DNA of 64,000 bases from Bacteroidota bacterium (GTDB taxonomy: Bacteria; Bacteroidota; Bacteroidia; Cytophagales; Cyclobacteriaceae): NCBI GenBank assembly GCA_018267285.1, contig JAFDYU010000012.1:165944-229943 (forward strand), in the 5' to 3' direction. Shown here in pieces: positions 1-64,000 of the stretch (position 1 is its first letter; every line of letters starts with the position of its first letter). The notes beneath the pieces were generated by a model. That model was given only the letters and a program-made list of their open reading frames with translations. It was not told the DNA's origin and made no database searches. Made by a program: the position numbers and the translations under genes.

Positions 1-1
1 C

Positions 2-355
2 CTCAATTTAAAAGGTACAGAAGACACACCAACCATCATTCTCGATAAGAAGAACGGCATCTTTGAAATCAGCGGACGCTCTCTGCCTGAAGATTCTGCA
101 GAATTTTACAGACCCGTCATCGAATGGATCAACTCCTACGCTAAAGAGGCCAATGCCTCTACCGATTTTGTATTCAAGCTGGAATATTTCAATACCGCCT
201 CATCCAAGCTCATACTCGATGTGCTCTCAGCGCTGGAAGAAATCAAAGGGATGAAAATCTCGTGGTACTTCCATGACGATGACGAAGATATGGAAGAAGC
301 CGGGCAGGAGTTTTCGGAACTGGTAGAAATCCCTTTTGAATTCAAAACCTATTAA
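2..355 (+). CDS. SiaC-like regulatory phosphoprotein (DUF1987), 3' part
   Basis: The reading frame enters from the left edge and stops with TAA at 353-355, giving the last 117 residues; the start is outside the window. The visible protein resembles the SiaC/DUF1987 family: a short conserved core (TPTIILD, FEISGRSLPED), then VFKLEYFNTASSK and an acidic C-terminal part (HDDDEDMEEA). In Pseudomonas, SiaC is switched by phosphorylation on a Thr/Ser by the kinase SiaB and dephosphorylated by SiaA, and controls a diguanylate cyclase. The NTASSK stretch probably holds the equivalent acceptor site; that is inference. Partner genes would lie upstream and are not visible. Family call is from recognised sequence pattern only. 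Confidence 0.8.
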   Translation, partial: LNLKGTEDTPTIILDKKNGIFEISGRSLPEDSAEFYRPVIEWINSYAKEANASTDFVFKLEYFNTASSKLILDVLSALEEIKGMKISWYFHDDDEDMEEAGQEFSELVEIPFEFKTY

Positions 356-433
356 AATCATTGCAGCAAATTCAAGATTCAAAAAGGATTGGAAGGTGCG
401 GTATTGAATTTTGAATTTTGAATTTCTAAGAGA

Positions 434-3400
434 ATGAGTGAGGAAATACTAAAAGCGCTAACCCAGTTATTTGCCATCATCACCAAACAAGATGGCGGTG
501 TCACCGAAAATGAGCGCCAATTTGTAATCAATTTTTTTCAACAGGAACTCGATCAAGACACGGTTAAGGAATACGTAGCCTTGTACGATGAGTTTTCGGG
601 TTTCGGCAAACCGGATGAGGATAAACACAAACTCACCTCTGTTAAAGATTCGGTTAAAACGCTGGGCATCTGTAAAAAAATAAATAAAACACTTGCCCAG
701 AAGCAAAAAGTGGTGGTGCTCACCAAACTGCTCGAGCTAATCGGTTCCGATAAAAACTTTACTCCCCAGCGAATAGAAATCATCAATACGGTTTCAACCG
801 TATTCAATATTGGCCAAGAAGAATATAAACTTGTTGAATCGTTTATCACTTCGGAGTCTGTAGGCCAAATTAATTTTAAAGACATCCTGGTTGTTGATTC
901 GGCCGAGGGCAAATCGTCCGAACTTCAGAAGCATCAGCATGCGCATATCGAAGGGCAGTTGATCTTTATGCGCATCAATAGCGTGGGGCTCTACTTCACC
1001 AAATACCTGGGGCATGAATCGAACGTGCTCAATGGCTTTATCATGCAGCCGAACAAGGTGTACCTTTTTTCGCACGGCAGCACAATAAAAACTCAACAAG
1101 GTGATGCGCTTTATTACAGCGACCTGGTAGCGCATTTTAACGAGGAAATCAAAACCACCAAACTCTCGTTTAACGCCAACATCGAAGAGTTTAAGTTTCC
1201 CAATGGTGCCATTGGCTTGCGCGATGTATTAATCTCCGAAGGACCCGGCAAATTGATTGGTATTATGGGAGCCAGCGGAGCAGGTAAAACCACCTTGCTC
1301 CTCACCCTTGCGGGGCTTGAACAGCCCTCAAAAGGTGATATCAAAATCAACGGGTTCAATATCAATACCGAAAAAGAAAAAATTGAAGGTGTAATCGGTT
1401 TTGTGTCGCAAGACGACCTGTTGATTGAAGAACTTACCGTTTATCAGAATCTGTACTACAACGCTAAGCTGTGTTTCTCTCATTTTACAGAACAACAATT
1501 ACACGAGCGTGTAATGAGTACGCTCGAAAATCTTGGCCTTGACCAACGCAAAGATTTGAAAGTGGGTAACCCACTCGAAAAAACAATCAGCGGTGGCCAA
1601 CGTAAGCGCCTGAACATTGCTCTTGAATTAATCCGGGAGCCTGCTATTTTATTTTTAGATGAACCCACTTCGGGCCTCTCCTCCCGCGACTCCGAAAATG
1701 TAATTGATTTGCTTAAAGAACTATCGCTTAAAGGGAAGCTCATCTTCGTGGTTATCCACCAGCCATCGTCCGACATCTATAAAATGTTTGACAAGATGGT
1801 CATCATGGATACAGGCGGCTATCCGGCCTATTATGGAGCCCCGGTTGAAGCCGTAACCTATTTCAAAAAAGCAACCCATCAGGTTGACAGCAACCGCGGC
1901 CAATGCGAAACCTGCGGTAACGTAAACCCCGAGCAAATATTCAACATCATCGAATCAAAGGTTGTTGACGAATACGGGCAGCCTACGGGTAAACGCAAAG
2001 TAACGCCTCCGCAATGGCACGAGATGTACCAACAACGTTTTAACATCAACAAGATTGAGGATGTTAAAGAAACACCTCCCAGCACGCTGAGCATACCCAA
2101 CAAACTGAAACAGACCGTCATCTTCACCACACGCGATTTCTTAGCCAAACTCAGCAACAAACAATATTTGCTTATCAACTTACTGGAGGCCCCGCTTCTC
2201 GCCATCATCCTTACATTCATCATTAAATACAAAAGCGCTCCCAGCGGCACGGAATACATCTTTAGGTTTAACGACAATTTCCCTGCGTTTTTATTGATGT
2301 CGATCATTGTTGCTTTGTTCATGGGGCTTACCGTTAGTGCGGAAGAAATTATCAGGGACCGCAAAATTTTAAAACGCGAATCGTTTTTGAATTTAAGCTG
2401 GAACAGCTACCTGCTCTCCAAGTTGAATATACTTTTTCTCATGTCGGCCGTACAAACATTAACTTTTGTTGTAGTCGGCAATTTGATTTTAGAAGTTCAC
2501 GGCATCACCTGGGCCATGTGGCTGGTGCTTTTTTCTACTTCTTGTTTTGCCAATGTGTTGGGGTTGAATATTTCATCGGCCTTCAATTCGGCAGTAACCG
2601 TTTACGTAATGATACCCTTGCTGCTGATTCCGCAGATGATCTTGAGTGGACTGTTATTTAGTTTTGATAAATTAAATGACTTGATCAGCACAAAAGGCAA
2701 AGTGCCCATCATTGCCGATTGCATGGCTTCGCGCTGGGCTTACGAAGCCATTGCCGTATATCAATTCAGATATAATGATTACGAATCTCCTTACTATAAA
2801 TACGAACGCGAAGAATCGAAAGCAGATTTTAAATCGGCTTACCTCGCAGATGAGTTGAAAAAAAGAAACCGTTATGTACTCGAAAATTTCGAGAGCAAAA
2901 ACGACTCGGTGAGAAAATTGGTTACACGTAACCTCACCATTTTAAACGATAACCTTTCGAAGGAGACTTTCCGTCAAGGTTTGGAAAAAATTGATCTTTC
3001 AAAATACACGAAAGAACAAGGCCAGCAATTAGATAGTTACTTCGAAAACTATCGCCAGCACTACCAAAAAGTGTACAATCGAAATGTAGATACCATTGAA
3101 ATGAAGATGGCCTATTTCGAAAAGAAGGGACTTAATATCAATGACGAAAAGAATGCTTACCATAACGAAAGCCTGTCTGATTTGGTGAAGAATGTAAACA
3201 CCAAAGAACGACTTATAGAATATAAAGGGAAATTGATACAACAGATCAATCCAATTTTTCAAGCTCCGCAACAATCGGGTGTATTGGATTATCGAACCGC
3301 TTTTTTTGTACCCGAAAAGAATTTATTTGGCCTCACCGTTAGCACCTTTTTGTTCGATATTTTGGTAATTTGGGGAATGGCTTTTCTTTGCTACGTAGCT

Positions 3401-3490
3401 CTTTATTTTGAGTGGATGCGGAAAACAGTAGATTTTTTCGGAAACGTGAGCATACCCACCAAGGTGACGATACCTTTTCGAAAGAAATAA
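434..3490 (+). CDS. TerB-like/ABCG-type ABC transporter fusion (ATPase plus permease)
   Basis: A 1,018-residue single-chain half transporter. Residues about 1-145 look like a cytosolic all-helical TerB domain, followed by a beta-rich linker to about 250. The ABC ATPase follows: Walker A GASGAGKTT near 278, signature SGGQRKR near 385, Walker B ILFLDEPTSGL near 405. A small CETC motif lies near 491. The permease has hydrophobic segments around 575-600, 615-640, 665-690, 695-720 and 730-755, then an extracytoplasmic insert of roughly 190 charged residues, and a last membrane segment near 970-1000. This ATPase-before-membrane order and final topology are of the ABCG/White type. The substrate is unknown. 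The TerB fusion is a Bacteroidota-type arrangement; it may sense membrane or stress state, which is inference. Confidence 0.85.
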   Translation: MSEEILKALTQLFAIITKQDGGVTENERQFVINFFQQELDQDTVKEYVALYDEFSGFGKPDEDKHKLTSVKDSVKTLGICKKINKTLAQKQKVVVLTKLLELIGSDKNFTPQRIEIINTVSTVFNIGQEEYKLVESFITSESVGQINFKDILVVDSAEGKSSELQKHQHAHIEGQLIFMRINSVGLYFTKYLGHESNVLNGFIMQPNKVYLFSHGSTIKTQQGDALYYSDLVAHFNEEIKTTKLSFNANIEEFKFPNGAIGLRDVLISEGPGKLIGIMGASGAGKTTLLLTLAGLEQPSKGDIKINGFNINTEKEKIEGVIGFVSQDDLLIEELTVYQNLYYNAKLCFSHFTEQQLHERVMSTLENLGLDQRKDLKVGNPLEKTISGGQRKRLNIALELIREPAILFLDEPTSGLSSRDSENVIDLLKELSLKGKLIFVVIHQPSSDIYKMFDKMVIMDTGGYPAYYGAPVEAVTYFKKATHQVDSNRGQCETCGNVNPEQIFNIIESKVVDEYGQPTGKRKVTPPQWHEMYQQRFNINKIEDVKETPPSTLSIPNKLKQTVIFTTRDFLAKLSNKQYLLINLLEAPLLAIILTFIIKYKSAPSGTEYIFRFNDNFPAFLLMSIIVALFMGLTVSAEEIIRDRKILKRESFLNLSWNSYLLSKLNILFLMSAVQTLTFVVVGNLILEVHGITWAMWLVLFSTSCFANVLGLNISSAFNSAVTVYVMIPLLLIPQMILSGLLFSFDKLNDLISTKGKVPIIADCMASRWAYEAIAVYQFRYNDYESPYYKYEREESKADFKSAYLADELKKRNRYVLENFESKNDSVRKLVTRNLTILNDNLSKETFRQGLEKIDLSKYTKEQGQQLDSYFENYRQHYQKVYNRNVDTIEMKMAYFEKKGLNINDEKNAYHNESLSDLVKNVNTKERLIEYKGKLIQQINPIFQAPQQSGVLDYRTAFFVPEKNLFGLTVSTFLFDILVIWGMAFLCYVALYFEWMRKTVDFFGNVSIPTKVTIPFRKK

Positions 3491-3495
3491 TTATT

Positions 3496-3524
3496 TTGCA
3501 GGGATTGGTTAATTTTTAATTTTG
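3496..3524 (+). promoter_or_regulatory. Bacteroidota-type promoter for the 3542 lipoprotein gene
   Basis: A -33 TTTTG (TTG at 3496-3498) is followed after 18 bases by TAATTTTG (3517-3524), matching the Bacteroidota -7 consensus TAnnTTTG. The predicted transcript starts about 12 bases before the ATG at 3542. Confidence 0.6.
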
Positions 3525-3541
3525 TAACAACTAAGAAAATT

Positions 3542-4438
3542 ATGAGGATAGTGTTAATTGGCTTGGTAGCCGCCTTTTTGTTCGCTTCTTGCGGCAAAAG
3601 CAAAAAACCTGAAGATCAGGACTTTCTCAACAGCCTTGATTCAGCAAAAAAAGGCCCTTCTATCGATAATGAGGTCATTAACAGCATTTTACAGCAGATA
3701 CCGAGCCCACTCGAAATATCTGTTCTGCTTAAAGAATCCGGTAAAAAATACAACGCGGGTATCCTTAATTCTACCGACAACACTTCCAAATACAATAGCA
3801 ACTACAAAAAAGCCTTAAACCTCGGCATTTACGGAACAGATTTAGGCTACACCAACATCTACCAGCAAAACCAAGATGGCATAAAATACCTTGCTTCCAT
3901 TAAGCAACTGGCAAATGAGCTTAACATTGGGCAGTTTTTTGACATTGAGACCATCAGTAAACTTGCTACAAACAGCAAAAATCTGGACTCCTTACTTCTG
4001 ATCACTACCCAAAATTTCAACGATATCAACAAATATCTACAGACACAGGGAAGGGCAAATTTGAGTGTACTGTTGTTAACAGGCGGCTGGCTTGAAGCAA
4101 TGGAAATTACCTGCCAGGTAGCCGCGCAAGACCCTAAAAATAAAGAATTGAAGGAAAAGATAGGTGAACAAAAGATTATTTTGGAACAAATAGTGCTTCT
4201 GTTCTCATTTTACAAAGACGATGAAAATATGGCATCGTTATTGAATGACCTTAACAACTTAAAGGCAGCGTTCGATAAAATCAACATAACCTACACCTAC
4301 AAAGAATCAACCATGGAAATTGTGAACGGTGTGGCCGTGATAAAAGACAACAGCACAACGACCATTGATGTTACCGATGAGGACATCAAAAATATAACCA
4401 GCATTACCAATTCAATCAGAAACAAAATAGCAAGCTAA
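3542..4438 (+). CDS. hypothetical lipoprotein
   Basis: A 298-residue protein with a lipoprotein signal (MRIVLIGLVAAFLFASC; lipobox FASC, Cys at residue 17), so it should be acylated and sit in the periplasm or on the outer membrane. The mature part is mostly helical, polar and has no motif I can assign. It has its own promoter just upstream and is separated from the next small secreted protein by only 14 bases, so the two are probably co-transcribed and end at the terminator near 4906. I do not recognise a function. Confidence 0.75.
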   Translation: MRIVLIGLVAAFLFASCGKSKKPEDQDFLNSLDSAKKGPSIDNEVINSILQQIPSPLEISVLLKESGKKYNAGILNSTDNTSKYNSNYKKALNLGIYGTDLGYTNIYQQNQDGIKYLASIKQLANELNIGQFFDIETISKLATNSKNLDSLLLITTQNFNDINKYLQTQGRANLSVLLLTGGWLEAMEITCQVAAQDPKNKELKEKIGEQKIILEQIVLLFSFYKDDENMASLLNDLNNLKAAFDKINITYTYKESTMEIVNGVAVIKDNSTTTIDVTDEDIKNITSITNSIRNKIAS

Positions 4439-4452
4439 TTCCGAATCCCACT

Positions 4453-4884
4453 ATGAAAAAAATAACAACAATCGTTCTGTTCGTTTCACTTGTCGGCCTT
4501 GGATCAACCGAATTGGCCAGCCAGTGTAACCCCGACAATTTTGCCAGTGCTTGCATACCTAAACTTGCTTCTGGTTTTAATTTTTTGAAAAGCTACAAAG
4601 TAGATGGCGAAGGCGGGGCAAAAGATAAAGTAGAGTACAGCTACGTTTTTACCAAAGGCACCCAATACATGATAAACCTTTGCGCCAATGGGGCCACAAC
4701 CGATGGCATTGTTGTATCGTTGTTCGATTCGGGGAGAAATAAAGTAGCCACCAGCAAAATCAATGGCCAATTTATATCAGCTATAGCTTATCCTTGCAAC
4801 GCTACGGGCATCTACTACATTCAATACACATTTGATGGCTCTACCAACAAATGCGGTGGCAGTGCACTCGGGTTTAAGCGCTAA
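4453..4884 (+). CDS. small exported protein, unknown function
   Basis: A 143-residue protein with a signal peptide (MKKITTIVLFVSLVGLGSTELASQ) and four cysteines in the mature part, suggesting disulfides in the periplasm or outside. The pattern of short beta strands (YSYVFTKGTQYMINLC, GIVVSLFDS, GIYYIQYTF) suggests a small beta-sandwich, a kind often seen in exported Bacteroidota proteins. It directly follows a lipoprotein gene and precedes a strong terminator. Function unknown. Confidence 0.7.
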   Translation: MKKITTIVLFVSLVGLGSTELASQCNPDNFASACIPKLASGFNFLKSYKVDGEGGAKDKVEYSYVFTKGTQYMINLCANGATTDGIVVSLFDSGRNKVATSKINGQFISAIAYPCNATGIYYIQYTFDGSTNKCGGSALGFKR

Positions 4885-4905
4885 CCCAAAAAAAAAGAAT
4901 TCCGT

Positions 4906-4936
4906 AAAGCCCTGCCGAAAGCAGGGCTTTTTGTTT
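4906..4936 (+). terminator. intrinsic terminator
   Basis: Perfect 10-bp stem AAAGCCCTGC/GCAGGGCTTT (4906-4915 with 4921-4930), 5-base loop, then a T-rich tail. It ends the two-gene 3542-4884 unit. Confidence 0.85.
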
Positions 4937-4974
4937 CAGTCCATATTTTCTAAACTTGTTTCAAATTACCAATC

Positions 4975-6135
4975 ATGCCCAAGGTTCTGATTATTGAAGA
5001 CGAAGCCAGTATCCGTGCCGTTTTAAAAGATATTTTAAACGACCAAAAAGAACTGAACCTTGACGTGCAGGAGGCAAAGGATGGTAGTACAGGGCTGTCG
5101 ATGCTGGAGGCCGAAAATTTTGATGTTGTGTTTTGCGATATTAAAATGCCAAAAATGGACGGTATGGAATTACTTACGCAAGCCAAACAGAAAGGAATAT
5201 CGGCCGCCTTCATTATGGTATCGGCACACGGCACAACCGAACTTGCCGTAGATGCCGTAAAAAAAGGGGCTTATGATTTTTTGCAAAAACCTCCCGATCT
5301 TAATCGTTTATTAATTACCCTTCGCAACGCACTCGATAAAAATAAACTCGTACGCGAATCCGTTTCACTCAAAAAGAAAATAGCCCAGCAATACGAAATT
5401 ATTGGCCAGTCGGCTTCCATTGCAGATGTATTAAAAATCATTGACAAAGTTGCTGTTACGGATGCCCGGGTCCTGATTACCGGACCGAACGGTTCGGGCA
5501 AAGAGTTGGTGGCACGGCAACTGCATGAAAAGAGCGACCGAGCCGCGCAAGCTTTTATTGAGGTAAATTGTGCGGCCATCCCCTCAGAGTTGATTGAAAG
5601 CGAATTATTCGGTCATGAAAAAGGAGCTTTTACTTCGGCCGTAAAACAACGGATTGGGAAATTTGAATTGGCAGAAAACGGCACGCTATTTCTCGATGAG
5701 ATTGGCGATATGAGTTTATCGGCACAAGCCAAAGTGCTTCGGGCACTTCAAGAAAAAAAGATTACTCGCGTGGGCGGGGATAAAGACATAGAGGTAAATG
5801 CCCGAGTAGTTGCCGCAACCAATAAAGATCTAAAAAAAGAAATTGCCGAAGGCCGGTTTCGCGAAGATTTATACCATCGGTTGTCTGTAATTGTGATAAA
5901 AGTACCTCCACTAAAAGACAGAAAAGACGACATACCTATTTTGATTGATCGATTCCTTGATGAAATCTCTTTTAATTACGGAGCCAAGCGAAAAAAAATT
6001 GAACCGGATGCCGTGAAACTATTAGCGCAGAATGAATGGAGCGGAAATATACGCGAGCTTAAAAACGTAATCGAGCGATTAGTTATTATGAGCGATAGCG
6101 CCATCAGCGCTACCGATGTGAAGAAATATCTATAA
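4975..6135 (+). CDS. NtrC-family response regulator lacking the C-terminal DNA-binding domain
   Basis: A 386-residue protein with a receiver domain (residues 1-120; acidic pocket E8-D9-E10, phosphoacceptor D55 in FCDIKMPKMDG, Lys in FLQKPP) and a sigma-54 AAA+ domain (about 140-380; Walker A GPNGSGKE near 172, Walker B GTLFLDE near 237). The sigma-54 contact loop reads GAFTSA (217-222) instead of the family's GAFTGA. The protein ends 30-odd residues after WSGNIRELKNV with no Fis-type helix-turn-helix. It would therefore be unable to bind an enhancer by itself. It may act from solution or with another protein. The upstream region has a weak TTG-N17-TAAACTTG promoter candidate (4931-4958) in the tail of the preceding terminator. 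No histidine kinase is adjacent. Confidence 0.9.
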   Translation: MPKVLIIEDEASIRAVLKDILNDQKELNLDVQEAKDGSTGLSMLEAENFDVVFCDIKMPKMDGMELLTQAKQKGISAAFIMVSAHGTTELAVDAVKKGAYDFLQKPPDLNRLLITLRNALDKNKLVRESVSLKKKIAQQYEIIGQSASIADVLKIIDKVAVTDARVLITGPNGSGKELVARQLHEKSDRAAQAFIEVNCAAIPSELIESELFGHEKGAFTSAVKQRIGKFELAENGTLFLDEIGDMSLSAQAKVLRALQEKKITRVGGDKDIEVNARVVAATNKDLKKEIAEGRFREDLYHRLSVIVIKVPPLKDRKDDIPILIDRFLDEISFNYGAKRKKIEPDAVKLLAQNEWSGNIRELKNVIERLVIMSDSAISATDVKKYL

Positions 6136-6138
6136 GTC

Positions 6139-6255
6139 TTAAATTCTCTTCACGGAGTTTCCCTTCACTTCTTTTTTGCTGTATGTGGGGCAGGTGTACT
6201 GACTGCATGCAGAAATAAAAGCAGCAAGGGCAACGAAAGCTAATACCTTTTTCAT
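6139..6255 (-). CDS. 38-residue lipoprotein
   Basis: A short reading frame of 38 codons running from an ATG at 6255 to TAA at 6139. It encodes a compact lipoprotein signal (MKKVLAFVALAAFISAC, Cys at residue 17) and a mature tail of only 22 residues with a second Cys and several lysines. A strong promoter match sits just upstream (6277-6306). It ends four bases from the stop of the convergent regulator gene. Tiny lipoproteins of this size are common in Bacteroidota but easily missed by gene finders. Function unknown. Confidence 0.7.
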   Translation of the reverse strand: MKKVLAFVALAAFISACSQYTCPTYSKKEVKGNSVKRI

Positions 6256-6276
6256 AGGAACCGGGTTAGTGTCTAA

Positions 6277-6306
6277 CAAAATTAAAATTCTTTTTCATTC
6301 AAACAA
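6277..6306 (-). promoter_or_regulatory. promoter of the 38-residue lipoprotein gene
   Basis: Read on the minus strand: TTG (6306-6304), 19 bases, then TAATTTTG (6284-6277), a full TAnnTTTG match. The predicted transcript starts near 6270, about 15 bases before the ATG. Confidence 0.6.
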
Positions 6307-6322
6307 ATACCTTTAAATAGGG

Positions 6323-7327
6323 CTATCCGATCAGTAAATTGCAGCCTCGCACATCCGAATTGTCCATCCTGCCCAAAACCTCAAAACTTTCGTCTTTCAA
6401 TCTGCCTAAATCTTCCGTTTCAATAAATGCACAGGAATGGACGTTGGCCAAATCAATCACATTAATTGCCCCCACCTTCCCCTGCCCTGCCATCGAAAAT
6501 GGGTCGTTGATATCGCGCAGCAATACTTTCATCCGGGGCGGGCATCTAAAGTAACCCCACCCGGTAGAATAGGCTTGCGACAAGAGTTCAGTCATACCAT
6601 ATTCCGAGTGAATTTGCTTTACCTTAAAGCGCTCGCATAAAAACTGATGAAGTTCTTCGCGCACCCACTCCTTTCTCCTACCCTTCATTCCACCTGTCTC
6701 CATGACAATGCAATGGCTTAGATCTATTTTATGTTTCTCGGCTAAATCAAGCAAAGCGAACGATACCCCCCAAAGCATAGTACGCTTATGAGAAGCCCTG
6801 AGGGAGTCTATTTTAAGTAACAATTCTTCATCATCATTCAGATAAAACCCGGAATGACCGGTATCAGTTTTAATAAAATGATCGATCATAGCGATTAACG
6901 AAGAGCCTGACCGTTCCAGATAAGACGGAAGCAATGCTAAAAAATGATAATCCGAAACTGCCCCGTAATACCCCGTAAAAATGGCTGTTGCATTTTTCTT
7001 GTAAAATGAAAGGTTTTCTATTGAATGTTTACTCACCATAGCCCCCGTGGTGGCGCTGCTGGTAAATTCTGTTTCCGGTTTCCAACTACCTGAAATGACG
7101 TGATGTGTTTTAAAAAACCGGATGGGGAGAAACGGAATATCATGCACCGAATTGACTGCCTCCGGAACTTTCCTCACGGCTTGCGAATAAGTTCGATAAA
7201 GAACATTATTTTTGTATTGAAAACGAAAAACGCTTAAGGCAATATCCGCAAAGTTGGAATCGTTTATAGTGGGGAGTAGATCAAGAAAATGTTGTATATC
7301 AGACAATCTGAGCCGTTTAATACACAA
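6323..7327 (-). CDS. LuxE-like acyl-protein synthetase / acyl-activating enzyme
   Basis: About 334 residues of the LuxE branch of the ANL (acyl-adenylating) superfamily. Visible marks are FTSSATTGAMVSKHS (Ser/Thr-rich nucleotide-binding loop), ETGGMKGRRKE, the SEYGMTELLSQAY box and a late ETEDLGR segment that corresponds to the ATP-binding Asp-Leu-Gly motif. Such enzymes activate a fatty or aromatic acid as acyl-AMP and pass it to a Cys or CoA. LuxE belongs to luciferase systems, but no lux genes are here; in Cytophagales such genes are often isolated. There is no ATG at the 5' end: candidate starts are TTG at 7327 and TTG at 7306. A TACCTTTG element at 7332-7325 would place the transcript start near 7318 and favour 7306. 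Confidence 0.75.
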   Translation of the reverse strand: MCIKRLRLSDIQHFLDLLPTINDSNFADIALSVFRFQYKNNVLYRTYSQAVRKVPEAVNSVHDIPFLPIRFFKTHHVISGSWKPETEFTSSATTGAMVSKHSIENLSFYKKNATAIFTGYYGAVSDYHFLALLPSYLERSGSSLIAMIDHFIKTDTGHSGFYLNDDEELLLKIDSLRASHKRTMLWGVSFALLDLAEKHKIDLSHCIVMETGGMKGRRKEWVREELHQFLCERFKVKQIHSEYGMTELLSQAYSTGWGYFRCPPRMKVLLRDINDPFSMAGQGKVGAINVIDLANVHSCAFIETEDLGRLKDESFEVLGRMDNSDVRGCNLLIG

Positions 7328-7336
7328 AGGTAAAAA

Positions 7337-8116
7337 ATGAAGTGGTTAAAGAATATTGCTTTGATAACAGCGATGACTTTGCTGATAGATTCGTGTATCC
7401 AGCAGCATGAATATTCCACAGTACCGCACATTGATTTACAAAGTATCAGCTACAAAAAGGGTAATGGAAATCCCAGATTTGATACTATGGCATTTGTCTT
7501 GACTTTTCAAGATGGAGATGGCGACTTGGGGCTAAACCCAGATGATTCCGTGATATATACAAGCCAGGGCGAAGCTGTTGATGTTACTCAACAACCTTTT
7601 TATTTTGTGTACGACACCGTGCAAAATTCTATCCTCGGCTATGTGCATTACCCCAACCTTGATTTAACTGCTTTTGGAAATAATTTAAGTTATGTGAACT
7701 ATAAGGCAAAGCGCACGCACCAGATTGACACGCTGCCGGAATTAAGCTGTATTCACTACGAATACGATAATGACACTTTGTATATTCAAAATAATTTCAA
7801 CGGCTTTAACATCTTCGTCTATGCCTATTATAAAGATGGCAATTCGTACACGTTGTTCGATCCCAACACATACTTTCCCAACCAATGTCACGGTAATCAT
7901 TTCCTACTTGGCCGGTTTCCGGTAATGGCTTCAGATCCTGATAAAAAATCTCCACTTGACGGAACCATAACTTATAAGTACCCAAGCCTAGCTCTTCCAG
8001 CTTTCCTAGGTCTAACTGTTAAGTTCAAGATTTACATCACCGACCGAACGTACCTCTCGTCAGAAAGGCGTTTTCAGCGCAGCAATGTTATTGAGACTGG
8101 CGACTACAAATTTTAA
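7337..8116 (+). CDS. hypothetical lipoprotein
   Basis: A 259-residue protein with lipoprotein signal MKWLKNIALITAMTLLIDSC (Cys 20). The mature part contains an acidic QDGDGDLGLNPDDS loop that looks like a calcium-type turn, and a beta-rich C-terminal half (LTVKFKIYITDRTYLSS). I recognise it as a widespread Bacteroidota hypothetical type but know no function. It is divergent from the LuxE-like gene, with only 9 bases between the annotated ends, so its promoter must lie inside the neighbour's 5' end. It converges on the E1 gene with a 3-base gap. Confidence 0.75.
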   Translation: MKWLKNIALITAMTLLIDSCIQQHEYSTVPHIDLQSISYKKGNGNPRFDTMAFVLTFQDGDGDLGLNPDDSVIYTSQGEAVDVTQQPFYFVYDTVQNSILGYVHYPNLDLTAFGNNLSYVNYKAKRTHQIDTLPELSCIHYEYDNDTLYIQNNFNGFNIFVYAYYKDGNSYTLFDPNTYFPNQCHGNHFLLGRFPVMASDPDKKSPLDGTITYKYPSLALPAFLGLTVKFKIYITDRTYLSSERRFQRSNVIETGDYKF

Positions 8117-8119
8117 AAA

Positions 8120-10513
8120 TCAATACAACGAAGGGAACTTGGCCGGGTCTGCTTCGCGCAACAGTTCATAGATGTTTTCAAATATCTGTTCTGGGTTTGG
8201 CTTTGAAAAATAATCGCCATCGGAGGCATAAGGCGGTCTGTGCTCTTTCGAAGTGATTGTTAACGGAGGTGAATCCAGGTAAGCATAGGCCTCTTGGTTT
8301 TCCAGCACGTGTTGCATCATGTAGGCCGTGGCACCGCCCGGCACATCTTCATCGGCAAAGACAACACGGTTCGTCTTTTTTACCGATTCAAGTATCGTGT
8401 GGTTTACATCAAAGGGTAACAAGGTTTGCACATCAATTACTTCGCATGAGATTCCGGAAGATTCTAAATCGTGCACGGCCTCCATCACCACGCGGCACAT
8501 CGAGCCGTAGGTAACGATAGTAACATCGTTGCCTTCTTTCAAAATTTCCGGAACGCCAAGTTCTAATTTAAACTCACCAATGTTATCGGGGAGTTTTTCT
8601 TTCAAACGGTAGCCGTTCAAACATTCGATGATCAGGCAAGGGTCGTCCGATTCGAGCATGGTATTGTAAAAACCAGCCGCTTGCGTCATGTTTCTTGGCA
8701 CCAGCACATACATACCCCGAAGGCTGTTTAAAATCATACCAATGGGTGAGCCTGCGTGCCAAATCCCTTCTAAGCGGTGGCCCCGAGTGCGCACAATTAA
8801 CGGTGCTTTTTGTCCACCTTTGGTTCGATACTGTAAAGTAGCCAAGTCATCCGACAATATCTGGATTGCGTACAGCAAGTAATCGAGGTATTGGATTTCT
8901 GCAATGGGCCTCATGCCACGCAGGGCGAGACCAATTCCCTGGCCAATAATGGTACACTCACGGATGCCTGTATCGGTTACCCTAAATTCGCCAAACTTTT
9001 CCTGAAGCCCGGCAAACCCCTGGTTTACATCTCCAATCTTACCGACATCTTCGCCAAAAGCCAACACCAATGGGTTGCGCTGAAGCGCAGATTCAAAGCA
9101 AGCTTGTAAAATTTCACGGCCATCGTGCATGGGGGAATCATCGGAATAGACAGCCGCAACCGGTTTTACTTTTAATGCCGACCACTCCGACTGGCTGTAA
9201 ACGTGCGAGTTGTAGCGATCAAAATTATCTGCTTCTGATTCTTTGATCCATTCCAATAACTTTTGCCGAGGTTCTGACTCCTGACCGGCTATTGCCCGCA
9301 ACGATTTTTTAGCAGCGCGAACCGCATCTAACCTATCCGGGTTAATGGTTTTTTCCAGCAGCTCTTTTATGCTCTCTATGTCTGAATTGTTAAATTCGGA
9401 AAGAATGGTAAGAAGTGATTTTTGACTTTTTTGAGTATCCTCTACAAACTTACGCCACGCCACATCTTTTGCTGTCTTCGCTGCTGCTTTTGCTTCTCGT
9501 TCAATGGCGTCAAGTTCTTCCGGTGAAATTCCTTGCTCAGTCATCCACTCCCGCATCTTTAGGATACAATCATATTCTTTTTCCCAAGCAAGCCGTTCTT
9601 TAGATTTATACCGTTCGTGCGAGCCCGAAGTGCTGTGTCCTTGCGGCTGTGTCATCTCCTTCACATGCACCAGTACAGGCACATGCTCTTCGCGACAGAT
9701 CTTTTCGGCTTTTTCATACGTACGACAAAGGCCTTCGTAATCCCATCCATTGATTACTAAAATTTCAAATCCTTTTTCTGTTTGTGATCGTTGAAATCCG
9801 GCCAAGATTTTTGATATGCTGCCTTTGGTAGTTTGGTATTCTTTAGGAACAGAAATGCCATAGTCATCGTCCCACACGGATGTCAACATAGGGACTTGCA
9901 AAACACCTGCAGCATTGATGGCTTCAAAAAATACACCTTCGGAGGTTGAGGCATTGCCGATCGTACCAAAAGCTATTTCGTTTCCATTGATACTTAAATC
10001 TGTATATTTTTTTAACGCGGGGTTTTTACGGAAAAGTTTAGAAGCCTGCGCAAGCCCAAGCAGCCGCGGCATTTGAGCAGCCGTGGGCGAAATATCTGCA
10101 CTGCTGTTTTTTAATTTGGAGAGTTCTTTGAGTTTGCCCTCTTTGTCGAGCATGCGCGTGGCAAAGTGCCCCGTCATTTGCCGGCCGGCCGAGGTAGGCT
10201 CTGCTTCTACGCTGGTGTGCGCATACAACTGAGCAAAATATTCGGTAAGCTTTAGCTCACCGATGGCCATCATAAAGGTTTGATCGCGATAATACCCGGA
10301 GCGGTGATCTCCGGCCTTGAAAACTTTGGCCATGGCAATCTGTGCCACTTCTTTTCCATCGCCAAAAATCCCAAACTTGGCCTTGCCCATGAACACTTCT
10401 TTGCGTCCGAGCAAACTAGCTTCGCGGCTCTCGCACGCTAACCGATAGTCGGCCAAAATCACTTGGGCTCGCTTTGCCGAAATCCCCTCAGGTGCTGTTT
10501 TTGTCTGGCTCAC
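8120..10513 (-). CDS. fused alpha/beta 2-oxoacid dehydrogenase E1 (thiamine-diphosphate enzyme)
   Basis: A 797-residue fusion of both E1 subunits. The alpha half (about 25-400) has the thiamine-diphosphate region starting GNASTSEG and ending WDDDYGIS near 178-215. The beta half (about 455-790) begins with VLAFGEDVGKIGDVNQGF and has the DAVQTL-like VIDVQTLLPFD and the HRPPYASDGDYFSKPNP tail. E1 enzymes of this kind decarboxylate branched-chain 2-oxoacids or pyruvate and transfer the acyl group to lipoyl-E2. No E2 or E3 gene is adjacent. Separate alpha and beta genes are usual elsewhere; the single chain is common in Bacteroidota. Substrate cannot be decided from sequence alone; branched-chain oxoacids are most likely. 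Confidence 0.9.
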   Translation of the reverse strand: MSQTKTAPEGISAKRAQVILADYRLACESREASLLGRKEVFMGKAKFGIFGDGKEVAQIAMAKVFKAGDHRSGYYRDQTFMMAIGELKLTEYFAQLYAHTSVEAEPTSAGRQMTGHFATRMLDKEGKLKELSKLKNSSADISPTAAQMPRLLGLAQASKLFRKNPALKKYTDLSINGNEIAFGTIGNASTSEGVFFEAINAAGVLQVPMLTSVWDDDYGISVPKEYQTTKGSISKILAGFQRSQTEKGFEILVINGWDYEGLCRTYEKAEKICREEHVPVLVHVKEMTQPQGHSTSGSHERYKSKERLAWEKEYDCILKMREWMTEQGISPEELDAIEREAKAAAKTAKDVAWRKFVEDTQKSQKSLLTILSEFNNSDIESIKELLEKTINPDRLDAVRAAKKSLRAIAGQESEPRQKLLEWIKESEADNFDRYNSHVYSQSEWSALKVKPVAAVYSDDSPMHDGREILQACFESALQRNPLVLAFGEDVGKIGDVNQGFAGLQEKFGEFRVTDTGIRECTIIGQGIGLALRGMRPIAEIQYLDYLLYAIQILSDDLATLQYRTKGGQKAPLIVRTRGHRLEGIWHAGSPIGMILNSLRGMYVLVPRNMTQAAGFYNTMLESDDPCLIIECLNGYRLKEKLPDNIGEFKLELGVPEILKEGNDVTIVTYGSMCRVVMEAVHDLESSGISCEVIDVQTLLPFDVNHTILESVKKTNRVVFADEDVPGGATAYMMQHVLENQEAYAYLDSPPLTITSKEHRPPYASDGDYFSKPNPEQIFENIYELLREADPAKFPSLY

Positions 10514-10530
10514 AATCGTTAGGTTTTGTT

Positions 10531-10560
10531 CAAAAGTAGAAAAAAGAAACGAGCGGTCAA
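10531..10560 (-). promoter_or_regulatory. promoter of the E1 gene
   Basis: On the minus strand TTGACC (TTG at 10560-10558), 19 bases, then TACTTTTG (10538-10531), a full TAnnTTTG match 18 bases before the ATG. Confidence 0.65.
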
Positions 10561-10688
10561 TATTTAAAATCAGACCGCAATTTTATTGCGAAAATCTAAG
10601 TCAAAGCAAAATATATGTTTGAATCTGGTGTGATTTTAGGAATAAAAAAGGTCGTCAATTCTCATAAAAAACGAATGCAAACGTGTGT

Positions 10689-10696
10689 TATATTTG
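10689..10696 (+). promoter_or_regulatory. -7 promoter element of the alanine dehydrogenase gene
   Basis: TATATTTG matches TAnnTTTG and lies 41 bases before the start codon. No convincing -33 TTG is at the right distance. A second match, TATGTTTG, lies at 10614-10621 and could be an alternative upstream promoter. Confidence 0.5.
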
Positions 10697-10737
10697 TCCC
10701 CCGAAATTCTCAATTAACAACATAACTCTCCATAAAT

Positions 10738-11850
10738 ATGATTATCGGTGTACCCAAGGAAATCAAGAATAATGAAAACCGTGTGGCGCTTACTCCGGCT
10801 GGTGCTCAAGAATTTGTAAAGCGCGGGCATACGGTTTATGTTCAAACCAAAGCCGGTGAAGGCAGCGGATTCAGCGATGAAGAATACATTGGTGCAGGTG
10901 CGCGCATGCTTGCCAAAGCCGAAGAAGTCTTCGCCATTGCTGAGATGATTATGAAAGTGAAAGAACCGATCGAGCAGGAATACTCACTCATCAAAAAAGA
11001 TCAGCTTGTATTTACCTATTTCCATTTTGCTTCGTACGAGCCTTTAACTCATGCTATGATCAAAACCGGTTCGGTTTGTTTGGCCTATGAAACCGTGGAA
11101 CGCGATGGAAGCTTACCACTGCTCGTGCCTATGAGCGAAGTGGCCGGCCGTATGTCCATTCAGGAGGGTGCTAAATATCTGGAGAAACCTTTGAAGGGCC
11201 GTGGTATTTTGTTGGGCGGTGTGCCCGGAGTGATGCCCGCAAAAGTTTTGATTCTTGGCGGTGGTGTTGTGGGCACCAACGCGGCAAAAATGGCTGCCGG
11301 CATGGGTGCTGATGTTATCATTACAGATGTAAACCTCAACCGTCTGCGTTACCTTGATGACGTGATGCCGAAAAACGTACACACTATGGTGAGCAACGAT
11401 TATATATTACGCGACCTTGTAAGAACTTCAGATCTCATTGTGGGTGGTGTGCTTATTCCCGGTGCTAAAGCCCCGAAATTGATTACCCGCGATATGCTTA
11501 AGACGATGCGACCGGGCACCGTTTTAGTAGATGTTGCGGTGGATCAGGGAGGATGTATCGAAACCTGCAAGCCCACCACGCACGAAAACCCTACGTTTAT
11601 TATTGATGATGTTGTTCACTATTGTGTAGCGAACATGCCGGGGGCTGTGCCGTACACTTCTACTCTAGCACTCACAAACGCCACCCTTCCGTATGCGCTG
11701 AAACTGGCCAATCAGGGCTGGAAGAAAGCCTGTGCCGAAAATCAAGATTTGAAAAAGGGATTGAATGTGATCAGTGGAAAAGTTGTTTACAAGGCTGTTG
11801 CCGATGCCTTCAATCTTCCGTACACGGATGTGAAAGAATTTTTGAACTAA
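10738..11850 (+). CDS. ald: alanine dehydrogenase
   Basis: A 370-residue NAD-dependent alanine dehydrogenase that interconverts L-alanine and pyruvate plus ammonia in the cytosol. The N-terminus MIIGVPKEIKNNENRVALTP is typical. Residues that bind pyruvate and carry out catalysis in the characterised family members are present at the same numbers: R15, K75 and H96. The Rossmann fold shows GGGVVGTNAAKMAAGMGADV near 178 and the DVAVDQGG segment near 270 carries the catalytic Asp. Length equals the family norm. The gene stands alone, with its own promoter and a terminator shared with the convergent AsmA-like gene. Confidence 0.96.
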   Translation: MIIGVPKEIKNNENRVALTPAGAQEFVKRGHTVYVQTKAGEGSGFSDEEYIGAGARMLAKAEEVFAIAEMIMKVKEPIEQEYSLIKKDQLVFTYFHFASYEPLTHAMIKTGSVCLAYETVERDGSLPLLVPMSEVAGRMSIQEGAKYLEKPLKGRGILLGGVPGVMPAKVLILGGGVVGTNAAKMAAGMGADVIITDVNLNRLRYLDDVMPKNVHTMVSNDYILRDLVRTSDLIVGGVLIPGAKAPKLITRDMLKTMRPGTVLVDVAVDQGGCIETCKPTTHENPTFIIDDVVHYCVANMPGAVPYTSTLALTNATLPYALKLANQGWKKACAENQDLKKGLNVISGKVVYKAVADAFNLPYTDVKEFLN

Positions 11851-11871
11851 GTGAAATATTAGATTTTTCTC

Positions 11872-11906
11872 AAAAGAAGTCATCCCCGAGGTGACTTCTT
11901 TTATTT
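11872..11906. terminator. bidirectional intrinsic terminator
   Basis: An 11-bp perfect stem AAAAGAAGTCA/TGACTTCTTTT (11872-11882 with 11892-11902). The A-rich left and T-rich right flanks allow termination both for ald and for the convergent AsmA-like gene. Confidence 0.8.
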
Positions 11907-11912
11907 CCTAAC

Positions 11913-14900
11913 TCAGTACGGTAACTTATGACCTTTGCCCAGTGCAACTTTAGGGTTGTTGTACATGCCCGTGACGTGAAACGGGATTTTTATTTTTGTC
12001 AACGGGATTAATTCAATTTTTACAAGATAGTTCACTTCCCCGGCCATCGTATTCACGCCTTCAATGTCTGCATCAAAACCTGCCACTTTAATTGAAAAAG
12101 GTTTCACAATGATCTTGTTGTCTTTAATTTCTGTTTGCATACTGAAGTCCTTCAGATGGGGGTCGTTTATTTCATTTTTCTTAGCGCTCTTGCTAATCTC
12201 TTCAAATAATTTCATGCCTTTGATTTTGGCATCGGCAATATGCAGCGTACCGCCCCCTTCAAGTGTTTCCAACTTTGGAGACAAGTCCTTTTTTAGCTCG
12301 CCTTTTAGTTTGTAATCAACTGAAAATTTCCCGTACGTGTTAGCAGCCGAGGGGGCCAAATCCCGCACCAATTTAACTTCGCGGTAAGCTCGGTTAATAT
12401 CCAGGTCTTTTACGTTTAAATCCAGATAAAAAAGTGGGTGAGCCCAGCTGCGCGTATCGTAGCTTGCTCGTACATTAAATTGTGCATCGAGCGAGTTGAA
12501 GCCCGTCTCGTGCAAACTCATAACTCCTTCTTTAAACACGATATCTCCATTCATAGCAAAAATCTTCAGGTCTTCGTATTGCACTGCGCCAATCCTGGAG
12601 TCGAAAATAAAATTGATATTTCGGGGTACTTCTATTACCCTGAGTTTTGAGTGAGCAGTGTCTTGCAAAGGAACAATCTTGCCCGTAGCGGTTCGTGGTG
12701 GCGGCATCCACTGGCTTAAACTTAAGGTGTCGCACAGCAATTCAAGATCGCCATTTATCATGTCGTTGTTCTTGGTTACAAACGCCATATAATTGGTTAC
12801 ATCGCCTTTTATACTTACTGTACTCTTGCCGAATTTTCCATTAAAATTTTTAAGACGAATTTTTGAGGGTGTGAAATCAAAAAAGGCACTATTGATGTTT
12901 ATCGGGTTAGGAACTTTACTGCCAGCAATATTAATTCCACTAAAAACAATTTTTCCGTTTGATTGAGTTTTTGAATAATCGCCACGCTCCAAATCGCTGA
13001 TCAAACCACCGGTTTTTAATTGGGCATCTACAAGCCCCGAAAATGTTACGCCTTCCATCGGGTATAGCTGTGCAACCTTTGCCAAATCCATTTTTCCGTT
13101 TACCGTAAGTTCGTATTTGTAATTATTCAGATCGGTTAAGCTCCCGGTAATATCAAATGGTTCATCTTCAAGGGTGTAGGTAAGTTTATCGATATTCATT
13201 TTTGCATCGGAAAGTGTCCCTGATTTACTCAGCGCTTCGGCATAAAAATGAATGTTTTTCAATGGAGGGAAATCCTTGTATTGAATAAATCCATCCGACA
13301 ACTTAATTTTTGTATCGACCCGTGGAAATTTATTATTGATTTTACTGTATAGACCCTTAGCCATTAAATCAAGGCTATAGTGTCCTTTTAAAGCATAGCC
13401 ATTAATGGGGTAAATTTTTTCGATGTCTGCAAGATCAATATCGGCATCAATATCGGCATCAACTTCTGTATCGGGGTAACCACTTAATTTAGCATAGCCA
13501 TGGAGTATGTTATCATCAACTTCAGCATGCATTTGGTGAAGGTTGATTTTGGTATTTGCTAAGTCACCAGAAGTATTTTCCGCATTTAAATGGAATTGAA
13601 TGTTTGAAATCGGCCTGGGAAGGCTATCGTACTGAATCGCCCCGTTAGATAATTTAAGATTGAGATTAAAGACCGGGATGCGCGAAATATCCCGGTTGAT
13701 AATTCCTTTGGCTTTTAATTCAAAATCAATTTTTCCTTTGAGTGAAACACCCTTTACCGGATACAGCCGTTCGAGTGATGCCAGTTCGAGATCGGCAAAT
13801 ACATCGGCATCAATTTTAGGAGCATAGAGTCCTTGCACTTTTATCTTTCCGTGCACCGGATGTTTACCGAGTTCCACATGAAAGTTTTTTACATCAATAA
13901 CCGTACTGTCTATAATTCTTTCTGGGTTGTCGATCACCATATCAAACTGAATATTATTGAACGCCTCGGGCAGGCTGTCAATTTTTACCATTGCATTTTT
14001 AACATTTAAATCGAAATGAAAGGCGGGCGTTTCTTTTGTTGTAGCCGAATAGACCCCATCCAACGAACCAGAAAAAGCCAAGTCACCACTTGTTTCGAAG
14101 TAATCGAAGTTTTTCAGGTATAAGCCCGGCACCAACGACAAGATGTTTTTAAAGGAAGTCTCCTCTGCTTGAAACTTCATCTTCATTGCAAATTCATCAA
14201 CAACCTGTTGTAAGAACCCATTAATACTGAATATGAAATGATTGATCTGGATTTTATTTTTCTTAAACGTGTACTTACTCTCTGGCAGGTTTATTTCCAT
14301 AATTAAGTCCAACCCAAGAGCTTTTCTAAAAAGATATTGAACCTTATCGTAGCTAAGCGAAAATTGCCGTATGGTAGTGATCGTTTCATAATCAAATATA
14401 TCTTTATTAAAATCACCACCTCCGGTATGGTCGATATCAAAAGCTTCAATAAAAACATTTCGTTTCCAGTCGGTGTACTTAATAACCCCGTTGTCAATGC
14501 TGATTTTATCAATGGCTATGTTTATGGATGAGGGTTTGGATGCAACCGCTGAGTCTTTTTTCTTTTTGACATCGTAATTGGTTTTACCGTCTTTAAGTAC
14601 GTATAAATTTATTTCAGGGTTAACCAAATGAATGCTGTTTAGCTCAATTTCACGTTTAGTCAAAAGGCTCCATAAGTTCACTTCGAGTGATGTTTCTTTT
14701 ATTGCAGTGAGTGTGTCGTGGCGGAACTCGTCATGGCCTTTGATTATTAAATCTTGAACTCTCAACGTGAGATTGGGAAAGTGTTTGAATAATTTTAATT
14801 CAACTGCACTGAATGTTACGTCTGCATTTATCTGTTGGTCTATTTCTTTTTCTAAATCGGTACGAATTTGTTCATGATAAATTTTGGGCAACACCACCGC

Positions 14901-14966
14901 AGCAACTACAATCAACAGTACCAAAACACCTGTACATAAGAATATTCTTTTAAGAAAAAGTTTCAT
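11913..14966 (-). CDS. AsmA-family membrane-anchored protein
   Basis: A 1,017-residue protein with one N-terminal membrane anchor (residues about 7-28) and a long periplasmic part made of repeated beta segments. Repeats of the kind DADIDADIDLADIEKIYPINGYALKG and DLAKVAQLYPMEGVTFSG occur at roughly 150-residue spacing, typical of AsmA/TamB-like beta-taco proteins. The C-terminal region (GGGTLHIADAKIKGMKLFEEISK) matches the AsmA C-terminal type. Family members are thought to carry phospholipids between inner and outer membrane or to affect outer-membrane assembly. The gene is monocistronic between ald and the TPR gene; a role in lipid traffic is inference from family. Confidence 0.88.
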   Translation of the reverse strand: MKLFLKRIFLCTGVLVLLIVVAAVVLPKIYHEQIRTDLEKEIDQQINADVTFSAVELKLFKHFPNLTLRVQDLIIKGHDEFRHDTLTAIKETSLEVNLWSLLTKREIELNSIHLVNPEINLYVLKDGKTNYDVKKKKDSAVASKPSSINIAIDKISIDNGVIKYTDWKRNVFIEAFDIDHTGGGDFNKDIFDYETITTIRQFSLSYDKVQYLFRKALGLDLIMEINLPESKYTFKKNKIQINHFIFSINGFLQQVVDEFAMKMKFQAEETSFKNILSLVPGLYLKNFDYFETSGDLAFSGSLDGVYSATTKETPAFHFDLNVKNAMVKIDSLPEAFNNIQFDMVIDNPERIIDSTVIDVKNFHVELGKHPVHGKIKVQGLYAPKIDADVFADLELASLERLYPVKGVSLKGKIDFELKAKGIINRDISRIPVFNLNLKLSNGAIQYDSLPRPISNIQFHLNAENTSGDLANTKINLHQMHAEVDDNILHGYAKLSGYPDTEVDADIDADIDLADIEKIYPINGYALKGHYSLDLMAKGLYSKINNKFPRVDTKIKLSDGFIQYKDFPPLKNIHFYAEALSKSGTLSDAKMNIDKLTYTLEDEPFDITGSLTDLNNYKYELTVNGKMDLAKVAQLYPMEGVTFSGLVDAQLKTGGLISDLERGDYSKTQSNGKIVFSGINIAGSKVPNPININSAFFDFTPSKIRLKNFNGKFGKSTVSIKGDVTNYMAFVTKNNDMINGDLELLCDTLSLSQWMPPPRTATGKIVPLQDTAHSKLRVIEVPRNINFIFDSRIGAVQYEDLKIFAMNGDIVFKEGVMSLHETGFNSLDAQFNVRASYDTRSWAHPLFYLDLNVKDLDINRAYREVKLVRDLAPSAANTYGKFSVDYKLKGELKKDLSPKLETLEGGGTLHIADAKIKGMKLFEEISKSAKKNEINDPHLKDFSMQTEIKDNKIIVKPFSIKVAGFDADIEGVNTMAGEVNYLVKIELIPLTKIKIPFHVTGMYNNPKVALGKGHKLPY

Positions 14967-15001
14967 ATCTGAAATTTAGAAATGCAGTGCCTTACAAACA
15001 A

Positions 15002-15031
15002 ACGAGGGTCGAAAAATTTTCCGACCCTCGT
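15002..15031 (-). terminator. intrinsic terminator after gyrA-TPR unit
   Basis: Perfect 10-bp stem ACGAGGGTCG/CGACCCTCGT (15002-15011 with 15022-15031). On the minus strand it is followed by a T-rich run (TTTGTTTG). Confidence 0.75.
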
Positions 15032-15052
15032 GCAATTTTTTCAGTCTTTGTG

Positions 15053-16282
15053 TTAATCTACTTCAAGACCCTGTGCTTTCATTTTCTTTTTAAGGTCTAT
15101 CGCTTTTTTCTCAAATGCCTCATCGTAAGAGGACAAGTTTTCGTACAACGAAAGCAGGGTGTAGAGAGAAGTTTCGTCTGTTGACTTAATCATTACGCAT
15201 TTATCCGCATACGGTAAAGCTTTCTTCAGCACATCATAACGTTGGTTACGGAGATCAAGACGTTTCTTTGTATCATTGGAAGCATTTCTCTGATCGTTCA
15301 ATGCGCGCGCCTCATTGTTCAACAGGATTGCCATTTCTTCGTTACCTTCAAAATGATCGGAATTAATTTTTAATACTTCTTCAATCCAATGTTTGACTTC
15401 ATCTGTCTTGCCGGCTTTTTTTCCGATCAAGGCCAAAAAATATCTTGACTCCGTATCGTTGGGGTCTCCGTTTGCGCGCTTCAGCATAAGCGCTTTAGCT
15501 CCCTCCAAATTGTTTGTTTGAACGTACACGTTGTATTCAGAATTAAGATAATCTATGTTATCCGGGTATTTGTTTGTAAGTACGTGTATGGCCTCCAGTG
15601 CGGAGTTCCAATCCTTCCGATTAAAATATGTATTGAATAACTGAAGGCTTGCATCCGGGTTGGTTCCTCCTACCGAGAGGTACTTTTTGATGTATGTGAT
15701 AGCTTTGTCGTCTTCTTTGGCTTGGGGAGCAAAGTAAGCACCAGCATAGAGTAAACAAGTGGTGTCGGTAGGTACAAAAAACAGAGTTTTTTCAATCTCC
15801 GTAAATGCCGCTTTGTAATCCTTTGCCTGGTGCAGCTTAACCGCTTTCTCCAGGTATTTTTGAGCAAGTACACCCGAAACAGTTGATTTTGTAACAGGTA
15901 TCGGCAATTGCGTTCCCTGGTATAGTGCGTTTACTAAACTTTCATTTTTGCCTTTATCTATTTCTTCCGACTTAGTAAAGGACTCTTTAACAATTGGGAA
16001 AGGATTGGCTTCCAACGATTTGTATTTCTCAATATTTGTAGTGTCTATGGCAGCATAAATTACGCCCTTTAAATACCAAGCCTTTGCTGAATTTTTTGAG
16101 GGGTTGCCTTTTTTGTCAACCATATATTCTTGATTGGATACCGTAGCATCTATAACTTGTTTCGCCTCGTCAAGTGTTCCTTTTAGGAGTGCTGCCTCTG
16201 CTTTGGCTACACTGGGTTTAATTGGCTTTTGCGCCAATAACATTGAAGGACATAGCAAACAAATAAAAATTATCTTTTTCAT
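15053..16282 (-). CDS. exported tetratricopeptide-repeat protein
   Basis: A 409-residue protein with signal peptide MKKIIFICLLCPSMLLAQ and helical pairs spaced as TPRs: AEAALLKGTLDEAKQVIDA near 28, AWYLKGVIYAA near 67, KAVKLHQAKDYKAAFTEIEKTL near 140, CLLYAGAYFAPQAKEDDKAITYIKKYL, then several more to the C-terminus. It probably works as a protein-protein scaffold in the periplasm. It begins 23 bases after the gyrA stop on the same strand and so belongs to the same transcript; this gyrA-TPR pairing is familiar from Bacteroidota, though no functional link is known. Confidence 0.85.
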   Translation of the reverse strand: MKKIIFICLLCPSMLLAQKPIKPSVAKAEAALLKGTLDEAKQVIDATVSNQEYMVDKKGNPSKNSAKAWYLKGVIYAAIDTTNIEKYKSLEANPFPIVKESFTKSEEIDKGKNESLVNALYQGTQLPIPVTKSTVSGVLAQKYLEKAVKLHQAKDYKAAFTEIEKTLFFVPTDTTCLLYAGAYFAPQAKEDDKAITYIKKYLSVGGTNPDASLQLFNTYFNRKDWNSALEAIHVLTNKYPDNIDYLNSEYNVYVQTNNLEGAKALMLKRANGDPNDTESRYFLALIGKKAGKTDEVKHWIEEVLKINSDHFEGNEEMAILLNNEARALNDQRNASNDTKKRLDLRNQRYDVLKKALPYADKCVMIKSTDETSLYTLLSLYENLSSYDEAFEKKAIDLKKKMKAQGLEVD

Positions 16283-16305
16283 GTTAATATATGTTTCGGT
16301 TAGTA

Positions 16306-18807
16306 CTAATTTATTTTTTCACTTTCAATTCCATTCTCCACATCGTCCATCTTTTGAATTTTTTCAACCGAGGAGATGGCGTCCTCTTCGTTGAGCTTAA
16401 TCAAACGCACTCCTTGCGTGGCCCGGCCCATTACACGCAATTCACTCACGTTGATGCGGATGCTGATGCCCGATTTATTTATGATCATCAGATCGTCTTT
16501 ATCCACAACTTCTTTTATCGCAACAAGCTTGCCAGTTTTTTCGGTGATGTTGATGGTCTTCACTCCTTTGCCGCCCCGGTGTGCTATCCGGTAGTCGCCA
16601 ATGTCTGAGCGTTTACCGTATCCTTTCTCCGAAACCACCAGCAAATTAGCGTCTTCGCGGGATATGCATACCATACCAACCACTCTGTCTTCATCATTCT
16701 CAAGCTTAGCACCTCTAACCCCGGCAGCCGTTCTACCCATGGGCCTTACATCGGCTTCATTAAAATGAACTGCTTTGCCTTCACTTTTTGCAATAATAAT
16801 GTGGTTTTTCCCATTTGTCAATGCGGCATCGAGCAGGCGGTCTCCTTCGTGTACGGTAATTGCAGTAATGCCATTTGCGCGCGGACGCGAGTAGGCTTCT
16901 AATGAGGTTTTTTTAATGATTCCTTTTTCGGTGCAAAGAATAACAAATGTGTTGTTGATATAATCCTGATCTTCCAGATTTTTCAAATTCAAAACAGCGC
17001 GTACGCTGTCGCCCGGTTCAATATTCAACAAATTTTGTATAGCACGCCCTTTGGACGTCTTGTTTCCTTCGGGTATTTCGTAAACTTTTTTCCAATACAC
17101 TTTTCCATACTCAGTGAAGATGAGCATGTAATTATGCGCCTGCGCTACAAACAGATGTTCTGTAAAATCATCTTCTTTGGTTCCGGTTGCTTTTGAGCCT
17201 ATGCCACCCCTGCCTTGTGTCCGGTATTCGGAGAGCGAGGTTCTTTTTACATATCCTTGTTTGGAAATGGTGATCACCATTTCCTCATTCGGGATCATAT
17301 CTTCAACCGTGATGTCTTCTTCACTGTGAACGATTTGAGTTCTTCGCGCATCTCCGTAGCGTTCCTTCATCTCGCTGAGTTCTCCTTTGATGATGTTCAT
17401 GCGAACGGATTCGCTGCCCAGAATTTCGTTGAGGCGGGCAATCAACTCTTTAACTTCTTTGTATTCGTTTTGGATTTTCTCGCGCTCAAGGCCTGTTAAG
17501 CGTTGCAAGCGCATTTCGAGAATCGCCTTCGCCTGTATTTCGGAAAGCTGGAAGTTTTCCATCAAGCCAGCTTTTGCCACTTCCGGATCTTTAGAATTGC
17601 GTATCAAGGCAATCACTTCATCCAGATGATCGAGGGCAATTAAATATCCTTCTAAAATGTGGGCGCGCTTCTCGGCTTCATCCAGTTCGAACTTTGTTCT
17701 GCGCACCACTACTTCGTGGCGGTGATCTACAAAATGAACGATCAAATCTTTTAGGTTAAGCGTCTGCGGGCGGCCTTTTACCAGCGCCACATTGTTAACA
17801 CCAAACGAAGATTGAAGCTGGGTATATTTAAACAGGTTGTTGAGTACAATATTCGGAATTGCGTCTTTCTTTAAATCGTACACCACGCGGAAACCCTCGC
17901 GGTCGGATTCATCGCGCATGTCGCTGATACCTTCAATCTTTTTTTCGTTGATAAGAACAGCTGTGCGCTCGATCATCTGCGCTTTATTTACCTGATACGG
18001 AATCTCGGTGGCGATAATCTGCTCTTTTCCGTTAGATCCGGTTACAATTTCTGCCTTTGCCCGAACGGTTATTTTTCCCCTACCTGTTAAGAAAGCTTCC
18101 TGAATTCCCTGATAACCGTAGATGATACCCCCCGTGGGGAAATCGGGTGCCTGGATTATCTTCATCAACTCCGGAATGGTTATTTCCCGGTTATCGATGT
18201 AGGCAATGATGCCTTCCACTACTTCGCTTAAGTTGTGGGGTGGCATATTGGTGGCCATACCTACTGCAATTCCTGAGGAACCATTAATTAAGAGGTTGGG
18301 GACCTTTGCGGGCAAAACGGTTGGTTCCGAATTTTGGTCGTCATACGTAGGTTGAAAATCAACGGTGTTTTTGTTTATGTCGGCCAAAAGTTCTTCGGCA
18401 ATTCTTCTGAGCCTGGCTTCGGTGTAGCGCATAGCGGCCGGAGGGTCTCCATCTACCGAACCAAAATTTCCCTGGCCGTCCACCAGCATGTAGCGCATGC
18501 TCCATTCTTGCGCCATGCGTACCATCGTATCGTAAATGGAAGCATCGCCATGCGGATGGTACTTACCCATAACATCACCCACGATGCGTGCCGACTTTTT
18601 GTAGGGGCGGTTGTAGTTTACCCCCAGTTCCAACATGCCGTAAAGCACACGCCTGTGCACGGGCTTGAGGCCATCGCGCACATCGGGGAGGGCCCGCGAA
18701 ATGATGACCGACATCGAATAATCGATGTAGGCGCCACGCATTTCGTCTTCAATATTGATGGGGATTATGGACTGTCTTTCGAGGGGTTCTCCGGTGTTTT
18801 CTGCCAC
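16306..18807 (-). CDS. gyrA: DNA gyrase subunit A
   Basis: An 833-residue GyrA. The breakage-reunion domain has the catalytic Tyr at 128 in [10 protein letters not shown] and starts with the expected [22 protein letters not shown]. The C-terminal beta-pinwheel starts near 510; its GyrA-box reads QGRGGIG near 530, a variant of the consensus Q-[KR]-R-G-G-[KR]-G but clearly of gyrase rather than ParC type. In the quinolone-resistance region the sequence HGDASIYDT puts Ala89 where E. coli has Ser83; Asp93 matches E. coli Asp87. The offset of +6 also fits Tyr128 versus Tyr122. Gyrase with GyrB supercoils DNA. The TPR gene follows directly. Confidence 0.97.
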
Positions 18808-18992
18808 TGTAAAATCGAGTTAAAACGGGTAAAAATTTGAGACGTGAAGGTAGTGAAAACCTACCGGATTTTCTGTCTTTTTAGGCACTCAATCTGAGGT
18901 ATTTTTATCCATTGGCAAAAGGCTTTTTAACCTATAAATCAAGTACATCTATGCCCCCTGAAAGATACCTGTAAATGAGCTGTTTGAATAAC

Positions 18993-20468
18993 TCAGTCTT
19001 TGATACAGCGTACCGAAAGGCCGCTGCCCTTGTAGTTGTTGCTTTTATGAACAATGTTGTTGTATCCCACCAATTCTCTGGACTTATTGCTTTCTTGTTC
19101 TATGCCGCACCACCAGTAGCCGCCCTTGCCGATATCCTTAAACTCACCCCCTGTGTATCGCATTCCGCCCGGCAGGCACGTCATTTTACTGCTGTTGCTC
19201 CCATTGCCTTTTTCATTATTCCAACCTGCTAAAGATTTCAAGGCATCACCTGCTTCATTTTCACCTCCATAAAAATCTGTCATGGTGCCCCACTCCTCAT
19301 CCGTGGCCAAATGCCAACCTTGAGGCGCGAGCCCACGTGGGTCGTTCAGTGCATACCAGTTGTAGAGCTTTCCGTAAATCTTTTCATTGGCCGGGTCGTT
19401 TTTGTAATAACACCAGGCTGGTTTTTTTTCACTCGCAGCCCTGCTCCACGCACTGTTTGTTTTGGCTTCCGGTATCGGTTCGCCATTGGTAAACGTTGTT
19501 ACATTCAAATTTTTTGCTATCCATGTTTGTTTTCCTACGGTAACAATAGCGGCATCTTCAACTCCGTATCCATAATCTAAGGGGCTGTTTTTTTCAGTTG
19601 GAGTTTCCTGCTTTACAGGATTAGTGGTGTTTTTAATTGCACCGTTAGTTTTGGCTGCCACCGAAGGTGTAGGCTTAGAAGTAGTTGTGGGCGCAACAAC
19701 CTGGGTTGTTTTATTAAAATAAAATTCACCACCAATGGAGTTATCCACCACCGAGGGAAGCTGTTTGCCCTCCGATTCTGTATTTACATCCCGCTTCACT
19801 TTCCGTAACACATCACTGATATCGAGATCGGGTTCGTTGATGTACTTGAGTAGTTTTGAAGTAAATAAACCATTGGAACCGGTACCATCGCTTGCCACAG
19901 TGCCCGGTTGGGTAGCAAACACCACAATCGAACCTTTGGGAGCCTCCACACTAGCCAACCCTTTAGCCAAGTCTCGGGTAAAACTTACAAAGTTGTTGGT
20001 ACGGCAGGCGTCCAATAAAAAAATATTCAAATTACTATTTGATGAATTCAATACCGACATCAATACATTCATCTTTACACATTGATCGTCTAAATCTCCG
20101 GGCACTTGCAATGTGGCCGATGCCGGAATTAAATAATTTTCGCCTTCGAATTGAGTGCCGTGCCCGGCATAATAAATAATACCTACCGCACCAGAGCTTT
20201 CTGTCATTGCGTTGTAGTACCGGGTGATGGCATCTTTGATTTGTTTTTTGGTTTTGGGATCGATCAATGTTTCCACCTTAAATCCTTTCAATTTAAGGGC
20301 TGTTGACATGTCTTTAGCATCTTTTAATGAATGACGCAACGGGGGCACGCTGGAATAATTTTGCACGCCAATAACCAGCGCTATCCGGCTGGATGCGGTT
20401 GGCTGATTTTGTGCGTAAACACCGATGAGTGCAACAAAAAGTAAACCGGTAAGTATTCCTTTGTACAT
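18993..20468 (-). CDS. exported caspase-family (C14) peptidase fused to a FISUMP domain
   Basis: A 491-residue protein with signal peptide MYKGILTGLLFVALIGVYAQ. Residues 27-255 form a metacaspase/caspase p20-like domain with the catalytic dyad His103 (YYAGHGTQF) and Cys155 (LLDACR). A Thr/Pro/Lys-rich linker (about 258-295) leads to a FISUMP domain (about 297-491: DAAIVTVGKQTWIAKNLNV, KLYNWYALNDPRGLAPQGWHLATDEEW, GYWWC, GLSVRCIKD). FISUMP is named from Fibrobacter surface proteins and is related to C-type-lectin-like formylglycine-generating folds. An outward-facing caspase with a binding domain is the reading; substrate unknown. Its promoter lies in the repeat next to hicA. Confidence 0.88.
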   Translation of the reverse strand: MYKGILTGLLFVALIGVYAQNQPTASSRIALVIGVQNYSSVPPLRHSLKDAKDMSTALKLKGFKVETLIDPKTKKQIKDAITRYYNAMTESSGAVGIIYYAGHGTQFEGENYLIPASATLQVPGDLDDQCVKMNVLMSVLNSSNSNLNIFLLDACRTNNFVSFTRDLAKGLASVEAPKGSIVVFATQPGTVASDGTGSNGLFTSKLLKYINEPDLDISDVLRKVKRDVNTESEGKQLPSVVDNSIGGEFYFNKTTQVVAPTTTSKPTPSVAAKTNGAIKNTTNPVKQETPTEKNSPLDYGYGVEDAAIVTVGKQTWIAKNLNVTTFTNGEPIPEAKTNSAWSRAASEKKPAWCYYKNDPANEKIYGKLYNWYALNDPRGLAPQGWHLATDEEWGTMTDFYGGENEAGDALKSLAGWNNEKGNGSNSSKMTCLPGGMRYTGGEFKDIGKGGYWWCGIEQESNKSRELVGYNNIVHKSNNYKGSGLSVRCIKD

Positions 20469-20490
20469 GATTGGCCGTTACCTTGAGGGA

Positions 20491-20521
20491 TAAAATTAGA
20501 AATTTTTCAAACGGCAGGCAA
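20491..20521 (-). promoter_or_regulatory. promoter of the caspase gene, -33 box inside the duplicated repeat
   Basis: On the minus strand TTTTG (TTG at 20521-20519) lies within the 33-bp repeat; after 20 bases comes TAATTTTA (20498-20491), one base from TAnnTTTG. The start codon is 23 bases further on. Confidence 0.5.
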
Positions 20522-20546
20522 AATTTTGCCTGAGCATTCTCCAAAA
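20514..20546. repeat. 33-bp direct repeat, left copy (duplicated fah 3' end)
   Basis: Identical over all 33 bases to 21019-21051. It contains the perfect 18-bp palindrome CAGGCAAAATTTTGCCTG. Read on the minus strand it encodes the last residues of fumarylacetoacetase (GECSGKILPA, then V and a TGA stop), although no fah gene precedes it: the hicA stop lies 3 bases upstream. See the finding on hicBA insertion. Confidence 0.95.
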
Positions 20547-20549
20547 GTG

Positions 20550-20738
20550 TTATTTTAAAGCTGCTTGCTTCAATATACTATTCAACGTTCCACGAGGGAC
20601 TTCGTCAGACAGACGATGGTAAGCAATAGTCACAATTCCAATTTTAGTTGCGTGTTTATATGCACGATGGCTTCCTTTTTGACGATCTTGAAACCAACCA
20701 TCTTCTTCGATCAGCCTAACAACATCTCTGTATTTCAT
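20550..20738 (-). CDS. hicA: HicA-family mRNA interferase toxin
   Basis: A 62-residue protein of the HicA family, small double-stranded-RNA-binding-like ribonucleases that cut mRNA. The catalytic His is H24 in QKGSHRAYKH, and the flanking GWFQDRQ and the C-terminal GTLNSILKQA fit the fold. It follows its antitoxin by 1 base, so the order is hicB then hicA, the reverse of the best-known E. coli arrangement. The stop codon lies 3 bases before the left copy of the 33-bp repeat. Confidence 0.92.
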   Translation of the reverse strand: MKYRDVVRLIEEDGWFQDRQKGSHRAYKHATKIGIVTIAYHRLSDEVPRGTLNSILKQAALK

Positions 20739-20739
20739 T

Positions 20740-20952
20740 CTATGCGAGTACTAACATTTCCGATTCGGAAATCGACTCCGGGATCTGAAGGCCTGATTCT
20801 TTCATGGCTTCAAGGTGCAATGTAACGGCTTCAATAATGTTATGCTCAACTTCTTGTTTTGTTGCACCGGCTGAGGTACAACCTGGTAAATCCGGAATAT
20901 AAGCGCTATAACCATCGCTACCTTTTTCATAAATTACTAAATACTTTCTCAT
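20740..20952 (-). CDS. hicB: HicB-family antitoxin
   Basis: A 70-residue antitoxin with the partial RNase-H-like HicB fold: YLVIYEKGSDGYSAYIPDLPGCTSAGATKQEVEHNIIEAVTLHL in sequence order. It lacks the C-terminal helix-turn-helix or ribbon-helix-helix domain of longer HicB proteins, so self-repression would need another mechanism. A GGAG Shine-Dalgarno-like run sits directly against the ATG with no spacer, which is unusual. It is the first gene of the pair. The promoter probably lies at 20953-21010; TACCTTTA is present there without a well-placed -33. Confidence 0.9.
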   Translation of the reverse strand: MRKYLVIYEKGSDGYSAYIPDLPGCTSAGATKQEVEHNIIEAVTLHLEAMKESGLQIPESISESEMLVLA

Positions 20953-21011
20953 CTCCTTTTTCTTTATAATAAAGGTAGTTTAAAATCTTAAGAATTTGAT
21001 TTCAACTCAAT

Positions 21012-22286
21012 TCAAATAGCAGGCAAAATTTTGCCTGAGCATTCTCCAAAACCAATTTTTACACCATCCTTTTCGCAATACCCACGCAGGATTACGGTAT
21101 CGCCATCGAGGAGGAATTTCCGTTCGCTTTCATCGCTTAAGTGTAGCGGGCGTTGGCCATTCCAAGTGAGTTCCAGCATAGACCCATACGAACCCGGTGA
21201 TGGCCCGCTGATGGTGCCGCTTCCATACATATCGCCCACCTGAATGTTGCATCCGTTTATGGTATGATGTGCCAACTGCTGTGCCATGTTCCAGTACATG
21301 TACTTGAAATTAGAGCGGCTAACCGTAGCGGGCTCTGTTTTATTTGTCTGAATGAACACTTCTAAAGCGATATCAAAATTTTTGTTTCCTTCGAAGGCAA
21401 GGTAAGGCAACACGTGCGGAAATTGTTCGGGGCCTTTTACACGGAATGGCTCAAGGGCATCGAGTGTTACAATCCACGGAGAAATTGTTGATGCAAAATT
21501 TTTGGCAAGGAACGGCCCCAATGGCACATATTCCCATGTTTGAATATCGCGTGCGCTCCAATCGTTGAACAACACCAAACCAAAAATATTTTCTTCGGCC
21601 TCGCGGGTTGTAGTATGCGATCCCAATTTTGTTTCGGAACACGTTATGAAAGCAACTTCCAATTCAAAATCCAATTTTTGAGTTGGGCAAAACTGCGGCA
21701 GCTCTGCATTGGGTGGTTTTATCTGTCCTTTCGGGCGAAGGATGGGGGTGCCCGATACAACTATTGAAGAAGCGCGGCCGTGGTACCCTACGGGCAGATG
21801 TTTCCAATTTGGGAGCAACGCATTTTTAGGATCGCGAAACATAGAACCAGCATTGGTGGCATGTTCTTCGCTGCTATAAAAGTCGGTATAGTTAGGCACG
21901 CGCACCGGCATGAGCATTTGTACCTCGCTCATTGGTACGAGGGCAATCTCGCACGCGGCCTTGTTCAATTTCAACTCGTCATTATCATGTTGTAACAACT
22001 CCGAAATCCGTTCACGCACTTCACGTCCTTTCTTCCGGCCAAGTGCCATAAAATCGTTTAAGAATTTTTGATTAAAGATGCCGGAAGGTAAGTTCAAGCC
22101 ATCGAAAAAACCATTTTCATGTAAGTACACCAAATCCAATACATGGTTACCGATGGCCACACCCGCTACGGGCGATAAGTATTTTGTTTTAAAGATACCG
22201 AACGGAAGATTTTGAATGGGAAAGTCCGAATCCTTTGGAACTTCCACCCAGGATTTAAGACGAGGATTGTTTGCTTTTAACTCCAT
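21012..22286 (-). CDS. fahA: fumarylacetoacetase
   Basis: A 424-residue fumarylacetoacetate hydrolase, the last step of tyrosine and phenylalanine breakdown, giving fumarate and acetoacetate. Visible marks: N-terminal domain LPFGIFKTKYLSPVAGVAIGNHVLDL, the catalytic-region motif DFYSSEEHATNAGSMFR, GYHGRASSIVVSGTPI, the metal-binding KLDFELEVAFI and LFNDWSARDIQTWEYVPLGPFLAKNFASTISPW, and the closing SGTISGPSPGSYGSMLEL. Length matches the family. The other tyrosine-pathway genes are not in view. Its 3' end contains the right copy of the 33-bp repeat, so the gene survived the hicBA insertion intact. Confidence 0.96.
   Translation of the reverse strand: MELKANNPRLKSWVEVPKDSDFPIQNLPFGIFKTKYLSPVAGVAIGNHVLDLVYLHENGFFDGLNLPSGIFNQKFLNDFMALGRKKGREVRERISELLQHDNDELKLNKAACEIALVPMSEVQMLMPVRVPNYTDFYSSEEHATNAGSMFRDPKNALLPNWKHLPVGYHGRASSIVVSGTPILRPKGQIKPPNAELPQFCPTQKLDFELEVAFITCSETKLGSHTTTREAEENIFGLVLFNDWSARDIQTWEYVPLGPFLAKNFASTISPWIVTLDALEPFRVKGPEQFPHVLPYLAFEGNKNFDIALEVFIQTNKTEPATVSRSNFKYMYWNMAQQLAHHTINGCNIQVGDMYGSGTISGPSPGSYGSMLELTWNGQRPLHLSDESERKFLLDGDTVILRGYCEKDGVKIGFGECSGKILPAI
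21019..21051. repeat. 33-bp direct repeat, right copy (native fah 3' end)
   Basis: Identical to 20514-20546, and the six outer bases TTCAAA also match across a two-base mismatch. It lies within the last codons of fahA. From one copy start to the other is 505 bp, which defines the duplicated unit including hicBA. Confidence 0.95.
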
Positions 22287-22291
22287 AAAAA

Positions 22292-22323
22292 AAAAGAATG
22301 CGCGAAAGTTAGCGCATTCTTTT
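22292..22323 (-). terminator. intrinsic terminator of the efflux operon
   Basis: Perfect 12-bp stem AAAAGAATGCGC/GCGCATTCTTTT (22292-22303 with 22312-22323) with a 9-base T tract on the minus strand. It closes the HlyD-MFS-TolC operon and sits immediately before the fahA start codon. Confidence 0.9.
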
Positions 22324-22344
22324 CATTGTTGGTCCAAATGATTT

Positions 22345-23622
22345 CTATTCCGCCCAATACTTCCACCCCAGCAGCCGGGCTTGCTCAATCCTAGCCGTGC
22401 AAAGCTGATATTGATATTGGATTTGATTTAATAAAATACGTTCCAGATTAGACGAGGCATTCAGCAAATCCAAATGGGTTGCCACACCTTGCTGATAACG
22501 CGATTGGGTTAGTGTTAGTGCTTCGCTCGCGTAGTTAACTTGTCCTTGAGAGTTTTTGATGCGGCTTTCATTGGAAAACAGATCGGCTTGTACCTGAGCA
22601 AGGTCTCTGCGTAAATTATTTTCTACCGTCTTTGCCGCCAGTTGATTTGCCTGTACTGTTGATTGCGCAATTCGTATGTTCTGATTGGTCTTCCCCGCAT
22701 TGTATATGGGTACACTCAAGTTCACACCGAGGGCATAATTAAAAATCAGCGGTTGAATATTGGGCTGGTATCCATTTCTATAACCGGTGCCACCCACAAA
22801 AGTGAGCAAAGGCAAGCGGCTGTTTTCGGCATATTTCAAATCCATTTCGCTGGCCAAAGTTCGTTGGGTGGCCAATCGAACATCGTAATTATTTTGTTTG
22901 GCATAATCGGCAACTTGAGTATCTGCAAATAGGGGGAAATCAAACTCATCTCCGGTTGGTACCGATGCTGTGCCTACTGTGTATTCCATCAATGCTTTTT
23001 GTTTTTGCAACTGATTAACAAAATCTACTTTACGGTTTTCTTCCAGATCGATGTTGCTTTGAATGTTGGCTCTATCTATTTGCAATGCGTCACCGTGTTT
23101 CATGCGGTTCTCCACTACTTTTTTGTTTTCATTAAGAAAAGAAAGGATGGTATCTTCTACCGCAATGGCTTTCTTTAAATAGATCATGGAGTAATAAACG
23201 GACGCTACCTGTGCGGCAACTTGTGCACGTGCTTGCTCAATGTTGGTTGTAGCGGAGAGTAAATCTGTTTTTGCCTTTGCTATTTGAGCGTTGGTTTTCC
23301 CAAAATCCCAAATGGGCTGCGTGATGCCAATGTTAAAATTGTAATTGTTGTTGGGCTGAAATTTCAAATCGCCACCCAACCCTAAATCTTTGTGGCTGAT
23401 GGGCGTGATGTAATTGTATTGCCCAATGCCTGAGATTACGGGCTGGTAGTTGCTCCACGCTTGTTTTACGCGTAAGGCAGAAACTTCTGAGGCCTTTTGC
23501 AATTCTTGAATTCGCGGGAAATAATTGAACGATTGACTGATCAGCGATTTCAGTTCTGAATTGGTTTGTGCGCACACCGCTGCATGAACAAAAACAAAAA
23601 ATGGTAAAAATATTTTTTTCAT
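22345..23622 (-). CDS. TolC-family outer-membrane efflux protein
   Basis: A protein of about 425 residues from the ATG at 23622, chosen because it gives a standard signal peptide (MKKIFLPFFVFVHAAVCAQ); an in-frame ATG at 23652 would add 10 charged residues. Two internal repeats of long helices with short beta hairpins are seen, including QPIWDFGKTNAQIAKAKTDL near 105 and VPIYNAGKTNQNIRIAQSTV near 305, the usual duplicated TolC signature. It forms the outer-membrane duct for the tripartite pump encoded by the two upstream genes. It is the last gene of the operon and ends at a strong terminator. Confidence 0.93.
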   Translation of the reverse strand: MKKIFLPFFVFVHAAVCAQTNSELKSLISQSFNYFPRIQELQKASEVSALRVKQAWSNYQPVISGIGQYNYITPISHKDLGLGGDLKFQPNNNYNFNIGITQPIWDFGKTNAQIAKAKTDLLSATTNIEQARAQVAAQVASVYYSMIYLKKAIAVEDTILSFLNENKKVVENRMKHGDALQIDRANIQSNIDLEENRKVDFVNQLQKQKALMEYTVGTASVPTGDEFDFPLFADTQVADYAKQNNYDVRLATQRTLASEMDLKYAENSRLPLLTFVGGTGYRNGYQPNIQPLIFNYALGVNLSVPIYNAGKTNQNIRIAQSTVQANQLAAKTVENNLRRDLAQVQADLFSNESRIKNSQGQVNYASEALTLTQSRYQQGVATHLDLLNASSNLERILLNQIQYQYQLCTARIEQARLLGWKYWAE

Positions 23623-23657
23623 AAGATTCGTAGTTCGTAAATTCTTTTTCATTTTTT

Positions 23658-25253
23658 TTAATGACTTTCTTCGGCCACTTTTTGAATGGTAGCCTTGTCC
23701 ATTTTTTTAGTTCGCAACAAAAACATGAATGGAATGGCACAAATAAAAAATACGGTGATCAGCATAAAGCAATCGGAATAAGCCAGCAGGAAGCCTTGTT
23801 TGGTTACCGCCAGATCGAGTGTTTTGTAGCTAAACTCGGTTGCCTGAACGGAGTTGATTCCCAGGTTAATAGCACCTGCCTGTGTTTGCGCCAAGCGTTG
23901 AATCAGATTTGGATCGGATACTTGTAAGTGGCTCACCAAATCGGTACGGTGCACCATGTAGCGCTGTGCTACATAGGTGTTCATTACCGCAATACCAAAT
24001 GCGCCACCAAGCTGTCTCAGCATGTTGGTGAGCGCAATACCACTGGGCATTTCTTTTGGCGAAAGCCCCACCATGGCCTGATTAATCAATGGAACAGTTA
24101 AACACGCAGTGCCGATGCCGCGGCAAACTTGTGTCCAAAAGAAAAACGGAAGCCCTACATCGGGCGTGACCAGCGAAGACGTATATCCATGGCCGATGAA
24201 GAAAGAAAAGCCGATCACTACAAAAACCAACGGAGGTACACCGGAGGTCATTGCGCGCCCCACAATGGGCATACAGAAAATAGCCGATATGGCACTTGGC
24301 ACCAACCCAAATCCGGCATCGGTGGGTGTGTACCCTAAAATGCGCTGCACCAAAACCGGGAAAATAAATACCGAGCCAAACATGCCAAAGCCCACGGCAA
24401 AAGTAAGTATGTTGCTGGCCCACAAATTTCTGCGCTTCATCACTTCGAGGTGAATCATGGGCTGAGGTGCTGTAAGCTCTCGATAAACAAAAGCGATTAG
24501 CCCGAAGGCAGCCAATATGCTCAAGATCAAAATCGTTCGGTCGTTAAACCAATCGTCAGCCTCGCCCCGTTCAAGCACATACTGAAGGCAGCCTACGCCA
24601 AGAGCAAGAAAACCAATGCCGGTAAAATCGATCTGGGGCTTTTCGCGATTTGGATTTTTCTCTTCTTCGGTTCTTCGGATAAAACGAAGCGTAAGCAAAG
24701 TAGCCACAATGCCAAACGGGATATTGATATAGAAAATCAGTGGCCACGAATAATTGTCGACAATAACGCCCCCTAAGATCGGGCCGATAGTTGGGCCAAG
24801 TACAATTCCCATTCCAAACATAGCCGAGGCCATAGGCCGCTTGGCGGGCTCAAACGCATCGAACAAAATTCCTTGTGATGTGGAAAGCAAAGCACCTCCG
24901 CCAATTCCTTGAACAAATCTGGAAATAATCAACATCATCAAGCTGGAGGCTTGCCCACACATATACGAGGACACCGTAAAAATGATGATGGATATAATGT
25001 AATATTTTTTTCGTCCGAAAAGACGAGCCAGAAAACCGGTAAGTGGAATAATGATTACGTTAGCAATGGCGTAGGCCGTCACCACCCAAGATGTATCTTC
25101 AATAGTAGCACCGAGGTTACCGCTTATGTCGGAGAGTGCCACATTCACGATCGACACGTCAATCAGCTCCATAATGGCAGCCGAAATGGTGGTGATCACA
25201 ATAATGGCCCGTGCAAAACCGGTGGGTAAATTTTTTGAATCTTGCATCAACAA
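23658..25253 (-). CDS. EmrB-type (DHA2) MFS drug exporter
   Basis: A 531-residue major-facilitator protein with 14 predicted membrane segments. Motif A reads GFLARLFGRKKYY near 75, motif C reads GPTIGPILGG near 155, and WRWIFYINIPFG-like WPLIFYINIPFG near 170, all typical of the EmrB/QacA branch of proton-driven exporters. It starts 4 bases after the end of the membrane-fusion gene and is 5 bases from the TolC frame, so the three genes form one operon. Likely substrates are hydrophobic toxic compounds; the exact range cannot be told. Confidence 0.95.
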   Translation of the reverse strand: MLMQDSKNLPTGFARAIIVITTISAAIMELIDVSIVNVALSDISGNLGATIEDTSWVVTAYAIANVIIIPLTGFLARLFGRKKYYIISIIIFTVSSYMCGQASSLMMLIISRFVQGIGGGALLSTSQGILFDAFEPAKRPMASAMFGMGIVLGPTIGPILGGVIVDNYSWPLIFYINIPFGIVATLLTLRFIRRTEEEKNPNREKPQIDFTGIGFLALGVGCLQYVLERGEADDWFNDRTILILSILAAFGLIAFVYRELTAPQPMIHLEVMKRRNLWASNILTFAVGFGMFGSVFIFPVLVQRILGYTPTDAGFGLVPSAISAIFCMPIVGRAMTSGVPPLVFVVIGFSFFIGHGYTSSLVTPDVGLPFFFWTQVCRGIGTACLTVPLINQAMVGLSPKEMPSGIALTNMLRQLGGAFGIAVMNTYVAQRYMVHRTDLVSHLQVSDPNLIQRLAQTQAGAINLGINSVQATEFSYKTLDLAVTKQGFLLAYSDCFMLITVFFICAIPFMFLLRTKKMDKATIQKVAEESH

Positions 25254-25257
25254 AAAA

Positions 25258-26295
25258 TTACTTCACGTTCACTTCAACTTCCACACTTAAGCCTGCCCGT
25301 AAAATGTCTTTGTATTTGGCATCGTTATCCAGCTCGATTTTTACGGGCACGCGTTGTGTGATTTTTACAAAATTACCCGTGGCGTTGTCGGGCGGAAGCA
25401 ATGAAAATTTTGCACCGGTAGCCAAACTCATGGAAGAAACTTTACCCTTTATTTCGATATCCGGATAACCGTCTAACAACACATTCACCTCCTGCCCCAC
25501 TTTCATTTTTTCTAATTGAGTCTCTTTAAAATTGGCAACCACCCAAAATTTTTCTTTGTTAACCACCGTCATCAAAGGCTGACCCGGCTGCACATATTGA
25601 CCTACTTCCAAATTTCTTTTTCCGATTTGCCCACTGACGGGAGCATACACATTGCAATAACTTAATCTAAGCTTGGCCAACTCTAAAGCCGCAATTCGAG
25701 TCTCTACGGTGGCCTGTGCTTTTTTAATCTGAGCTTCGGACGTGCGTACCTGAGAGGTAGCAAACGCCACTTGTTTTTGGTTGGCGGTTAATTGCTTTTG
25801 AGCCGATTCTACATTATTTCTACTGTCTTCCAATTGTTTTTGGGTGATGGCGCCATCTTTAAACAAGGCTTCATCGCGCTTCAAATCATCGGTTGCTTTT
25901 TGTAGTCGTGTTTGTTGTACATCCTGATTGGCAATGGCAACCTGTTTGTTTGCCAAGCTGTTGTTGAGCTGCGCCTCGGTGTTCGATAAATCAGCTCTTG
26001 CATTGGCCAAATCGGTTTCGGCTTGCAATGCTGCCAACACGTATTCGCGATCGTCAATAGAAATCAAAAGTTGATTTTCTTTTACCTCTCCGTAGTCAAT
26101 AACCGACAATGAATCGATGAACCCGGCCAACCGGCTTACAATGGGTATGGCATTTGTTTCGATTTGGGCGTTGTCCGTAGATTCATAGTTTAAATTGTGC
26201 AAAATGGTTCGCACACCAAAAAAGCCGGCAACGAGCACTACCGGCACAATAATAAAGGGTGCAATATTTCTTTTTTGGGGTTGAGTAGATTCCAT
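25258..26295 (-). CDS. EmrA-type membrane-fusion (HlyD-family) protein
   Basis: A 345-residue periplasmic adaptor: one N-terminal membrane helix (about 12-30), the EmrA start ESTDNAQIETNAIPIVSRLAGFI, a lipoyl-like half, a long coiled coil (about 85-215, QAETDLANARADLSNTEAQL), the second lipoyl half VYAPVSGQIGKRNLEVGQYVQPGQPL, and a beta-barrel end. It links the MFS pump to the TolC duct. It is the first gene of the operon; its promoter -33 box lies in the palindrome shared with the divergent marR-type gene. Confidence 0.95.
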   Translation of the reverse strand: MESTQPQKRNIAPFIIVPVVLVAGFFGVRTILHNLNYESTDNAQIETNAIPIVSRLAGFIDSLSVIDYGEVKENQLLISIDDREYVLAALQAETDLANARADLSNTEAQLNNSLANKQVAIANQDVQQTRLQKATDDLKRDEALFKDGAITQKQLEDSRNNVESAQKQLTANQKQVAFATSQVRTSEAQIKKAQATVETRIAALELAKLRLSYCNVYAPVSGQIGKRNLEVGQYVQPGQPLMTVVNKEKFWVVANFKETQLEKMKVGQEVNVLLDGYPDIEIKGKVSSMSLATGAKFSLLPPDNATGNFVKITQRVPVKIELDNDAKYKDILRAGLSVEVEVNVK

Positions 26296-26315
26296 AGGAT
26301 TTTTTAATAAGGGGA

Positions 26316-26346
26316 CAAAAGTAAACCTGGTTGACTAATTAGTCAA
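26316..26346 (-). promoter_or_regulatory. promoter of the efflux operon
   Basis: On the minus strand TTGAC (TTG at 26346-26344), 20 bases, then TACTTTTG (26323-26316). The -33 box is the right arm of the 26331-26346 palindrome, so a bound repressor would block it. Confidence 0.75.
26331..26346. promoter_or_regulatory. predicted MarR-type operator
   Basis: Perfect 16-bp palindrome TTGACTAATTAGTCAA in the 102-bp gap between the divergent efflux operon and MarR gene. A half site TTGACTA repeats at 26352-26358. Size, symmetry and position fit a dimeric winged-helix repressor. Confidence 0.75.
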
Positions 26347-26351
26347 GTAAG

Positions 26352-26382
26352 TTGACTATTATTTTTTTTTGGCCTATCTTTA
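26352..26382 (+). promoter_or_regulatory. promoter of the marR-type gene
   Basis: TTGAC (TTG at 26352-26354), 20 bases, then TATCTTTA (26375-26382). The -33 box coincides with the operator half site, which suggests autoregulation. Confidence 0.65.
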
Positions 26383-26397
26383 CGAAAAAAAGACAGT

Positions 26398-26883
26398 ATG
26401 AGTTACGACCTTCGGTTAAAAGATCCGGAATTTATCTGTACCTACGGCTGGGGGAAGGTGATCGCCAATTTAAAAAAGCAAATGGATCAATGGTCGGTCA
26501 ACCAATTGTCGAGCCGAGGTTATAAAGATTTTAAACTTGCTTATATGCCGGTTATCATGAATATTGACCTGGACGGCACCAATAATAACGACCTTGCCGC
26601 CCGTGCGCGTGTTTCCAAGCAAGCCATGAGTAAAGTAATCAAGGATCTTCAAAAGAAAGGTTACATCACTTCTAAAACCGATACAAAAGACAAACGAAGC
26701 TCAATTTTTACATTGACATCGCGTGGAAAGGATTTTGTGAAGGGCGCAAAATTTTGTGTACGTGGGCTCATGGACGAATACCGGAAAGTATTTGGCAAAA
26801 AAGAATTTAATGAATTGTTATTGAAATTGGTGGAGGTGATCGAATACAACGATAAAACATTTGCCAAGGATGGCGAAGATTGA
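26398..26883 (+). CDS. MarR-family transcriptional regulator
   Basis: A 161-residue winged-helix regulator. The helix-turn-helix is NNDLAARARVSKQAMSKVIKDLQKKGYI (about 59-86) and the wing is KDKRSSIFTLTSRGKDF. The N-terminal 50 residues contain dimerisation helices. It faces the EmrA-EmrB-TolC operon across a palindromic operator and should repress both units, with release by a pump substrate; this follows from the family and layout, not from direct evidence. Its last 14 bases overlap the methyltransferase start. Confidence 0.92.
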   Translation: MSYDLRLKDPEFICTYGWGKVIANLKKQMDQWSVNQLSSRGYKDFKLAYMPVIMNIDLDGTNNNDLAARARVSKQAMSKVIKDLQKKGYITSKTDTKDKRSSIFTLTSRGKDFVKGAKFCVRGLMDEYRKVFGKKEFNELLLKLVEVIEYNDKTFAKDGED

Positions 26884-28222
26884 TTCCTTTTTTCCACAGC
26901 CCTTTGCCCTGCGCATGGAGCGCAGCCTCAACAACGATTGGCCTCGCTTTGTTGATGCGCACCAACAACCCACCCCTACCAGCATTCGGATCAATCCGGA
27001 GAAAAACAGTGGTAAAAATTTAGAAAAAGTTCTGTGGAGCGAATATGGATATTACCTTAATGAGCGGCCTTTGTTTACGTTCGATCCGCTCTTTCATGCA
27101 GGAACCTACTACGTGCAAGAAGCAAGTTCCATGTTTCTCGAACATGCCCTGAAGCAATCGATAGATTTAACTAAGCCGTTGCGCGTATTGGATTTATGTG
27201 CTGCACCGGGAGGCAAATCTACACACCTGCTCAGTTTACTAAACAAAGAATCGTTACTGGTATGCAACGAAACCATCTCCGCTCGTGCTACAATCCTTGC
27301 CGAGAATGTTTGCAAATGGGGGAATTACAATGTAGTGGTGACTAACAATGATCCTGAAACATTTCAAAAATTGGAAGGCTTCTTCGATATAATCCTGGTT
27401 GATGCACCATGCTCGGGCGAAGGTTTGTTCCGAAAAGACAAGTCGGCAATGGAGGAGTGGTCGGAACAAAATGTAGAGCTTTGCACTTTGCGTCAGCGAA
27501 GAATCGTAGATCAAATTTGGCCTGCGTTAAAACAAAATGGTATCTTAATTTACTGCACGTGTACATACAACGAAAAGGAGAATGAGGAAAATATAAAATG
27601 GCTGGTCGACCATAAAAAAGCGGAAAGCATAGCTTTAAACATAAAAAGCGATTGGGGCATTGAAGAAATTCACAACGAAAATAGTTATGGATATCGGTTT
27701 TATCCTCATCAGATAAAAGGCGAAGGTTTTTTTATTTCAGTCATTCAAAAAAAAGAAGAGCAACACGAAATCACCGCTCACACTAAAAAAATATTCGATC
27801 ACCCTCCTAAAAAAATAATTGAGCGCCTCACCAATTGGTTCGCCAATTTTGATGAGATCGAATTTGTGCTTCACAATGAATTGATGTTGGCGTTATCAAA
27901 AAAATATTTATTCGACATTACGTTATTGAACAAAGCCTTACGAATAATTCAAAAAGGAACTGCCGTTGCCACTGCCAAGCACGACAAACTCGTACCCGAA
28001 CATGCCTTTGCACTATCGCATCACATCAATAAAGAAAATTTCAAATCCATTGAACTTAACTATGAACAAGCTATCGCCTATTTAAGAAAAGATGCATTAA
28101 CTATAGAAGGCGAGCGCGGGTATGCACTACTGAATTTTGAAAACACACCGATAGGTTGGGCAAACCTGTTAGGAAACCGTGCGAACAACTTGTATCCATC
28201 GAATTGGAGGATTCGATCCTAA
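26870..28222 (+). CDS. RsmB/RsmF-like rRNA cytosine-C5 methyltransferase
   Basis: A protein of 450 residues from ATG 26870, overlapping the regulator stop by 14 bases. The SAM-binding motif is DLCAAPGGKS (108-117), the two catalytic cysteines are Cys181 in DAPCSGEG and Cys231 in the YCTCTYN motif, as in NOL1/NOP2/Sun enzymes. The N-terminal domain carries RFVDAHQQPTPTSIRINP, and the C-terminal ~120 residues look like the PUA-type RNA-binding domain of RsmF. It likely makes 5-methylcytosine in 16S rRNA; the exact position is not readable here. A TTG nine bases upstream is the only other candidate start. Confidence 0.9.
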   Translation: MAKIDSFFPQPFALRMERSLNNDWPRFVDAHQQPTPTSIRINPEKNSGKNLEKVLWSEYGYYLNERPLFTFDPLFHAGTYYVQEASSMFLEHALKQSIDLTKPLRVLDLCAAPGGKSTHLLSLLNKESLLVCNETISARATILAENVCKWGNYNVVVTNNDPETFQKLEGFFDIILVDAPCSGEGLFRKDKSAMEEWSEQNVELCTLRQRRIVDQIWPALKQNGILIYCTCTYNEKENEENIKWLVDHKKAESIALNIKSDWGIEEIHNENSYGYRFYPHQIKGEGFFISVIQKKEEQHEITAHTKKIFDHPPKKIIERLTNWFANFDEIEFVLHNELMLALSKKYLFDITLLNKALRIIQKGTAVATAKHDKLVPEHAFALSHHINKENFKSIELNYEQAIAYLRKDALTIEGERGYALLNFENTPIGWANLLGNRANNLYPSNWRIRS

Positions 28223-28287
28223 TTCGGTGCGAATGCTTATTCGATAATGGCTAAATCTCTGTAATTTGTAGCCTGTAATTTTGTAAA

Positions 28288-29043
28288 ATGAAAATACTCG
28301 GTATCATTCCGGCACGCTTTGCTTCTTCGCGTTTTCCCGGCAAACCTTTGGTGGATATGCTTGGCCAAACGATGATTCAGCGTGTTTACAATCAAGTGAA
28401 AAAATCGAAATGCCTGACACAACTTGTAGTTGCTACAGACGACAAACGGATTTTCGATCATGTGAAGTCGTTTGGAGGAAACGTATGCATCACAGCTGAA
28501 AACCATCCGAGTGGCACCGATCGGTGTTTTGAAGCACTTTCCTTGCAAAACGAAAAATTTGATTTCGCCATCAACATTCAAGGCGATGAACCGTTCATCG
28601 ATCCAAATCAAATCGATTTACTTTGTTCATCAATCAACATGCAAACAGAACTTGCTACGCTCATTCAAAAAATTTCTGCGTTGGAGCAATTGCTTTCTGT
28701 TGGTGAAGCCAAAGTGGTGATCAACAGCGAACAGGAAGCCATTTACTTTAGTCGCTCTCCAATTCCCTTCGTGCAAAAAACAGAGCAAAAAAACTGGCTG
28801 AACACCGCTACTTTTTATCGGCACGTGGGGCTGTACGCGTACCGCGCAGATGTTTTGGAAAAAATTACCAAGCTCTCTCCTTCGCTTCTCGAAAAAGCCG
28901 AATCGCTGGAGCAACTGCGTTGGATTGAAAATGGCTTTAAAATAAAAACAGTAGAAACCGAAATGGAAGAAAGTATCTGCATCGATACGCCCGAAGATTT
29001 GCAGAAGGCATTAGAGATTTTGAAATCGTCTAAAATCTCTTAA
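28288..29043 (+). CDS. kdsB: 3-deoxy-manno-octulosonate cytidylyltransferase
   Basis: A 251-residue CMP-Kdo synthetase. It couples CTP and Kdo before Kdo is added to lipid A, so it marks a Gram-negative envelope. The motifs IIPARFASSRFPGKPL (nucleotide loop), VVATDD, ENHPSGTDRCFEAL and NIQGDEPFI are all present in order; SRSPIPF and FYRHVGLYAYRADVL follow. Length is normal. Its stop overlaps the stop of the convergent Y-family polymerase by four bases. No terminator is seen between the two. Confidence 0.97.
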   Translation: MKILGIIPARFASSRFPGKPLVDMLGQTMIQRVYNQVKKSKCLTQLVVATDDKRIFDHVKSFGGNVCITAENHPSGTDRCFEALSLQNEKFDFAINIQGDEPFIDPNQIDLLCSSINMQTELATLIQKISALEQLLSVGEAKVVINSEQEAIYFSRSPIPFVQKTEQKNWLNTATFYRHVGLYAYRADVLEKITKLSPSLLEKAESLEQLRWIENGFKIKTVETEMEESICIDTPEDLQKALEILKSSKIS

Positions 29044-30350
29044 AAATTACTCAAATCAATTTCTGAAGAATCCAGTCCTAGTTCTTCCATTTGCTCTGCC
29101 AACGATTTATCGCCATGCAAATCTTTCACCGAGCCAAAGCCAATGGCATCGCGCATGACGGGGGCACCTCCCAACTCGGCCGCCTTCATAATTTTATCGA
29201 GGCCGTATTTATTTTTTACATCGTACACCAACTTGCGCAAGCGGTCTTTGGTAACGTTGTTTTCAAACAAATGATATTGTAGCGCATCGTCAGAAATAAA
29301 ACTACTCACATACACACACATGGCTTTTACGCCTGTGTTGATGATCGGGCCGCTGTGGTTTTTCTCTTCGTAAATTTTCATTCGCCCCCTCACAATATTC
29401 ATCATCTCCATACCATCTTGCACAGGCTTTTGCAAACGCACATGGTCTTTCCATGTGTGCTCCTCATACGTTGAATAAAAGCCAAGCTCCCGGCAAAACA
29501 CGCCATTGCGCACCATTCGTTTTTCCAACGTCATGCAAAGCGATATCAATAATTTTTCAAGGTTCTCGACCGACTTTCTTTTGTCGACAGATATTTGCCG
29601 CATAGCCTGCATACTTTTGTATCCTTCGCTGGTTGTATCAATTTCTACTTCGTGAAAATTGAGGCGTTGGTACCAGTAGTAGCCTACAATGCTTTTGCAC
29701 GCAGCACGGATAAAGTCGGGTTTGGTGTGGCGAAGCTGCAAGGGTGTGAATATTCCTGCGTTCATCAGCCGCTCAGACATCCCGCGGCCAATGCCCGGCA
29801 AATCGGTAAGTTTTAATTTGGAAAGAATAGAGTCAATATTTTCAGGGATGATCACGGTGAGGCCGTCCGGTTTTTTTAAATCCGAGCCCAGCTTAGCAAG
29901 AAATGCATTGGGCGCAATGCCAATGGAACATTTGAGCCAATCGCCCACATCGTTGTGAATATCTTTTTTGATTTTATGTGCAAGCCGTTCAAGGTCTGCA
30001 AGATTTTTGTATATCAATTTATAATCGGTGAGATCGATAATCGCCTCGTCAATGCTTTTGGGAATAACATCTTCCGAATACCTTCTGAGTACATTCATAA
30101 TCTTGATGTGGTATTCGCGGTAGCGATTGGGGTGGGTTTCGAGCGGCACAATATCCGGACAAAGCTGCACCGCCTCATTCAAACGCATACCTGTTTTTAC
30201 ACCAAATTTTTTTGCTTCTATGGACGGAGCGATAACACAACCAAACTTACCGGTATAGGCACACACCCCCACGGGCCGGCCACGCAGCCAATAGTTTACC
30301 TGTTGTTCGCAACTGGCAAAAAAGCTATTCATGTCGATGAACATGATCAT
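29040..30350 (-). CDS. dinB: Y-family DNA polymerase (DinB/Pol IV-like)
   Basis: A translesion polymerase of about 436 residues. The palm metal ligands are in MFIDMNSFFASCEQQ (Asp near residue 6) and SIDEAIIDL (Asp-Glu near 102). The helix-hairpin-helix LTDLPGIGRGMSERL follows the palm, then the little-finger domain. I place the start at ATG 30350 because the longer frame (to 30410) begins inside the T tract of the terminator at 30418-30451 and adds 20 residues unlike the family. The sequence is intermediate between DinB and UmuC, and the long C-terminus and SIDE motif fit either; no UmuD gene is present. It has no lexA-type site that I could identify. Confidence 0.85.
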   Translation of the reverse strand: MIMFIDMNSFFASCEQQVNYWLRGRPVGVCAYTGKFGCVIAPSIEAKKFGVKTGMRLNEAVQLCPDIVPLETHPNRYREYHIKIMNVLRRYSEDVIPKSIDEAIIDLTDYKLIYKNLADLERLAHKIKKDIHNDVGDWLKCSIGIAPNAFLAKLGSDLKKPDGLTVIIPENIDSILSKLKLTDLPGIGRGMSERLMNAGIFTPLQLRHTKPDFIRAACKSIVGYYWYQRLNFHEVEIDTTSEGYKSMQAMRQISVDKRKSVENLEKLLISLCMTLEKRMVRNGVFCRELGFYSTYEEHTWKDHVRLQKPVQDGMEMMNIVRGRMKIYEEKNHSGPIINTGVKAMCVYVSSFISDDALQYHLFENNVTKDRLRKLVYDVKNKYGLDKIMKAAELGGAPVMRDAIGFGSVKDLHGDKSLAEQMEELGLDSSEIDLSNF

Positions 30351-30417
30351 ACCACAAGTTACAGACAATTCGGGTATGAATTTGCAGCCACGAAGATCGA
30401 AATTGCTCAAAATAAAA

Positions 30418-30451
30418 AACTGATGTTACGCGAATTTGCGCAACATCAGTT
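30418..30451 (-). terminator. terminator hairpin with repeat-family ends
   Basis: Arms AACTGATGTTACGC (30418-30431) and GCGCAACATCAGTT (30438-30451) pair over 10 + 3 bp around one mismatch and a 6-base loop, with a T-rich tail on the minus strand (TTTTTTATTTTG). It ends the amidohydrolase operon. The left arm equals the left end of the 39299-39446 element. Confidence 0.8.
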
Positions 30452-30476
30452 TAAGACATTTTTACGAAGGAAGGAT

Positions 30477-31790
30477 TTACTTCTTGCTTACGCCCGGTTC
30501 ACGTTTCAAAAACTCATCGTACAGCTGGGTCTGCCTGCTTACCATTGGTATCTGCCATCCATCGATGAATACCTGTTTGATTTGTGTTTTCGTTTCAAAC
30601 GGATCTCCGGTGCAAATAAATAAAGTTGCATTTTTTCCTACCTCAATCGAGCCCAATTTATCGGCCACTCCAAAAATTTCGGCTGGTGTAATCGTTATCG
30701 CCTTCAACGCTTCTTCCCTACCCATTCCGTAGGCAGCGGCAAAGCCTGCGTGGTACGGCAAGTTCCGATAATTTTGATTACCCGTTTCGTTAGACCGGAT
30801 CGCCACCTTTACGCCCGCTTTAAACAAAAGCCCCGCATTGGTATAGGCCTGATCGTATCGGTCGTAATCATGAGCAGGCAACTCAAGCACACCTCCGGTT
30901 ACCACGGGTATTTTTGCTTTGGCAATTTCATCGGCAACGCGCCAACCTTCGGCCACCCCGGTGAGCACCGGTTTCTTAATCTTTTTATCTTTTATCCACT
31001 TTAAGGCTGCCCGAATGTCTTTGGCTGAATTGGCTTCGATCAACAATGAAGAATTACCACTCACTGCCGGAAGCAGAGCCTGCATCTCCGGATAGTACCC
31101 TGCGCTTTTTCCTTTGGTAGCAGAATCAACTTGGTAATATTGAACGGCACGCTCCCACACCTCATCGAGTTTTTTCAAAGCGGTCTCGGTAGCTTTTTTA
31201 ATCTCATCGTCTGCTCTGCGGTCGAAGAAACCCCTGCGGCCTTCGTGTGGAAAATTCATTACCACACCCTCAAAGCCGGCAAACATCTGGTCTGGTGTAT
31301 AACCATGCAAGTTGATGAGCGCGGCCGTACCAGGAAATAAACCGCCTGCGGGTGAAGCCAATGCAGTTGTAACTCCGCTGATGCGTGTGATTGGAATGGC
31401 AACCGCATTGGGGTTAACTGCCGTGAGCGCTTTCATCTGCGGTACCAGTTCGCCAATCTCGTTAAAATCCTGAGTGCGTGGGTCGGAACCAATTTCGCTC
31501 ATACCAATGTGTGTACCTCCGTCAATCATTCCCGGGTAGATGAAGAGGCCTTTGCAGTCGATCGTTTCAACTCCTTGCGGAACAGAAACATTTTCGCCCA
31601 CGCTTGTTATCTTACCATTGCTAATAATTACAGTTCCATTTTTGATTGTTCCTTTTGTTACGGTCTCAATGGTGGCGTTCGTTAAAGCAAACGATCCATA
31701 CTTGGCTTTTGGGCTCTGAGCTTCGATGTGAAATACGAGTGCACAAAGCAATGCGGTAAACAATCCTGAAAAAAGTTGAAGGCTTTTCAT
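30477..31790 (-). CDS. exported amidohydrolase-like protein (third of three)
   Basis: A 437-residue protein with signal peptide ending HIEAQ. It has the urease/amidohydrolase composite fold: a beta-sandwich start (NATIETVTKGTIKNGTVIISNGKI) and the strand FIYPGMIDGGTHIGM where the canonical metal motif D-x-H-x-H should be. Only one of the two histidines is present (G-G-T-H). It keeps a TGVAEGWRVADEIAKAKIPVV stretch and the closing ITPAEIFGVADKLGSIEVGKNATL. Relatives are imidazolonepropionase-like or dipeptidase-like. The loss of a metal ligand suggests a changed or absent activity. It begins 3 bases after the second gene of the operon. Confidence 0.8.
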   Translation of the reverse strand: MKSLQLFSGLFTALLCALVFHIEAQSPKAKYGSFALTNATIETVTKGTIKNGTVIISNGKITSVGENVSVPQGVETIDCKGLFIYPGMIDGGTHIGMSEIGSDPRTQDFNEIGELVPQMKALTAVNPNAVAIPITRISGVTTALASPAGGLFPGTAALINLHGYTPDQMFAGFEGVVMNFPHEGRRGFFDRRADDEIKKATETALKKLDEVWERAVQYYQVDSATKGKSAGYYPEMQALLPAVSGNSSLLIEANSAKDIRAALKWIKDKKIKKPVLTGVAEGWRVADEIAKAKIPVVTGGVLELPAHDYDRYDQAYTNAGLLFKAGVKVAIRSNETGNQNYRNLPYHAGFAAAYGMGREEALKAITITPAEIFGVADKLGSIEVGKNATLFICTGDPFETKTQIKQVFIDGWQIPMVSRQTQLYDEFLKREPGVSKK

Positions 31791-31793
31791 AGT

Positions 31794-33191
31794 TTATTTT
31801 TTATCAAGTTGTGTTTCTTTCTCTGCGGTATTCATCTCTGAAGATAGGCCAAACAAAAATTCTGTTCCGTCCATGCAACGATCAATACCTTTTTCGGATG
31901 GGATAATATCATCCAGATTTTGCTTGGGGTCTACCAGCAGGCGCATGTCGGCCGGATCGTGCTCGCGATCGAACCGAACGATGCCATCTACAATTGTATA
32001 TTGAGGAACACCATAAATAGAAAGCGGATGATTTTTAAAAATTGCGATATCGGCATCCTTACCTTTTTCAAGCGAACCGGTTCTTGAGTCGATACCGAGT
32101 TGCTTTGCCGGATTGATGGTGATGAGTGAAAGTGCTTCTTCATCAGACAGGCCGCCATACTTTTGCGTTTTCCCTGCTTCGTGGTATAGATGGCGCATCA
32201 TCTCGGCATCGTCCGAATTTACGGAGGTGATCACGCCATTGCGGGTAAGGATGGCCGCATTGTAGGCAGTAGAATAATACACCTCGAATTTGTACGCCCA
32301 CCAATCTGAAAACACAGAGGCCATCGCCCCGAACGAAGCGATCTCGGGAGCTACTTTAAAACCTTCGTTCGCATGTTGAAATACCAAACGCTTAATACCA
32401 AAATCTTTGCAAACTTTCATCAGCATAAAAATTTCGTCTGCCCGGTAACTGTGGCAGTGAATAATGATATTTCCTTTTAATATTTCGGCAAGCGTTTCCA
32501 TACGAAGGTTGTACACCGGAGGCTGGCCGTGAAATCCTTTTGTCAATTTATTTTTATTGTACGCATCCCAATCGTTCATATACTTTTGTGCATCGGAAAA
32601 TGATTTGCGGATAACAAACTCTACCCCCATACGGGTGCGGGGCACAATTTGGCTGCCACCACCATGTACGCGAGTTGGGTTTTCTCCGAGTGCAAACTTT
32701 ATGGTGCGGGGAGCGCCTTCCATTTTCATGGCATCGTTGTCGAATGTACCGTATCGGAGTTTCAGTGTTTCGCACTGACCGCCAATAGCATTGGCAGAAC
32801 CGTGCATGGCATGAACGGCCGTAACACCACCGGCCAACGCACGGTAAATTGACATTTGCAACGGATTAATTACATCTCCTTCTGCCACTTCGGCTGTTAC
32901 GGGGCTCGTCATCTCATTGATTCCGTCAATGGCAATGTGCGAGTGCGGATCGATGATGCCGGGCATCACAAACAAACCTTTGGCATCGATGATCTTTGTT
33001 CCTTGTGGTGCCGAAATATTTTTCGCAATCTGAGCTATTTTACCGTCTTTCACCAGCACATCGGTTTCGGTTAACGTACCTTGAGTTACCGTAAGTACCG
33101 TACCGTTTTTAATGAGCAGGTTTCCCCGATCTTGTGCCACACCTGTTAATGCACAACAGCTTGCTATATAAATTGAAAGTATTTTCTTCAT
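31794..33191 (-). CDS. exported metal-dependent amidohydrolase (second of three)
   Basis: A 465-residue exported protein (MKKILSIYIASCCALTGVAQ). It keeps the canonical binuclear-metal motif in VMPGIIDPHSHIAID (D-x-H-x-H), the later His in IIHCHSYRADEI and FQHANEG, and an Asp in the VNSDDAEMMRHL loop, so it is probably the catalytically competent member. The C-terminal LGIDSRTGSLEKGKDADIAIFKNHPLSIYG is standard for amidohydrolases. Substrate is not known; dipeptides or cyclic amides such as imidazolonepropionate are the relatives' substrates. It sits between two relatives with altered metal motifs, with gaps of 6 and 3 bases. Confidence 0.85.
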   Translation of the reverse strand: MKKILSIYIASCCALTGVAQDRGNLLIKNGTVLTVTQGTLTETDVLVKDGKIAQIAKNISAPQGTKIIDAKGLFVMPGIIDPHSHIAIDGINEMTSPVTAEVAEGDVINPLQMSIYRALAGGVTAVHAMHGSANAIGGQCETLKLRYGTFDNDAMKMEGAPRTIKFALGENPTRVHGGGSQIVPRTRMGVEFVIRKSFSDAQKYMNDWDAYNKNKLTKGFHGQPPVYNLRMETLAEILKGNIIIHCHSYRADEIFMLMKVCKDFGIKRLVFQHANEGFKVAPEIASFGAMASVFSDWWAYKFEVYYSTAYNAAILTRNGVITSVNSDDAEMMRHLYHEAGKTQKYGGLSDEEALSLITINPAKQLGIDSRTGSLEKGKDADIAIFKNHPLSIYGVPQYTIVDGIVRFDREHDPADMRLLVDPKQNLDDIIPSEKGIDRCMDGTEFLFGLSSEMNTAEKETQLDKK

Positions 33192-33197
33192 ATCAAA

Positions 33198-34889
33198 TTA
33201 TTTTGATTTTGGATCACGAGTGCCTTTTACCGGAAAGCTTTCGGTGCCTCCGGGAGTCATAGTCCCTTCAATGGAATTTTTATCTATGGTAAGCGATGCA
33301 TCCACGTTTAGCGAGGATCCGTTATCATCGTACACAAACGAAAACGTCAGTTTATTTTTGTCGATCGAAACATTTTTAAGTTCTGTCGTTTTGTTGTTCA
33401 TGCTATTGGATATCGTTCCTGAATAGCTCCCCTTCTCTTCTTTAATTATGATTTTTCCGGTAACCGTGCCATCGGGTGTTTCGGCAGAATAGTTCCAGGT
33501 CCCCTGCCCAACTACTTTGGCATCTGGTTTCTTTTCAGCTTTAGTTTCTGTTTCGTACAGTGTGCCGTCTACAAAAACATATTTTACTTTTGCTTTTTCA
33601 TTAAAGTAGGGTTTATCGGTGAGCACCAGGTTGGCTATTTTTCCATTATCGATGGTGCCAAGCCGGTCATCAAGCCCGAGTAATTTTGCCGGGTTGGTGG
33701 TTAATGCCGCCAGCGTTTCATCTTCGGTTAATCCGGCCGCAATTATCCTTCGCAGATTAGCCGAAATATCTTTTGTTTTGGCGCTCAGTGCAGAAAACCC
33801 AAACACGATTCCTGCTTTATTAAACTCCTTAGCCTGAGATGTGTACAGCCCAATAGATTCCTTCTGTCTTTTTTCAAGAGCTTCGCGTTCCAAATCAAAA
33901 GCAGTTTTAGTTTCTTTTTTGGATTGATCTGTTTTTGTATTCTCTTTTTTTACTTCATCGGGCAAATCTAGAGAAAGGAAGGTTTTTGCTCCGGACGATT
34001 TAATTTTGTTAAGGATAGGCCATCCTTCTTTTACATTAGCAATAATCAACTGAAAATTTAAATCGTTTTTCAGGGTAAATATCCGTTGTGTTTCCATCAC
34101 CTGTTCTGATTTAAAGAGCACCGGCAACTTTTGGTCGATTACCGGGTAGAACGCTTCGAGCACTCGGTCATTCGCTGGACGAGCGGATGCACTTTTGTTT
34201 GAAGCATAAAGAGATTGATACGATTTGCTCAGCGAGGCATTTCGGTAAAGCTCGCGCCACTTGGCCATTACCGCCATTACCGTGTTGGGGTAAAGCCCCA
34301 TAGTTCCGCGCAGTTCTGAGTAAAGCGCTGCATCGCTTACAAGCACCATATCATCGGGTGAGTTGCCGCCCAACAAAACAATCGCAGCACGCCCCGGCAA
34401 AAAGTTGCCATACGGCACAACCTGAGATACTGTAAACCCAAGATTGCGCAGCTCCTCTACCGATTTATCATTTGGATTTAAGAAATCGCGTACATCGTTT
34501 TGAGGCGTTAGGCCTACCCGGTCTGCCGGTGGGTTGCCGGGGTCTTTCGGCTTTTCTTTATCTTTTTCTTCTTTGGGTTTGGTAACGCCTGTGTGAGACA
34601 GGCCATCTATAAACCCGGCATAAACAAACAACGAATCGCCTTTGATAACCACCGCATCGGGCGGGATGGTTGCTCCAGCACTTACTGCCGTAATCAAACC
34701 ATCTTTTACTATCACAGTTCCTTTTTCAATTTTACGCCCGGGTGCCTGAATAATGGTGGCGTTTGAAATGGCGTACGTTCTGCCCACGGGTGCTACTGAT
34801 TTTTCGGTTTGCGCAAAAATGATTCCGGGCAAAAAGAAAAAAAGCATGGCCATACGGAGGGGCTTCCTTCTATAAAAAAATCTTATCAT
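33198..34889 (-). CDS. exported amidohydrolase-like protein (first of three)
   Basis: A 563-residue exported protein with signal MAMLFFFLPGIIFAQ (in-frame ATGs at residues 13 and 15 are alternative starts). The amidohydrolase-like body has VYAGFIDGLSHTGV in place of D-x-H-x-H, so again one His is lost, with a Lys/Glu/Pro-rich insertion (about 103-118) and a charged coiled-coil patch near 300-345. The last 115 residues form a separate beta domain (GTWNYSAETPDGTVTGKIIIK), repeated-strand and probably extracellular. It opens the operon, whose promoter is proposed at 34912-34941. Confidence 0.8.
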   Translation of the reverse strand: MIRFFYRRKPLRMAMLFFFLPGIIFAQTEKSVAPVGRTYAISNATIIQAPGRKIEKGTVIVKDGLITAVSAGATIPPDAVVIKGDSLFVYAGFIDGLSHTGVTKPKEEKDKEKPKDPGNPPADRVGLTPQNDVRDFLNPNDKSVEELRNLGFTVSQVVPYGNFLPGRAAIVLLGGNSPDDMVLVSDAALYSELRGTMGLYPNTVMAVMAKWRELYRNASLSKSYQSLYASNKSASARPANDRVLEAFYPVIDQKLPVLFKSEQVMETQRIFTLKNDLNFQLIIANVKEGWPILNKIKSSGAKTFLSLDLPDEVKKENTKTDQSKKETKTAFDLEREALEKRQKESIGLYTSQAKEFNKAGIVFGFSALSAKTKDISANLRRIIAAGLTEDETLAALTTNPAKLLGLDDRLGTIDNGKIANLVLTDKPYFNEKAKVKYVFVDGTLYETETKAEKKPDAKVVGQGTWNYSAETPDGTVTGKIIIKEEKGSYSGTISNSMNNKTTELKNVSIDKNKLTFSFVYDDNGSSLNVDASLTIDKNSIEGTMTPGGTESFPVKGTRDPKSK

Positions 34890-34911
34890 AATGAATAAGG
34901 TTAAGGTCAGG

Positions 34912-34941
34912 GCAAAGTAGCCGATTTAGCACTGACAACAA
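34912..34941 (-). promoter_or_regulatory. possible promoter of the amidohydrolase operon
   Basis: On the minus strand TTG (34941-34939), 19 bases, then TACTTTGC (34919-34912), a weaker match to TAnnTTTG. It is 22 bases before the start codon. Confidence 0.4.
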
Positions 34942-34995
34942 AACCCGTTACAGGAATGGTATTTTTTTTTACGTTAGTGGTTTAAGTAAACGTTT

Positions 34996-36348
34996 TCACC
35001 GCCTGGTTGCAGTGGGCACAACGGCCAAACTTTCATTGCCACTATCGTTAACGCTTTGTACAGCAAAAAAATAATTGTCTTTACTGATGGGCAAAACCAT
35101 TTCCCGATCTGTGGTAAATATTTTTTTCTGCCAGAACGCGCTCGTTGTTTCTCTCATCAAAACATAATAGCCTTTCGCTTTACCCATTTTGGGGGCATCC
35201 CAGGTAAGTGTCGTAAAATTTCCGAGCCGTTTGGCTTCAATCTTAACTTCGGTTGGCATCGAGGGTGCTTTGGCAAGGCTTGCCAGATTTGCAAGATTGA
35301 CGGCTGTATTTTTTCTAAGATATTCAAAGTCCATAAACTCGGGCAGATCACCAAACTGGATTCCGTTTTCAACGTGTACGTCTTTATGCTGGTGATTAAA
35401 ATTCTCGTTCATTTCTGTAAGCCTGACAGCCGCATATCCTTGTTCAACATAAGGAGTATGATCGCCACCTCGCAAGAAGCGATCGTTTCGGTAAACCATT
35501 ACCACTTCAATATTTTCAACATAACGCTCTCCAATTTCTTTAACGTACCGTGCCAGTTGGCGGGCTTTGCCATCGTTTTCCCAACCGTATTGGCGTATTT
35601 GTTTTGCGTTTTTCTCGATTTCATAAATCGGCAAGCCTTCGCTGAATACCCTCAGTTTTGTGTTGTCGATAATATTCGTTTCGTTGCTGTGGTTGCTGCC
35701 CACAATATCGTTGTTTAGTACGGCTTCGATATTCCAGTTTTCTTTTTTTGCTTTACCGGCCAAATAATACGCACCGAGCAATCCTTGTTCTTCTCCGCTT
35801 ACGGCAACAAAAATTATCGTAGCCGGAAAAGTATGTTTACTCATAATCCGTGCACATTCTATCACGGCTGCTACGCCACTGCCATCGTCATTGGCACCGG
35901 GTGCATCGCCTACGCTGTCCATCACATTGGTGCGCATGTTATCCAAGTGGCCGCTGATTAAAAAAATTCGGTTGTCGTTTGGGTCGGTTCCTTTTAACGT
36001 GGCCATCACATTACCGAGAACAATATCTCGATCCACCCTTCTTTTATCTGCTTTGTAGGATGTGTTATCAATCACTGCAGACAGGCGACCGTTGCTCGAT
36101 TTGGCAAACTGATTGAATTTGCTCAGCACCCAATTCTTTGCAGCGCCAATTCCACGCTTCGGATCGCGCTGCGTACTCAGTGTATTACGTGTACCTATGC
36201 CTACCAATGTGCGGATGTACGATTGAAGCGAGTCGGCACTCACCTCGCGCACCATTTCAGATATTTCTTTGTCGCGGTTGATAATGGTTTGTGCAAACAG
36301 TTGAGATGAAATCATCATCAAAGACAGAATTGAAATTTTCTTTATCAT
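34996..36348 (-). CDS. exported M28-family zinc metallopeptidase
   Basis: A 450-residue protein with signal peptide (to LFAQ, residue 20). The zinc ligands of M28 aminopeptidases are visible: His134 in ISGHLDNM, Asp154 in PGANDDGSG, Glu186 and Glu187 in VSGEEQGLLG (catalytic base and ligand), an Asp in NNDIVG near 215, and a late His in GGDHTPYVEQGY. The C-terminal ~85 residues resemble a fibronectin-III domain (PTEVKIEAKRLGNFTTLTWD). It probably trims peptides outside the inner membrane. It may be part of the transcript beginning at galK, since only 36 bases separate it from the symporter. Confidence 0.92.
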   Translation of the reverse strand: MIKKISILSLMMISSQLFAQTIINRDKEISEMVREVSADSLQSYIRTLVGIGTRNTLSTQRDPKRGIGAAKNWVLSKFNQFAKSSNGRLSAVIDNTSYKADKRRVDRDIVLGNVMATLKGTDPNDNRIFLISGHLDNMRTNVMDSVGDAPGANDDGSGVAAVIECARIMSKHTFPATIIFVAVSGEEQGLLGAYYLAGKAKKENWNIEAVLNNDIVGSNHSNETNIIDNTKLRVFSEGLPIYEIEKNAKQIRQYGWENDGKARQLARYVKEIGERYVENIEVVMVYRNDRFLRGGDHTPYVEQGYAAVRLTEMNENFNHQHKDVHVENGIQFGDLPEFMDFEYLRKNTAVNLANLASLAKAPSMPTEVKIEAKRLGNFTTLTWDAPKMGKAKGYYVLMRETTSAFWQKKIFTTDREMVLPISKDNYFFAVQSVNDSGNESLAVVPTATRR

Positions 36349-36384
36349 ATTTTTTCAATTTAAAATCATCGTTAAAAAAATGAT

Positions 36385-38070
36385 TCAATAATACGCGGTG
36401 TAAAGGGCCACCAACATTCCCATAATAAGCAACGAGCCCACCGCAAATGAAACAGACGGCTTAAACATAGTAGCATCTACTTCAAGGCCTTTTGGTTTAA
36501 CTCCTTTTGTGTTTTCATAAAAACTAATTAGTACCATACCGATCACGCAAAGTAAAAAGACAATCCCCATCCGGTCGATGAACGGGATCTCAAAAATTCC
36601 ATTTACCGGAAACGACAATCCCACCGAATATAAAAACTCGAGGTTTACAGTGCCCGGCAAAAATTTAAGAACAACCGAAAAAATAAACCCGCCTATCATG
36701 GCAAACAAGGCGGCATTGGAAGTTGTTTTCTTCCAGAAAAATCCAAGGAGAAACATGGCGAAAATGCCGGGCGATACAAAGCCTGAATATTCCTGAATGT
36801 ATTGAAACCCTTGCTTGCCCTCGCCCATCAACGCATCGCCCAACAGAAGCGTAAGTGCAATGCCGATGAAGGTAGAAACTACAATAGCCCACTTGCCAAT
36901 GTTCACCACTTTTTCTTCGCTGGCATTGGGCTGAAACGCTTTTTTGTAAATGTCCAAAGTAAAAATGGTGCTGATGCTGTTCACCTTGGCAGCGAGCGAG
37001 GCGATAACCGTAGCGGCAAATGCTGCAACCGTAATTCCTTTAATTCCTTTAGGCAACAACAGCAACAGCGTGGGGTAAGTTTTATTGCTGTCGGCTGTAA
37101 CAACTCCGTCTTTGGTAATGTTGATCAGCGAAGCATCAATCAGGTTGTGCTGGTATAAATAAAAGATGGCGATACCCGGCACCACAATAATCAATGGAGT
37201 TACCATTTTTAAAAATGCGGCAAACAAAATACCTTTTCGCGCCACGGGCAGACTTGCACCCAGCGCGCGTTGCGTAATGTATTGATTGCATCCCCAATAA
37301 TTTAAGTTGGCAATCCACATTCCGCCCAACAGTACACTCAACCCGGGCAGGTCGATATAATTTGAATTTGATTTATCAAAAATCATTTTGAAGTGCTGCG
37401 GCATATCATGCTGCAATAGGGCGAGCCCCTTCATCATTCCCGTGTCGCCCGAAACCAGATTGAGTGTGACGTAGAGGCCAAGCACACCACTGAATACCAA
37501 AAAGAAAACATGGATGGCCGAAGTATAACCCACTACTTCCATTCCGCCCAATGCAATAAAAATCGAAACGACAGCGAGCAATAAAACACACAAGGCAAAA
37601 CTCCAACCAGTAATTCCCGCGATGGCGATTGCGCCCAAATAAAGGATTGATAAAAGGTTCACCACAATGTAGAGCAATAGCCAAAATACCGCCATGATCA
37701 TAGCCACCTTGCTGTTGTAGCGTTCCGATAAAAACTGCGGCATCGTATAGATTTTATTTTTCAGGTACACGGGCATAAAAAATACAGCAACAATAATTAA
37801 GGAGAGTGCTGCCATCCATTCGTACGATGATATGGCAAGCCCCAGTTTAAAGCCGGAGCCGCTCATACCGGTCATCTGCTCGGCAGAAATGTTAGAAGAG
37901 ATTAAAGATGCCCCAATAACCCACCAGGTGAGGTTGCCCTTGGCAAGGAAGAAATCGCCCGAATCGGCCTGCTGGTTTTTTCTTCGGTTGTAAATCCAAT
38001 AACCATAGAAAGAAACGATTACAAAATAAATGAGCAGAACGAGATAATCTACTGTTTGAAGTGTTTGCAT
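36385..38070 (-). CDS. SGLT-type sodium/galactose (sugar) symporter
   Basis: A 561-residue sodium:solute symporter with about 14 membrane segments. Stretches resemble Vibrio vSGLT: SLISSNISAEQMTGMSGSG near 57, SSYEWMAALSLI near 82, NLNYWGCNQYITQR near 258 and KGILFAAFLK near 285. Residues that bind galactose in vSGLT (Asn64, Gln69, Glu88, Asn260, Tyr263, Lys294) have conserved counterparts in these stretches. Galactokinase lies immediately upstream (33-base gap) on the same strand, which supports galactose or glucose as the cargo. Confidence 0.9.
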   Translation of the reverse strand: MQTLQTVDYLVLLIYFVIVSFYGYWIYNRRKNQQADSGDFFLAKGNLTWWVIGASLISSNISAEQMTGMSGSGFKLGLAISSYEWMAALSLIIVAVFFMPVYLKNKIYTMPQFLSERYNSKVAMIMAVFWLLLYIVVNLLSILYLGAIAIAGITGWSFALCVLLLAVVSIFIALGGMEVVGYTSAIHVFFLVFSGVLGLYVTLNLVSGDTGMMKGLALLQHDMPQHFKMIFDKSNSNYIDLPGLSVLLGGMWIANLNYWGCNQYITQRALGASLPVARKGILFAAFLKMVTPLIIVVPGIAIFYLYQHNLIDASLINITKDGVVTADSNKTYPTLLLLLPKGIKGITVAAFAATVIASLAAKVNSISTIFTLDIYKKAFQPNASEEKVVNIGKWAIVVSTFIGIALTLLLGDALMGEGKQGFQYIQEYSGFVSPGIFAMFLLGFFWKKTTSNAALFAMIGGFIFSVVLKFLPGTVNLEFLYSVGLSFPVNGIFEIPFIDRMGIVFLLCVIGMVLISFYENTKGVKPKGLEVDATMFKPSVSFAVGSLLIMGMLVALYTAYY

Positions 38071-38103
38071 TTGCAGGTTGGGGTTAGGTAATTTTTTTTG
38101 AAG

Positions 38104-39246
38104 TTATCCAATCAAAATAACTTCATGAACTCCGTTTGTTAATTTAACCGGATAAAAGTCAGGTTCTTTTTTGAATGCTCCAAAATATTTTTGACGGGTA
38201 ATTTCCTCAAACGATTGCAGCTTCTCTTTCTCGATTAAGTTGAGGGTACACCCGCCAAATCCTCCCCCCATTTGCCTGGCGCCTGCAATCTTATTTTCTT
38301 TTGCCCACGTTACCAGCCAGTCCGATTCTTCGCAGCTCACCTCAAATTCTTTACTAAGTCCCGAGTGGGTATCGTACATCAGTTTACCAAAAGCAACGTA
38401 ATTATTTGCATTCAGCAATAAGGCGGCCTCTTGCGTTCGTTTAATTTCTTCCACCACATAATGGCACCGCTTGTACACTTCATCGTTCAAATTCGATTTC
38501 GAGGCTTTCAGTATTTTGTCTGTTACATCCCTCAAAGAGTTTACTTCAGGCTGGGTCTTTTTTATTATTTGTACTCCCTCTTCACATGCCTCCCTGCGTT
38601 TGTTGTAGGCCGAAGTAGCCAGCGAATGTTTCACTTTGGTATCGATCAATACCAGGTGATAATTATCGAAATGGGCGAGCTTGTATTCTTGTTGGTTGCT
38701 CCGGCAATCGAGCAACATCACCGTACCTGCTCTAGAAAACAAACTGGCATACATATCCATGATACCACACCGCGTGCCTGCAAATTGATGTTCGGCCTCT
38801 TGTGCAATCAGCGCCAGCTCAAGTTTTGTAAAACCACATTCAAAAATTTCATTCAACGCAAAACCAAAACCGCTACACAGTGCAGCCGAGGAAGATAAAC
38901 CTGCCCCCGAAGGAATGTTGCTGCTGAACACCGTATCTACCCCTGAGATTGTTTTTTCTCTTTTTAAAAAGCCATTGATCACGCCCATCAAATAATTTTC
39001 CCAACGGCTTCCGGCTTTCAATTCATTTTTAGAAAATAATTTTTGATCGTTCAAGTCATGCGCCAACAGGTTAAATTTTTCAGAGTTATTTTGTGCAACG
39101 GCAAACGTAAAATGTTTGTCGATGGCTGCCGGCATTACAAAGCCCTGGTTGTAGTCCGTGTGTTCCCCCATGAGGTTAACTCTACCCGGGGCAATAAAGA
39201 TTCGAGGTGCCTGACGGAAGTTCGCTTCAAAAATTGATTTTACCAT
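38104..39246 (-). CDS. galK: galactokinase
   Basis: A 380-residue GHMP kinase. The family signature APGRVNLMGEHTDYNQGFV (residues 19-37) is the galactokinase signature, SSNIPSGAGLSSSAAL is the ATP-binding loop (about 110-125), and GGGFGGCTLNLI near 345 is the third motif. It phosphorylates galactose to galactose-1-phosphate. With the symporter just downstream it forms a galactose-uptake and activation unit; galT and galE are not in view. Its upstream region is filled by the inverted-repeat element at 39299-39446, so its promoter must lie within the 52 bases between or inside that element. Confidence 0.96.
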   Translation of the reverse strand: MVKSIFEANFRQAPRIFIAPGRVNLMGEHTDYNQGFVMPAAIDKHFTFAVAQNNSEKFNLLAHDLNDQKLFSKNELKAGSRWENYLMGVINGFLKREKTISGVDTVFSSNIPSGAGLSSSAALCSGFGFALNEIFECGFTKLELALIAQEAEHQFAGTRCGIMDMYASLFSRAGTVMLLDCRSNQQEYKLAHFDNYHLVLIDTKVKHSLATSAYNKRREACEEGVQIIKKTQPEVNSLRDVTDKILKASKSNLNDEVYKRCHYVVEEIKRTQEAALLLNANNYVAFGKLMYDTHSGLSKEFEVSCEESDWLVTWAKENKIAGARQMGGGFGGCTLNLIEKEKLQSFEEITRQKYFGAFKKEPDFYPVKLTNGVHEVILIG

Positions 39247-39298
39247 AGTTGGCTGCCACTAGAAATCCTGTGGAAGTTCTTCGCGATGAATAATATAT

Positions 39299-39446
39299 AA
39301 CTGATGTTACGCAAAAACTATAGTTAGTTGTCAGATTGAGCCTGTCGAAATCTGATTTCGGTGGACTTAAAACGCCTTCGACTTGCTCTCCGAAGGAGTC
39401 CTTTGGACAGGCTGACAGTAATTGAAAAGCTTGCATAACATCAGTT
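39299..39446. repeat. 148-bp MITE-like inverted-repeat element
   Basis: The ends AACTGATGTTACGC (39299-39312) and GCATAACATCAGTT (39433-39446) are inverted copies with one mismatch in 14. Inside, a second inverted pair TTGTCAG...GCCTGTC (39328-39346) and GGACAGGCTGACAG (39405-39418) and a third stem CCTTCG/CGAAGG (39375-39395) give a nested foldback. It has no gene. The right end overlaps the stop codon of the YfhO-like gene. No clear target-site duplication. Confidence 0.75.
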
Positions 39447-41904
39447 ACGTATTGAAAATTAGAATTAATTTTTTCTTAAAACTCCAACCGATACAACCTA
39501 CCGTAAGTAGTACCACCAGCCAGCTCGAAGCAAATGATATTTTATTTCCTACCGTATACGGTTTGGGTTCAAACTTAAATTCAATCGTGTGTTTCCCTTG
39601 CGGTATTTTCAGGGCGCGCAAAACATAATCGGCTCTGAGGATTTCCGTTTCTGCTCCATCGATAAATGCATGCCAGCCTTTTGGGTAATAGATCTCGGAG
39701 AAAACTGCCAACCCATCGGTAGCCGATTGCGACTCGTATTTTAAATAAGGTGGAGTAAACTCCTGAAGAGTTATAGTGCTTGTGCTGTCGAATTCAAAAT
39801 TTGGAATTTGGAATTTAGAGACATCAATCACGGCAACATTTTTCGTATTCACCTCGCCCACTTTCTTCAACTCTTCCGCAGGAGACTTTACCTGAGCCGC
39901 TTCCTTTACAAACCACGCATTGCCATCGGCCGAAGGGTTGATCAATATATTTGTTGCCTCAGGGCCATACATAATGTATTTTGTATTGAGCATGTTCAAC
40001 ACACTGTAATCCGTAAAGTCAATTTTATTTTGCTGGGCATCGAGATAAAATTTTCTGGTTTCCTTGCTTAGACACGAATCGTACAAATCCTGATACCTTC
40101 TCAATTTTGCGCCATGATACCCTCCCAGCGAATGATGGTAGTACGAAGCGCGCGCGCTCTGGCTCCACGATTCTTGCAAGTTGTACACCCGGTAATAGCC
40201 TTTGTCTTTCAGTACTGCTTCGTCAGCACCGGATAGGGCAAAGAATGCGTTCTCGTTTTTGCGTTGAAATTTATCTTTGGTAAAATATCTTTTGTCCACG
40301 CGCGATAAATCCATGGCCACCAAAAAAATAAGGAAAGCATAAAATCCAATTTCGGAAATTCTTTTATTCAAATTAAAATACAGCACCACAAAAACGGGCA
40401 GTATAAAACCAAACGACCGAAGCGCATCGGCCCGCAACAAACTTCTGCGATCTGTTTGAAGTGCCTTCACAAACCAGGCCGGCAGTTGCGATTCTCCCTC
40501 ACGAAGAAAGCCAATCATTCCGGAAAACAGAAAGATCGCCAAACACAGTCCACCCGTAGCTGCCAAGGCGATGAGTAGTTTCTTTTTGGTTTCTTTGTTG
40601 TCGCCTGTTTCTAAAAATTTTTCTAAACCGAGCAGACCGAGCAAGGGCATGGCAAACAAAATAATGATCAATGCAAAAGTTACAGAACGAAATTTATTGT
40701 AACCCGGGAAATAGTCGAACATCAAATAATTAAACGAAGAAAAATTTTCGCCCCAGCTCAAAACTATACCCAGCACACTTAACGGCAACAACCACCACAA
40801 CCATTTTTTTTCAGCCAACAACACTCCCAACACAAAAAGAAATACGATGATAGCCCCGGCATAGTACGGTGCTGTAGCCGATTGCGAGCCCCAATAAGCC
40901 GAAGTATAGTTTGCCAGTTGGTTAGCCGTTTGATTGTCGCCACTGTTAACAAGTGCCTGATACGTGTTGCTTTGTTGATCCATCACAAAAAAAGTAGATG
41001 AACTTCCCCCGTAAAAATCGGGGATAATCAACGTCATCGGCTCTAAGATTCCGTTGCTGTATTCAAATGCATAACTTTTTGACAGGCCGTCTTTAGCCGG
41101 CTCAGCATTGGGTTTAGTTAATTCGGAAGGACCTCGAATCGAATACTTAGTGTACTCGGTAATTGCCCAAAATTGACCAAAGAAAGTACCGGCAGCGATC
41201 ACCGAAGCCGGGATAAGAATGACCAGATTGATCGCAAAATCTTTCAATTGTTTTTCGTGATACGCATAAATCAATTGAACAAGGCCATAACCTATTACGA
41301 TCAAAATGAGATAATACGTAATCTGCAAATGGTTCTCGCGCAGGTGCAGCGCAAGCCCGAGTGCCGTCACGGCAAAACCGAGCAATCGTTTTTTGGTAAA
41401 CGCTAAATGGATGCCCGCCATCACCAAAGGCATAAATGCAATAGCCCCAATCCGTGCGTTATGGCCTGCGCCCAGGCCGATGATCACATACGATGACAAC
41501 CCAAACGCCAGCGCACCCGCAATGGCAAGATACGGCCGCACCCGAAACGACAGCAGTAAAATATAGTAGCATAGAAATGCCACATAAATGTTATTGATGG
41601 GGTGAGGCAAAAACACCGACATGATTTTTTTTACCCATACCACGGGGCCGTCACTCCACCTTAAACTTACCAGATAGGCAGGCATACCACTAAACATAGA
41701 CGGAGCCCACAATGCTTCGCTGCCCGTAGCTTCACGATAATCTGTTATCGATTTGCTCGAACCTTTAAACTGCTGGATGTCGTGTTGTTCTATAACCTTA
41801 TGATCGAAAAAAATGGGATTAAAAAAAAGCATTGTCACCAACATAAAAACAAGCGCTGCAACAGCGTGAGGGGCTATGTCTTTGGTGAAATTAATTTTCT
41901 TCAT
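39445..41904 (-). CDS. YfhO-like polytopic membrane protein
   Basis: An 819-residue protein with about 12-13 hydrophobic segments in the first 510 residues (first at 12-32), a loop rich in Ser/Tyr/Asn around 290-345, and a soluble C-terminal region (about 525-790) ending with one more segment near 795-812. The signature SEIYYPKGWHAFIDGAETEILRADYVLRALKIP near the end is characteristic of YfhO-type proteins, glycosyltransferase-like (GT-C) membrane proteins linked to surface-polymer glycosylation in Firmicutes. It probably handles a lipid-linked sugar in the inner membrane; the substrate is unknown. Its stop codon lies in the inverted-repeat element. Confidence 0.85.
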   Translation of the reverse strand: MKKINFTKDIAPHAVAALVFMLVTMLFFNPIFFDHKVIEQHDIQQFKGSSKSITDYREATGSEALWAPSMFSGMPAYLVSLRWSDGPVVWVKKIMSVFLPHPINNIYVAFLCYYILLLSFRVRPYLAIAGALAFGLSSYVIIGLGAGHNARIGAIAFMPLVMAGIHLAFTKKRLLGFAVTALGLALHLRENHLQITYYLILIVIGYGLVQLIYAYHEKQLKDFAINLVILIPASVIAAGTFFGQFWAITEYTKYSIRGPSELTKPNAEPAKDGLSKSYAFEYSNGILEPMTLIIPDFYGGSSSTFFVMDQQSNTYQALVNSGDNQTANQLANYTSAYWGSQSATAPYYAGAIIVFLFVLGVLLAEKKWLWWLLPLSVLGIVLSWGENFSSFNYLMFDYFPGYNKFRSVTFALIIILFAMPLLGLLGLEKFLETGDNKETKKKLLIALAATGGLCLAIFLFSGMIGFLREGESQLPAWFVKALQTDRRSLLRADALRSFGFILPVFVVLYFNLNKRISEIGFYAFLIFLVAMDLSRVDKRYFTKDKFQRKNENAFFALSGADEAVLKDKGYYRVYNLQESWSQSARASYYHHSLGGYHGAKLRRYQDLYDSCLSKETRKFYLDAQQNKIDFTDYSVLNMLNTKYIMYGPEATNILINPSADGNAWFVKEAAQVKSPAEELKKVGEVNTKNVAVIDVSKFQIPNFEFDSTSTITLQEFTPPYLKYESQSATDGLAVFSEIYYPKGWHAFIDGAETEILRADYVLRALKIPQGKHTIEFKFEPKPYTVGNKISFASSWLVVLLTVGCIGWSFKKKLILIFNT

Positions 41905-41989
41905 GACGGTCTATTTGGTAAAGGGAGGCAAATTAATCAATTAGTCAATATTAAATCAGCAGCTTATCTTTAACATTAAATAAATACAG

Positions 41990-42430
41990 ATGAACAAATT
42001 ACTTCCTTTAATTCTTTTGTCGATCGTTTCGTGCACCTCAAACTCCAAACAAGCCAAAATGGATAAAACCTCGGATGATGTTGCTATCCGGCAGGTGTTG
42101 AACAACCAAGTTGTCGCCTGGAACAATGCCGATATCGAAACATTTATGCAAGGCTACTGGAAGTCGGACTCTATATTGTTTATCGGAAGCAAAATCACCT
42201 CGGGCTGGGACAGCACACTAACGCGATACAAAAAAAGCTATCCCGATAAAGCTGCGATGGGCAGTCTGCGTTTCGAAATCCTGAAGATGGATTTTATCGC
42301 TGCAGATGCCTGCCTTGTTACGGGGAATTTTTTCCTTACGCGTGAACACGACAATCCACACGGAATCTTCACGTTATTATTCCGGAAGAAGAACGGAAAC
42401 TGGGTGATTGTGTACGATCATACCTCTTGA
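41990..42430 (+). CDS. small lipoprotein with NTF2-like (DUF4440-type) fold
   Basis: A 146-residue protein with lipoprotein signal MNKLLPLILLSIVSC (Cys 15). The mature sequence VAIRQVLNNQVVAWNNADIETFMQGYWKSDSILFIGS and the closing FTLLFRKKNGNWVIVYDHTS match DUF4440/SnoaL-like proteins, cone-shaped folds that bind small ligands. Function unknown. A TATCTTTA element lies 22 bases upstream of the ATG, without a good -33 match. It ends 11 bases from the convergent TauE-like gene. Confidence 0.75.
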   Translation: MNKLLPLILLSIVSCTSNSKQAKMDKTSDDVAIRQVLNNQVVAWNNADIETFMQGYWKSDSILFIGSKITSGWDSTLTRYKKSYPDKAAMGSLRFEILKMDFIAADACLVTGNFFLTREHDNPHGIFTLLFRKKNGNWVIVYDHTS

Positions 42431-42441
42431 AGTAGCACGCT

Positions 42442-43191
42442 TTACCAATGTTTTATCAAAATATTGATGGCCGCAGCCATAATGAGTGCGGCTGTAATAC
42501 GTTTAATATAAGTTGCGTTGAATTTCCTTGCTCCGAGCCTGGAACCAATTTGGCCTCCGGCCAACACGGCCACCATCAACGGAATGGCCAGCTCCCAGTC
42601 GATGGTTGCGTTTCGAGCCAATTGTCCGGCCAATCCGCTAACTGAATTCACCAGAATAAAAACACTGGCGAGGGCCGAAATCTTTTTTGCCACATCCCAG
42701 CGAAGCAAATGCAATACAGGCGAAAGGAAAATACCTCCGCCAATGCTCACCAATCCCGATAAAAAACCGATTGAGCCGCCCAATGTAGAATTTAAGACAG
42801 GGCTTCCACTCCACGCAGGTGGATTGCCCTCTTTTTTTTGAAAACCATTTTGAAACCAAAGCAAAACCGAAGCCACCATCAGCGTAATGCCGAGCAGTAC
42901 AAAAAAAGTATGTTGTTTCACTGGCCAGTAGCCACCCAAAAATGCCATTGGAATACTCACGAGAATGAACGGCATTATTTTCTTGAAGTTCATCTGTCCT
43001 TCGCGGAAAAAAATTATGGTGCCACCAGTAACTACTACAATGTTGCACAACAGAGCCGTTGGCCTGAGTGTTTCAAACCCAATTCCTAAAACAGCAAGCA
43101 ACGCGAGGTAACTGGAGCCACCCCCAAAACCTACCGAAGAATAAATCAGTGCGATCGCAAAAAAAGCAAGAACGAGTATATAATAATTCAC
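42442..43191 (-). CDS. TauE/SafE-family sulfite/sulfonate exporter-like membrane protein
   Basis: A 249-residue, eight-helix membrane protein. The N-terminal VLAFFAIALIYSSVGFGGGSSYLALLAVLG and the internal SIGFLSGLVSIGGGIFLSPVLHLL are the two-fold repeated Gly-rich motifs of this family, which exports anions such as sulfite, sulfoacetate or organic acids. The partner for substrate guess is absent, so the cargo is open. It lies 23 bases downstream of the S9 peptidase gene on the same strand, so co-transcription is likely. Confidence 0.85.
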   Translation of the reverse strand: MNYYILVLAFFAIALIYSSVGFGGGSSYLALLAVLGIGFETLRPTALLCNIVVVTGGTIIFFREGQMNFKKIMPFILVSIPMAFLGGYWPVKQHTFFVLLGITLMVASVLLWFQNGFQKKEGNPPAWSGSPVLNSTLGGSIGFLSGLVSIGGGIFLSPVLHLLRWDVAKKISALASVFILVNSVSGLAGQLARNATIDWELAIPLMVAVLAGGQIGSRLGARKFNATYIKRITAALIMAAAINILIKHW

Positions 43192-43214
43192 ACCAATGTT
43201 AAAAAAATTCAGTT

Positions 43215-45152
43215 CTATTCTTCTGAGGCAGGCGCATTGCCTTCGCCTTTCAGGTATTTATCCAGAAATTTTAAAATCTCTTCGTTGGCTTTGATGTTGT
43301 TTTCTTTTTTTACAAATCCATGGCCTTCATCGGGGAAGAGCACATACTCTACGGGTACTCCATTTTTTCGTGCGGCCGCCACCATCTCATCCGATTCCAC
43401 CTTGAGCACCCGTGGGTCATTGGTTCCTTGCAGCACAATAAACGGTTTGGTGATTTTGTCGGCATGGAACAAGGGGCTTTTGTTGTAGAGCGCCACCGAG
43501 TCTGTTGCCGGGTTACCCAACTCGGCATAGAGTGCATCGCGAAACGCTGCCCACCAGGGCGGGATACTCTTCAGGGTACGCAGCCAGTTGGTAACACCAA
43601 ATAAATTCACGCCCACGTTAAATTCTTCGGGTGTAAAAGCAAGTGCGGCCATCGTCATGTAGCCACCGTAGCTTCCGCCCATAATTCCAATCTTGCCGGC
43701 ATCCACATACCGAAGCCCGGCCAAAAGTTTTTTCGATTCCACACAATCTTTAAGATCGGCATCGCCATGCTTTCGATCATCGGCTGCGTAAAAGGATTTA
43801 CCATAACCCGAGCTGCCCCGGTTGTTCACCGCCAAAACCACATAACCGTGGTTGACAATATGCTGCACAATAGGGCTGTAGTTTAACCGGGTTTGACCAC
43901 CCGGCCCGCCATGGATAAATAAAAGTGCGGGCACCTTTTCTCCTTCGGCCAGCCCCAAAGGTTTGTAGAGTAAGCACGGAATCTCCAGCCCATCGTACGA
44001 CTTGAACCTCACCACTTCGCCCGCCACCAAATGCGCGGGGTCAATTTCTTTCGTCATGGTGTTGGTTAATTGCTTGGCTTCTTTCGTTTCGAAATTGTAA
44101 ACAAACAAATTGCTTGGCGACTTAGAACTGCTCACGTAGAACGTCATCAGTTTTTCGCTGTCGGAAATATTCACACCCGTGATGTCTCCCTCGGGCAAGC
44201 CTGCAATTTGTACCGGTTGGTTTGTGGCACCATCGTATATTTTAATTTCGGTGCGTGCATCGTTGTTGATGGCCACCAACCGATACTTGCCGCTGCGCGA
44301 TTGATAGGCATACATCAAATCCCAGGGGGCTTCTTCAACTTTTTCGGTTGCCCCACCGGCTAAATCATAACTTGCCAAATACATAAACTCGCTTCCTTGA
44401 TTCGTTAGGTAAAAAAGTTTTTTACCATCAAGGCTAAAATATTGTGGCTGGAATTGCACATCGCCTTTGTGCTCGGAAAGCAATTTGGTTTTGCCGCTTT
44501 GGGTATCCAGCAGATACATGTCCGAGTTATTGGTGGTGGTCGATTTAGTCAGTGCAATGTATCGGTCATCGTTCGAAATCGCACTTACATCCAGTCCTTG
44601 TTCGTTTTTATACAAAAGAGATACCGGATACATTTTCGATTCGCTGGGTTTACCTTCTACTTCAATCTTATACAAATCAAAATATTTTTTGTCGCGGCTG
44701 TTGCTGGTGTAATACATCATTTTTTTATTGTAGCTCCAACCGGCAAACTGGGCTTTGGCCGTTGAATCTTGAATCAGATCGTTGACTTTGCCTTCGGGGG
44801 TCTGTACATAGAGGTGCGTGATCTCGTTTCCACCTTTATCGCTCTCAAACAAAATCCGGTTATCGTTGGGAAAATAACTGTCTGAAAAAACCGCGTTATC
44901 GGTAGATTTAGTAACCTGCTTTTTTTCTCCTGTTTTTATGTCGATTTCAAAGGCATTGTAAATTCCGGTCTCTTTGCTGTTGATTAAAACCTTCGTTTCA
45001 TCCGGAGAAAAAGCACCACCGTTAATCTGTACAATATCCATAAACTGAGCCATAGAGTACAGTTGAGGTTTTTTCGGCTCTTCTTTAGGTTTACAGCTAT
45101 TGATAACCAGCAAGGCTACCAAAGCACAAATGTTTGCCGTTGATGTTTTCAT
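43215..45152 (-). CDS. lipoprotein S9-family peptidase (prolyl-oligopeptidase type)
   Basis: A 645-residue lipoprotein (MKTSTANICALVALLVINSC, Cys 20). A beta-propeller of TolB/WD-like strands (about 40-370) covers an alpha/beta hydrolase with catalytic Ser near 489 (GGSYGGYM), Asp near 578 (GTNDPRV) and His near 609 (DEGHGF). LFIHGGPGGQTRLNYSPIVQHI precedes the Ser motif. Such enzymes cut short peptides after Pro or Ala. The protein is probably anchored in the outer or inner membrane facing the periplasm. The TauE-like gene follows. Confidence 0.93.
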   Translation of the reverse strand: MKTSTANICALVALLVINSCKPKEEPKKPQLYSMAQFMDIVQINGGAFSPDETKVLINSKETGIYNAFEIDIKTGEKKQVTKSTDNAVFSDSYFPNDNRILFESDKGGNEITHLYVQTPEGKVNDLIQDSTAKAQFAGWSYNKKMMYYTSNSRDKKYFDLYKIEVEGKPSESKMYPVSLLYKNEQGLDVSAISNDDRYIALTKSTTTNNSDMYLLDTQSGKTKLLSEHKGDVQFQPQYFSLDGKKLFYLTNQGSEFMYLASYDLAGGATEKVEEAPWDLMYAYQSRSGKYRLVAINNDARTEIKIYDGATNQPVQIAGLPEGDITGVNISDSEKLMTFYVSSSKSPSNLFVYNFETKEAKQLTNTMTKEIDPAHLVAGEVVRFKSYDGLEIPCLLYKPLGLAEGEKVPALLFIHGGPGGQTRLNYSPIVQHIVNHGYVVLAVNNRGSSGYGKSFYAADDRKHGDADLKDCVESKKLLAGLRYVDAGKIGIMGGSYGGYMTMAALAFTPEEFNVGVNLFGVTNWLRTLKSIPPWWAAFRDALYAELGNPATDSVALYNKSPLFHADKITKPFIVLQGTNDPRVLKVESDEMVAAARKNGVPVEYVLFPDEGHGFVKKENNIKANEEILKFLDKYLKGEGNAPASEE

Positions 45153-45225
45153 AATGAGGTTGGTTTGAACTATTAAGGTACAAAAACCGATGATACATCA
45201 AAATGGGAAATATGTGGCCTATTGG

Positions 45226-45254
45226 AACAAAAAAAGTGACATGAAAGTCACTTT
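45226..45254 (-). terminator. tRNA-side intrinsic terminator
   Basis: Perfect 8-bp stem AAAGTGAC/GTCACTTT (45233-45240 with 45247-45254) followed on the minus strand by a T-run. It directly follows the 3' end of the tRNA fragment, as terminators of tRNA genes do. Confidence 0.75.
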
Positions 45255-45260
45255 AAGGAA

Positions 45261-45306
45261 GTGGGCCCTGCTGGGAACGATCCAGCGACCCTCAGATTAT
45301 GAGTCA
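45261..45306 (-). other. tRNA 3' fragment with CAU anticodon; probable attachment-site half
   Basis: The minus strand reads as the anticodon loop CTCATAA, the variable region, a T arm GCTGG/CCAGC with 7-base loop, and an acceptor end AGGGCCCAC, the layout of a tRNA-Ile(CAU) or tRNA-Met. The D arm and 5' half are missing. The T loop reads ATCGTTC rather than TTCGATC, so it would not fold to a normal tRNA. It is a relic next to a tyrosine recombinase, whose relatives use tRNA 3' ends as integration sites. Confidence 0.7.
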
Positions 45307-45465
45307 TTTTTTTTGTTTTCCTTATCCTTCCGATGTTTTCATTTTCTTCGTTTCCGTTCTAAAAACGAAATTTTTGTTTCCTATAACAACCCATCATTGT
45401 ACATTTTAACCCCGATTGTATGTAGAAAGTATGTAGAAATTCTCAAGGCTAAACATTATAACAAT

Positions 45466-46773
45466 ATGATTGGAGTAACAACTAGTATTATCCTAGATAC
45501 AAGAACCATGAAAAAGGACGGGACTTTTGCTGTAAAGCTTCGCCTCACTTACAACAGAGAACAGAAGTATTATCCTATTAACATCCATTTAACATCTGAA
45601 GATTGGAAGAAAACATTATCCTCTAAACCAAGACAAGAATTTAAGGAACACAGATTATACTTCAACAAGATTGAAGAACGCGCGGTTGACATCATCAAAA
45701 ATTTACAACCATTCTCATTTGAAGGATTCGAAAAGAAATTTGATCAACGACCAGATCGTTCAAAAGATGTATTTTCTTATTTCAACGCCTACATCCAATT
45801 GTTAAATAATGAAAAACGAATTGGGACAGCGGCCAGTTATCAATGCGCTCATAATTCATTTAAAAAATACATAGTATCTAAAAACCGAAAGAAACTGCAT
45901 TTTGAAGATGTAACACCCGAATTATTGATCAATTATGAAAAATGGATGGTCGAAGAAGATAACTCCTCATCTACATCTGGAATATATGCTCGATGTCTTA
46001 GAACTATGTATAACATGGCCATCGAAAACGGGGTGATAGCTCGTGATTTTTATCCCTTTGGCAAAAGGAAATATAAGATTCCAGGCTCCCGAAATGTCAA
46101 GAAAGCACTTGCGCTTCCGGAGATAGAAAAGCTCATAAAGTACAAACCTGTTAATGAAGCAGAAGAACGCGCACGAGATTTTTACATATTCAGCTATTTG
46201 TGCAATGGCGCAAATATAAAAGACATTGCTAAGCTGCAGTTCAAAAACATTTCTTCTTCATCGATTACGTTCATTCGGGAAAAAACGAAAAGAGCAACAA
46301 AGCAAAACTCAAAACCAGTCATCGCAATGATGCTTCCAGAAATAAAAAATATAATCAACAAATGGGGCGTGAATACCAGCTCATCCAATGATTACATCTT
46401 TCAAATCATAAATGATTCAGATGATGATTTAAAGCAATTCAAAAAAATTCAACAAGCAACAAAGACCATTAACAAATACATGAAACGGATTGGAGAGAAA
46501 TTGGGGATCAGCACAAAACTAACGACATATACTGCGAGGCATTCTTTCGCCACAGTTCTTAAAAGATCAGGCGCATCAACTGAATTCATCAGTGAAAGTT
46601 TAGGTCATGCTGATATACACACAACTGAAAATTATCTCGATAGCTTTGAAAATAATCAACGTCTCGAATTCCAGAAACAGCTTTTGAATTTCAACAGCGT
46701 TCATCACCAAGATCGAGAACGGCTAGACAGATCCTTACTTCTCCACCATCGAGAAAATTGCAAAGGCTCTTAA
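45466..46773 (+). CDS. tyrosine recombinase (integrase), CTn/IntDOT-like Bacteroidota type
   Basis: A 435-residue protein from ATG 45466. The N-terminal beta domain (ILDTRTMKKDGTFAVKLRLTYN) is the arm-binding type of mobile Bacteroidota integrases; a SAM-like core-binding domain (about 105-210) follows. The catalytic part has Arg358 and His359 in TARHSFAT, His381 in LGHAD, and Tyr390 in ENYLDSF. The Arg-I position, in CNGANIKDIAKLQ, is Asn250, as CTnDOT IntDOT is known to have Ser there. An integrase at a tRNA-derived site implies an integrated element to its right. No excisionase is identified. Confidence 0.9.
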   Translation: MIGVTTSIILDTRTMKKDGTFAVKLRLTYNREQKYYPINIHLTSEDWKKTLSSKPRQEFKEHRLYFNKIEERAVDIIKNLQPFSFEGFEKKFDQRPDRSKDVFSYFNAYIQLLNNEKRIGTAASYQCAHNSFKKYIVSKNRKKLHFEDVTPELLINYEKWMVEEDNSSSTSGIYARCLRTMYNMAIENGVIARDFYPFGKRKYKIPGSRNVKKALALPEIEKLIKYKPVNEAEERARDFYIFSYLCNGANIKDIAKLQFKNISSSSITFIREKTKRATKQNSKPVIAMMLPEIKNIINKWGVNTSSSNDYIFQIINDSDDDLKQFKKIQQATKTINKYMKRIGEKLGISTKLTTYTARHSFATVLKRSGASTEFISESLGHADIHTTENYLDSFENNQRLEFQKQLLNFNSVHHQDRERLDRSLLLHHRENCKGS

Positions 46774-46800
46774 AATCCATAAAATATTTTCACTTTTCTT

Positions 46801-46897
46801 TTTCGGTAATTGCCTAACCGTGGATTTCGGAAATGGTTTGCTCTGCCATTTTGGCAATCATTTCACCCAGCCTGTTTCGGGTAATTGTTTAGCGTGC
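46801..46897 (+). repeat. pair of near-identical motifs left of the transposase
   Basis: TTTCGGTAATTGCCTAACCGTG near 46801-46821 and TTTCGGGTAATTGTTTAGCGTG near 46876-46897 agree except for a one-base gap and about three changes. They lie just left of the transposase gene and may be repeated binding or end sequences. Confidence 0.4.
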
Positions 46898-48282
46898 TCC
46901 TGAGCGATTGAAATTTGATTTTTCTTCCATCTTTGCGCAAAAAAAAAAAAAATTTATCGTTGAACACACGAACTTCCTATCACACCGAACTTAAATGCCT
47001 GGCTCGTGAGAACCTCCTTACAAAGGATGTATGCGACTTGATTCCACGCTCCAACATCTGGCGCTGGAAGCATGAACCATCAGGCAAATACAAAACCTTT
47101 GATCTCAATTTAAGGGGAACTCAGGATTACGAACTGATCAGATGTTTCTCTCAGAATAAGAAAGCAAAACGCGTTTTCTCGGCTTATGTGCGCTTGGGCA
47201 AATTCTTTGTCGGGCTTGTTCAGGGCATCCCTAAATTCCACAAACAGCTTCGGGAAAATAAACATCAGATAGTCAAAGTGGTTGACCGTGTAAAAGATTC
47301 ACTCGGAATGATAAATGTTTTGAAGTCGTTTGGGGTTTCCGTTCACACCTTTCGCCAATGGAAACTCGATACCGTTACGCCCTGTTTCGAATCCATTGTG
47401 AACCGGTGCAACCGAATTTACCCAACACAACTTTCAAAAACAGAAGTGAGGACGATAAAAGAAAAACTAACGGATCCCCTGCATCAATATTGGCCTATCT
47501 CTTCCATCGCTTTCCATTCTTTGAGAAATGGCTCACTGCCTTTAAGCTTAAACACATGGTACAAGTATGCCAACCGGATGGGGGTGAACCGGCCAAAGCC
47601 AGCCGACCGGAGGAAGAAATTTTTAACGGGCATCCGAGCGAATCGCCCTAACCGGATTTGGCATGCCGACATCACCCGTTTTGTTACGCTGGATAATGTA
47701 ATCCATTACATCTATCTGGTAGTTGATAACTTTTCGAGGAAAATACTTTCGTGGCGCGTTGCCAACAAAGTCAGTGCTTTGATAAGAAGGGAAACCATCG
47801 ATGAAGCTACGAGGCATTTGGAAAACCTGGACGAACACATTTTGCTTCTCACCGATGGTGGCCCGGAAAATTCGCTGAAAGAGTATTTGGAAACCCTTGG
47901 AGTGAAAGTTACTCACCAAAAAGCGATGATCGATGTGCATTGTTCAAACTCGTTGATCGAAGCCCACAATAAGGTGATCAAGTACAACTACCTGTACAGA
48001 AAGCCCATTAACGATGGCTTTCAACTTATCCGAGAGCTCGACTTTTGTTGCAACAATTTCAATGGTCGGCCACATATTTCGCTTAACGGGTTGACTCCTG
48101 ACGAAAGCTATGCAAACGTGAAGCTCGATGATGAACGGCTAAGAAAACTGAAAAAGGAAGCGGGCATCAAAAGAAAGCAGGATAATCTCAAGAACAGGTG
48201 CGGGGTGTGTGCCGCATGAACCAGAAATTAGAAACCCTACTTCTAAAAGTTGATCAGGCCACTTTAAAATCGCTGAACAATT
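46883..48282 (+). mobile_element. putative insertion sequence with DDE transposase
   Basis: AATTGTTTAGCG (46883-46894) and the inverted CGCTGAACAATT (48271-48282) match at 11 of 12 bases and enclose one transposase of normal IS size (about 1.4 kb). No target duplication could be seen outside them, and the inverted repeat is short, so the boundaries are provisional. Confidence 0.45.
46915..48219 (+). CDS. DDE-type transposase (rve core, IS3/IS481-like)
   Basis: A 434-residue transposase. The retroviral-integrase-like core has the metal triad D252 (WHADIT), D314 (LTDGGPEN) and E349 (SLIEAHNK), with the D-E spacing of 34 residues expected of IS3/IS481 groups. An upstream helix-turn-helix-like part (about 95-145) and a Lys-rich N-terminus are present. 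The frame has no ATG at its 5' end: the only plausible start is TTG at 46915, and a run of 14 adenines (46939-46952) follows it. The -1 frame is open across this run, so slippage or an incorrect N-terminus is possible. The end KRKQDNLKNRCGVCAA has two cysteines. Confidence 0.85.
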   Translation: MIFLPSLRKKKKNLSLNTRTSYHTELKCLARENLLTKDVCDLIPRSNIWRWKHEPSGKYKTFDLNLRGTQDYELIRCFSQNKKAKRVFSAYVRLGKFFVGLVQGIPKFHKQLRENKHQIVKVVDRVKDSLGMINVLKSFGVSVHTFRQWKLDTVTPCFESIVNRCNRIYPTQLSKTEVRTIKEKLTDPLHQYWPISSIAFHSLRNGSLPLSLNTWYKYANRMGVNRPKPADRRKKFLTGIRANRPNRIWHADITRFVTLDNVIHYIYLVVDNFSRKILSWRVANKVSALIRRETIDEATRHLENLDEHILLLTDGGPENSLKEYLETLGVKVTHQKAMIDVHCSNSLIEAHNKVIKYNYLYRKPINDGFQLIRELDFCCNNFNGRPHISLNGLTPDESYANVKLDDERLRKLKKEAGIKRKQDNLKNRCGVCAA

Positions 48283-48459
48283 CTTAATTTCGTTGCGTGT
48301 TCCAACATTGAAACACTGATTTGTAAAAAAGTCGTGGGAGTGCCAGTGGGAGTGCCAACGCAAAACGATCTACACCATGCTCGATGCCTTCATTGGGAAG
48401 AAAAAACTAAAGGACGCCCTCTCGAACGTCCTTTCTGATGTGAAGTGAAAAACGAATTC
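48220..48459. other. intergenic stretch between transposase and lipoprotein gene
   Basis: A 240-base gap between convergent genes. It includes the putative right IS end (48271-48282), a short direct repeat GGGAGTGCCA around 48335-48357, and the terminator at 48409-48434. I see no gene in it. Confidence 0.6.
48409..48434 (-). terminator. intrinsic terminator of the Rhs locus
   Basis: Perfect 8-bp stem AAAGGACG/CGTCCTTT (48409-48416 with 48427-48434) followed on the minus strand by a T-rich tail (TTAGTTTTTTCTTC). It lies 26 bases past the stop codon of the lipoprotein gene that closes the operon. Confidence 0.8.
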
Positions 48460-48936
48460 TTATTTCTCGCCCATTGATCGTTCAACGGGGTAAAGGTCAT
48501 AAAAAGAGCTTGTTGTCAGAGTATTAGATTTCTTCGTTACAAAAAACTTAGACTGCCCCCTAGAGAATTTTATTTCTGCATTCATTTCAACAGGTCGGAA
48601 TTGAACTTTCCCATCCAGACCATAATACTGACTTTCGTAAACAATGCTTTTACCTTTAGTAAAAACTAAGCGATAGTAGTTATCTGGAAGATGATCACAG
48701 TTGCATTCAAATCCCAATGCCCGATTAAGTTCGGCTACCGTCATCAATCCTCCAAAAACATAGAGGCTATCCCAATCAAAATCCGTTAGTTCATTTATAT
48801 CCACTAAACATTTCGAAGTATCTTGGCTGCCGCAACTCTCTTCAATGCGATTTGCAACTTTCTCATCGAATGACTTCGAACAACCAATGAATACAAAGAA
48901 AATTACAATTAGAAGACCCCAATTTGCTTTGATCAT
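48460..48936 (-). CDS. lipoprotein, probable immunity protein of the adjacent Rhs toxin
   Basis: About 158 residues from ATG 48936, preferred over an ATG 24 bases upstream because it gives the standard lipoprotein signal (MIKANWGLLIVIFFVFIGC) and overlaps the toxin stop by ATGA, the classic coupled arrangement. The mature part has six cysteines within about 85 residues (ESCGSQDTSKC, FECNCD) and no recognised domain. Its position after the variable C-terminus of the Rhs protein, unusual sequence and lipid anchor fit a polymorphic-toxin immunity factor acting in the periplasm. This is inference from context. Confidence 0.65.
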   Translation of the reverse strand: MIKANWGLLIVIFFVFIGCSKSFDEKVANRIEESCGSQDTSKCLVDINELTDFDWDSLYVFGGLMTVAELNRALGFECNCDHLPDNYYRLVFTKGKSIVYESQYYGLDGKVQFRPVEMNAEIKFSRGQSKFFVTKKSNTLTTSSFYDLYPVERSMGEK

Positions 48937-51900
48937 TGTTCTTTCCTTTTTAGTTGCCATTCTTCAGGTTGCTTTAGGCCATTCTCCCTTAGAGATTGAG
49001 TATTCCCAACAGCTTGCTCATATTGCTTCTGTGTGAGTTTTGCCCTTGTGATCGAATAACCGCCTTTAGTTTCTTGAACAGTCCACATGCCGTTATCTTT
49101 AAATTCATTGATCACAGCTAATGCCAGACCAACGTTAGTAGCATTTGGATTATCTTCTCCGATTCCTTGTCCAATTATATTGTTTAGTAAATCTGCCATA
49201 GCATCTGCTTCCGCCAACTTAGCTTTACCGCCACCAGCTACTGTATAACCATTTGGTGTGACACCAACTTCTGGAACAGTAAATCCTTCATGGGCATAGC
49301 CAGCAGTAGCAGCCATGTCCTTCCCAAATTCTCTTGTAATCATTGCTTGCCAAATTCCGTGACGAAGCGCATTTCTATTTGACCCTTCACCTACCTGACT
49401 CTTAGGATCGTTAATTGTCGCATTTATAGAAAAATTGGCTGCAATCGTTGAAATGTTGTTAGACCCTTCAGTGTATTTCCCAATTGCCATTCCTGTCGGT
49501 GGATGGGCTATTAAAAATGAAAGTTCAGCATTCTTTTGTCTTCTACTTTGTTCTCCTGGTGTCGGAGGCTTGACCGCTTCTAAACCCTCCAACTCAACAT
49601 GCGAAGTAACCTTATTCTCACTGAACGCATACGGACTGTTATAAAGATACTTTTCTGCAAGCGGATCAATATTGAAAAATCTTCCAATATCAGGCTGATG
49701 GTTTCTCCATTTGAAAGAGTCCCAGTTTAATCCCAAATCATATATGTGTTCTTGCCCTTGGAATTTGAATTTGTTAGGCGTGCTGTTCTCACGAGAGTAG
49801 CTATTAAACGCGAGACCGAACGGATAGTAGTCATCGGTCTGCACCACGGGAGATTTGGTATGTGTCACTTTAAAGTCATCGAAGTAAACTTCCACGGGTG
49901 TAGGGCTTTCGTTGGATAACCAAATATACATATATCCGGCCTGCCGGGTTACCACTTGTGCAAAGAGCCTTTCGTGGGGCACGTTGGTGCCGTCTTCTTT
50001 GGCGGTGCCCTGCATCTGCACATAGCCGCCATCGAGCAGCGCATAGCTCCGGTCAAACACCAGGTAGTTTAAAAATGCTTTGGGGGCGTTTGGGTTGTCG
50101 CTGCCGTAGTCGATCAGCCCTGCGTAAGAGAAGGGCGTTGTGCCGTTGGTGGTGTAGCCGGCACCATCTATCACTGTGCCTGCACTCGCTGTACCCGCCA
50201 CGATCTGTGCCAATAATTGTGTGAGTGCTGCGGTGTTGTTGGGGTTGCTGCCGTCCACATACTTGGCGTACACTTCCATGTTTACCGTATCGCCCGGCAT
50301 CACGCTGATGGAGCGTGCCACTCCGTTCACTTCGTTGCTCGAGCCACTCAGTCTTTCGGAGTATGCTGTCACACCGTTGTGCGTGTGATCGAAGAGCGTG
50401 GAGTTCACCGTGCGTGCATCATCGTACCTCAAGAACTGGCTTGCCTCTGTCGTTGCGTTCGCAGTTTCGAACGTGGCTTTGGGTTGGTCGACTTCCTTTT
50501 TGGTAGTGAACGTGAGCCGCACGTTGCCGAGATGGTCTTTGAGGTGATATTGGTATTCTGCATCTACCGGCTGCCAATGCGTTCCGGTGATGGAACGCAG
50601 CTCCATGCTGTTGATAAAGAGTTGTTCCCCTACCACCGGTGCTGACCAAAGCACACCTATTTTCAAACGCCTGATTCCGGTTGGCACGTCAAACTGTTGG
50701 CTTACCAAGGCTTCATTTTGCGAGCCGATTGGTACCTGAGTAGTGTTATAAACAATTTGCGGGTTTCCGCCTGCGATCACGTTTTGCCAGCCGGAAACGA
50801 ACAGGGTGGCTTTGCCGGCTGTACTGCCGGCCACGGTGTACCCCTTCACCCGTATTTCGTAGCGCTTGCCCGGCTCCACCATAATAATGTCGCTCACCAC
50901 ACCGGGGGTGGAGTTACCCTGGTTGCAAATCACTTTCACGTAATTTTCTGAGCCCACGTTAACGGAAGAAAGCGACACCCCTGCGTTTGGCAAAAAACCG
51001 TCTGTATTCTGTGCATCGGGGTTTGAGAATAACTGAGCGTTGGCAACTTGCTGATTATTGATTACCACGCGGCCTTCCTCATGGTTTATGAATTGAAGTT
51101 TCAGGTTTTCGTAAATAAAGTCTCCCTGATAGTCGGTGTTTTTATTTTCCCCTCGGTCGTACGATTCTTTGGCTACCTTGCGTCCGGTGGCGTCATAGTA
51201 AAAATAGACATAGTTGGTTGCCGATTTGGTGACTTTTTCAGGCAAGTTCAGGGAGTTGTAGTTTATACCGGTGATGCCCTTGTTCCTGTCGGTGAGCAAA
51301 TTTCCATTGGTGTCGTAGGCATAGTCATCATCAACCACGTTTCCATCGATGAACCCTTTTTGCTTGTCCCCACCGATGCCCTCGTTTACCCTCAATAATT
51401 GATTTCCCCGGTAGTTGTATTGTAATACATCCATCTGGGCTCCGTTGTCTCCGGTGCGGTTTAGCGACAGAATGTTTCCGTTCAGGTCATAGCTCAAATT
51501 GTCTTCGTGGTAAGATGGAGAGGCAGACCATGCCGTTGTAAATTCATTATGGCTGGCCGACTGAAGCCGGTTCATGGGATCATATTTAAAATTATACCCC
51601 CTCGCCTTGGGTAGACCCAGTGACGAATTGCTGCTGTACTCCATAGCCGAAATATTTCCGTTGTACTGTAGGTCATTTGCCGAAGTAAGCCCCGGTACCG
51701 GATCGTTGTAGTGAAGGTTTAGCCCAAACAAATCGTTGGTGTCATCGTTGGTCGCTCCTCCATCATCCATTGTTTTCGAGTTGTTCATGCTGGTGAGCCA
51801 GCCGCGGATGTTGTAGCGGTAGTCTACGCTTTGCTTAAAGGTGTTCCCACTGTCACCGTTGGTAGAGTAGAGTCTTTTGTCAACAAGTTGGCCGATTTCA

Positions 51901-54497
51901 TTGTATTCATTCTTCGAGAGCAAAACTTCCGGAAGTCCATTTACCGAATGCCAGCTATTAATCAACCGACCCACGTGGTCGTATTCAAATCGCCTGGAAG
52001 TGCTCACAACCGCTGTGCCAACCGAATGGGTAGATTTTGTATTCATCACTTTGCCCACAAAATCGTAGACATTGGTGTTTCTGTCTATGCCCCCTTGTGT
52101 GTTTGTGCTTGCTGTCTGAATGACCCGGTAATGGTCGTCATAGTAGTTTACATTCCAAAGAAAATAGTTGGTCAGTTCCATTAATTTCGTTTTTGTGCCG
52201 GTCACTTTTCCAATGACGTTTGTGAAACTGCTTCCAGCAATTTTATACTGGTCAGGGTATTCGTCAGGCTTATAGTCCATCCGGCTGTCGGCATACAGTG
52301 CCTTGAAGTTATAATTGTCGTAATAGGTAACTGTGTGTACATCGAGCAGGGAAAGGTTGTTGGGAAACACCGTATAACTGTAACCATGGTTATTTGTGGC
52401 ACCATTAAAATACTCACAATAATTTGTGGTGCTTATCAGGGTGCTCATGCCTACCTGATCCACATAACCAGTGTGAGTATAAATACCCGACATAACAGGC
52501 CTGTTCAAAACATCGTATTTGGTAAATGTCCATTGATTTTTCAGCCGTTGGTTGCCGTCTTGGGTAAGTACCAGACGGTCGCGGTTGTCGTAGACCATGT
52601 ACACCCAATCGGCTCCGGGCAATTTCTTAGCAATGAGGCGCCTTCTTCCATCGTATTTATATTGAAACCCAAGGCTATCCACTACAATCCGCTGTGGTGT
52701 CTTTACCTCAATGGGGTCGCTTTGTAAGGTGAAGCCGGTGGCCTTAGTGCTGGTGCAGTTCCAACGGTATTTGCCCTCGGCACTTGCGTTGGTATTGGCG
52801 ATACGATACGTGTTGCCGGTGAGCGGGTCGGCATTGGAGGAAGATATGTCTATCCATGTGTTGTTGCTCGTCTGGAGTTTCTGCCATGTAATGTTAGAGG
52901 TGAAGCTACCTTTGGTGCGCGCAGCGAGGAGCAAGTCGGCCCCCACGCTTAGGGACTGAGTGGGTCTGTCGCTAACGTTTTTTTGTGGGCTGTAGGTAAA
53001 CGTTGTTATCCCCATGTTAACGAGAGGCTCCAAAACTGAAAAATCAAGTTTATTGTTGTTCAATTTTAACATTAAAGTACTATCGGGATGAATGTTATTA
53101 TTCGCCAGGTCAGTAGTAAGATTTGTTATGTTGGTTATCAAGTTATCATCAAAATAAACGAGCACATAACCGTGTGCGTGCTTTGATATATTAAGAAGCG
53201 AAGAGGGTATACTGTTGAATCTGTTGGCATCAGCGGATATGTAATCTAGTTTCGTCAAGTTGGCTACTGAGGGAAAATTTCCGGAAAACTGATTCCCCCA
53301 AATGACTATACCCGATAGGTTGACCCACTTATCCAAACTGGGAAATGTGCCTGAAAATTTGTTGCTGCCAATTTGAAAATCAACCATAGCATTGGAGAAT
53401 TTAGCCATGTCGATCGAACCACTCAATAGATTGTAGTTCGCAATGAATTGTTGCATTATTGTGTGTTTTGAAAAATCTGGCAATTCACCGGTCAACTCGT
53501 TATGGCCCACCCGTAGGGAATAAATACTTGTCAGTTCGCTCATCGAGGCCGGCAGTTCGCCCGATAATTTGTTGTTGTACAGATATAAATACCTGAGCTT
53601 TGACAGATTGCCGATTGAGGCTGGGATGCTTCCGAACAACTGATTGGTGCAAAGCTCAAGGTCTGTAAGGTTAGTTAAATTGCAAATCGATGAAGGTATA
53701 TCTCCTGACAGTTTGTTGTTGCCCAGGTTCAGGGTAACCAAACTCATCAAATCCCCAAGCTCGGGGGGGATGTTTCCGGTGAGTTGATTGTTATTCAATC
53801 TGAGCGTTTGAAGTTTATTCAGATAGCCAATATTTGATGGAATAGTATTTGTCAAATTATTACTTGACAAATCCATATATGTAAGATTTACCAAATTGGA
53901 GAAGTCACCCGGCAACGTGCCCGTTCGGTGGGTGTTGTTCAAATCTAGTATTGCCAGGTTCGGAAGGCTAGTTGTAATCCATGTTGGAATAGGTGCCGGG
54001 TCTAGTCCACTGCAATTGCGAAGCGAAAAGGTTGTCAATGAGGTTAGCAAAGATAAATCTGGTATTTGGCCGTGTAGGGTTGCCTGATTGCCAAGATTGA
54101 GAATGGTTAGCGATGTCAACTGGTTTAAGAATTGCGGAATATCGGTTAGGGCAGTGGCGTAAAACTGAAGGGTTTTCAGGGCTTTGAGGTTTGCAATGGC
54201 TGAAGGTATTTTCCCAACAACGTTGTTCCCAGTATAAACCACCCCTGTCACATCCCCGTTCGTCACTGTCACTCCGTACCAAGTTGCCATCTGAGAGGCC
54301 GTAGCGGTTGCAGGCCAGTTGCCGGGAGTGGGCCAGTTGGTTTTTGTTGTCCAACTGGCTCCTCCCAGGCTGTCGTAAATGGCTTTCAATGCCTGGAACT
54401 CCTGGTCATCGGGCACAAGGTTGGTCTGAGCAAAGACATGAAAACCACTTGAGGCAATCAGGAAGGTAACCGTTAGTGAAAAAAATCTTAAGTTCAT
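48933..54497 (-). CDS. exported LRR-YD/Rhs polymorphic toxin with variable C-terminal domain
   Basis: An 1,854-residue exported protein (signal MNLRFFSLTVTFLIASSGFHVFAQ). Residues about 60-480 are leucine-rich repeats of the plant-specific type (LTYMDLSSNNLTNTIPSNIG, LRLNNNQLTGNIPPELGDL). An Ig-like stretch precedes the YD region that starts near 612 (FQYKYDGRRRLIAKKLPG) and runs to the Rhs core (DHLGNVRLTF near 1380; NIDPLAEKY near 1611). After LEGLEAV comes the variable end, with N-A-L-R-H-G-I-W near 1710 and AHE near 1736, resembling DUF6973-type toxin domains. It overlaps the lipoprotein gene by 4 bases. The missing DUF6443 domain is encoded by the gene before it. Confidence 0.85.
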   Translation of the reverse strand: MNLRFFSLTVTFLIASSGFHVFAQTNLVPDDQEFQALKAIYDSLGGASWTTKTNWPTPGNWPATATASQMATWYGVTVTNGDVTGVVYTGNNVVGKIPSAIANLKALKTLQFYATALTDIPQFLNQLTSLTILNLGNQATLHGQIPDLSLLTSLTTFSLRNCSGLDPAPIPTWITTSLPNLAILDLNNTHRTGTLPGDFSNLVNLTYMDLSSNNLTNTIPSNIGYLNKLQTLRLNNNQLTGNIPPELGDLMSLVTLNLGNNKLSGDIPSSICNLTNLTDLELCTNQLFGSIPASIGNLSKLRYLYLYNNKLSGELPASMSELTSIYSLRVGHNELTGELPDFSKHTIMQQFIANYNLLSGSIDMAKFSNAMVDFQIGSNKFSGTFPSLDKWVNLSGIVIWGNQFSGNFPSVANLTKLDYISADANRFNSIPSSLLNISKHAHGYVLVYFDDNLITNITNLTTDLANNNIHPDSTLMLKLNNNKLDFSVLEPLVNMGITTFTYSPQKNVSDRPTQSLSVGADLLLAARTKGSFTSNITWQKLQTSNNTWIDISSSNADPLTGNTYRIANTNASAEGKYRWNCTSTKATGFTLQSDPIEVKTPQRIVVDSLGFQYKYDGRRRLIAKKLPGADWVYMVYDNRDRLVLTQDGNQRLKNQWTFTKYDVLNRPVMSGIYTHTGYVDQVGMSTLISTTNYCEYFNGATNNHGYSYTVFPNNLSLLDVHTVTYYDNYNFKALYADSRMDYKPDEYPDQYKIAGSSFTNVIGKVTGTKTKLMELTNYFLWNVNYYDDHYRVIQTASTNTQGGIDRNTNVYDFVGKVMNTKSTHSVGTAVVSTSRRFEYDHVGRLINSWHSVNGLPEVLLSKNEYNEIGQLVDKRLYSTNGDSGNTFKQSVDYRYNIRGWLTSMNNSKTMDDGGATNDDTNDLFGLNLHYNDPVPGLTSANDLQYNGNISAMEYSSNSSLGLPKARGYNFKYDPMNRLQSASHNEFTTAWSASPSYHEDNLSYDLNGNILSLNRTGDNGAQMDVLQYNYRGNQLLRVNEGIGGDKQKGFIDGNVVDDDYAYDTNGNLLTDRNKGITGINYNSLNLPEKVTKSATNYVYFYYDATGRKVAKESYDRGENKNTDYQGDFIYENLKLQFINHEEGRVVINNQQVANAQLFSNPDAQNTDGFLPNAGVSLSSVNVGSENYVKVICNQGNSTPGVVSDIIMVEPGKRYEIRVKGYTVAGSTAGKATLFVSGWQNVIAGGNPQIVYNTTQVPIGSQNEALVSQQFDVPTGIRRLKIGVLWSAPVVGEQLFINSMELRSITGTHWQPVDAEYQYHLKDHLGNVRLTFTTKKEVDQPKATFETANATTEASQFLRYDDARTVNSTLFDHTHNGVTAYSERLSGSSNEVNGVARSISVMPGDTVNMEVYAKYVDGSNPNNTAALTQLLAQIVAGTASAGTVIDGAGYTTNGTTPFSYAGLIDYGSDNPNAPKAFLNYLVFDRSYALLDGGYVQMQGTAKEDGTNVPHERLFAQVVTRQAGYMYIWLSNESPTPVEVYFDDFKVTHTKSPVVQTDDYYPFGLAFNSYSRENSTPNKFKFQGQEHIYDLGLNWDSFKWRNHQPDIGRFFNIDPLAEKYLYNSPYAFSENKVTSHVELEGLEAVKPPTPGEQSRRQKNAELSFLIAHPPTGMAIGKYTEGSNNISTIAANFSINATINDPKSQVGEGSNRNALRHGIWQAMITREFGKDMAATAGYAHEGFTVPEVGVTPNGYTVAGGGKAKLAEADAMADLLNNIIGQGIGEDNPNATNVGLALAVINEFKDNGMWTVQETKGGYSITRAKLTQKQYEQAVGNTQSLRENGLKQPEEWQLKRKEQ

Positions 54498-54532
54498 TTG
54501 CGTGGGTTTCGTTTACGTGTAAACCAATTTTA

Positions 54533-57500
54533 TTACTTCTCTAACTTTTTAACAGCTTCGGGCGGAAGCACCACTACCAGGTTGCCGAGGTCATCGTAGA
54601 GGTAGTACGTACTAGCATAAAGTTTACCGTTGGCATCGCTACCGTATTGTACTTTTTTGCATACTGTTCTATTGAGCTTGTCAATGTACTCTATCACATC
54701 GTTGCCACGCTCATCGGTGGTAACATGGGCATAGAGCTGGCCGGCATTATAGTACCCTGATGGACCGGAAGGTAGAGTCACCAACCCTGTGGCCGCCTCG
54801 TAGATGAACAGGTACACTTCATTTGTTTGGTTGACTAAATATTGATAGCCAACATATTTGTTGTTCGTTTTCCAGTCTTGCCCAGGGCCAAACTGCTGCA
54901 GCGGCCGGTTCAGCGGTGACGGCTCGAAGATGGTCTCGCTGAAGGGACGGGTATCATCAATTACTTTATCCGGTTCGTTGTTGTTATAGTTAAGTACATT
55001 GGTGTAGGTTCCATCACTACCCATAAGAATATTTTTGTAGCGACCATTGCTCTCCAGTGAAACAAGCAAATATTTTCTTGACTCACGCCCAAACGCATCA
55101 TAGGTGGTGGGCGTAACGAGGTCGTTTTTTAAAGGCGATCCTTGAGTGATTACTGTTTGCACCAATCTCCCGAGTCCGTCAAAATAGCCAACCGATTGGT
55201 TCACTTGTTCCACCGGAAGGTTTTCCAAAGCGGCTGGATCACTTATACCAGAAACCAATGCACTGTTGGTAACCACGTAGTTCATTTGTACACCTGAAAA
55301 CTGACTGTTTACTGTAAAGCTTTGTGTGTATGTTGCTCCGCCCAGCATGGTAACTGTACAACTGTAGGTACCCGTCTGGCTTGTGGTCATCGTGCGCTGA
55401 TCAGAAAGGCTTCCTGTATCCTTAAACCACCGATAGCTCGAATAACCCGGGCCGATGTCCAAGGTTGCACTGCCCCCTACAATATAGGCTTGAGGTGGGG
55501 TTATCACAGGCACAGGATAGACCGTCACAACGGGTGTGAACGCTGGGCCAGCGCAGCCATTTGCTGAGGGTATGACATTGTAAGTAACAGCCCCTGATGT
55601 GCCATTGTTAATGGAAATATTTTGGGTGATGGATGAGCCAACGCCAGCTGCCGCACCACTCACGTTCGATGATGAAGAAACTGTCCAGCTATAAATTGTT
55701 CCCGGTACGTTGTTGGTGTTGGTGAATTGCACTGAGGTGGCCTGGCCAGAAAAAATCGTTGGGTTCACTGACGCATCCGCGGTCGGCCTGATCTGCACAT
55801 TTACCGTCACCGCAGTGTTCGATGCATTCCAGCATCCCGAAGAACTTCTGGCCCCGATGTAGTACTGGTTTGAGCCGTTCGTTGCTGCGATATAGGTACT
55901 GGCAGCAGCCAGTGGGGATGTATCTGTTCCATTCGCGCTGTTGCCCTGCCAGTACCAAGACACACCGTTTGGGGCACCACTGCATGAAAGTGTCTTTGGG
56001 TCGCATGTATTGGTGGATACCGTAATGTCGGAAAGGGGTGGTGCTGCGGGAGTTGGGTTCACCACGGCCGTGACCGGCATGCGATCATCAAAGGAAGATT
56101 CACATCCCGTTGTCGAGTTGAAGGACGCTACATAATAGGTGGTGCTGGACGTCAACGAGGGGGTCGTGTAGGATGTGCCCCCGGAGTGGTTCAGCCAATT
56201 GGAATTCACAAGCATCCCGTCATAAATCTTTAAGGTCGTGCCGTTCGGGCCAGGTGAGCCTGTGACCACCGATGCGCCATACGGGCACACACTGGTAGCA
56301 GAAAGGCCCGTTGCTATTGGCTCAGGGTTGACCGTGGCGGTGACGGGGGTCCTGGCCTGGCTGAGGCAGCCCAAAGTCCCGATGGTCTCTGCATAATATA
56401 CGGTGGTGCTGGCAATGGACGGGGTGGTGACCGAAGTCCCTGAAAATAAAGCGCTCCCACCGCTTGGAACTGAGTACCAATTGATATTGTTGCCGCCCGC
56501 ACCGGGGGTCGCGGTGAGTGAAAATGCCCCACTGATGCAGACAGGGCTTGGTGTGGTAACACTGGGGGCTGCAGGGTATGAGCTGATGGTCAGCACCACA
56601 GAAGACATTGCCGACTCACACTGTGTCGAAGAGTTGTAAGACGTGGCATAGTAGGTGGCAGTGGCCGACAACGTTGGTGTGGTATAGGTTGTACCAGAAG
56701 CAACAAATGAGGAAGGTCCACTGTACCATTTGACCACATCTCCTCCTGTCCCGACCGATGCCGAAAGGGAAAAGATATCCGGTCTACAGTGAATGCCACC
56801 ACCGGTGATGGAGGGCACGGCCGGTACTGGGCTGACAAAAGCAAAGACTTTTGCTCGGGTAGGACTTTCCGTACCACAGGTTGAATTGTAGCTGGCGGCC
56901 CAATAGAATGTCGTGCTGCCCACCAGGACGCTGTACGAAGTTCCCGTGGACAGGACACCTGGTGTATCTATATCTGAGCTATACCACCGGATATTGTCTG
57001 CACCTGACCCCGGGACGGCACTGAGTACTGCCGGGTTATCACTCCCGGTACAGATACTGCCGTTACTGGCTGATGAGGGTGCGGGGGGGACATTTGGCTG
57101 GGGCGTGACCGCAACCCAACTGCCGGAGTTTGTGGCACACCCTGTCTGGGTGTTCAACGATCCAACATAGAACGTGGGTGCTACGTTTGCAGGGGTGGTC
57201 CACGATGGCCCGGTAGCGCTTGGCGCCCCGGCCGCCTGTGAGGTGTAAAAGTTCAGTGTGTTCCCGTCAGAGCCCGCTGCCCCTGTGATCGTGGTGCTCC
57301 CGGCCGGGCCACAAAAAGCGCTGGCCGTGACCCCAGTGGGGGCAGATGGGATCGGGTTGACGTTGACGATGATGCTTTTGCCTGTCCCCGTGCACCCGTT
57401 GGACATTGGTGTTACATTGTATATCACCAGACCGCTCCCCGGGGACAGCAGATGGAGCATGTCGCTGATCGATGTCGCGGTCGTGTTGGTTGCCGTGCTC

Positions 57501-58849
57501 CCCCCTGTCGCGTTGCTGACGACCGGCAGTGTCCACGAATAGGTGGTACCCGATACACTGCTGCCCAAGCTGATGGATGTGTAGGTATTTGCACATACTC
57601 CTGTTGATTGGCTGTTTGCGGTGCTACCATTGATGGTCAGGTTGGGCACCGGCTTGACGGTCACGGTCATGGCCAACGATGAGCCTGTGCAGCCATTGGC
57701 CGATGGGACTATTGTATATGTAACGGTTCCCGCACTTGAACCTGTAGCTGCCAAAGTCTGCGACAGGCTGTAGGTATAGGGCGAGGTTGTGCCCGAAGTG
57801 CCGCTGCCGTCCGCTGCACCGCTCGCGTTGGTCATAGTTGCCGACCATGTATTGACCGTCCCGGCAACGTTGTTCGTAAAGACTATACTTGCACCTCCCG
57901 AGCAAATGGTCTGGTTGGGGGCGCTGACCGTTGGGATTGTGTTGATCACGGGCGTCACCGCCACACGGGCACTGACACCTGTTTCGCACCCGGTCGTGCT
58001 GTTATAGGTGGATACATAAAAGGCATTGGGGCCGTTGGCCTGCGCGGCCCACGAAGTCCCCGTAGAAGAAGGTGTCGTCCCCGTGGAAGTGGTATAAAAC
58101 CGTAGGTTGTCACCGTTTGTGCCCGGTGTACCACTGATGGTTATGTTCCCGGAGCTGCCGCAGGAGCTTGTTGAAGATACGGCAGTCGCAGCCCCAGGAA
58201 TGGGATCTATCGTGATGCTCCCGACCGATTGGGCTGGGCCCCAACTACCGCAACTGGATTGCCCCCGCAGGTAGAAATTTCCTGACGTTGCTGAAGTAAA
58301 GACGTGTGATGAGTTGGATATTGACGTACCGGTGGCGGAGGTTTGCCAATACCAGGTCACATTTGCAGGTCGGTTGCCTTCCTGTATGATACTTATGCTC
58401 CCGCATTTGGAGATAGTGAATGACGCAGTTGGCGTAGGTATTGTTGAGGGGCACAGTGTAACTGTTCTTGTTGCCGTCACTGAACCGCTGACAAGGAAAT
58501 TGACTTGACCGCTGCTACCGCTGCCCCAGGTAACGTTAGCTGTATAACAGTAGGTGGTCGTTCCTCCGCCTCCGCCTCCGCCTCCACCTCCGGGCATTTG
58601 TTGGGGCTGAACCATCTGTTTCATCACCATAGCCCCCGTACAGGCTCCTTGCACTTTGTTCGATGATGTTAACGTTCCCCCGGTCACTGTAAAAATACCG
58701 TTGGAATTTGTACTCGACACCGTATAAGTCTGGCTGCTTCCGTTTGTGGCGCTGGATGCCCCAATAATTTGTGCTGTTGTGAGTCCATAGCCCAGCAGGG
58801 AGAAGAACACTAATACATAACTTCTCAATAATTGCAGTTTCCTTTTCAT
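54533..58849 (-). CDS. exported Ig-repeat/DUF6443 protein, N-terminal half of a split Rhs protein
   Basis: About 1,438 residues from ATG 58849, which gives a clean signal peptide (MKRKLQLLRSYVLVFFSLLGYGLTTAQ); an ATG 45 bases upstream adds only charged residues. A Gly10 run (near 86-95) is followed by about a dozen Ig-like/CHU_C-associated repeats to roughly 1150, with recurrent patterns SGTPGTNGDNLRFYTTSTGT and TTFYWAASYNSTCGTESP. A DUF6443 domain occupies about 1185-1330 (VEQVNQSVGYFDGLGRLVQTV) and the protein stops in the first YD-like segment (YLYDDLGNLVVVLPPEAVKKLEK), 35 bases from the next gene. Normal DUF6443 proteins continue here into YD repeats, which the next gene encodes. Confidence 0.85.
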   Translation of the reverse strand: MKRKLQLLRSYVLVFFSLLGYGLTTAQIIGASSATNGSSQTYTVSSTNSNGIFTVTGGTLTSSNKVQGACTGAMVMKQMVQPQQMPGGGGGGGGGGTTTYCYTANVTWGSGSSGQVNFLVSGSVTATRTVTLCPSTIPTPTASFTISKCGSISIIQEGNRPANVTWYWQTSATGTSISNSSHVFTSATSGNFYLRGQSSCGSWGPAQSVGSITIDPIPGAATAVSSTSSCGSSGNITISGTPGTNGDNLRFYTTSTGTTPSSTGTSWAAQANGPNAFYVSTYNSTTGCETGVSARVAVTPVINTIPTVSAPNQTICSGGASIVFTNNVAGTVNTWSATMTNASGAADGSGTSGTTSPYTYSLSQTLAATGSSAGTVTYTIVPSANGCTGSSLAMTVTVKPVPNLTINGSTANSQSTGVCANTYTSISLGSSVSGTTYSWTLPVVSNATGGSTATNTTATSISDMLHLLSPGSGLVIYNVTPMSNGCTGTGKSIIVNVNPIPSAPTGVTASAFCGPAGSTTITGAAGSDGNTLNFYTSQAAGAPSATGPSWTTPANVAPTFYVGSLNTQTGCATNSGSWVAVTPQPNVPPAPSSASNGSICTGSDNPAVLSAVPGSGADNIRWYSSDIDTPGVLSTGTSYSVLVGSTTFYWAASYNSTCGTESPTRAKVFAFVSPVPAVPSITGGGIHCRPDIFSLSASVGTGGDVVKWYSGPSSFVASGTTYTTPTLSATATYYATSYNSSTQCESAMSSVVLTISSYPAAPSVTTPSPVCISGAFSLTATPGAGGNNINWYSVPSGGSALFSGTSVTTPSIASTTVYYAETIGTLGCLSQARTPVTATVNPEPIATGLSATSVCPYGASVVTGSPGPNGTTLKIYDGMLVNSNWLNHSGGTSYTTPSLTSSTTYYVASFNSTTGCESSFDDRMPVTAVVNPTPAAPPLSDITVSTNTCDPKTLSCSGAPNGVSWYWQGNSANGTDTSPLAAASTYIAATNGSNQYYIGARSSSGCWNASNTAVTVNVQIRPTADASVNPTIFSGQATSVQFTNTNNVPGTIYSWTVSSSSNVSGAAAGVGSSITQNISINNGTSGAVTYNVIPSANGCAGPAFTPVVTVYPVPVITPPQAYIVGGSATLDIGPGYSSYRWFKDTGSLSDQRTMTTSQTGTYSCTVTMLGGATYTQSFTVNSQFSGVQMNYVVTNSALVSGISDPAALENLPVEQVNQSVGYFDGLGRLVQTVITQGSPLKNDLVTPTTYDAFGRESRKYLLVSLESNGRYKNILMGSDGTYTNVLNYNNNEPDKVIDDTRPFSETIFEPSPLNRPLQQFGPGQDWKTNNKYVGYQYLVNQTNEVYLFIYEAATGLVTLPSGPSGYYNAGQLYAHVTTDERGNDVIEYIDKLNRTVCKKVQYGSDANGKLYASTYYLYDDLGNLVVVLPPEAVKKLEK
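58563..58592 (+). repeat. hexanucleotide repeat encoding a polyglycine tract
   Basis: Five tandem copies of CCTCCG (one as CCTCCA), on the coding strand CGGAGG, encode Gly residues in frame. Change in copy number would lengthen or shorten the Gly linker without a frameshift. Confidence 0.85.
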
Positions 58850-58956
58850 AACTTCTGATGAATTTAGATAAGATCTTTTATCTTTTATAGGCATGTGTTT
58901 TTTTATAGAGACTTAGTCTCACTAACTCTGACAGCCATTTAATGATTGCAAAAAGG

Positions 58957-61900
58957 TCATTCACCATTCTCATAATGGTATTCGAAGCGTTTGATAATAT
59001 TTGAATTTTGGTCGGTGATATAGCTGAGCCTACCGTTGCTGTCATAGAAATAATAAGTAATAATTCCATTCGGATCAGACTGAGAAGTCATCCCGACAAT
59101 TGGTTTGTAGGTATACGTTTTCATTTGTGCGCCAACCGGGTAAAGCCTGATGTCATCAATGATGACATCACTTAAATTCAGTGAAACTGATGTGATCCCA
59201 TTTAAAGTAAATGTATAGAGTTGCCAGGAGTCAGTTGTAATCGATACTGAGGCAGAGCCGCTCACGGTCCCATTCGAAACGTTTCTTTTTGCCCAAAAAC
59301 TAATTATATAATTCCCTTCTGGCAGGCCATCCTTACTTACAATAGAACCTGAAAAACCATTGTTCCCGGTTTTTCCAGACGGGGATTGTGAATCAGGGGT
59401 ATAAGTCCATCCACCCAAATCAAATGATTCAAAACCTGAATGGGCTATTTGGTCTACTGCAGCGTTCTTTACCTCAGCAATGGGATACGTGCTGCTGTAA
59501 CCCCACAAGTAGCTTGTTGTCAAACCTCCGTCTTGCGTTGTACTTAGTATGTTCCCCTTAGTGTCATAAGTATTGTATCTTAAACGCGACTTGTATTGAC
59601 TATAAGCTGAAAAAGAAGTTTGGGTACCAGAAGGGGGTAATAAACCATTAGCGCGGTTTGAAAACTTAAATGTGTTGAGAGGTATTGAAGCCGAATTCTC
59701 AAGGAAGAGTTCTTCATCCTTCAGTCCCTTACCACCGCTTTTGTAGGTCGTAATCTTCCCCGAAATGATCTTCTGATTTGTTCCATCATCTATGTACTTG
59801 ACTTGTTCTACAGGGTAAGCCAGTAAATGGTTATTATTCATGTCGTCAATAAAATTTGTACTTGGGCTATAGTCTCGTGGATAGGTAGTATAAGTTACTA
59901 TATTGTCGCCTGTACTTCGGCTATGTGTCTCTTTAGAGAGTAGGAGATTACTATAGTCATATGAGTAATTGGTAGTGATCGCGTTGCCATTGCTGTACTG
60001 AGTTTCGGTCTTATTCCGTAGGAGGTTCTTGCCCACAGAAATAGTGTAGGTGCCGTAATTGAAATATCTCTGCAAATCGTATCCAATAGTTCCACCACTA
60101 CCGTCAGGTTGGGCTACATAACCGACATGGTAAGTTTCATTGGTAATTACACCATAGTTATTTGTAGCAGCCTGCTCTACTTTTAAACCCACATAATCAT
60201 TTGATTCCTCTTGGACGTATTCAAAAACTTCCTCTTGAACAGGCGTATACAGACCATTATCATACGAATACACCACTTTTCTTTGAAGCAATGGTTTATC
60301 CCAAGCCTTATACAAAAGGACATAATTTGGAGTTCCATTGATATAAAACCTATTCGGGGGCGTATTCATATATTGAAGAGGCGACACCCCAAACATGTTC
60401 CCAATTTTGAAATAGTATACTGTCTTACCCGTTTGAGTACCATCACCCATTTCAGCAGCATCTATGTTATTGTATTCGGTTACGCATGGGTATTTTACAA
60501 AACCTGATTGCATGAAAACTTGCCCCACATCGCCTTGCATCGTAGAAGAATAAGAGATTATTCGTGGCACAGCTGCTTCCTTTGGATTAAGAGAAATTAT
60601 CATCTGGGTGCTTTCTGTCACAAATAAACCTTCCATATTGTTGATCCAATACTGTCCGTAACCATAACCGCTCTCTTCATTGCCATAGGTGTACGATTTG
60701 ACAATCGGCACGGGGCTGTTGGCATCATAGCTTTTTATTGATTTAATTCGTATCCCTGCATTCCTTACAGGTCCAGTATCATCTACCTCTCTATATTTTC
60801 CACTTTCAAATTCGTAGTCAGTGTATCCGCCCGTGGGGTAAGTGATTCTTTTCAGAGAAAAGTAATCGGGTGGTACTACAGGGTTAGGTTCGCGCGAAGT
60901 TGCGCCAGGCAAGTATTGGATCATCGTCTGGCTTTGATAGCCACTTCCATCAGGAACAAGTATGGGGTCATCCAAAAATTCCTGATGGTAATACGGGATG
61001 GGCATCATATAGGTGCTGAGATGATTTCCGTAATGGTCGAGAGTATAGTTATCCGTTGAATTCCTGTCATGATAGTCAAAGCTGTATTTCTCTGTAGCAA
61101 CCAAATCGCTGCCGGAAATTGTGATGTAATCTAAAAACCTATAATGAACCCCCCCATAGAAGCTCATGCTATAAAAAAAATTGATTGTTTTGATCAGGTC
61201 TCCCGTCAAAGATTTGATATCAATTTTTGAAATCATATCCACATAATCACCTGTGCCATATTGAAAAGTGATTGTTTCGTTAGGTGTGGTTATCTGTGTC
61301 GGGAAAAAACTATAGTAGCCATTGCCTGTGTAAATATTCTCAATGCCATCTGTTATAGCAGCACCCGATGCTTCCGCGATGGTATAGGTTCTCATATGAT
61401 TTATAAACTCACCAGCAGCACGCCTGCCATAAGCGAAACTTACTTGATCTCCGGTCGGTGTTGTTATGTCTGACATACCCCAAGCAGTAACTGCATTTCC
61501 TGAGGATGTAGTTTCTAAGAGGCACTGGGATTGAGGGTTGTATTCACCAAAGGCATATTTGTTTCCCAGTTCATCCGTAATTTGAAAGCCCATTATCCCA
61601 TAAAAAAGAGACCCACTTCCAAATGTACACTGGGTTTGTCCCGTTTTATAATCGATCGATAAATTGGATTCTTCTAATGTTGTTACAACTTTATTAGTTC
61701 TGTCGGTAATGATAAACTCACCACTTGAACTAGGCGTGGAAAATACAAACTGGTCGAATGCACCATCCAAAAAGCTACCTAGTCCCAGACTTTTATTGGG
61801 GACAAACTGAGAGAGATATTGGTCTCTATCCACTCGCTTTGCAACATCACTATTAGCTTGCATCTCCAGACTGCTAATTGTAGATAAAAAATCAGAAGGC

Positions 61901-62250
61901 ATTGAAACCTGATCATCCGCATGACCGTAAATACTGCGGGATATTCTATATCCTGGATTTAAAACCCACCCCACCCCCACGTAGCCATCTTCTTGACCGT
62001 ATTTAATACCCGATGCATGGTAAGACAAGTTGATCGGAATATTTAATCCTTTTAACTTGATCGTATACAAAGGAATGTTGATTTCGGGAATCCCATTGTA
62101 CAAAGTCACTTCTTGGGTGATGTATTTCGCAAACTCTCTCGACACTGGGGCAGGTGGAATAACACTAGGGCTTGTCTGCCCAAAGGCCAACAAGTTGCAT
62201 AAAAAAAACAAGCAGATTATTAATACTGATTGAGTCTTCATCTTTTTCAT
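58957..62250 (-). CDS. exported YD-repeat protein, first gene of the Rhs locus
   Basis: A 1,097-residue exported protein with signal MKTQSVLIICLFFLCNLLAFG. The start ITQEVTLYNGIPEINIPLYTIKLKGLNIPINLSYHASGIKYGQEDGYVGVGWVLNPGYRISR is the N-terminal unit of a family often placed next to DUF6443 Rhs genes. A jelly-roll-like module lies near 920-1035 (FESFDLGGWTYTPDSQSPSGKTG), and the C-terminus has one YD repeat (GIITYYFYDSNGRLSYITD). It has no toxin end. Its job may be to help export or present the Rhs protein, which is inference. It is clearly AT-richer than the next gene. Confidence 0.8.
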   Translation of the reverse strand: MKKMKTQSVLIICLFFLCNLLAFGQTSPSVIPPAPVSREFAKYITQEVTLYNGIPEINIPLYTIKLKGLNIPINLSYHASGIKYGQEDGYVGVGWVLNPGYRISRSIYGHADDQVSMPSDFLSTISSLEMQANSDVAKRVDRDQYLSQFVPNKSLGLGSFLDGAFDQFVFSTPSSSGEFIITDRTNKVVTTLEESNLSIDYKTGQTQCTFGSGSLFYGIMGFQITDELGNKYAFGEYNPQSQCLLETTSSGNAVTAWGMSDITTPTGDQVSFAYGRRAAGEFINHMRTYTIAEASGAAITDGIENIYTGNGYYSFFPTQITTPNETITFQYGTGDYVDMISKIDIKSLTGDLIKTINFFYSMSFYGGVHYRFLDYITISGSDLVATEKYSFDYHDRNSTDNYTLDHYGNHLSTYMMPIPYYHQEFLDDPILVPDGSGYQSQTMIQYLPGATSREPNPVVPPDYFSLKRITYPTGGYTDYEFESGKYREVDDTGPVRNAGIRIKSIKSYDANSPVPIVKSYTYGNEESGYGYGQYWINNMEGLFVTESTQMIISLNPKEAAVPRIISYSSTMQGDVGQVFMQSGFVKYPCVTEYNNIDAAEMGDGTQTGKTVYYFKIGNMFGVSPLQYMNTPPNRFYINGTPNYVLLYKAWDKPLLQRKVVYSYDNGLYTPVQEEVFEYVQEESNDYVGLKVEQAATNNYGVITNETYHVGYVAQPDGSGGTIGYDLQRYFNYGTYTISVGKNLLRNKTETQYSNGNAITTNYSYDYSNLLLSKETHSRSTGDNIVTYTTYPRDYSPSTNFIDDMNNNHLLAYPVEQVKYIDDGTNQKIISGKITTYKSGGKGLKDEELFLENSASIPLNTFKFSNRANGLLPPSGTQTSFSAYSQYKSRLRYNTYDTKGNILSTTQDGGLTTSYLWGYSSTYPIAEVKNAAVDQIAHSGFESFDLGGWTYTPDSQSPSGKTGNNGFSGSIVSKDGLPEGNYIISFWAKRNVSNGTVSGSASVSITTDSWQLYTFTLNGITSVSLNLSDVIIDDIRLYPVGAQMKTYTYKPIVGMTSQSDPNGIITYYFYDSNGRLSYITDQNSNIIKRFEYHYENGE

Positions 62251-62704
62251 CTTCTGTATCTGTTAACTAAAATATTATTCTGATAAAATGACATGAAACA
62301 AACATAATTGTTCAAATCGGTATTCACAAATGATCATTAAAAGCTTAATTTTTTTAAAAAATATATTGTATCCGACTCAGACAGTGCAGACTTAGGATAG
62401 AAAACTAATCTTACAGTCGGTTTGCATTATAAAATCAAACTTTAACACATATGCATAAACAAAAAGATGAAATCCGTCATTAATCAGGTACTCACACCTA
62501 GTTTTCTCAAACAACCTCAAAAGTAACTCTGGAAGAACTTTGCTTTTTCTCTTTAAACTTTTAGGAAGGAGCTAACACCGACAAGGAGACCAGTCAGGTT
62601 AAGGTATAACCAACCGACTGTAACATCAGTACTGCCTTCCCTACTGTTATCTACATTCTCCATTCCTATTAAATTTTATACTACATTAACGTTCTTTTTT
62701 ACAG
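62251..62704. other. 454-base divergent intergenic region
   Basis: It lies between the Rhs locus (left, minus strand) and the coiled-coil gene (right, plus strand). It contains the rhs promoter (62299-62329), a short GGTTA/TAACC stem near 62598-62614, and a GTAACATCAGT (62620-62630) that matches the inverted-repeat family. I see no reading frame worth annotating. It is A+T-rich. Confidence 0.6.
62299..62329 (-). promoter_or_regulatory. promoter of the Rhs operon
   Basis: On the minus strand TTTG (TTG at 62329-62327), 20 bases, then TATGTTTG (62306-62299), a full TAnnTTTG match, with the start codon about 49 bases downstream. Confidence 0.7.
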
Positions 62705-64000
62705 ATGCAAAGGTCTTCCGTTTTTTTGGTCTTTATTTTTTTAAGCTCAGCGGTTTGCCTAAAAGCACAGGATTCCCATGTGCGCATATCGGTTAATCAG
62801 ATGGATAGCATTGCCGATCACTTAACAAAAAAAATTACCCCATATTCTCTGAAAAAAGAATTGTTTGATCGCTCGGACACATTAAGGAAGTCAGCAGACT
62901 CCTTACGCCAGGTGGTTCAGTACCAAAACAAAAAAATTGACTCCCTGAGCAAGGAGTTTCACCACCGCACCGACAGTGTTCAACACACCTATGCCGCACC
63001 GCTCAGAAAACTGGATACTGAGATTGGCAGACTTAGTCACAAGAAAGACAGCCTTATAAAACTGAAACTGCCTACCAAAAAAATCAAACGGCAACTGGAT
63101 AGCCTGAAACGCATGCAGGCAAAAAAATTGAGGGAGTTTAATTCGAAGATCAACAAAGTCAAAACAGAAATGCTCGGTAAAGCAGCTTCGCTCAAGCTTC
63201 CGCCAGAAGTTCAAAAAGAGGTCGCTACGTTTACAAAAAACATCAAAGGCTTTCAGTTGCCAACTGATTTCTTTAAACTTCCCTCTGTGAACGTGCCGGG
63301 CATGCCGAACATAACTAACGGCTCTCTCCCCAATATGCCATCGGCAAACTTGCCCGCACTTTCATTGCCCAATGTCAACACTTCCCTTCCATCGGTGAAC
63401 TTGAATAACCTCAAGCTGCCTTCAACCTTACAGTTAGAAGGGGTTGTGAAAAACGACCTGCAGCAGTTCGAATCCATTAAGAAAAAAGCCAATGCGGAAA
63501 CGTTGGAAAAGGATTTGGAAAACATCGCCCAACAGAACTCCGAGCTGAAATCACTGGCCAAAGACGAACAGCAACTCAAAGACTTGAAAAAGAAACTCTC
63601 GGGCGCAAACCCGAAGAACATAGACTCGCTTGCGCTTCAACAACTCAAGCCTGCAGTAGATCACTTTGCCGGCAAGGAGAAAGAATTGCAGTCGGCCATG
63701 GGTACGATCGCAAAATACAAGCAGAAGTACAGCGAAGTGAAGAGCCTGTCCGAGCTACCCAAGCGCAGGCCCAACCCGCTGAAAGGCAAGCCGTGGCAGG
63801 AGCGTCTTGTGCCGGGCTTGAACTATTTCGTCATGAGTAAGGACAACACATTGGTCGATCTCAATCTGTATGTAAGCTGGCGTTTCACCCCGAGGCTCAC
63901 GGGTGCGATCGGCTGGAACGAACGCATGGGTGTGTCAAAAGGCCAAGTGATCACGCACCGCTACGACCGTGTGTTAGGTGTGCGCACTTCGCTCTCCTAC
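62705..64000 (+). CDS. exported coiled-coil protein with probable outer-membrane beta-barrel end, 3' truncated by window
   Basis: An open frame of 432 codons from ATG 62705 to the window edge. Signal peptide MQRSSVFLVFIFLSSAVCLKAQ is followed by charged coiled coils (about 60-180: DSLRQVVQYQNKKIDSLSKEF), a Leu-Pro-rich stretch near 190-240 (LPNMPSANLPALSLPNVNTSLPSVN), a second coiled coil (about 250-350), and then alternating strands (LVPGLNYFVMSKDNTLVDLNLYVSWRF, GAIGWNERMGV) that look like the start of a beta-barrel. The protein continues past 64000. Family not recognised. Its position divergent from the Rhs locus suggests a shared accessory region. Confidence 0.65.
   Translation, partial: MQRSSVFLVFIFLSSAVCLKAQDSHVRISVNQMDSIADHLTKKITPYSLKKELFDRSDTLRKSADSLRQVVQYQNKKIDSLSKEFHHRTDSVQHTYAAPLRKLDTEIGRLSHKKDSLIKLKLPTKKIKRQLDSLKRMQAKKLREFNSKINKVKTEMLGKAASLKLPPEVQKEVATFTKNIKGFQLPTDFFKLPSVNVPGMPNITNGSLPNMPSANLPALSLPNVNTSLPSVNLNNLKLPSTLQLEGVVKNDLQQFESIKKKANAETLEKDLENIAQQNSELKSLAKDEQQLKDLKKKLSGANPKNIDSLALQQLKPAVDHFAGKEKELQSAMGTIAKYKQKYSEVKSLSELPKRRPNPLKGKPWQERLVPGLNYFVMSKDNTLVDLNLYVSWRFTPRLTGAIGWNERMGVSKGQVITHRYDRVLGVRTSLSY

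What the first reader, a model, noticed from the sequence alone, without database searches (positions are those of the whole stretch)
48933..58849. An Rhs/DUF6443 protein split into two secreted proteins, with a plant-type LRR module at the cut
Seen: the 54533-58849 protein ends in YLYDDLGNLVVVLPPEAVKKLEK just after DUF6443. The 48933-54497 protein has its own signal peptide, LRRs, then FQYKYDGRRRLIAKKLPGADWVYMVYDNRDRLV, which is the segment that normally follows DUF6443 in one-chain Rhs proteins of Bacteroidota. Thus the two genes together hold one canonical protein, with roughly 600 residues of LRR plus a signal peptide inserted in between. The gap is only 35 bases. Two separately exported halves that reassemble, or a rearranged and now re-used toxin, would both be new.
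Basis: partly seen in the sequence, partly recalled or inferred. Interest (0 to 1): 0.78.

Follow-up and report, generated by a model that had tools for sequence, protein, structure and literature searches.

The report
Rhs toxin shell in two chains
In some Cytophagales bacteria a hollow toxin-carrying protein that is usually one chain is encoded as two separately exported chains, the second often starting with a leucine-rich-repeat module; the cut recurs at one loop, near where the TcB/TcC toxin shells are divided.

Summary
The window holds NT (58957-62250), chain A ending just after DUF6443 (54533-58849) and, 35 bases on, chain B with its own signal peptide, 8 plant-type LRRs, an Ig-like linker, the rest of the Rhs shell, DUF6973 and an overlapping lipoprotein gene.

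It is neither an assembly error nor a one-off. I found 22 loci in 17 genomes, isolates included, with DUF6443 and the Rhs shell in two genes cut at the same point. Chain B starts with LRR (13), Ig-like (4), Fn3 (2), SprB/lectin-like (1) or only a signal peptide (2). In the genus 10 split loci stand beside 57 one-chain junctions (counted by eye). All split rows as one clade is rejected (AU p=0.0014).

An AlphaFold2 model of a one-chain relative puts the cut in a short loop between hairpins; no strand is broken. The fold matches TcB-TcC, whose seam lies within one or two hairpins. Seam residues are as conserved in split as in one-chain proteins. Most likely the separately exported chains build one shell. 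Assembly and toxicity are untested. New variant of a known kind.

The parts
58957..62250 (-). NT: signal peptide plus SpvB/TcB-like N-terminal protein ending in YD repeats; fused to DUF6443 in 3 relatives
   Evidence: ORF; weak profile hit to YenB; SpvB hits in 2 of 36 relatives; fused ORFs
54533..58849 (-). Chain A: signal peptide, Ig_7/PKD_5 modules, DUF6443, first part of the Rhs shell
54836..55234 (-). DUF6443 (PF20041) of chain A
   Evidence: Pfam, residues 1221-1353
54498..54532 (.). 35-base gap between chain A stop and chain B start; the cut
48933..54497 (-). Chain B: signal peptide, LRR, Ig-like linker, rest of the Rhs shell, core, C-terminal domain
54426..54497 (-). Signal peptide of chain B
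   Evidence: heuristic on the sequence
53271..53885 (-). Eight plant-type LRR motifs (residues 205-409)
52686..52985 (-). Ig-like linker between LRR and shell, shared by LRR-type chain Bs
   Evidence: alignment of 7 loci, (Ig-like by eye)
49578..52685 (-). Rhs shell of chain B, from the segment that follows DUF6443 in one-chain proteins to the core
49584..49829 (-). Rhs-associated core (TIGR03696)
   Evidence: residues 1557-1638
49104..49433 (-). DUF6973 C-terminal domain, likely the toxic part
48460..48960 (-). 166-aa lipoprotein-like gene overlapping chain B by 28 bases; likely immunity
   Evidence: a relative (E 1.5e-8) follows a like C-terminus in L064, but none was found after the like C-terminus in L113

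Best explanation
A two-chain Rhs shell. NT and chain A supply the first part of a hollow YD/Rhs cocoon; chain B supplies the rest, the core and a variable C-terminal domain. Each is exported by Sec with its own signal peptide, and outside the cytoplasm they join at the loop where the chain is continuous in relatives, giving a TcB-TcC-like shell round the C-terminal domain. The cut frees a new N-terminus at the seam, which most lineages use to carry a binding module (here LRR). The 166-aa lipoprotein protects the producer. Shown: gene structure, recurrence, cut site on a model of a relative, seam conservation. Inferred: assembly, LRR as binder, toxicity, immunity. The route out of the periplasm is unknown.
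Confidence: 0.62

Rival explanations
1. The halves parted for good: chain B is a complete effector whose shell closes without DUF6443, and chain A is a separate adhesin or NT partner.
For: Each half has its own signal peptide (heuristic). Chain A can be duplicated without chain B (L247). Partners reassort. L105 keeps chain B without DUF6443.
Against: Seam positions on both sides stay as conserved as in one-chain proteins. Chain Bs found by their own sequence have the DUF6443 gene in the same locus in 10 of 11 named loci and 13 of 15 LRR-type rows, the other 2 being at contig starts. L105 joins a broken NT to the middle of an Ig leader, so it looks like a deletion or chimera.
Confidence: 0.2
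2. A broken locus: an LRR gene was joined to a toxin by rearrangement and the pieces are decaying.
For: Rhs loci recombine. The window's chain B core is 94% identical in DNA over 747 bases to an orphan cassette on contig C2, with an IS-like piece shared nearby. L046 shows a frame break in the LRR and a short leader.
Against: In the other 21 loci I noticed no frame break in the parts read (chain B runs off the contig in L046, L079, L135 and L263). The split form is inherited: the window lies in a clade of six split rows (SH-aLRT 99).
Confidence: 0.12
3. Assembly or sequencing error at 54.5 kb.
For: The genome is a 25-contig draft; reads were not available.
Against: The same cut is in independent assemblies, among them isolates Chryseolinea serpens, Dawidia soli and Reichenbachiella faecimaris and single-contig genome G080.
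Confidence: 0.02

Closest known systems
TcB-TcC subcomplex of ABC (Tc) toxins, e.g. YenB/YenC2, TcdB2-TccC3
   Same: Hollow Rhs shell built from two polypeptides (PMC11067744, abstract and passages read). The shell model matches TcC strongly and the fused chain A model matches TcB moderately. Fused NT+DUF6443 ORFs of 1376-1513 aa compare with 1487-1491 aa for YenB.
   Different: The cut lies near but not demonstrably at the same hairpin: TcC starts at model residue 181-184, the cut here is at about 237-246, while the weaker chain A model puts its end before the TcB end. Here one-chain relatives are the rule, chain B has a signal peptide and mostly a binding module, NT and DUF6443 are mostly separate genes, and no TcA was found (search inconclusive).
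One-chain DUF6443-Rhs proteins of Bacteroidota
   Same: Same domains in the same order, same genus, NT gene nearby in most loci read.
   Different: DUF6443 and shell in one ORF with a median 16-residue linker.
T6SS Rhs effectors (RhsA)
   Same: Rhs cocoon. RhsA is cleaved near its N-terminus and the cut piece stays attached (PMC8765631, passages read): a protease-made chain break instead of a gene-made one.
   Different: PAAR/VgrG-linked plug; no PAAR found here, signal peptides instead.
Bacterial teneurin-like proteins and teneurins
   Same: YD shell fold; a chain break inside the FN-plug of a bacterial protein (PMC13018210, passages read).
   Different: FN-plug and NHL domains before the shell, according to the passages read; NT and DUF6443 here.

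Membership tests
DUF6443-Rhs proteins of Bacteroidota | DUF6443 present | tested here: met
   PF20041 E 1.2e-37 in chain A
DUF6443-Rhs proteins of Bacteroidota | Rhs core present | tested here: met
   TIGR03696 34.0 bits over cut-off 32.5 in chain B
DUF6443-Rhs proteins of Bacteroidota | Both in one polypeptide | tested here: not met
   Two ORFs 35 bases apart
Polymorphic toxin system | Variable C-terminus followed by an immunity gene | tested here: inconclusive
   C-termini 20-27% alike in 4 pairs of loci with alike shells; overlapping lipoprotein gene with a relative after the like C-terminus in L064 but none found in L113; toxicity and protection not tested
ABC (Tc) toxin TcB-TcC | Rhs shell fold of TcC | tested here: met
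ABC (Tc) toxin TcB-TcC | SpvB-like N-terminus of TcB | tested here: inconclusive
ABC (Tc) toxin TcB-TcC | Two chains forming one shell | not testable with these tools
   Needs a complex
ABC (Tc) toxin TcB-TcC | TcA partner | tested here: inconclusive
   PF18276 found in 0 of 1 genome, but the control rang nowhere
T6SS Rhs effector | PAAR domain | tested here: not met
   No PAAR family in the Pfam scan of NT, chain A and chain B at E up to 0.1
T9SS cargo | C-terminal sorting domain | tested here: inconclusive
   None listed by Pfam or NCBIfam for either chain; models can miss divergent domains

The most novel reading that the evidence does not exclude
Splitting the shell at this joint makes it combinatorial: each chain is exported alone and one chain B can close its shell with different chain As, so that a cell carrying several loci (G586 has four split loci and a further chain B at a contig start) builds mixed particles that pair different NT/DUF6443 ends with different binding modules and toxic ends. 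The seam became a gene boundary in several lineages because it is both a structural joint and a recombination point.
Probability: 0.3. Interest if true: 0.72.

Novelty: new variant of a known kind. Interest (0 to 1): 0.55.

Why it matters
It would be a second, recurrent case of an Rhs cocoon built from two gene products, at a joint near the TcB/TcC seam, inside a family where one-chain forms still dominate. That gives a natural series (one chain, one chain with inserts, two chains with various leaders, NT fused or not) for asking how such shells pass between one chain and two, and why. It also shows how a binding module can come to sit at the seam of a toxin carrier, and warns annotators that DUF6443 proteins without a shell, and LRR proteins that end in an Rhs core, may belong together.

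Tried and rejected
Misassembly and frameshift: rejected for the architecture (same arrangement in independent assemblies). L042 looked split but has Ns and overlapping frames: dropped as an artefact. G426 looked split in the truncated order listing but is one chain with an insert: dropped. G024:C81, G067:C765 and G035:C69 are one ORF with an insert, not counted as split. L105 (chimera), L246, L257 and L259 (no DUF6443 on the stretch held) and L247 (shell segment beyond the contig end) are not among the 22.

The order (145 of 391 genomes matched) and family (107 of 196) searches with the junction profile had truncated listings that favour one-chain hits, so I drew no split frequency from them. 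The 57 one-chain count was made by eye on the listing; two of the 57 reach only position 134 or 152 of 160, and nine lower-scoring rows (E above about 1e-14, most spanning 49-157) and a few fragments were left out. In one search at most 8 candidates per genome were scored, so more LRR-type chain Bs may exist. Around DUF6443 I fetched 37 of the 46 rows listed, not all.

Earlier trees: with 34 rows the 4 splits known then formed one clade (85/91); with 110 rows at least 4 changes were needed, 2 forced; with 65 rows 7, 5 forced. All 23 split rows as one clade is rejected (AU p=0.0014, L105 left out); 13 LRR-type rows as one clade is not (p=0.22). Recombination may blur the trees, and the groups were named after seeing a tree. 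One split followed by re-fusions is not excluded.

Fold matches show a shared fold, not a function. Absence of TcA is inconclusive. A Foldseek pdb search was not obtained.

Literature (CC-licensed PMC only; listings seen unless said otherwise): DUF6443 0 papers; Rhs with Cytophagales 0; TcB, TcC, Bacteroidetes and Rhs 1, unrelated; Rhs, Bacteroidota, split, polymorphic toxin (3 of 4 terms) 52, 20 listed; Rhs, YD repeat, cytophag, leucine-rich (3 of 4) 3; TcB, TcC, Rhs, two polypeptides, fusion, cocoon (4 of 6) 37, 12 listed; RHS repeat, Bacteroidetes, type IX secretion, toxin 3; split, Rhs, two genes, cocoon, Bacteroid (4 of 5) 8. No listed title or abstract start reports a split DUF6443 shell; the full texts were not read for this.

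Full report
What is there. On the minus strand of the window lie, in order of transcription, NT (62250-58957), chain A (58849-54533), chain B (54497-48933) and a 166-aa lipoprotein-like gene (48960-48460) that overlaps chain B by 28 bases. Chain A carries Ig_7 and PKD_5 modules and ends right after DUF6443; chain B carries LRRs, an Rhs core and DUF6973. Signal peptides were judged by a simple hydrophobicity rule, clear for 14 of 14 chain Bs and 9 of 14 chain As; the other five chain As have hydrophobic starts by eye. The genome is a 3.33-Mb draft in 25 contigs, and the window ends at the end of contig C3.

Is it real and recurrent. I fetched the surroundings of 37 of the 46 DUF6443 rows listed for 58 relatives, 27 of which have one, and 80 named loci with relatives of the segment that follows DUF6443. 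Of the 80, 69 have it with DUF6443 in one ORF and 11 do not. A profile across the joint, run over the 62 genomes held of the genus, matched 45 of 62; by eye I counted 57 full-span one-chain junctions, 3 with both halves in one ORF round an insert, and 10 split loci with both halves in 9 genomes. A profile of the LRR-Ig-shell joint, run over 390 genomes of the family, gave 15 rows of 186 bits or more that carry linker and shell start, in 10 genomes. In 13 of the 15, DUF6443 is a separate ORF or is fused only to NT; 2 of 15 lie at contig starts with no DUF6443 on the stretch held.

In all there are 22 distinct split loci with both halves in the locus, in 17 genomes: window, L040, L046, L078, L079, L082, L083, L093, L094, L113, L133, L134, L135, L243, L252-L256, L258, L260, L263. 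In 21 the DUF6443 gene ends within about 430 bases of the chain B reading frame; in L113 the order is DUF6443, NT, small gene, chain B, 3.9 kb apart. Chain B runs off the contig in L046, L079, L135 and L263, and chain A in L258. Leaders of chain B: LRR in 13 (8-16 motifs each), Ig-like in 4 (L079, L082, L133, L243), Fn3 in 2 (L083, L260), SprB/lectin-like in 1 (L040), only a signal peptide in 2 (L046, where an LRR remnant lies before it, and L263).

How often it arose. In a tree of 65 rows the split label needs at least 7 changes, 5 forced by well supported branches; the window sits in a clade of six split rows (SH-aLRT 99). One clade for 23 split rows is rejected (p=0.0014), one clade for the 13 LRR-type rows is not (p=0.22). 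So there was more than one change: several splittings, or splitting followed by re-fusion. Smaller earlier trees needed fewer changes (1 with 4 splits; 4 with 14).

Do the halves still belong together. Strongly conserved positions at the seam match the one-chain consensus about as well in 21 split loci as in 70 one-chain proteins (0.81 against 0.82 before the cut; 0.92 against 0.87 after; L263 not included). Distances of the two halves correlate as in one-chain proteins (14 split loci r 0.55, 1 of 2000 permutations as high; 30 one-chain r 0.51, 0 of 2000). With 21 loci the identity correlation is 0.35, no permutation run, because loci reassort: L253 and L254 share 97% at the start of the shell, 88% in the LRR leader and 81% in the small gene, but 38% in DUF6443, 26% in NT and 27% in the C-terminus. 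One-chain proteins can be mosaic at the same joint (L151/L154: 95% against 46%), so the joint looks like a recombination point with or without a gene boundary. It also takes inserts: 11 of 70 one-chain proteins have more than 50 residues there, against a median linker of 16.

NT and the small gene. In L093, L133 and L252 NT and DUF6443 form one ORF (1513, 1376 and 1480 aa between stops), the domains 12-20 residues apart, so NT, DUF6443 and the shell read as successive pieces of one large TcB-TcC-like protein. A small secreted family (138-194 aa between stops; no Pfam match in 3 members tested) lies directly before the shell-bearing gene in 11 of the 13 LRR-type split loci and in 11 distinct one-chain loci, and before the DUF6443 gene in L079 and L082; it was not found in the window.

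Working model. Each chain is exported through Sec; outside the cytoplasm NT and chain A meet chain B and close one shell round the C-terminal domain; the freed N-terminus at the seam carries a binding module. Export and gene structure are read from sequence, the joint is seen on a model, assembly and killing are inferred. The published frame is the TcB-TcC heterodimer (PMC11067744, abstract and passages read), RhsA (PMC8765631, passages read), and the TcdB/TcaC-type polymorphic toxins with a signal peptide and SpvB domain that Zhang et al. list for Bacteroidetes too (PMC3482391, passages read). The motif at the end of the core departs from the usual form in the window; whether the C-terminus is released by self-cleavage was not tested.

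Immunity. The 166-aa gene has a relative (E 1.5e-8) right after a like C-terminus in L064, but none was found after the like C-terminus of L113, where a different 140-aa gene follows. Synteny thus gives one case for a toxin-immunity pair and one that is silent; no activity test was possible.

Noticed in passing
loci listed; L252-L256, L258: A small secreted protein family (no Pfam match in 3 members tested) sits directly upstream of the shell-bearing gene in one-chain and split loci; not found in the window.
   Followed up: partly
L036 9124-10899 (own genome, contig C2): An orphan Rhs core cassette, 94% identical in DNA over 747 bases to window 49815-50560, with a different C-terminus and a lipoprotein-like gene after it.
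   Followed up: partly
window 47943-48349; L036 7727-8133; L038 5611-5981: Part of an integrase-like (IS) ORF is about 98% identical at three places of the genome, each within about 2 kb of Rhs pieces.
   Followed up: partly
L247: Two NT-DUF6443 pairs in tandem; the second is followed by a signal peptide and Fn3-like leader cut by the contig end, the first by no chain B.
   Followed up: partly
L105: The start of an NT gene runs straight into the middle of an Ig leader of a chain B, with no DUF6443: a deletion or chimera.
   Followed up: partly
L040 chain B leader; shells of L040, L041, L046, L052: A repeated DGWxE-type lectin-like module (by eye) forms the L040 leader, and a like module is inserted between YD repeats of these shells.
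   Followed up: no
L113 2912-13864 (Dawidia soli): Permuted order: DUF6443 gene, NT, small gene, chain B.
   Followed up: no
window 45190-46773: An ORF that looks like a tyrosine-recombinase integrase (judged by eye) lies beyond the IS-like ORF, next to the locus.
   Followed up: no
own genome, contig C5 start (L037) and C18 end (L038): Assembly contigs break at Rhs-related pieces.
   Followed up: no
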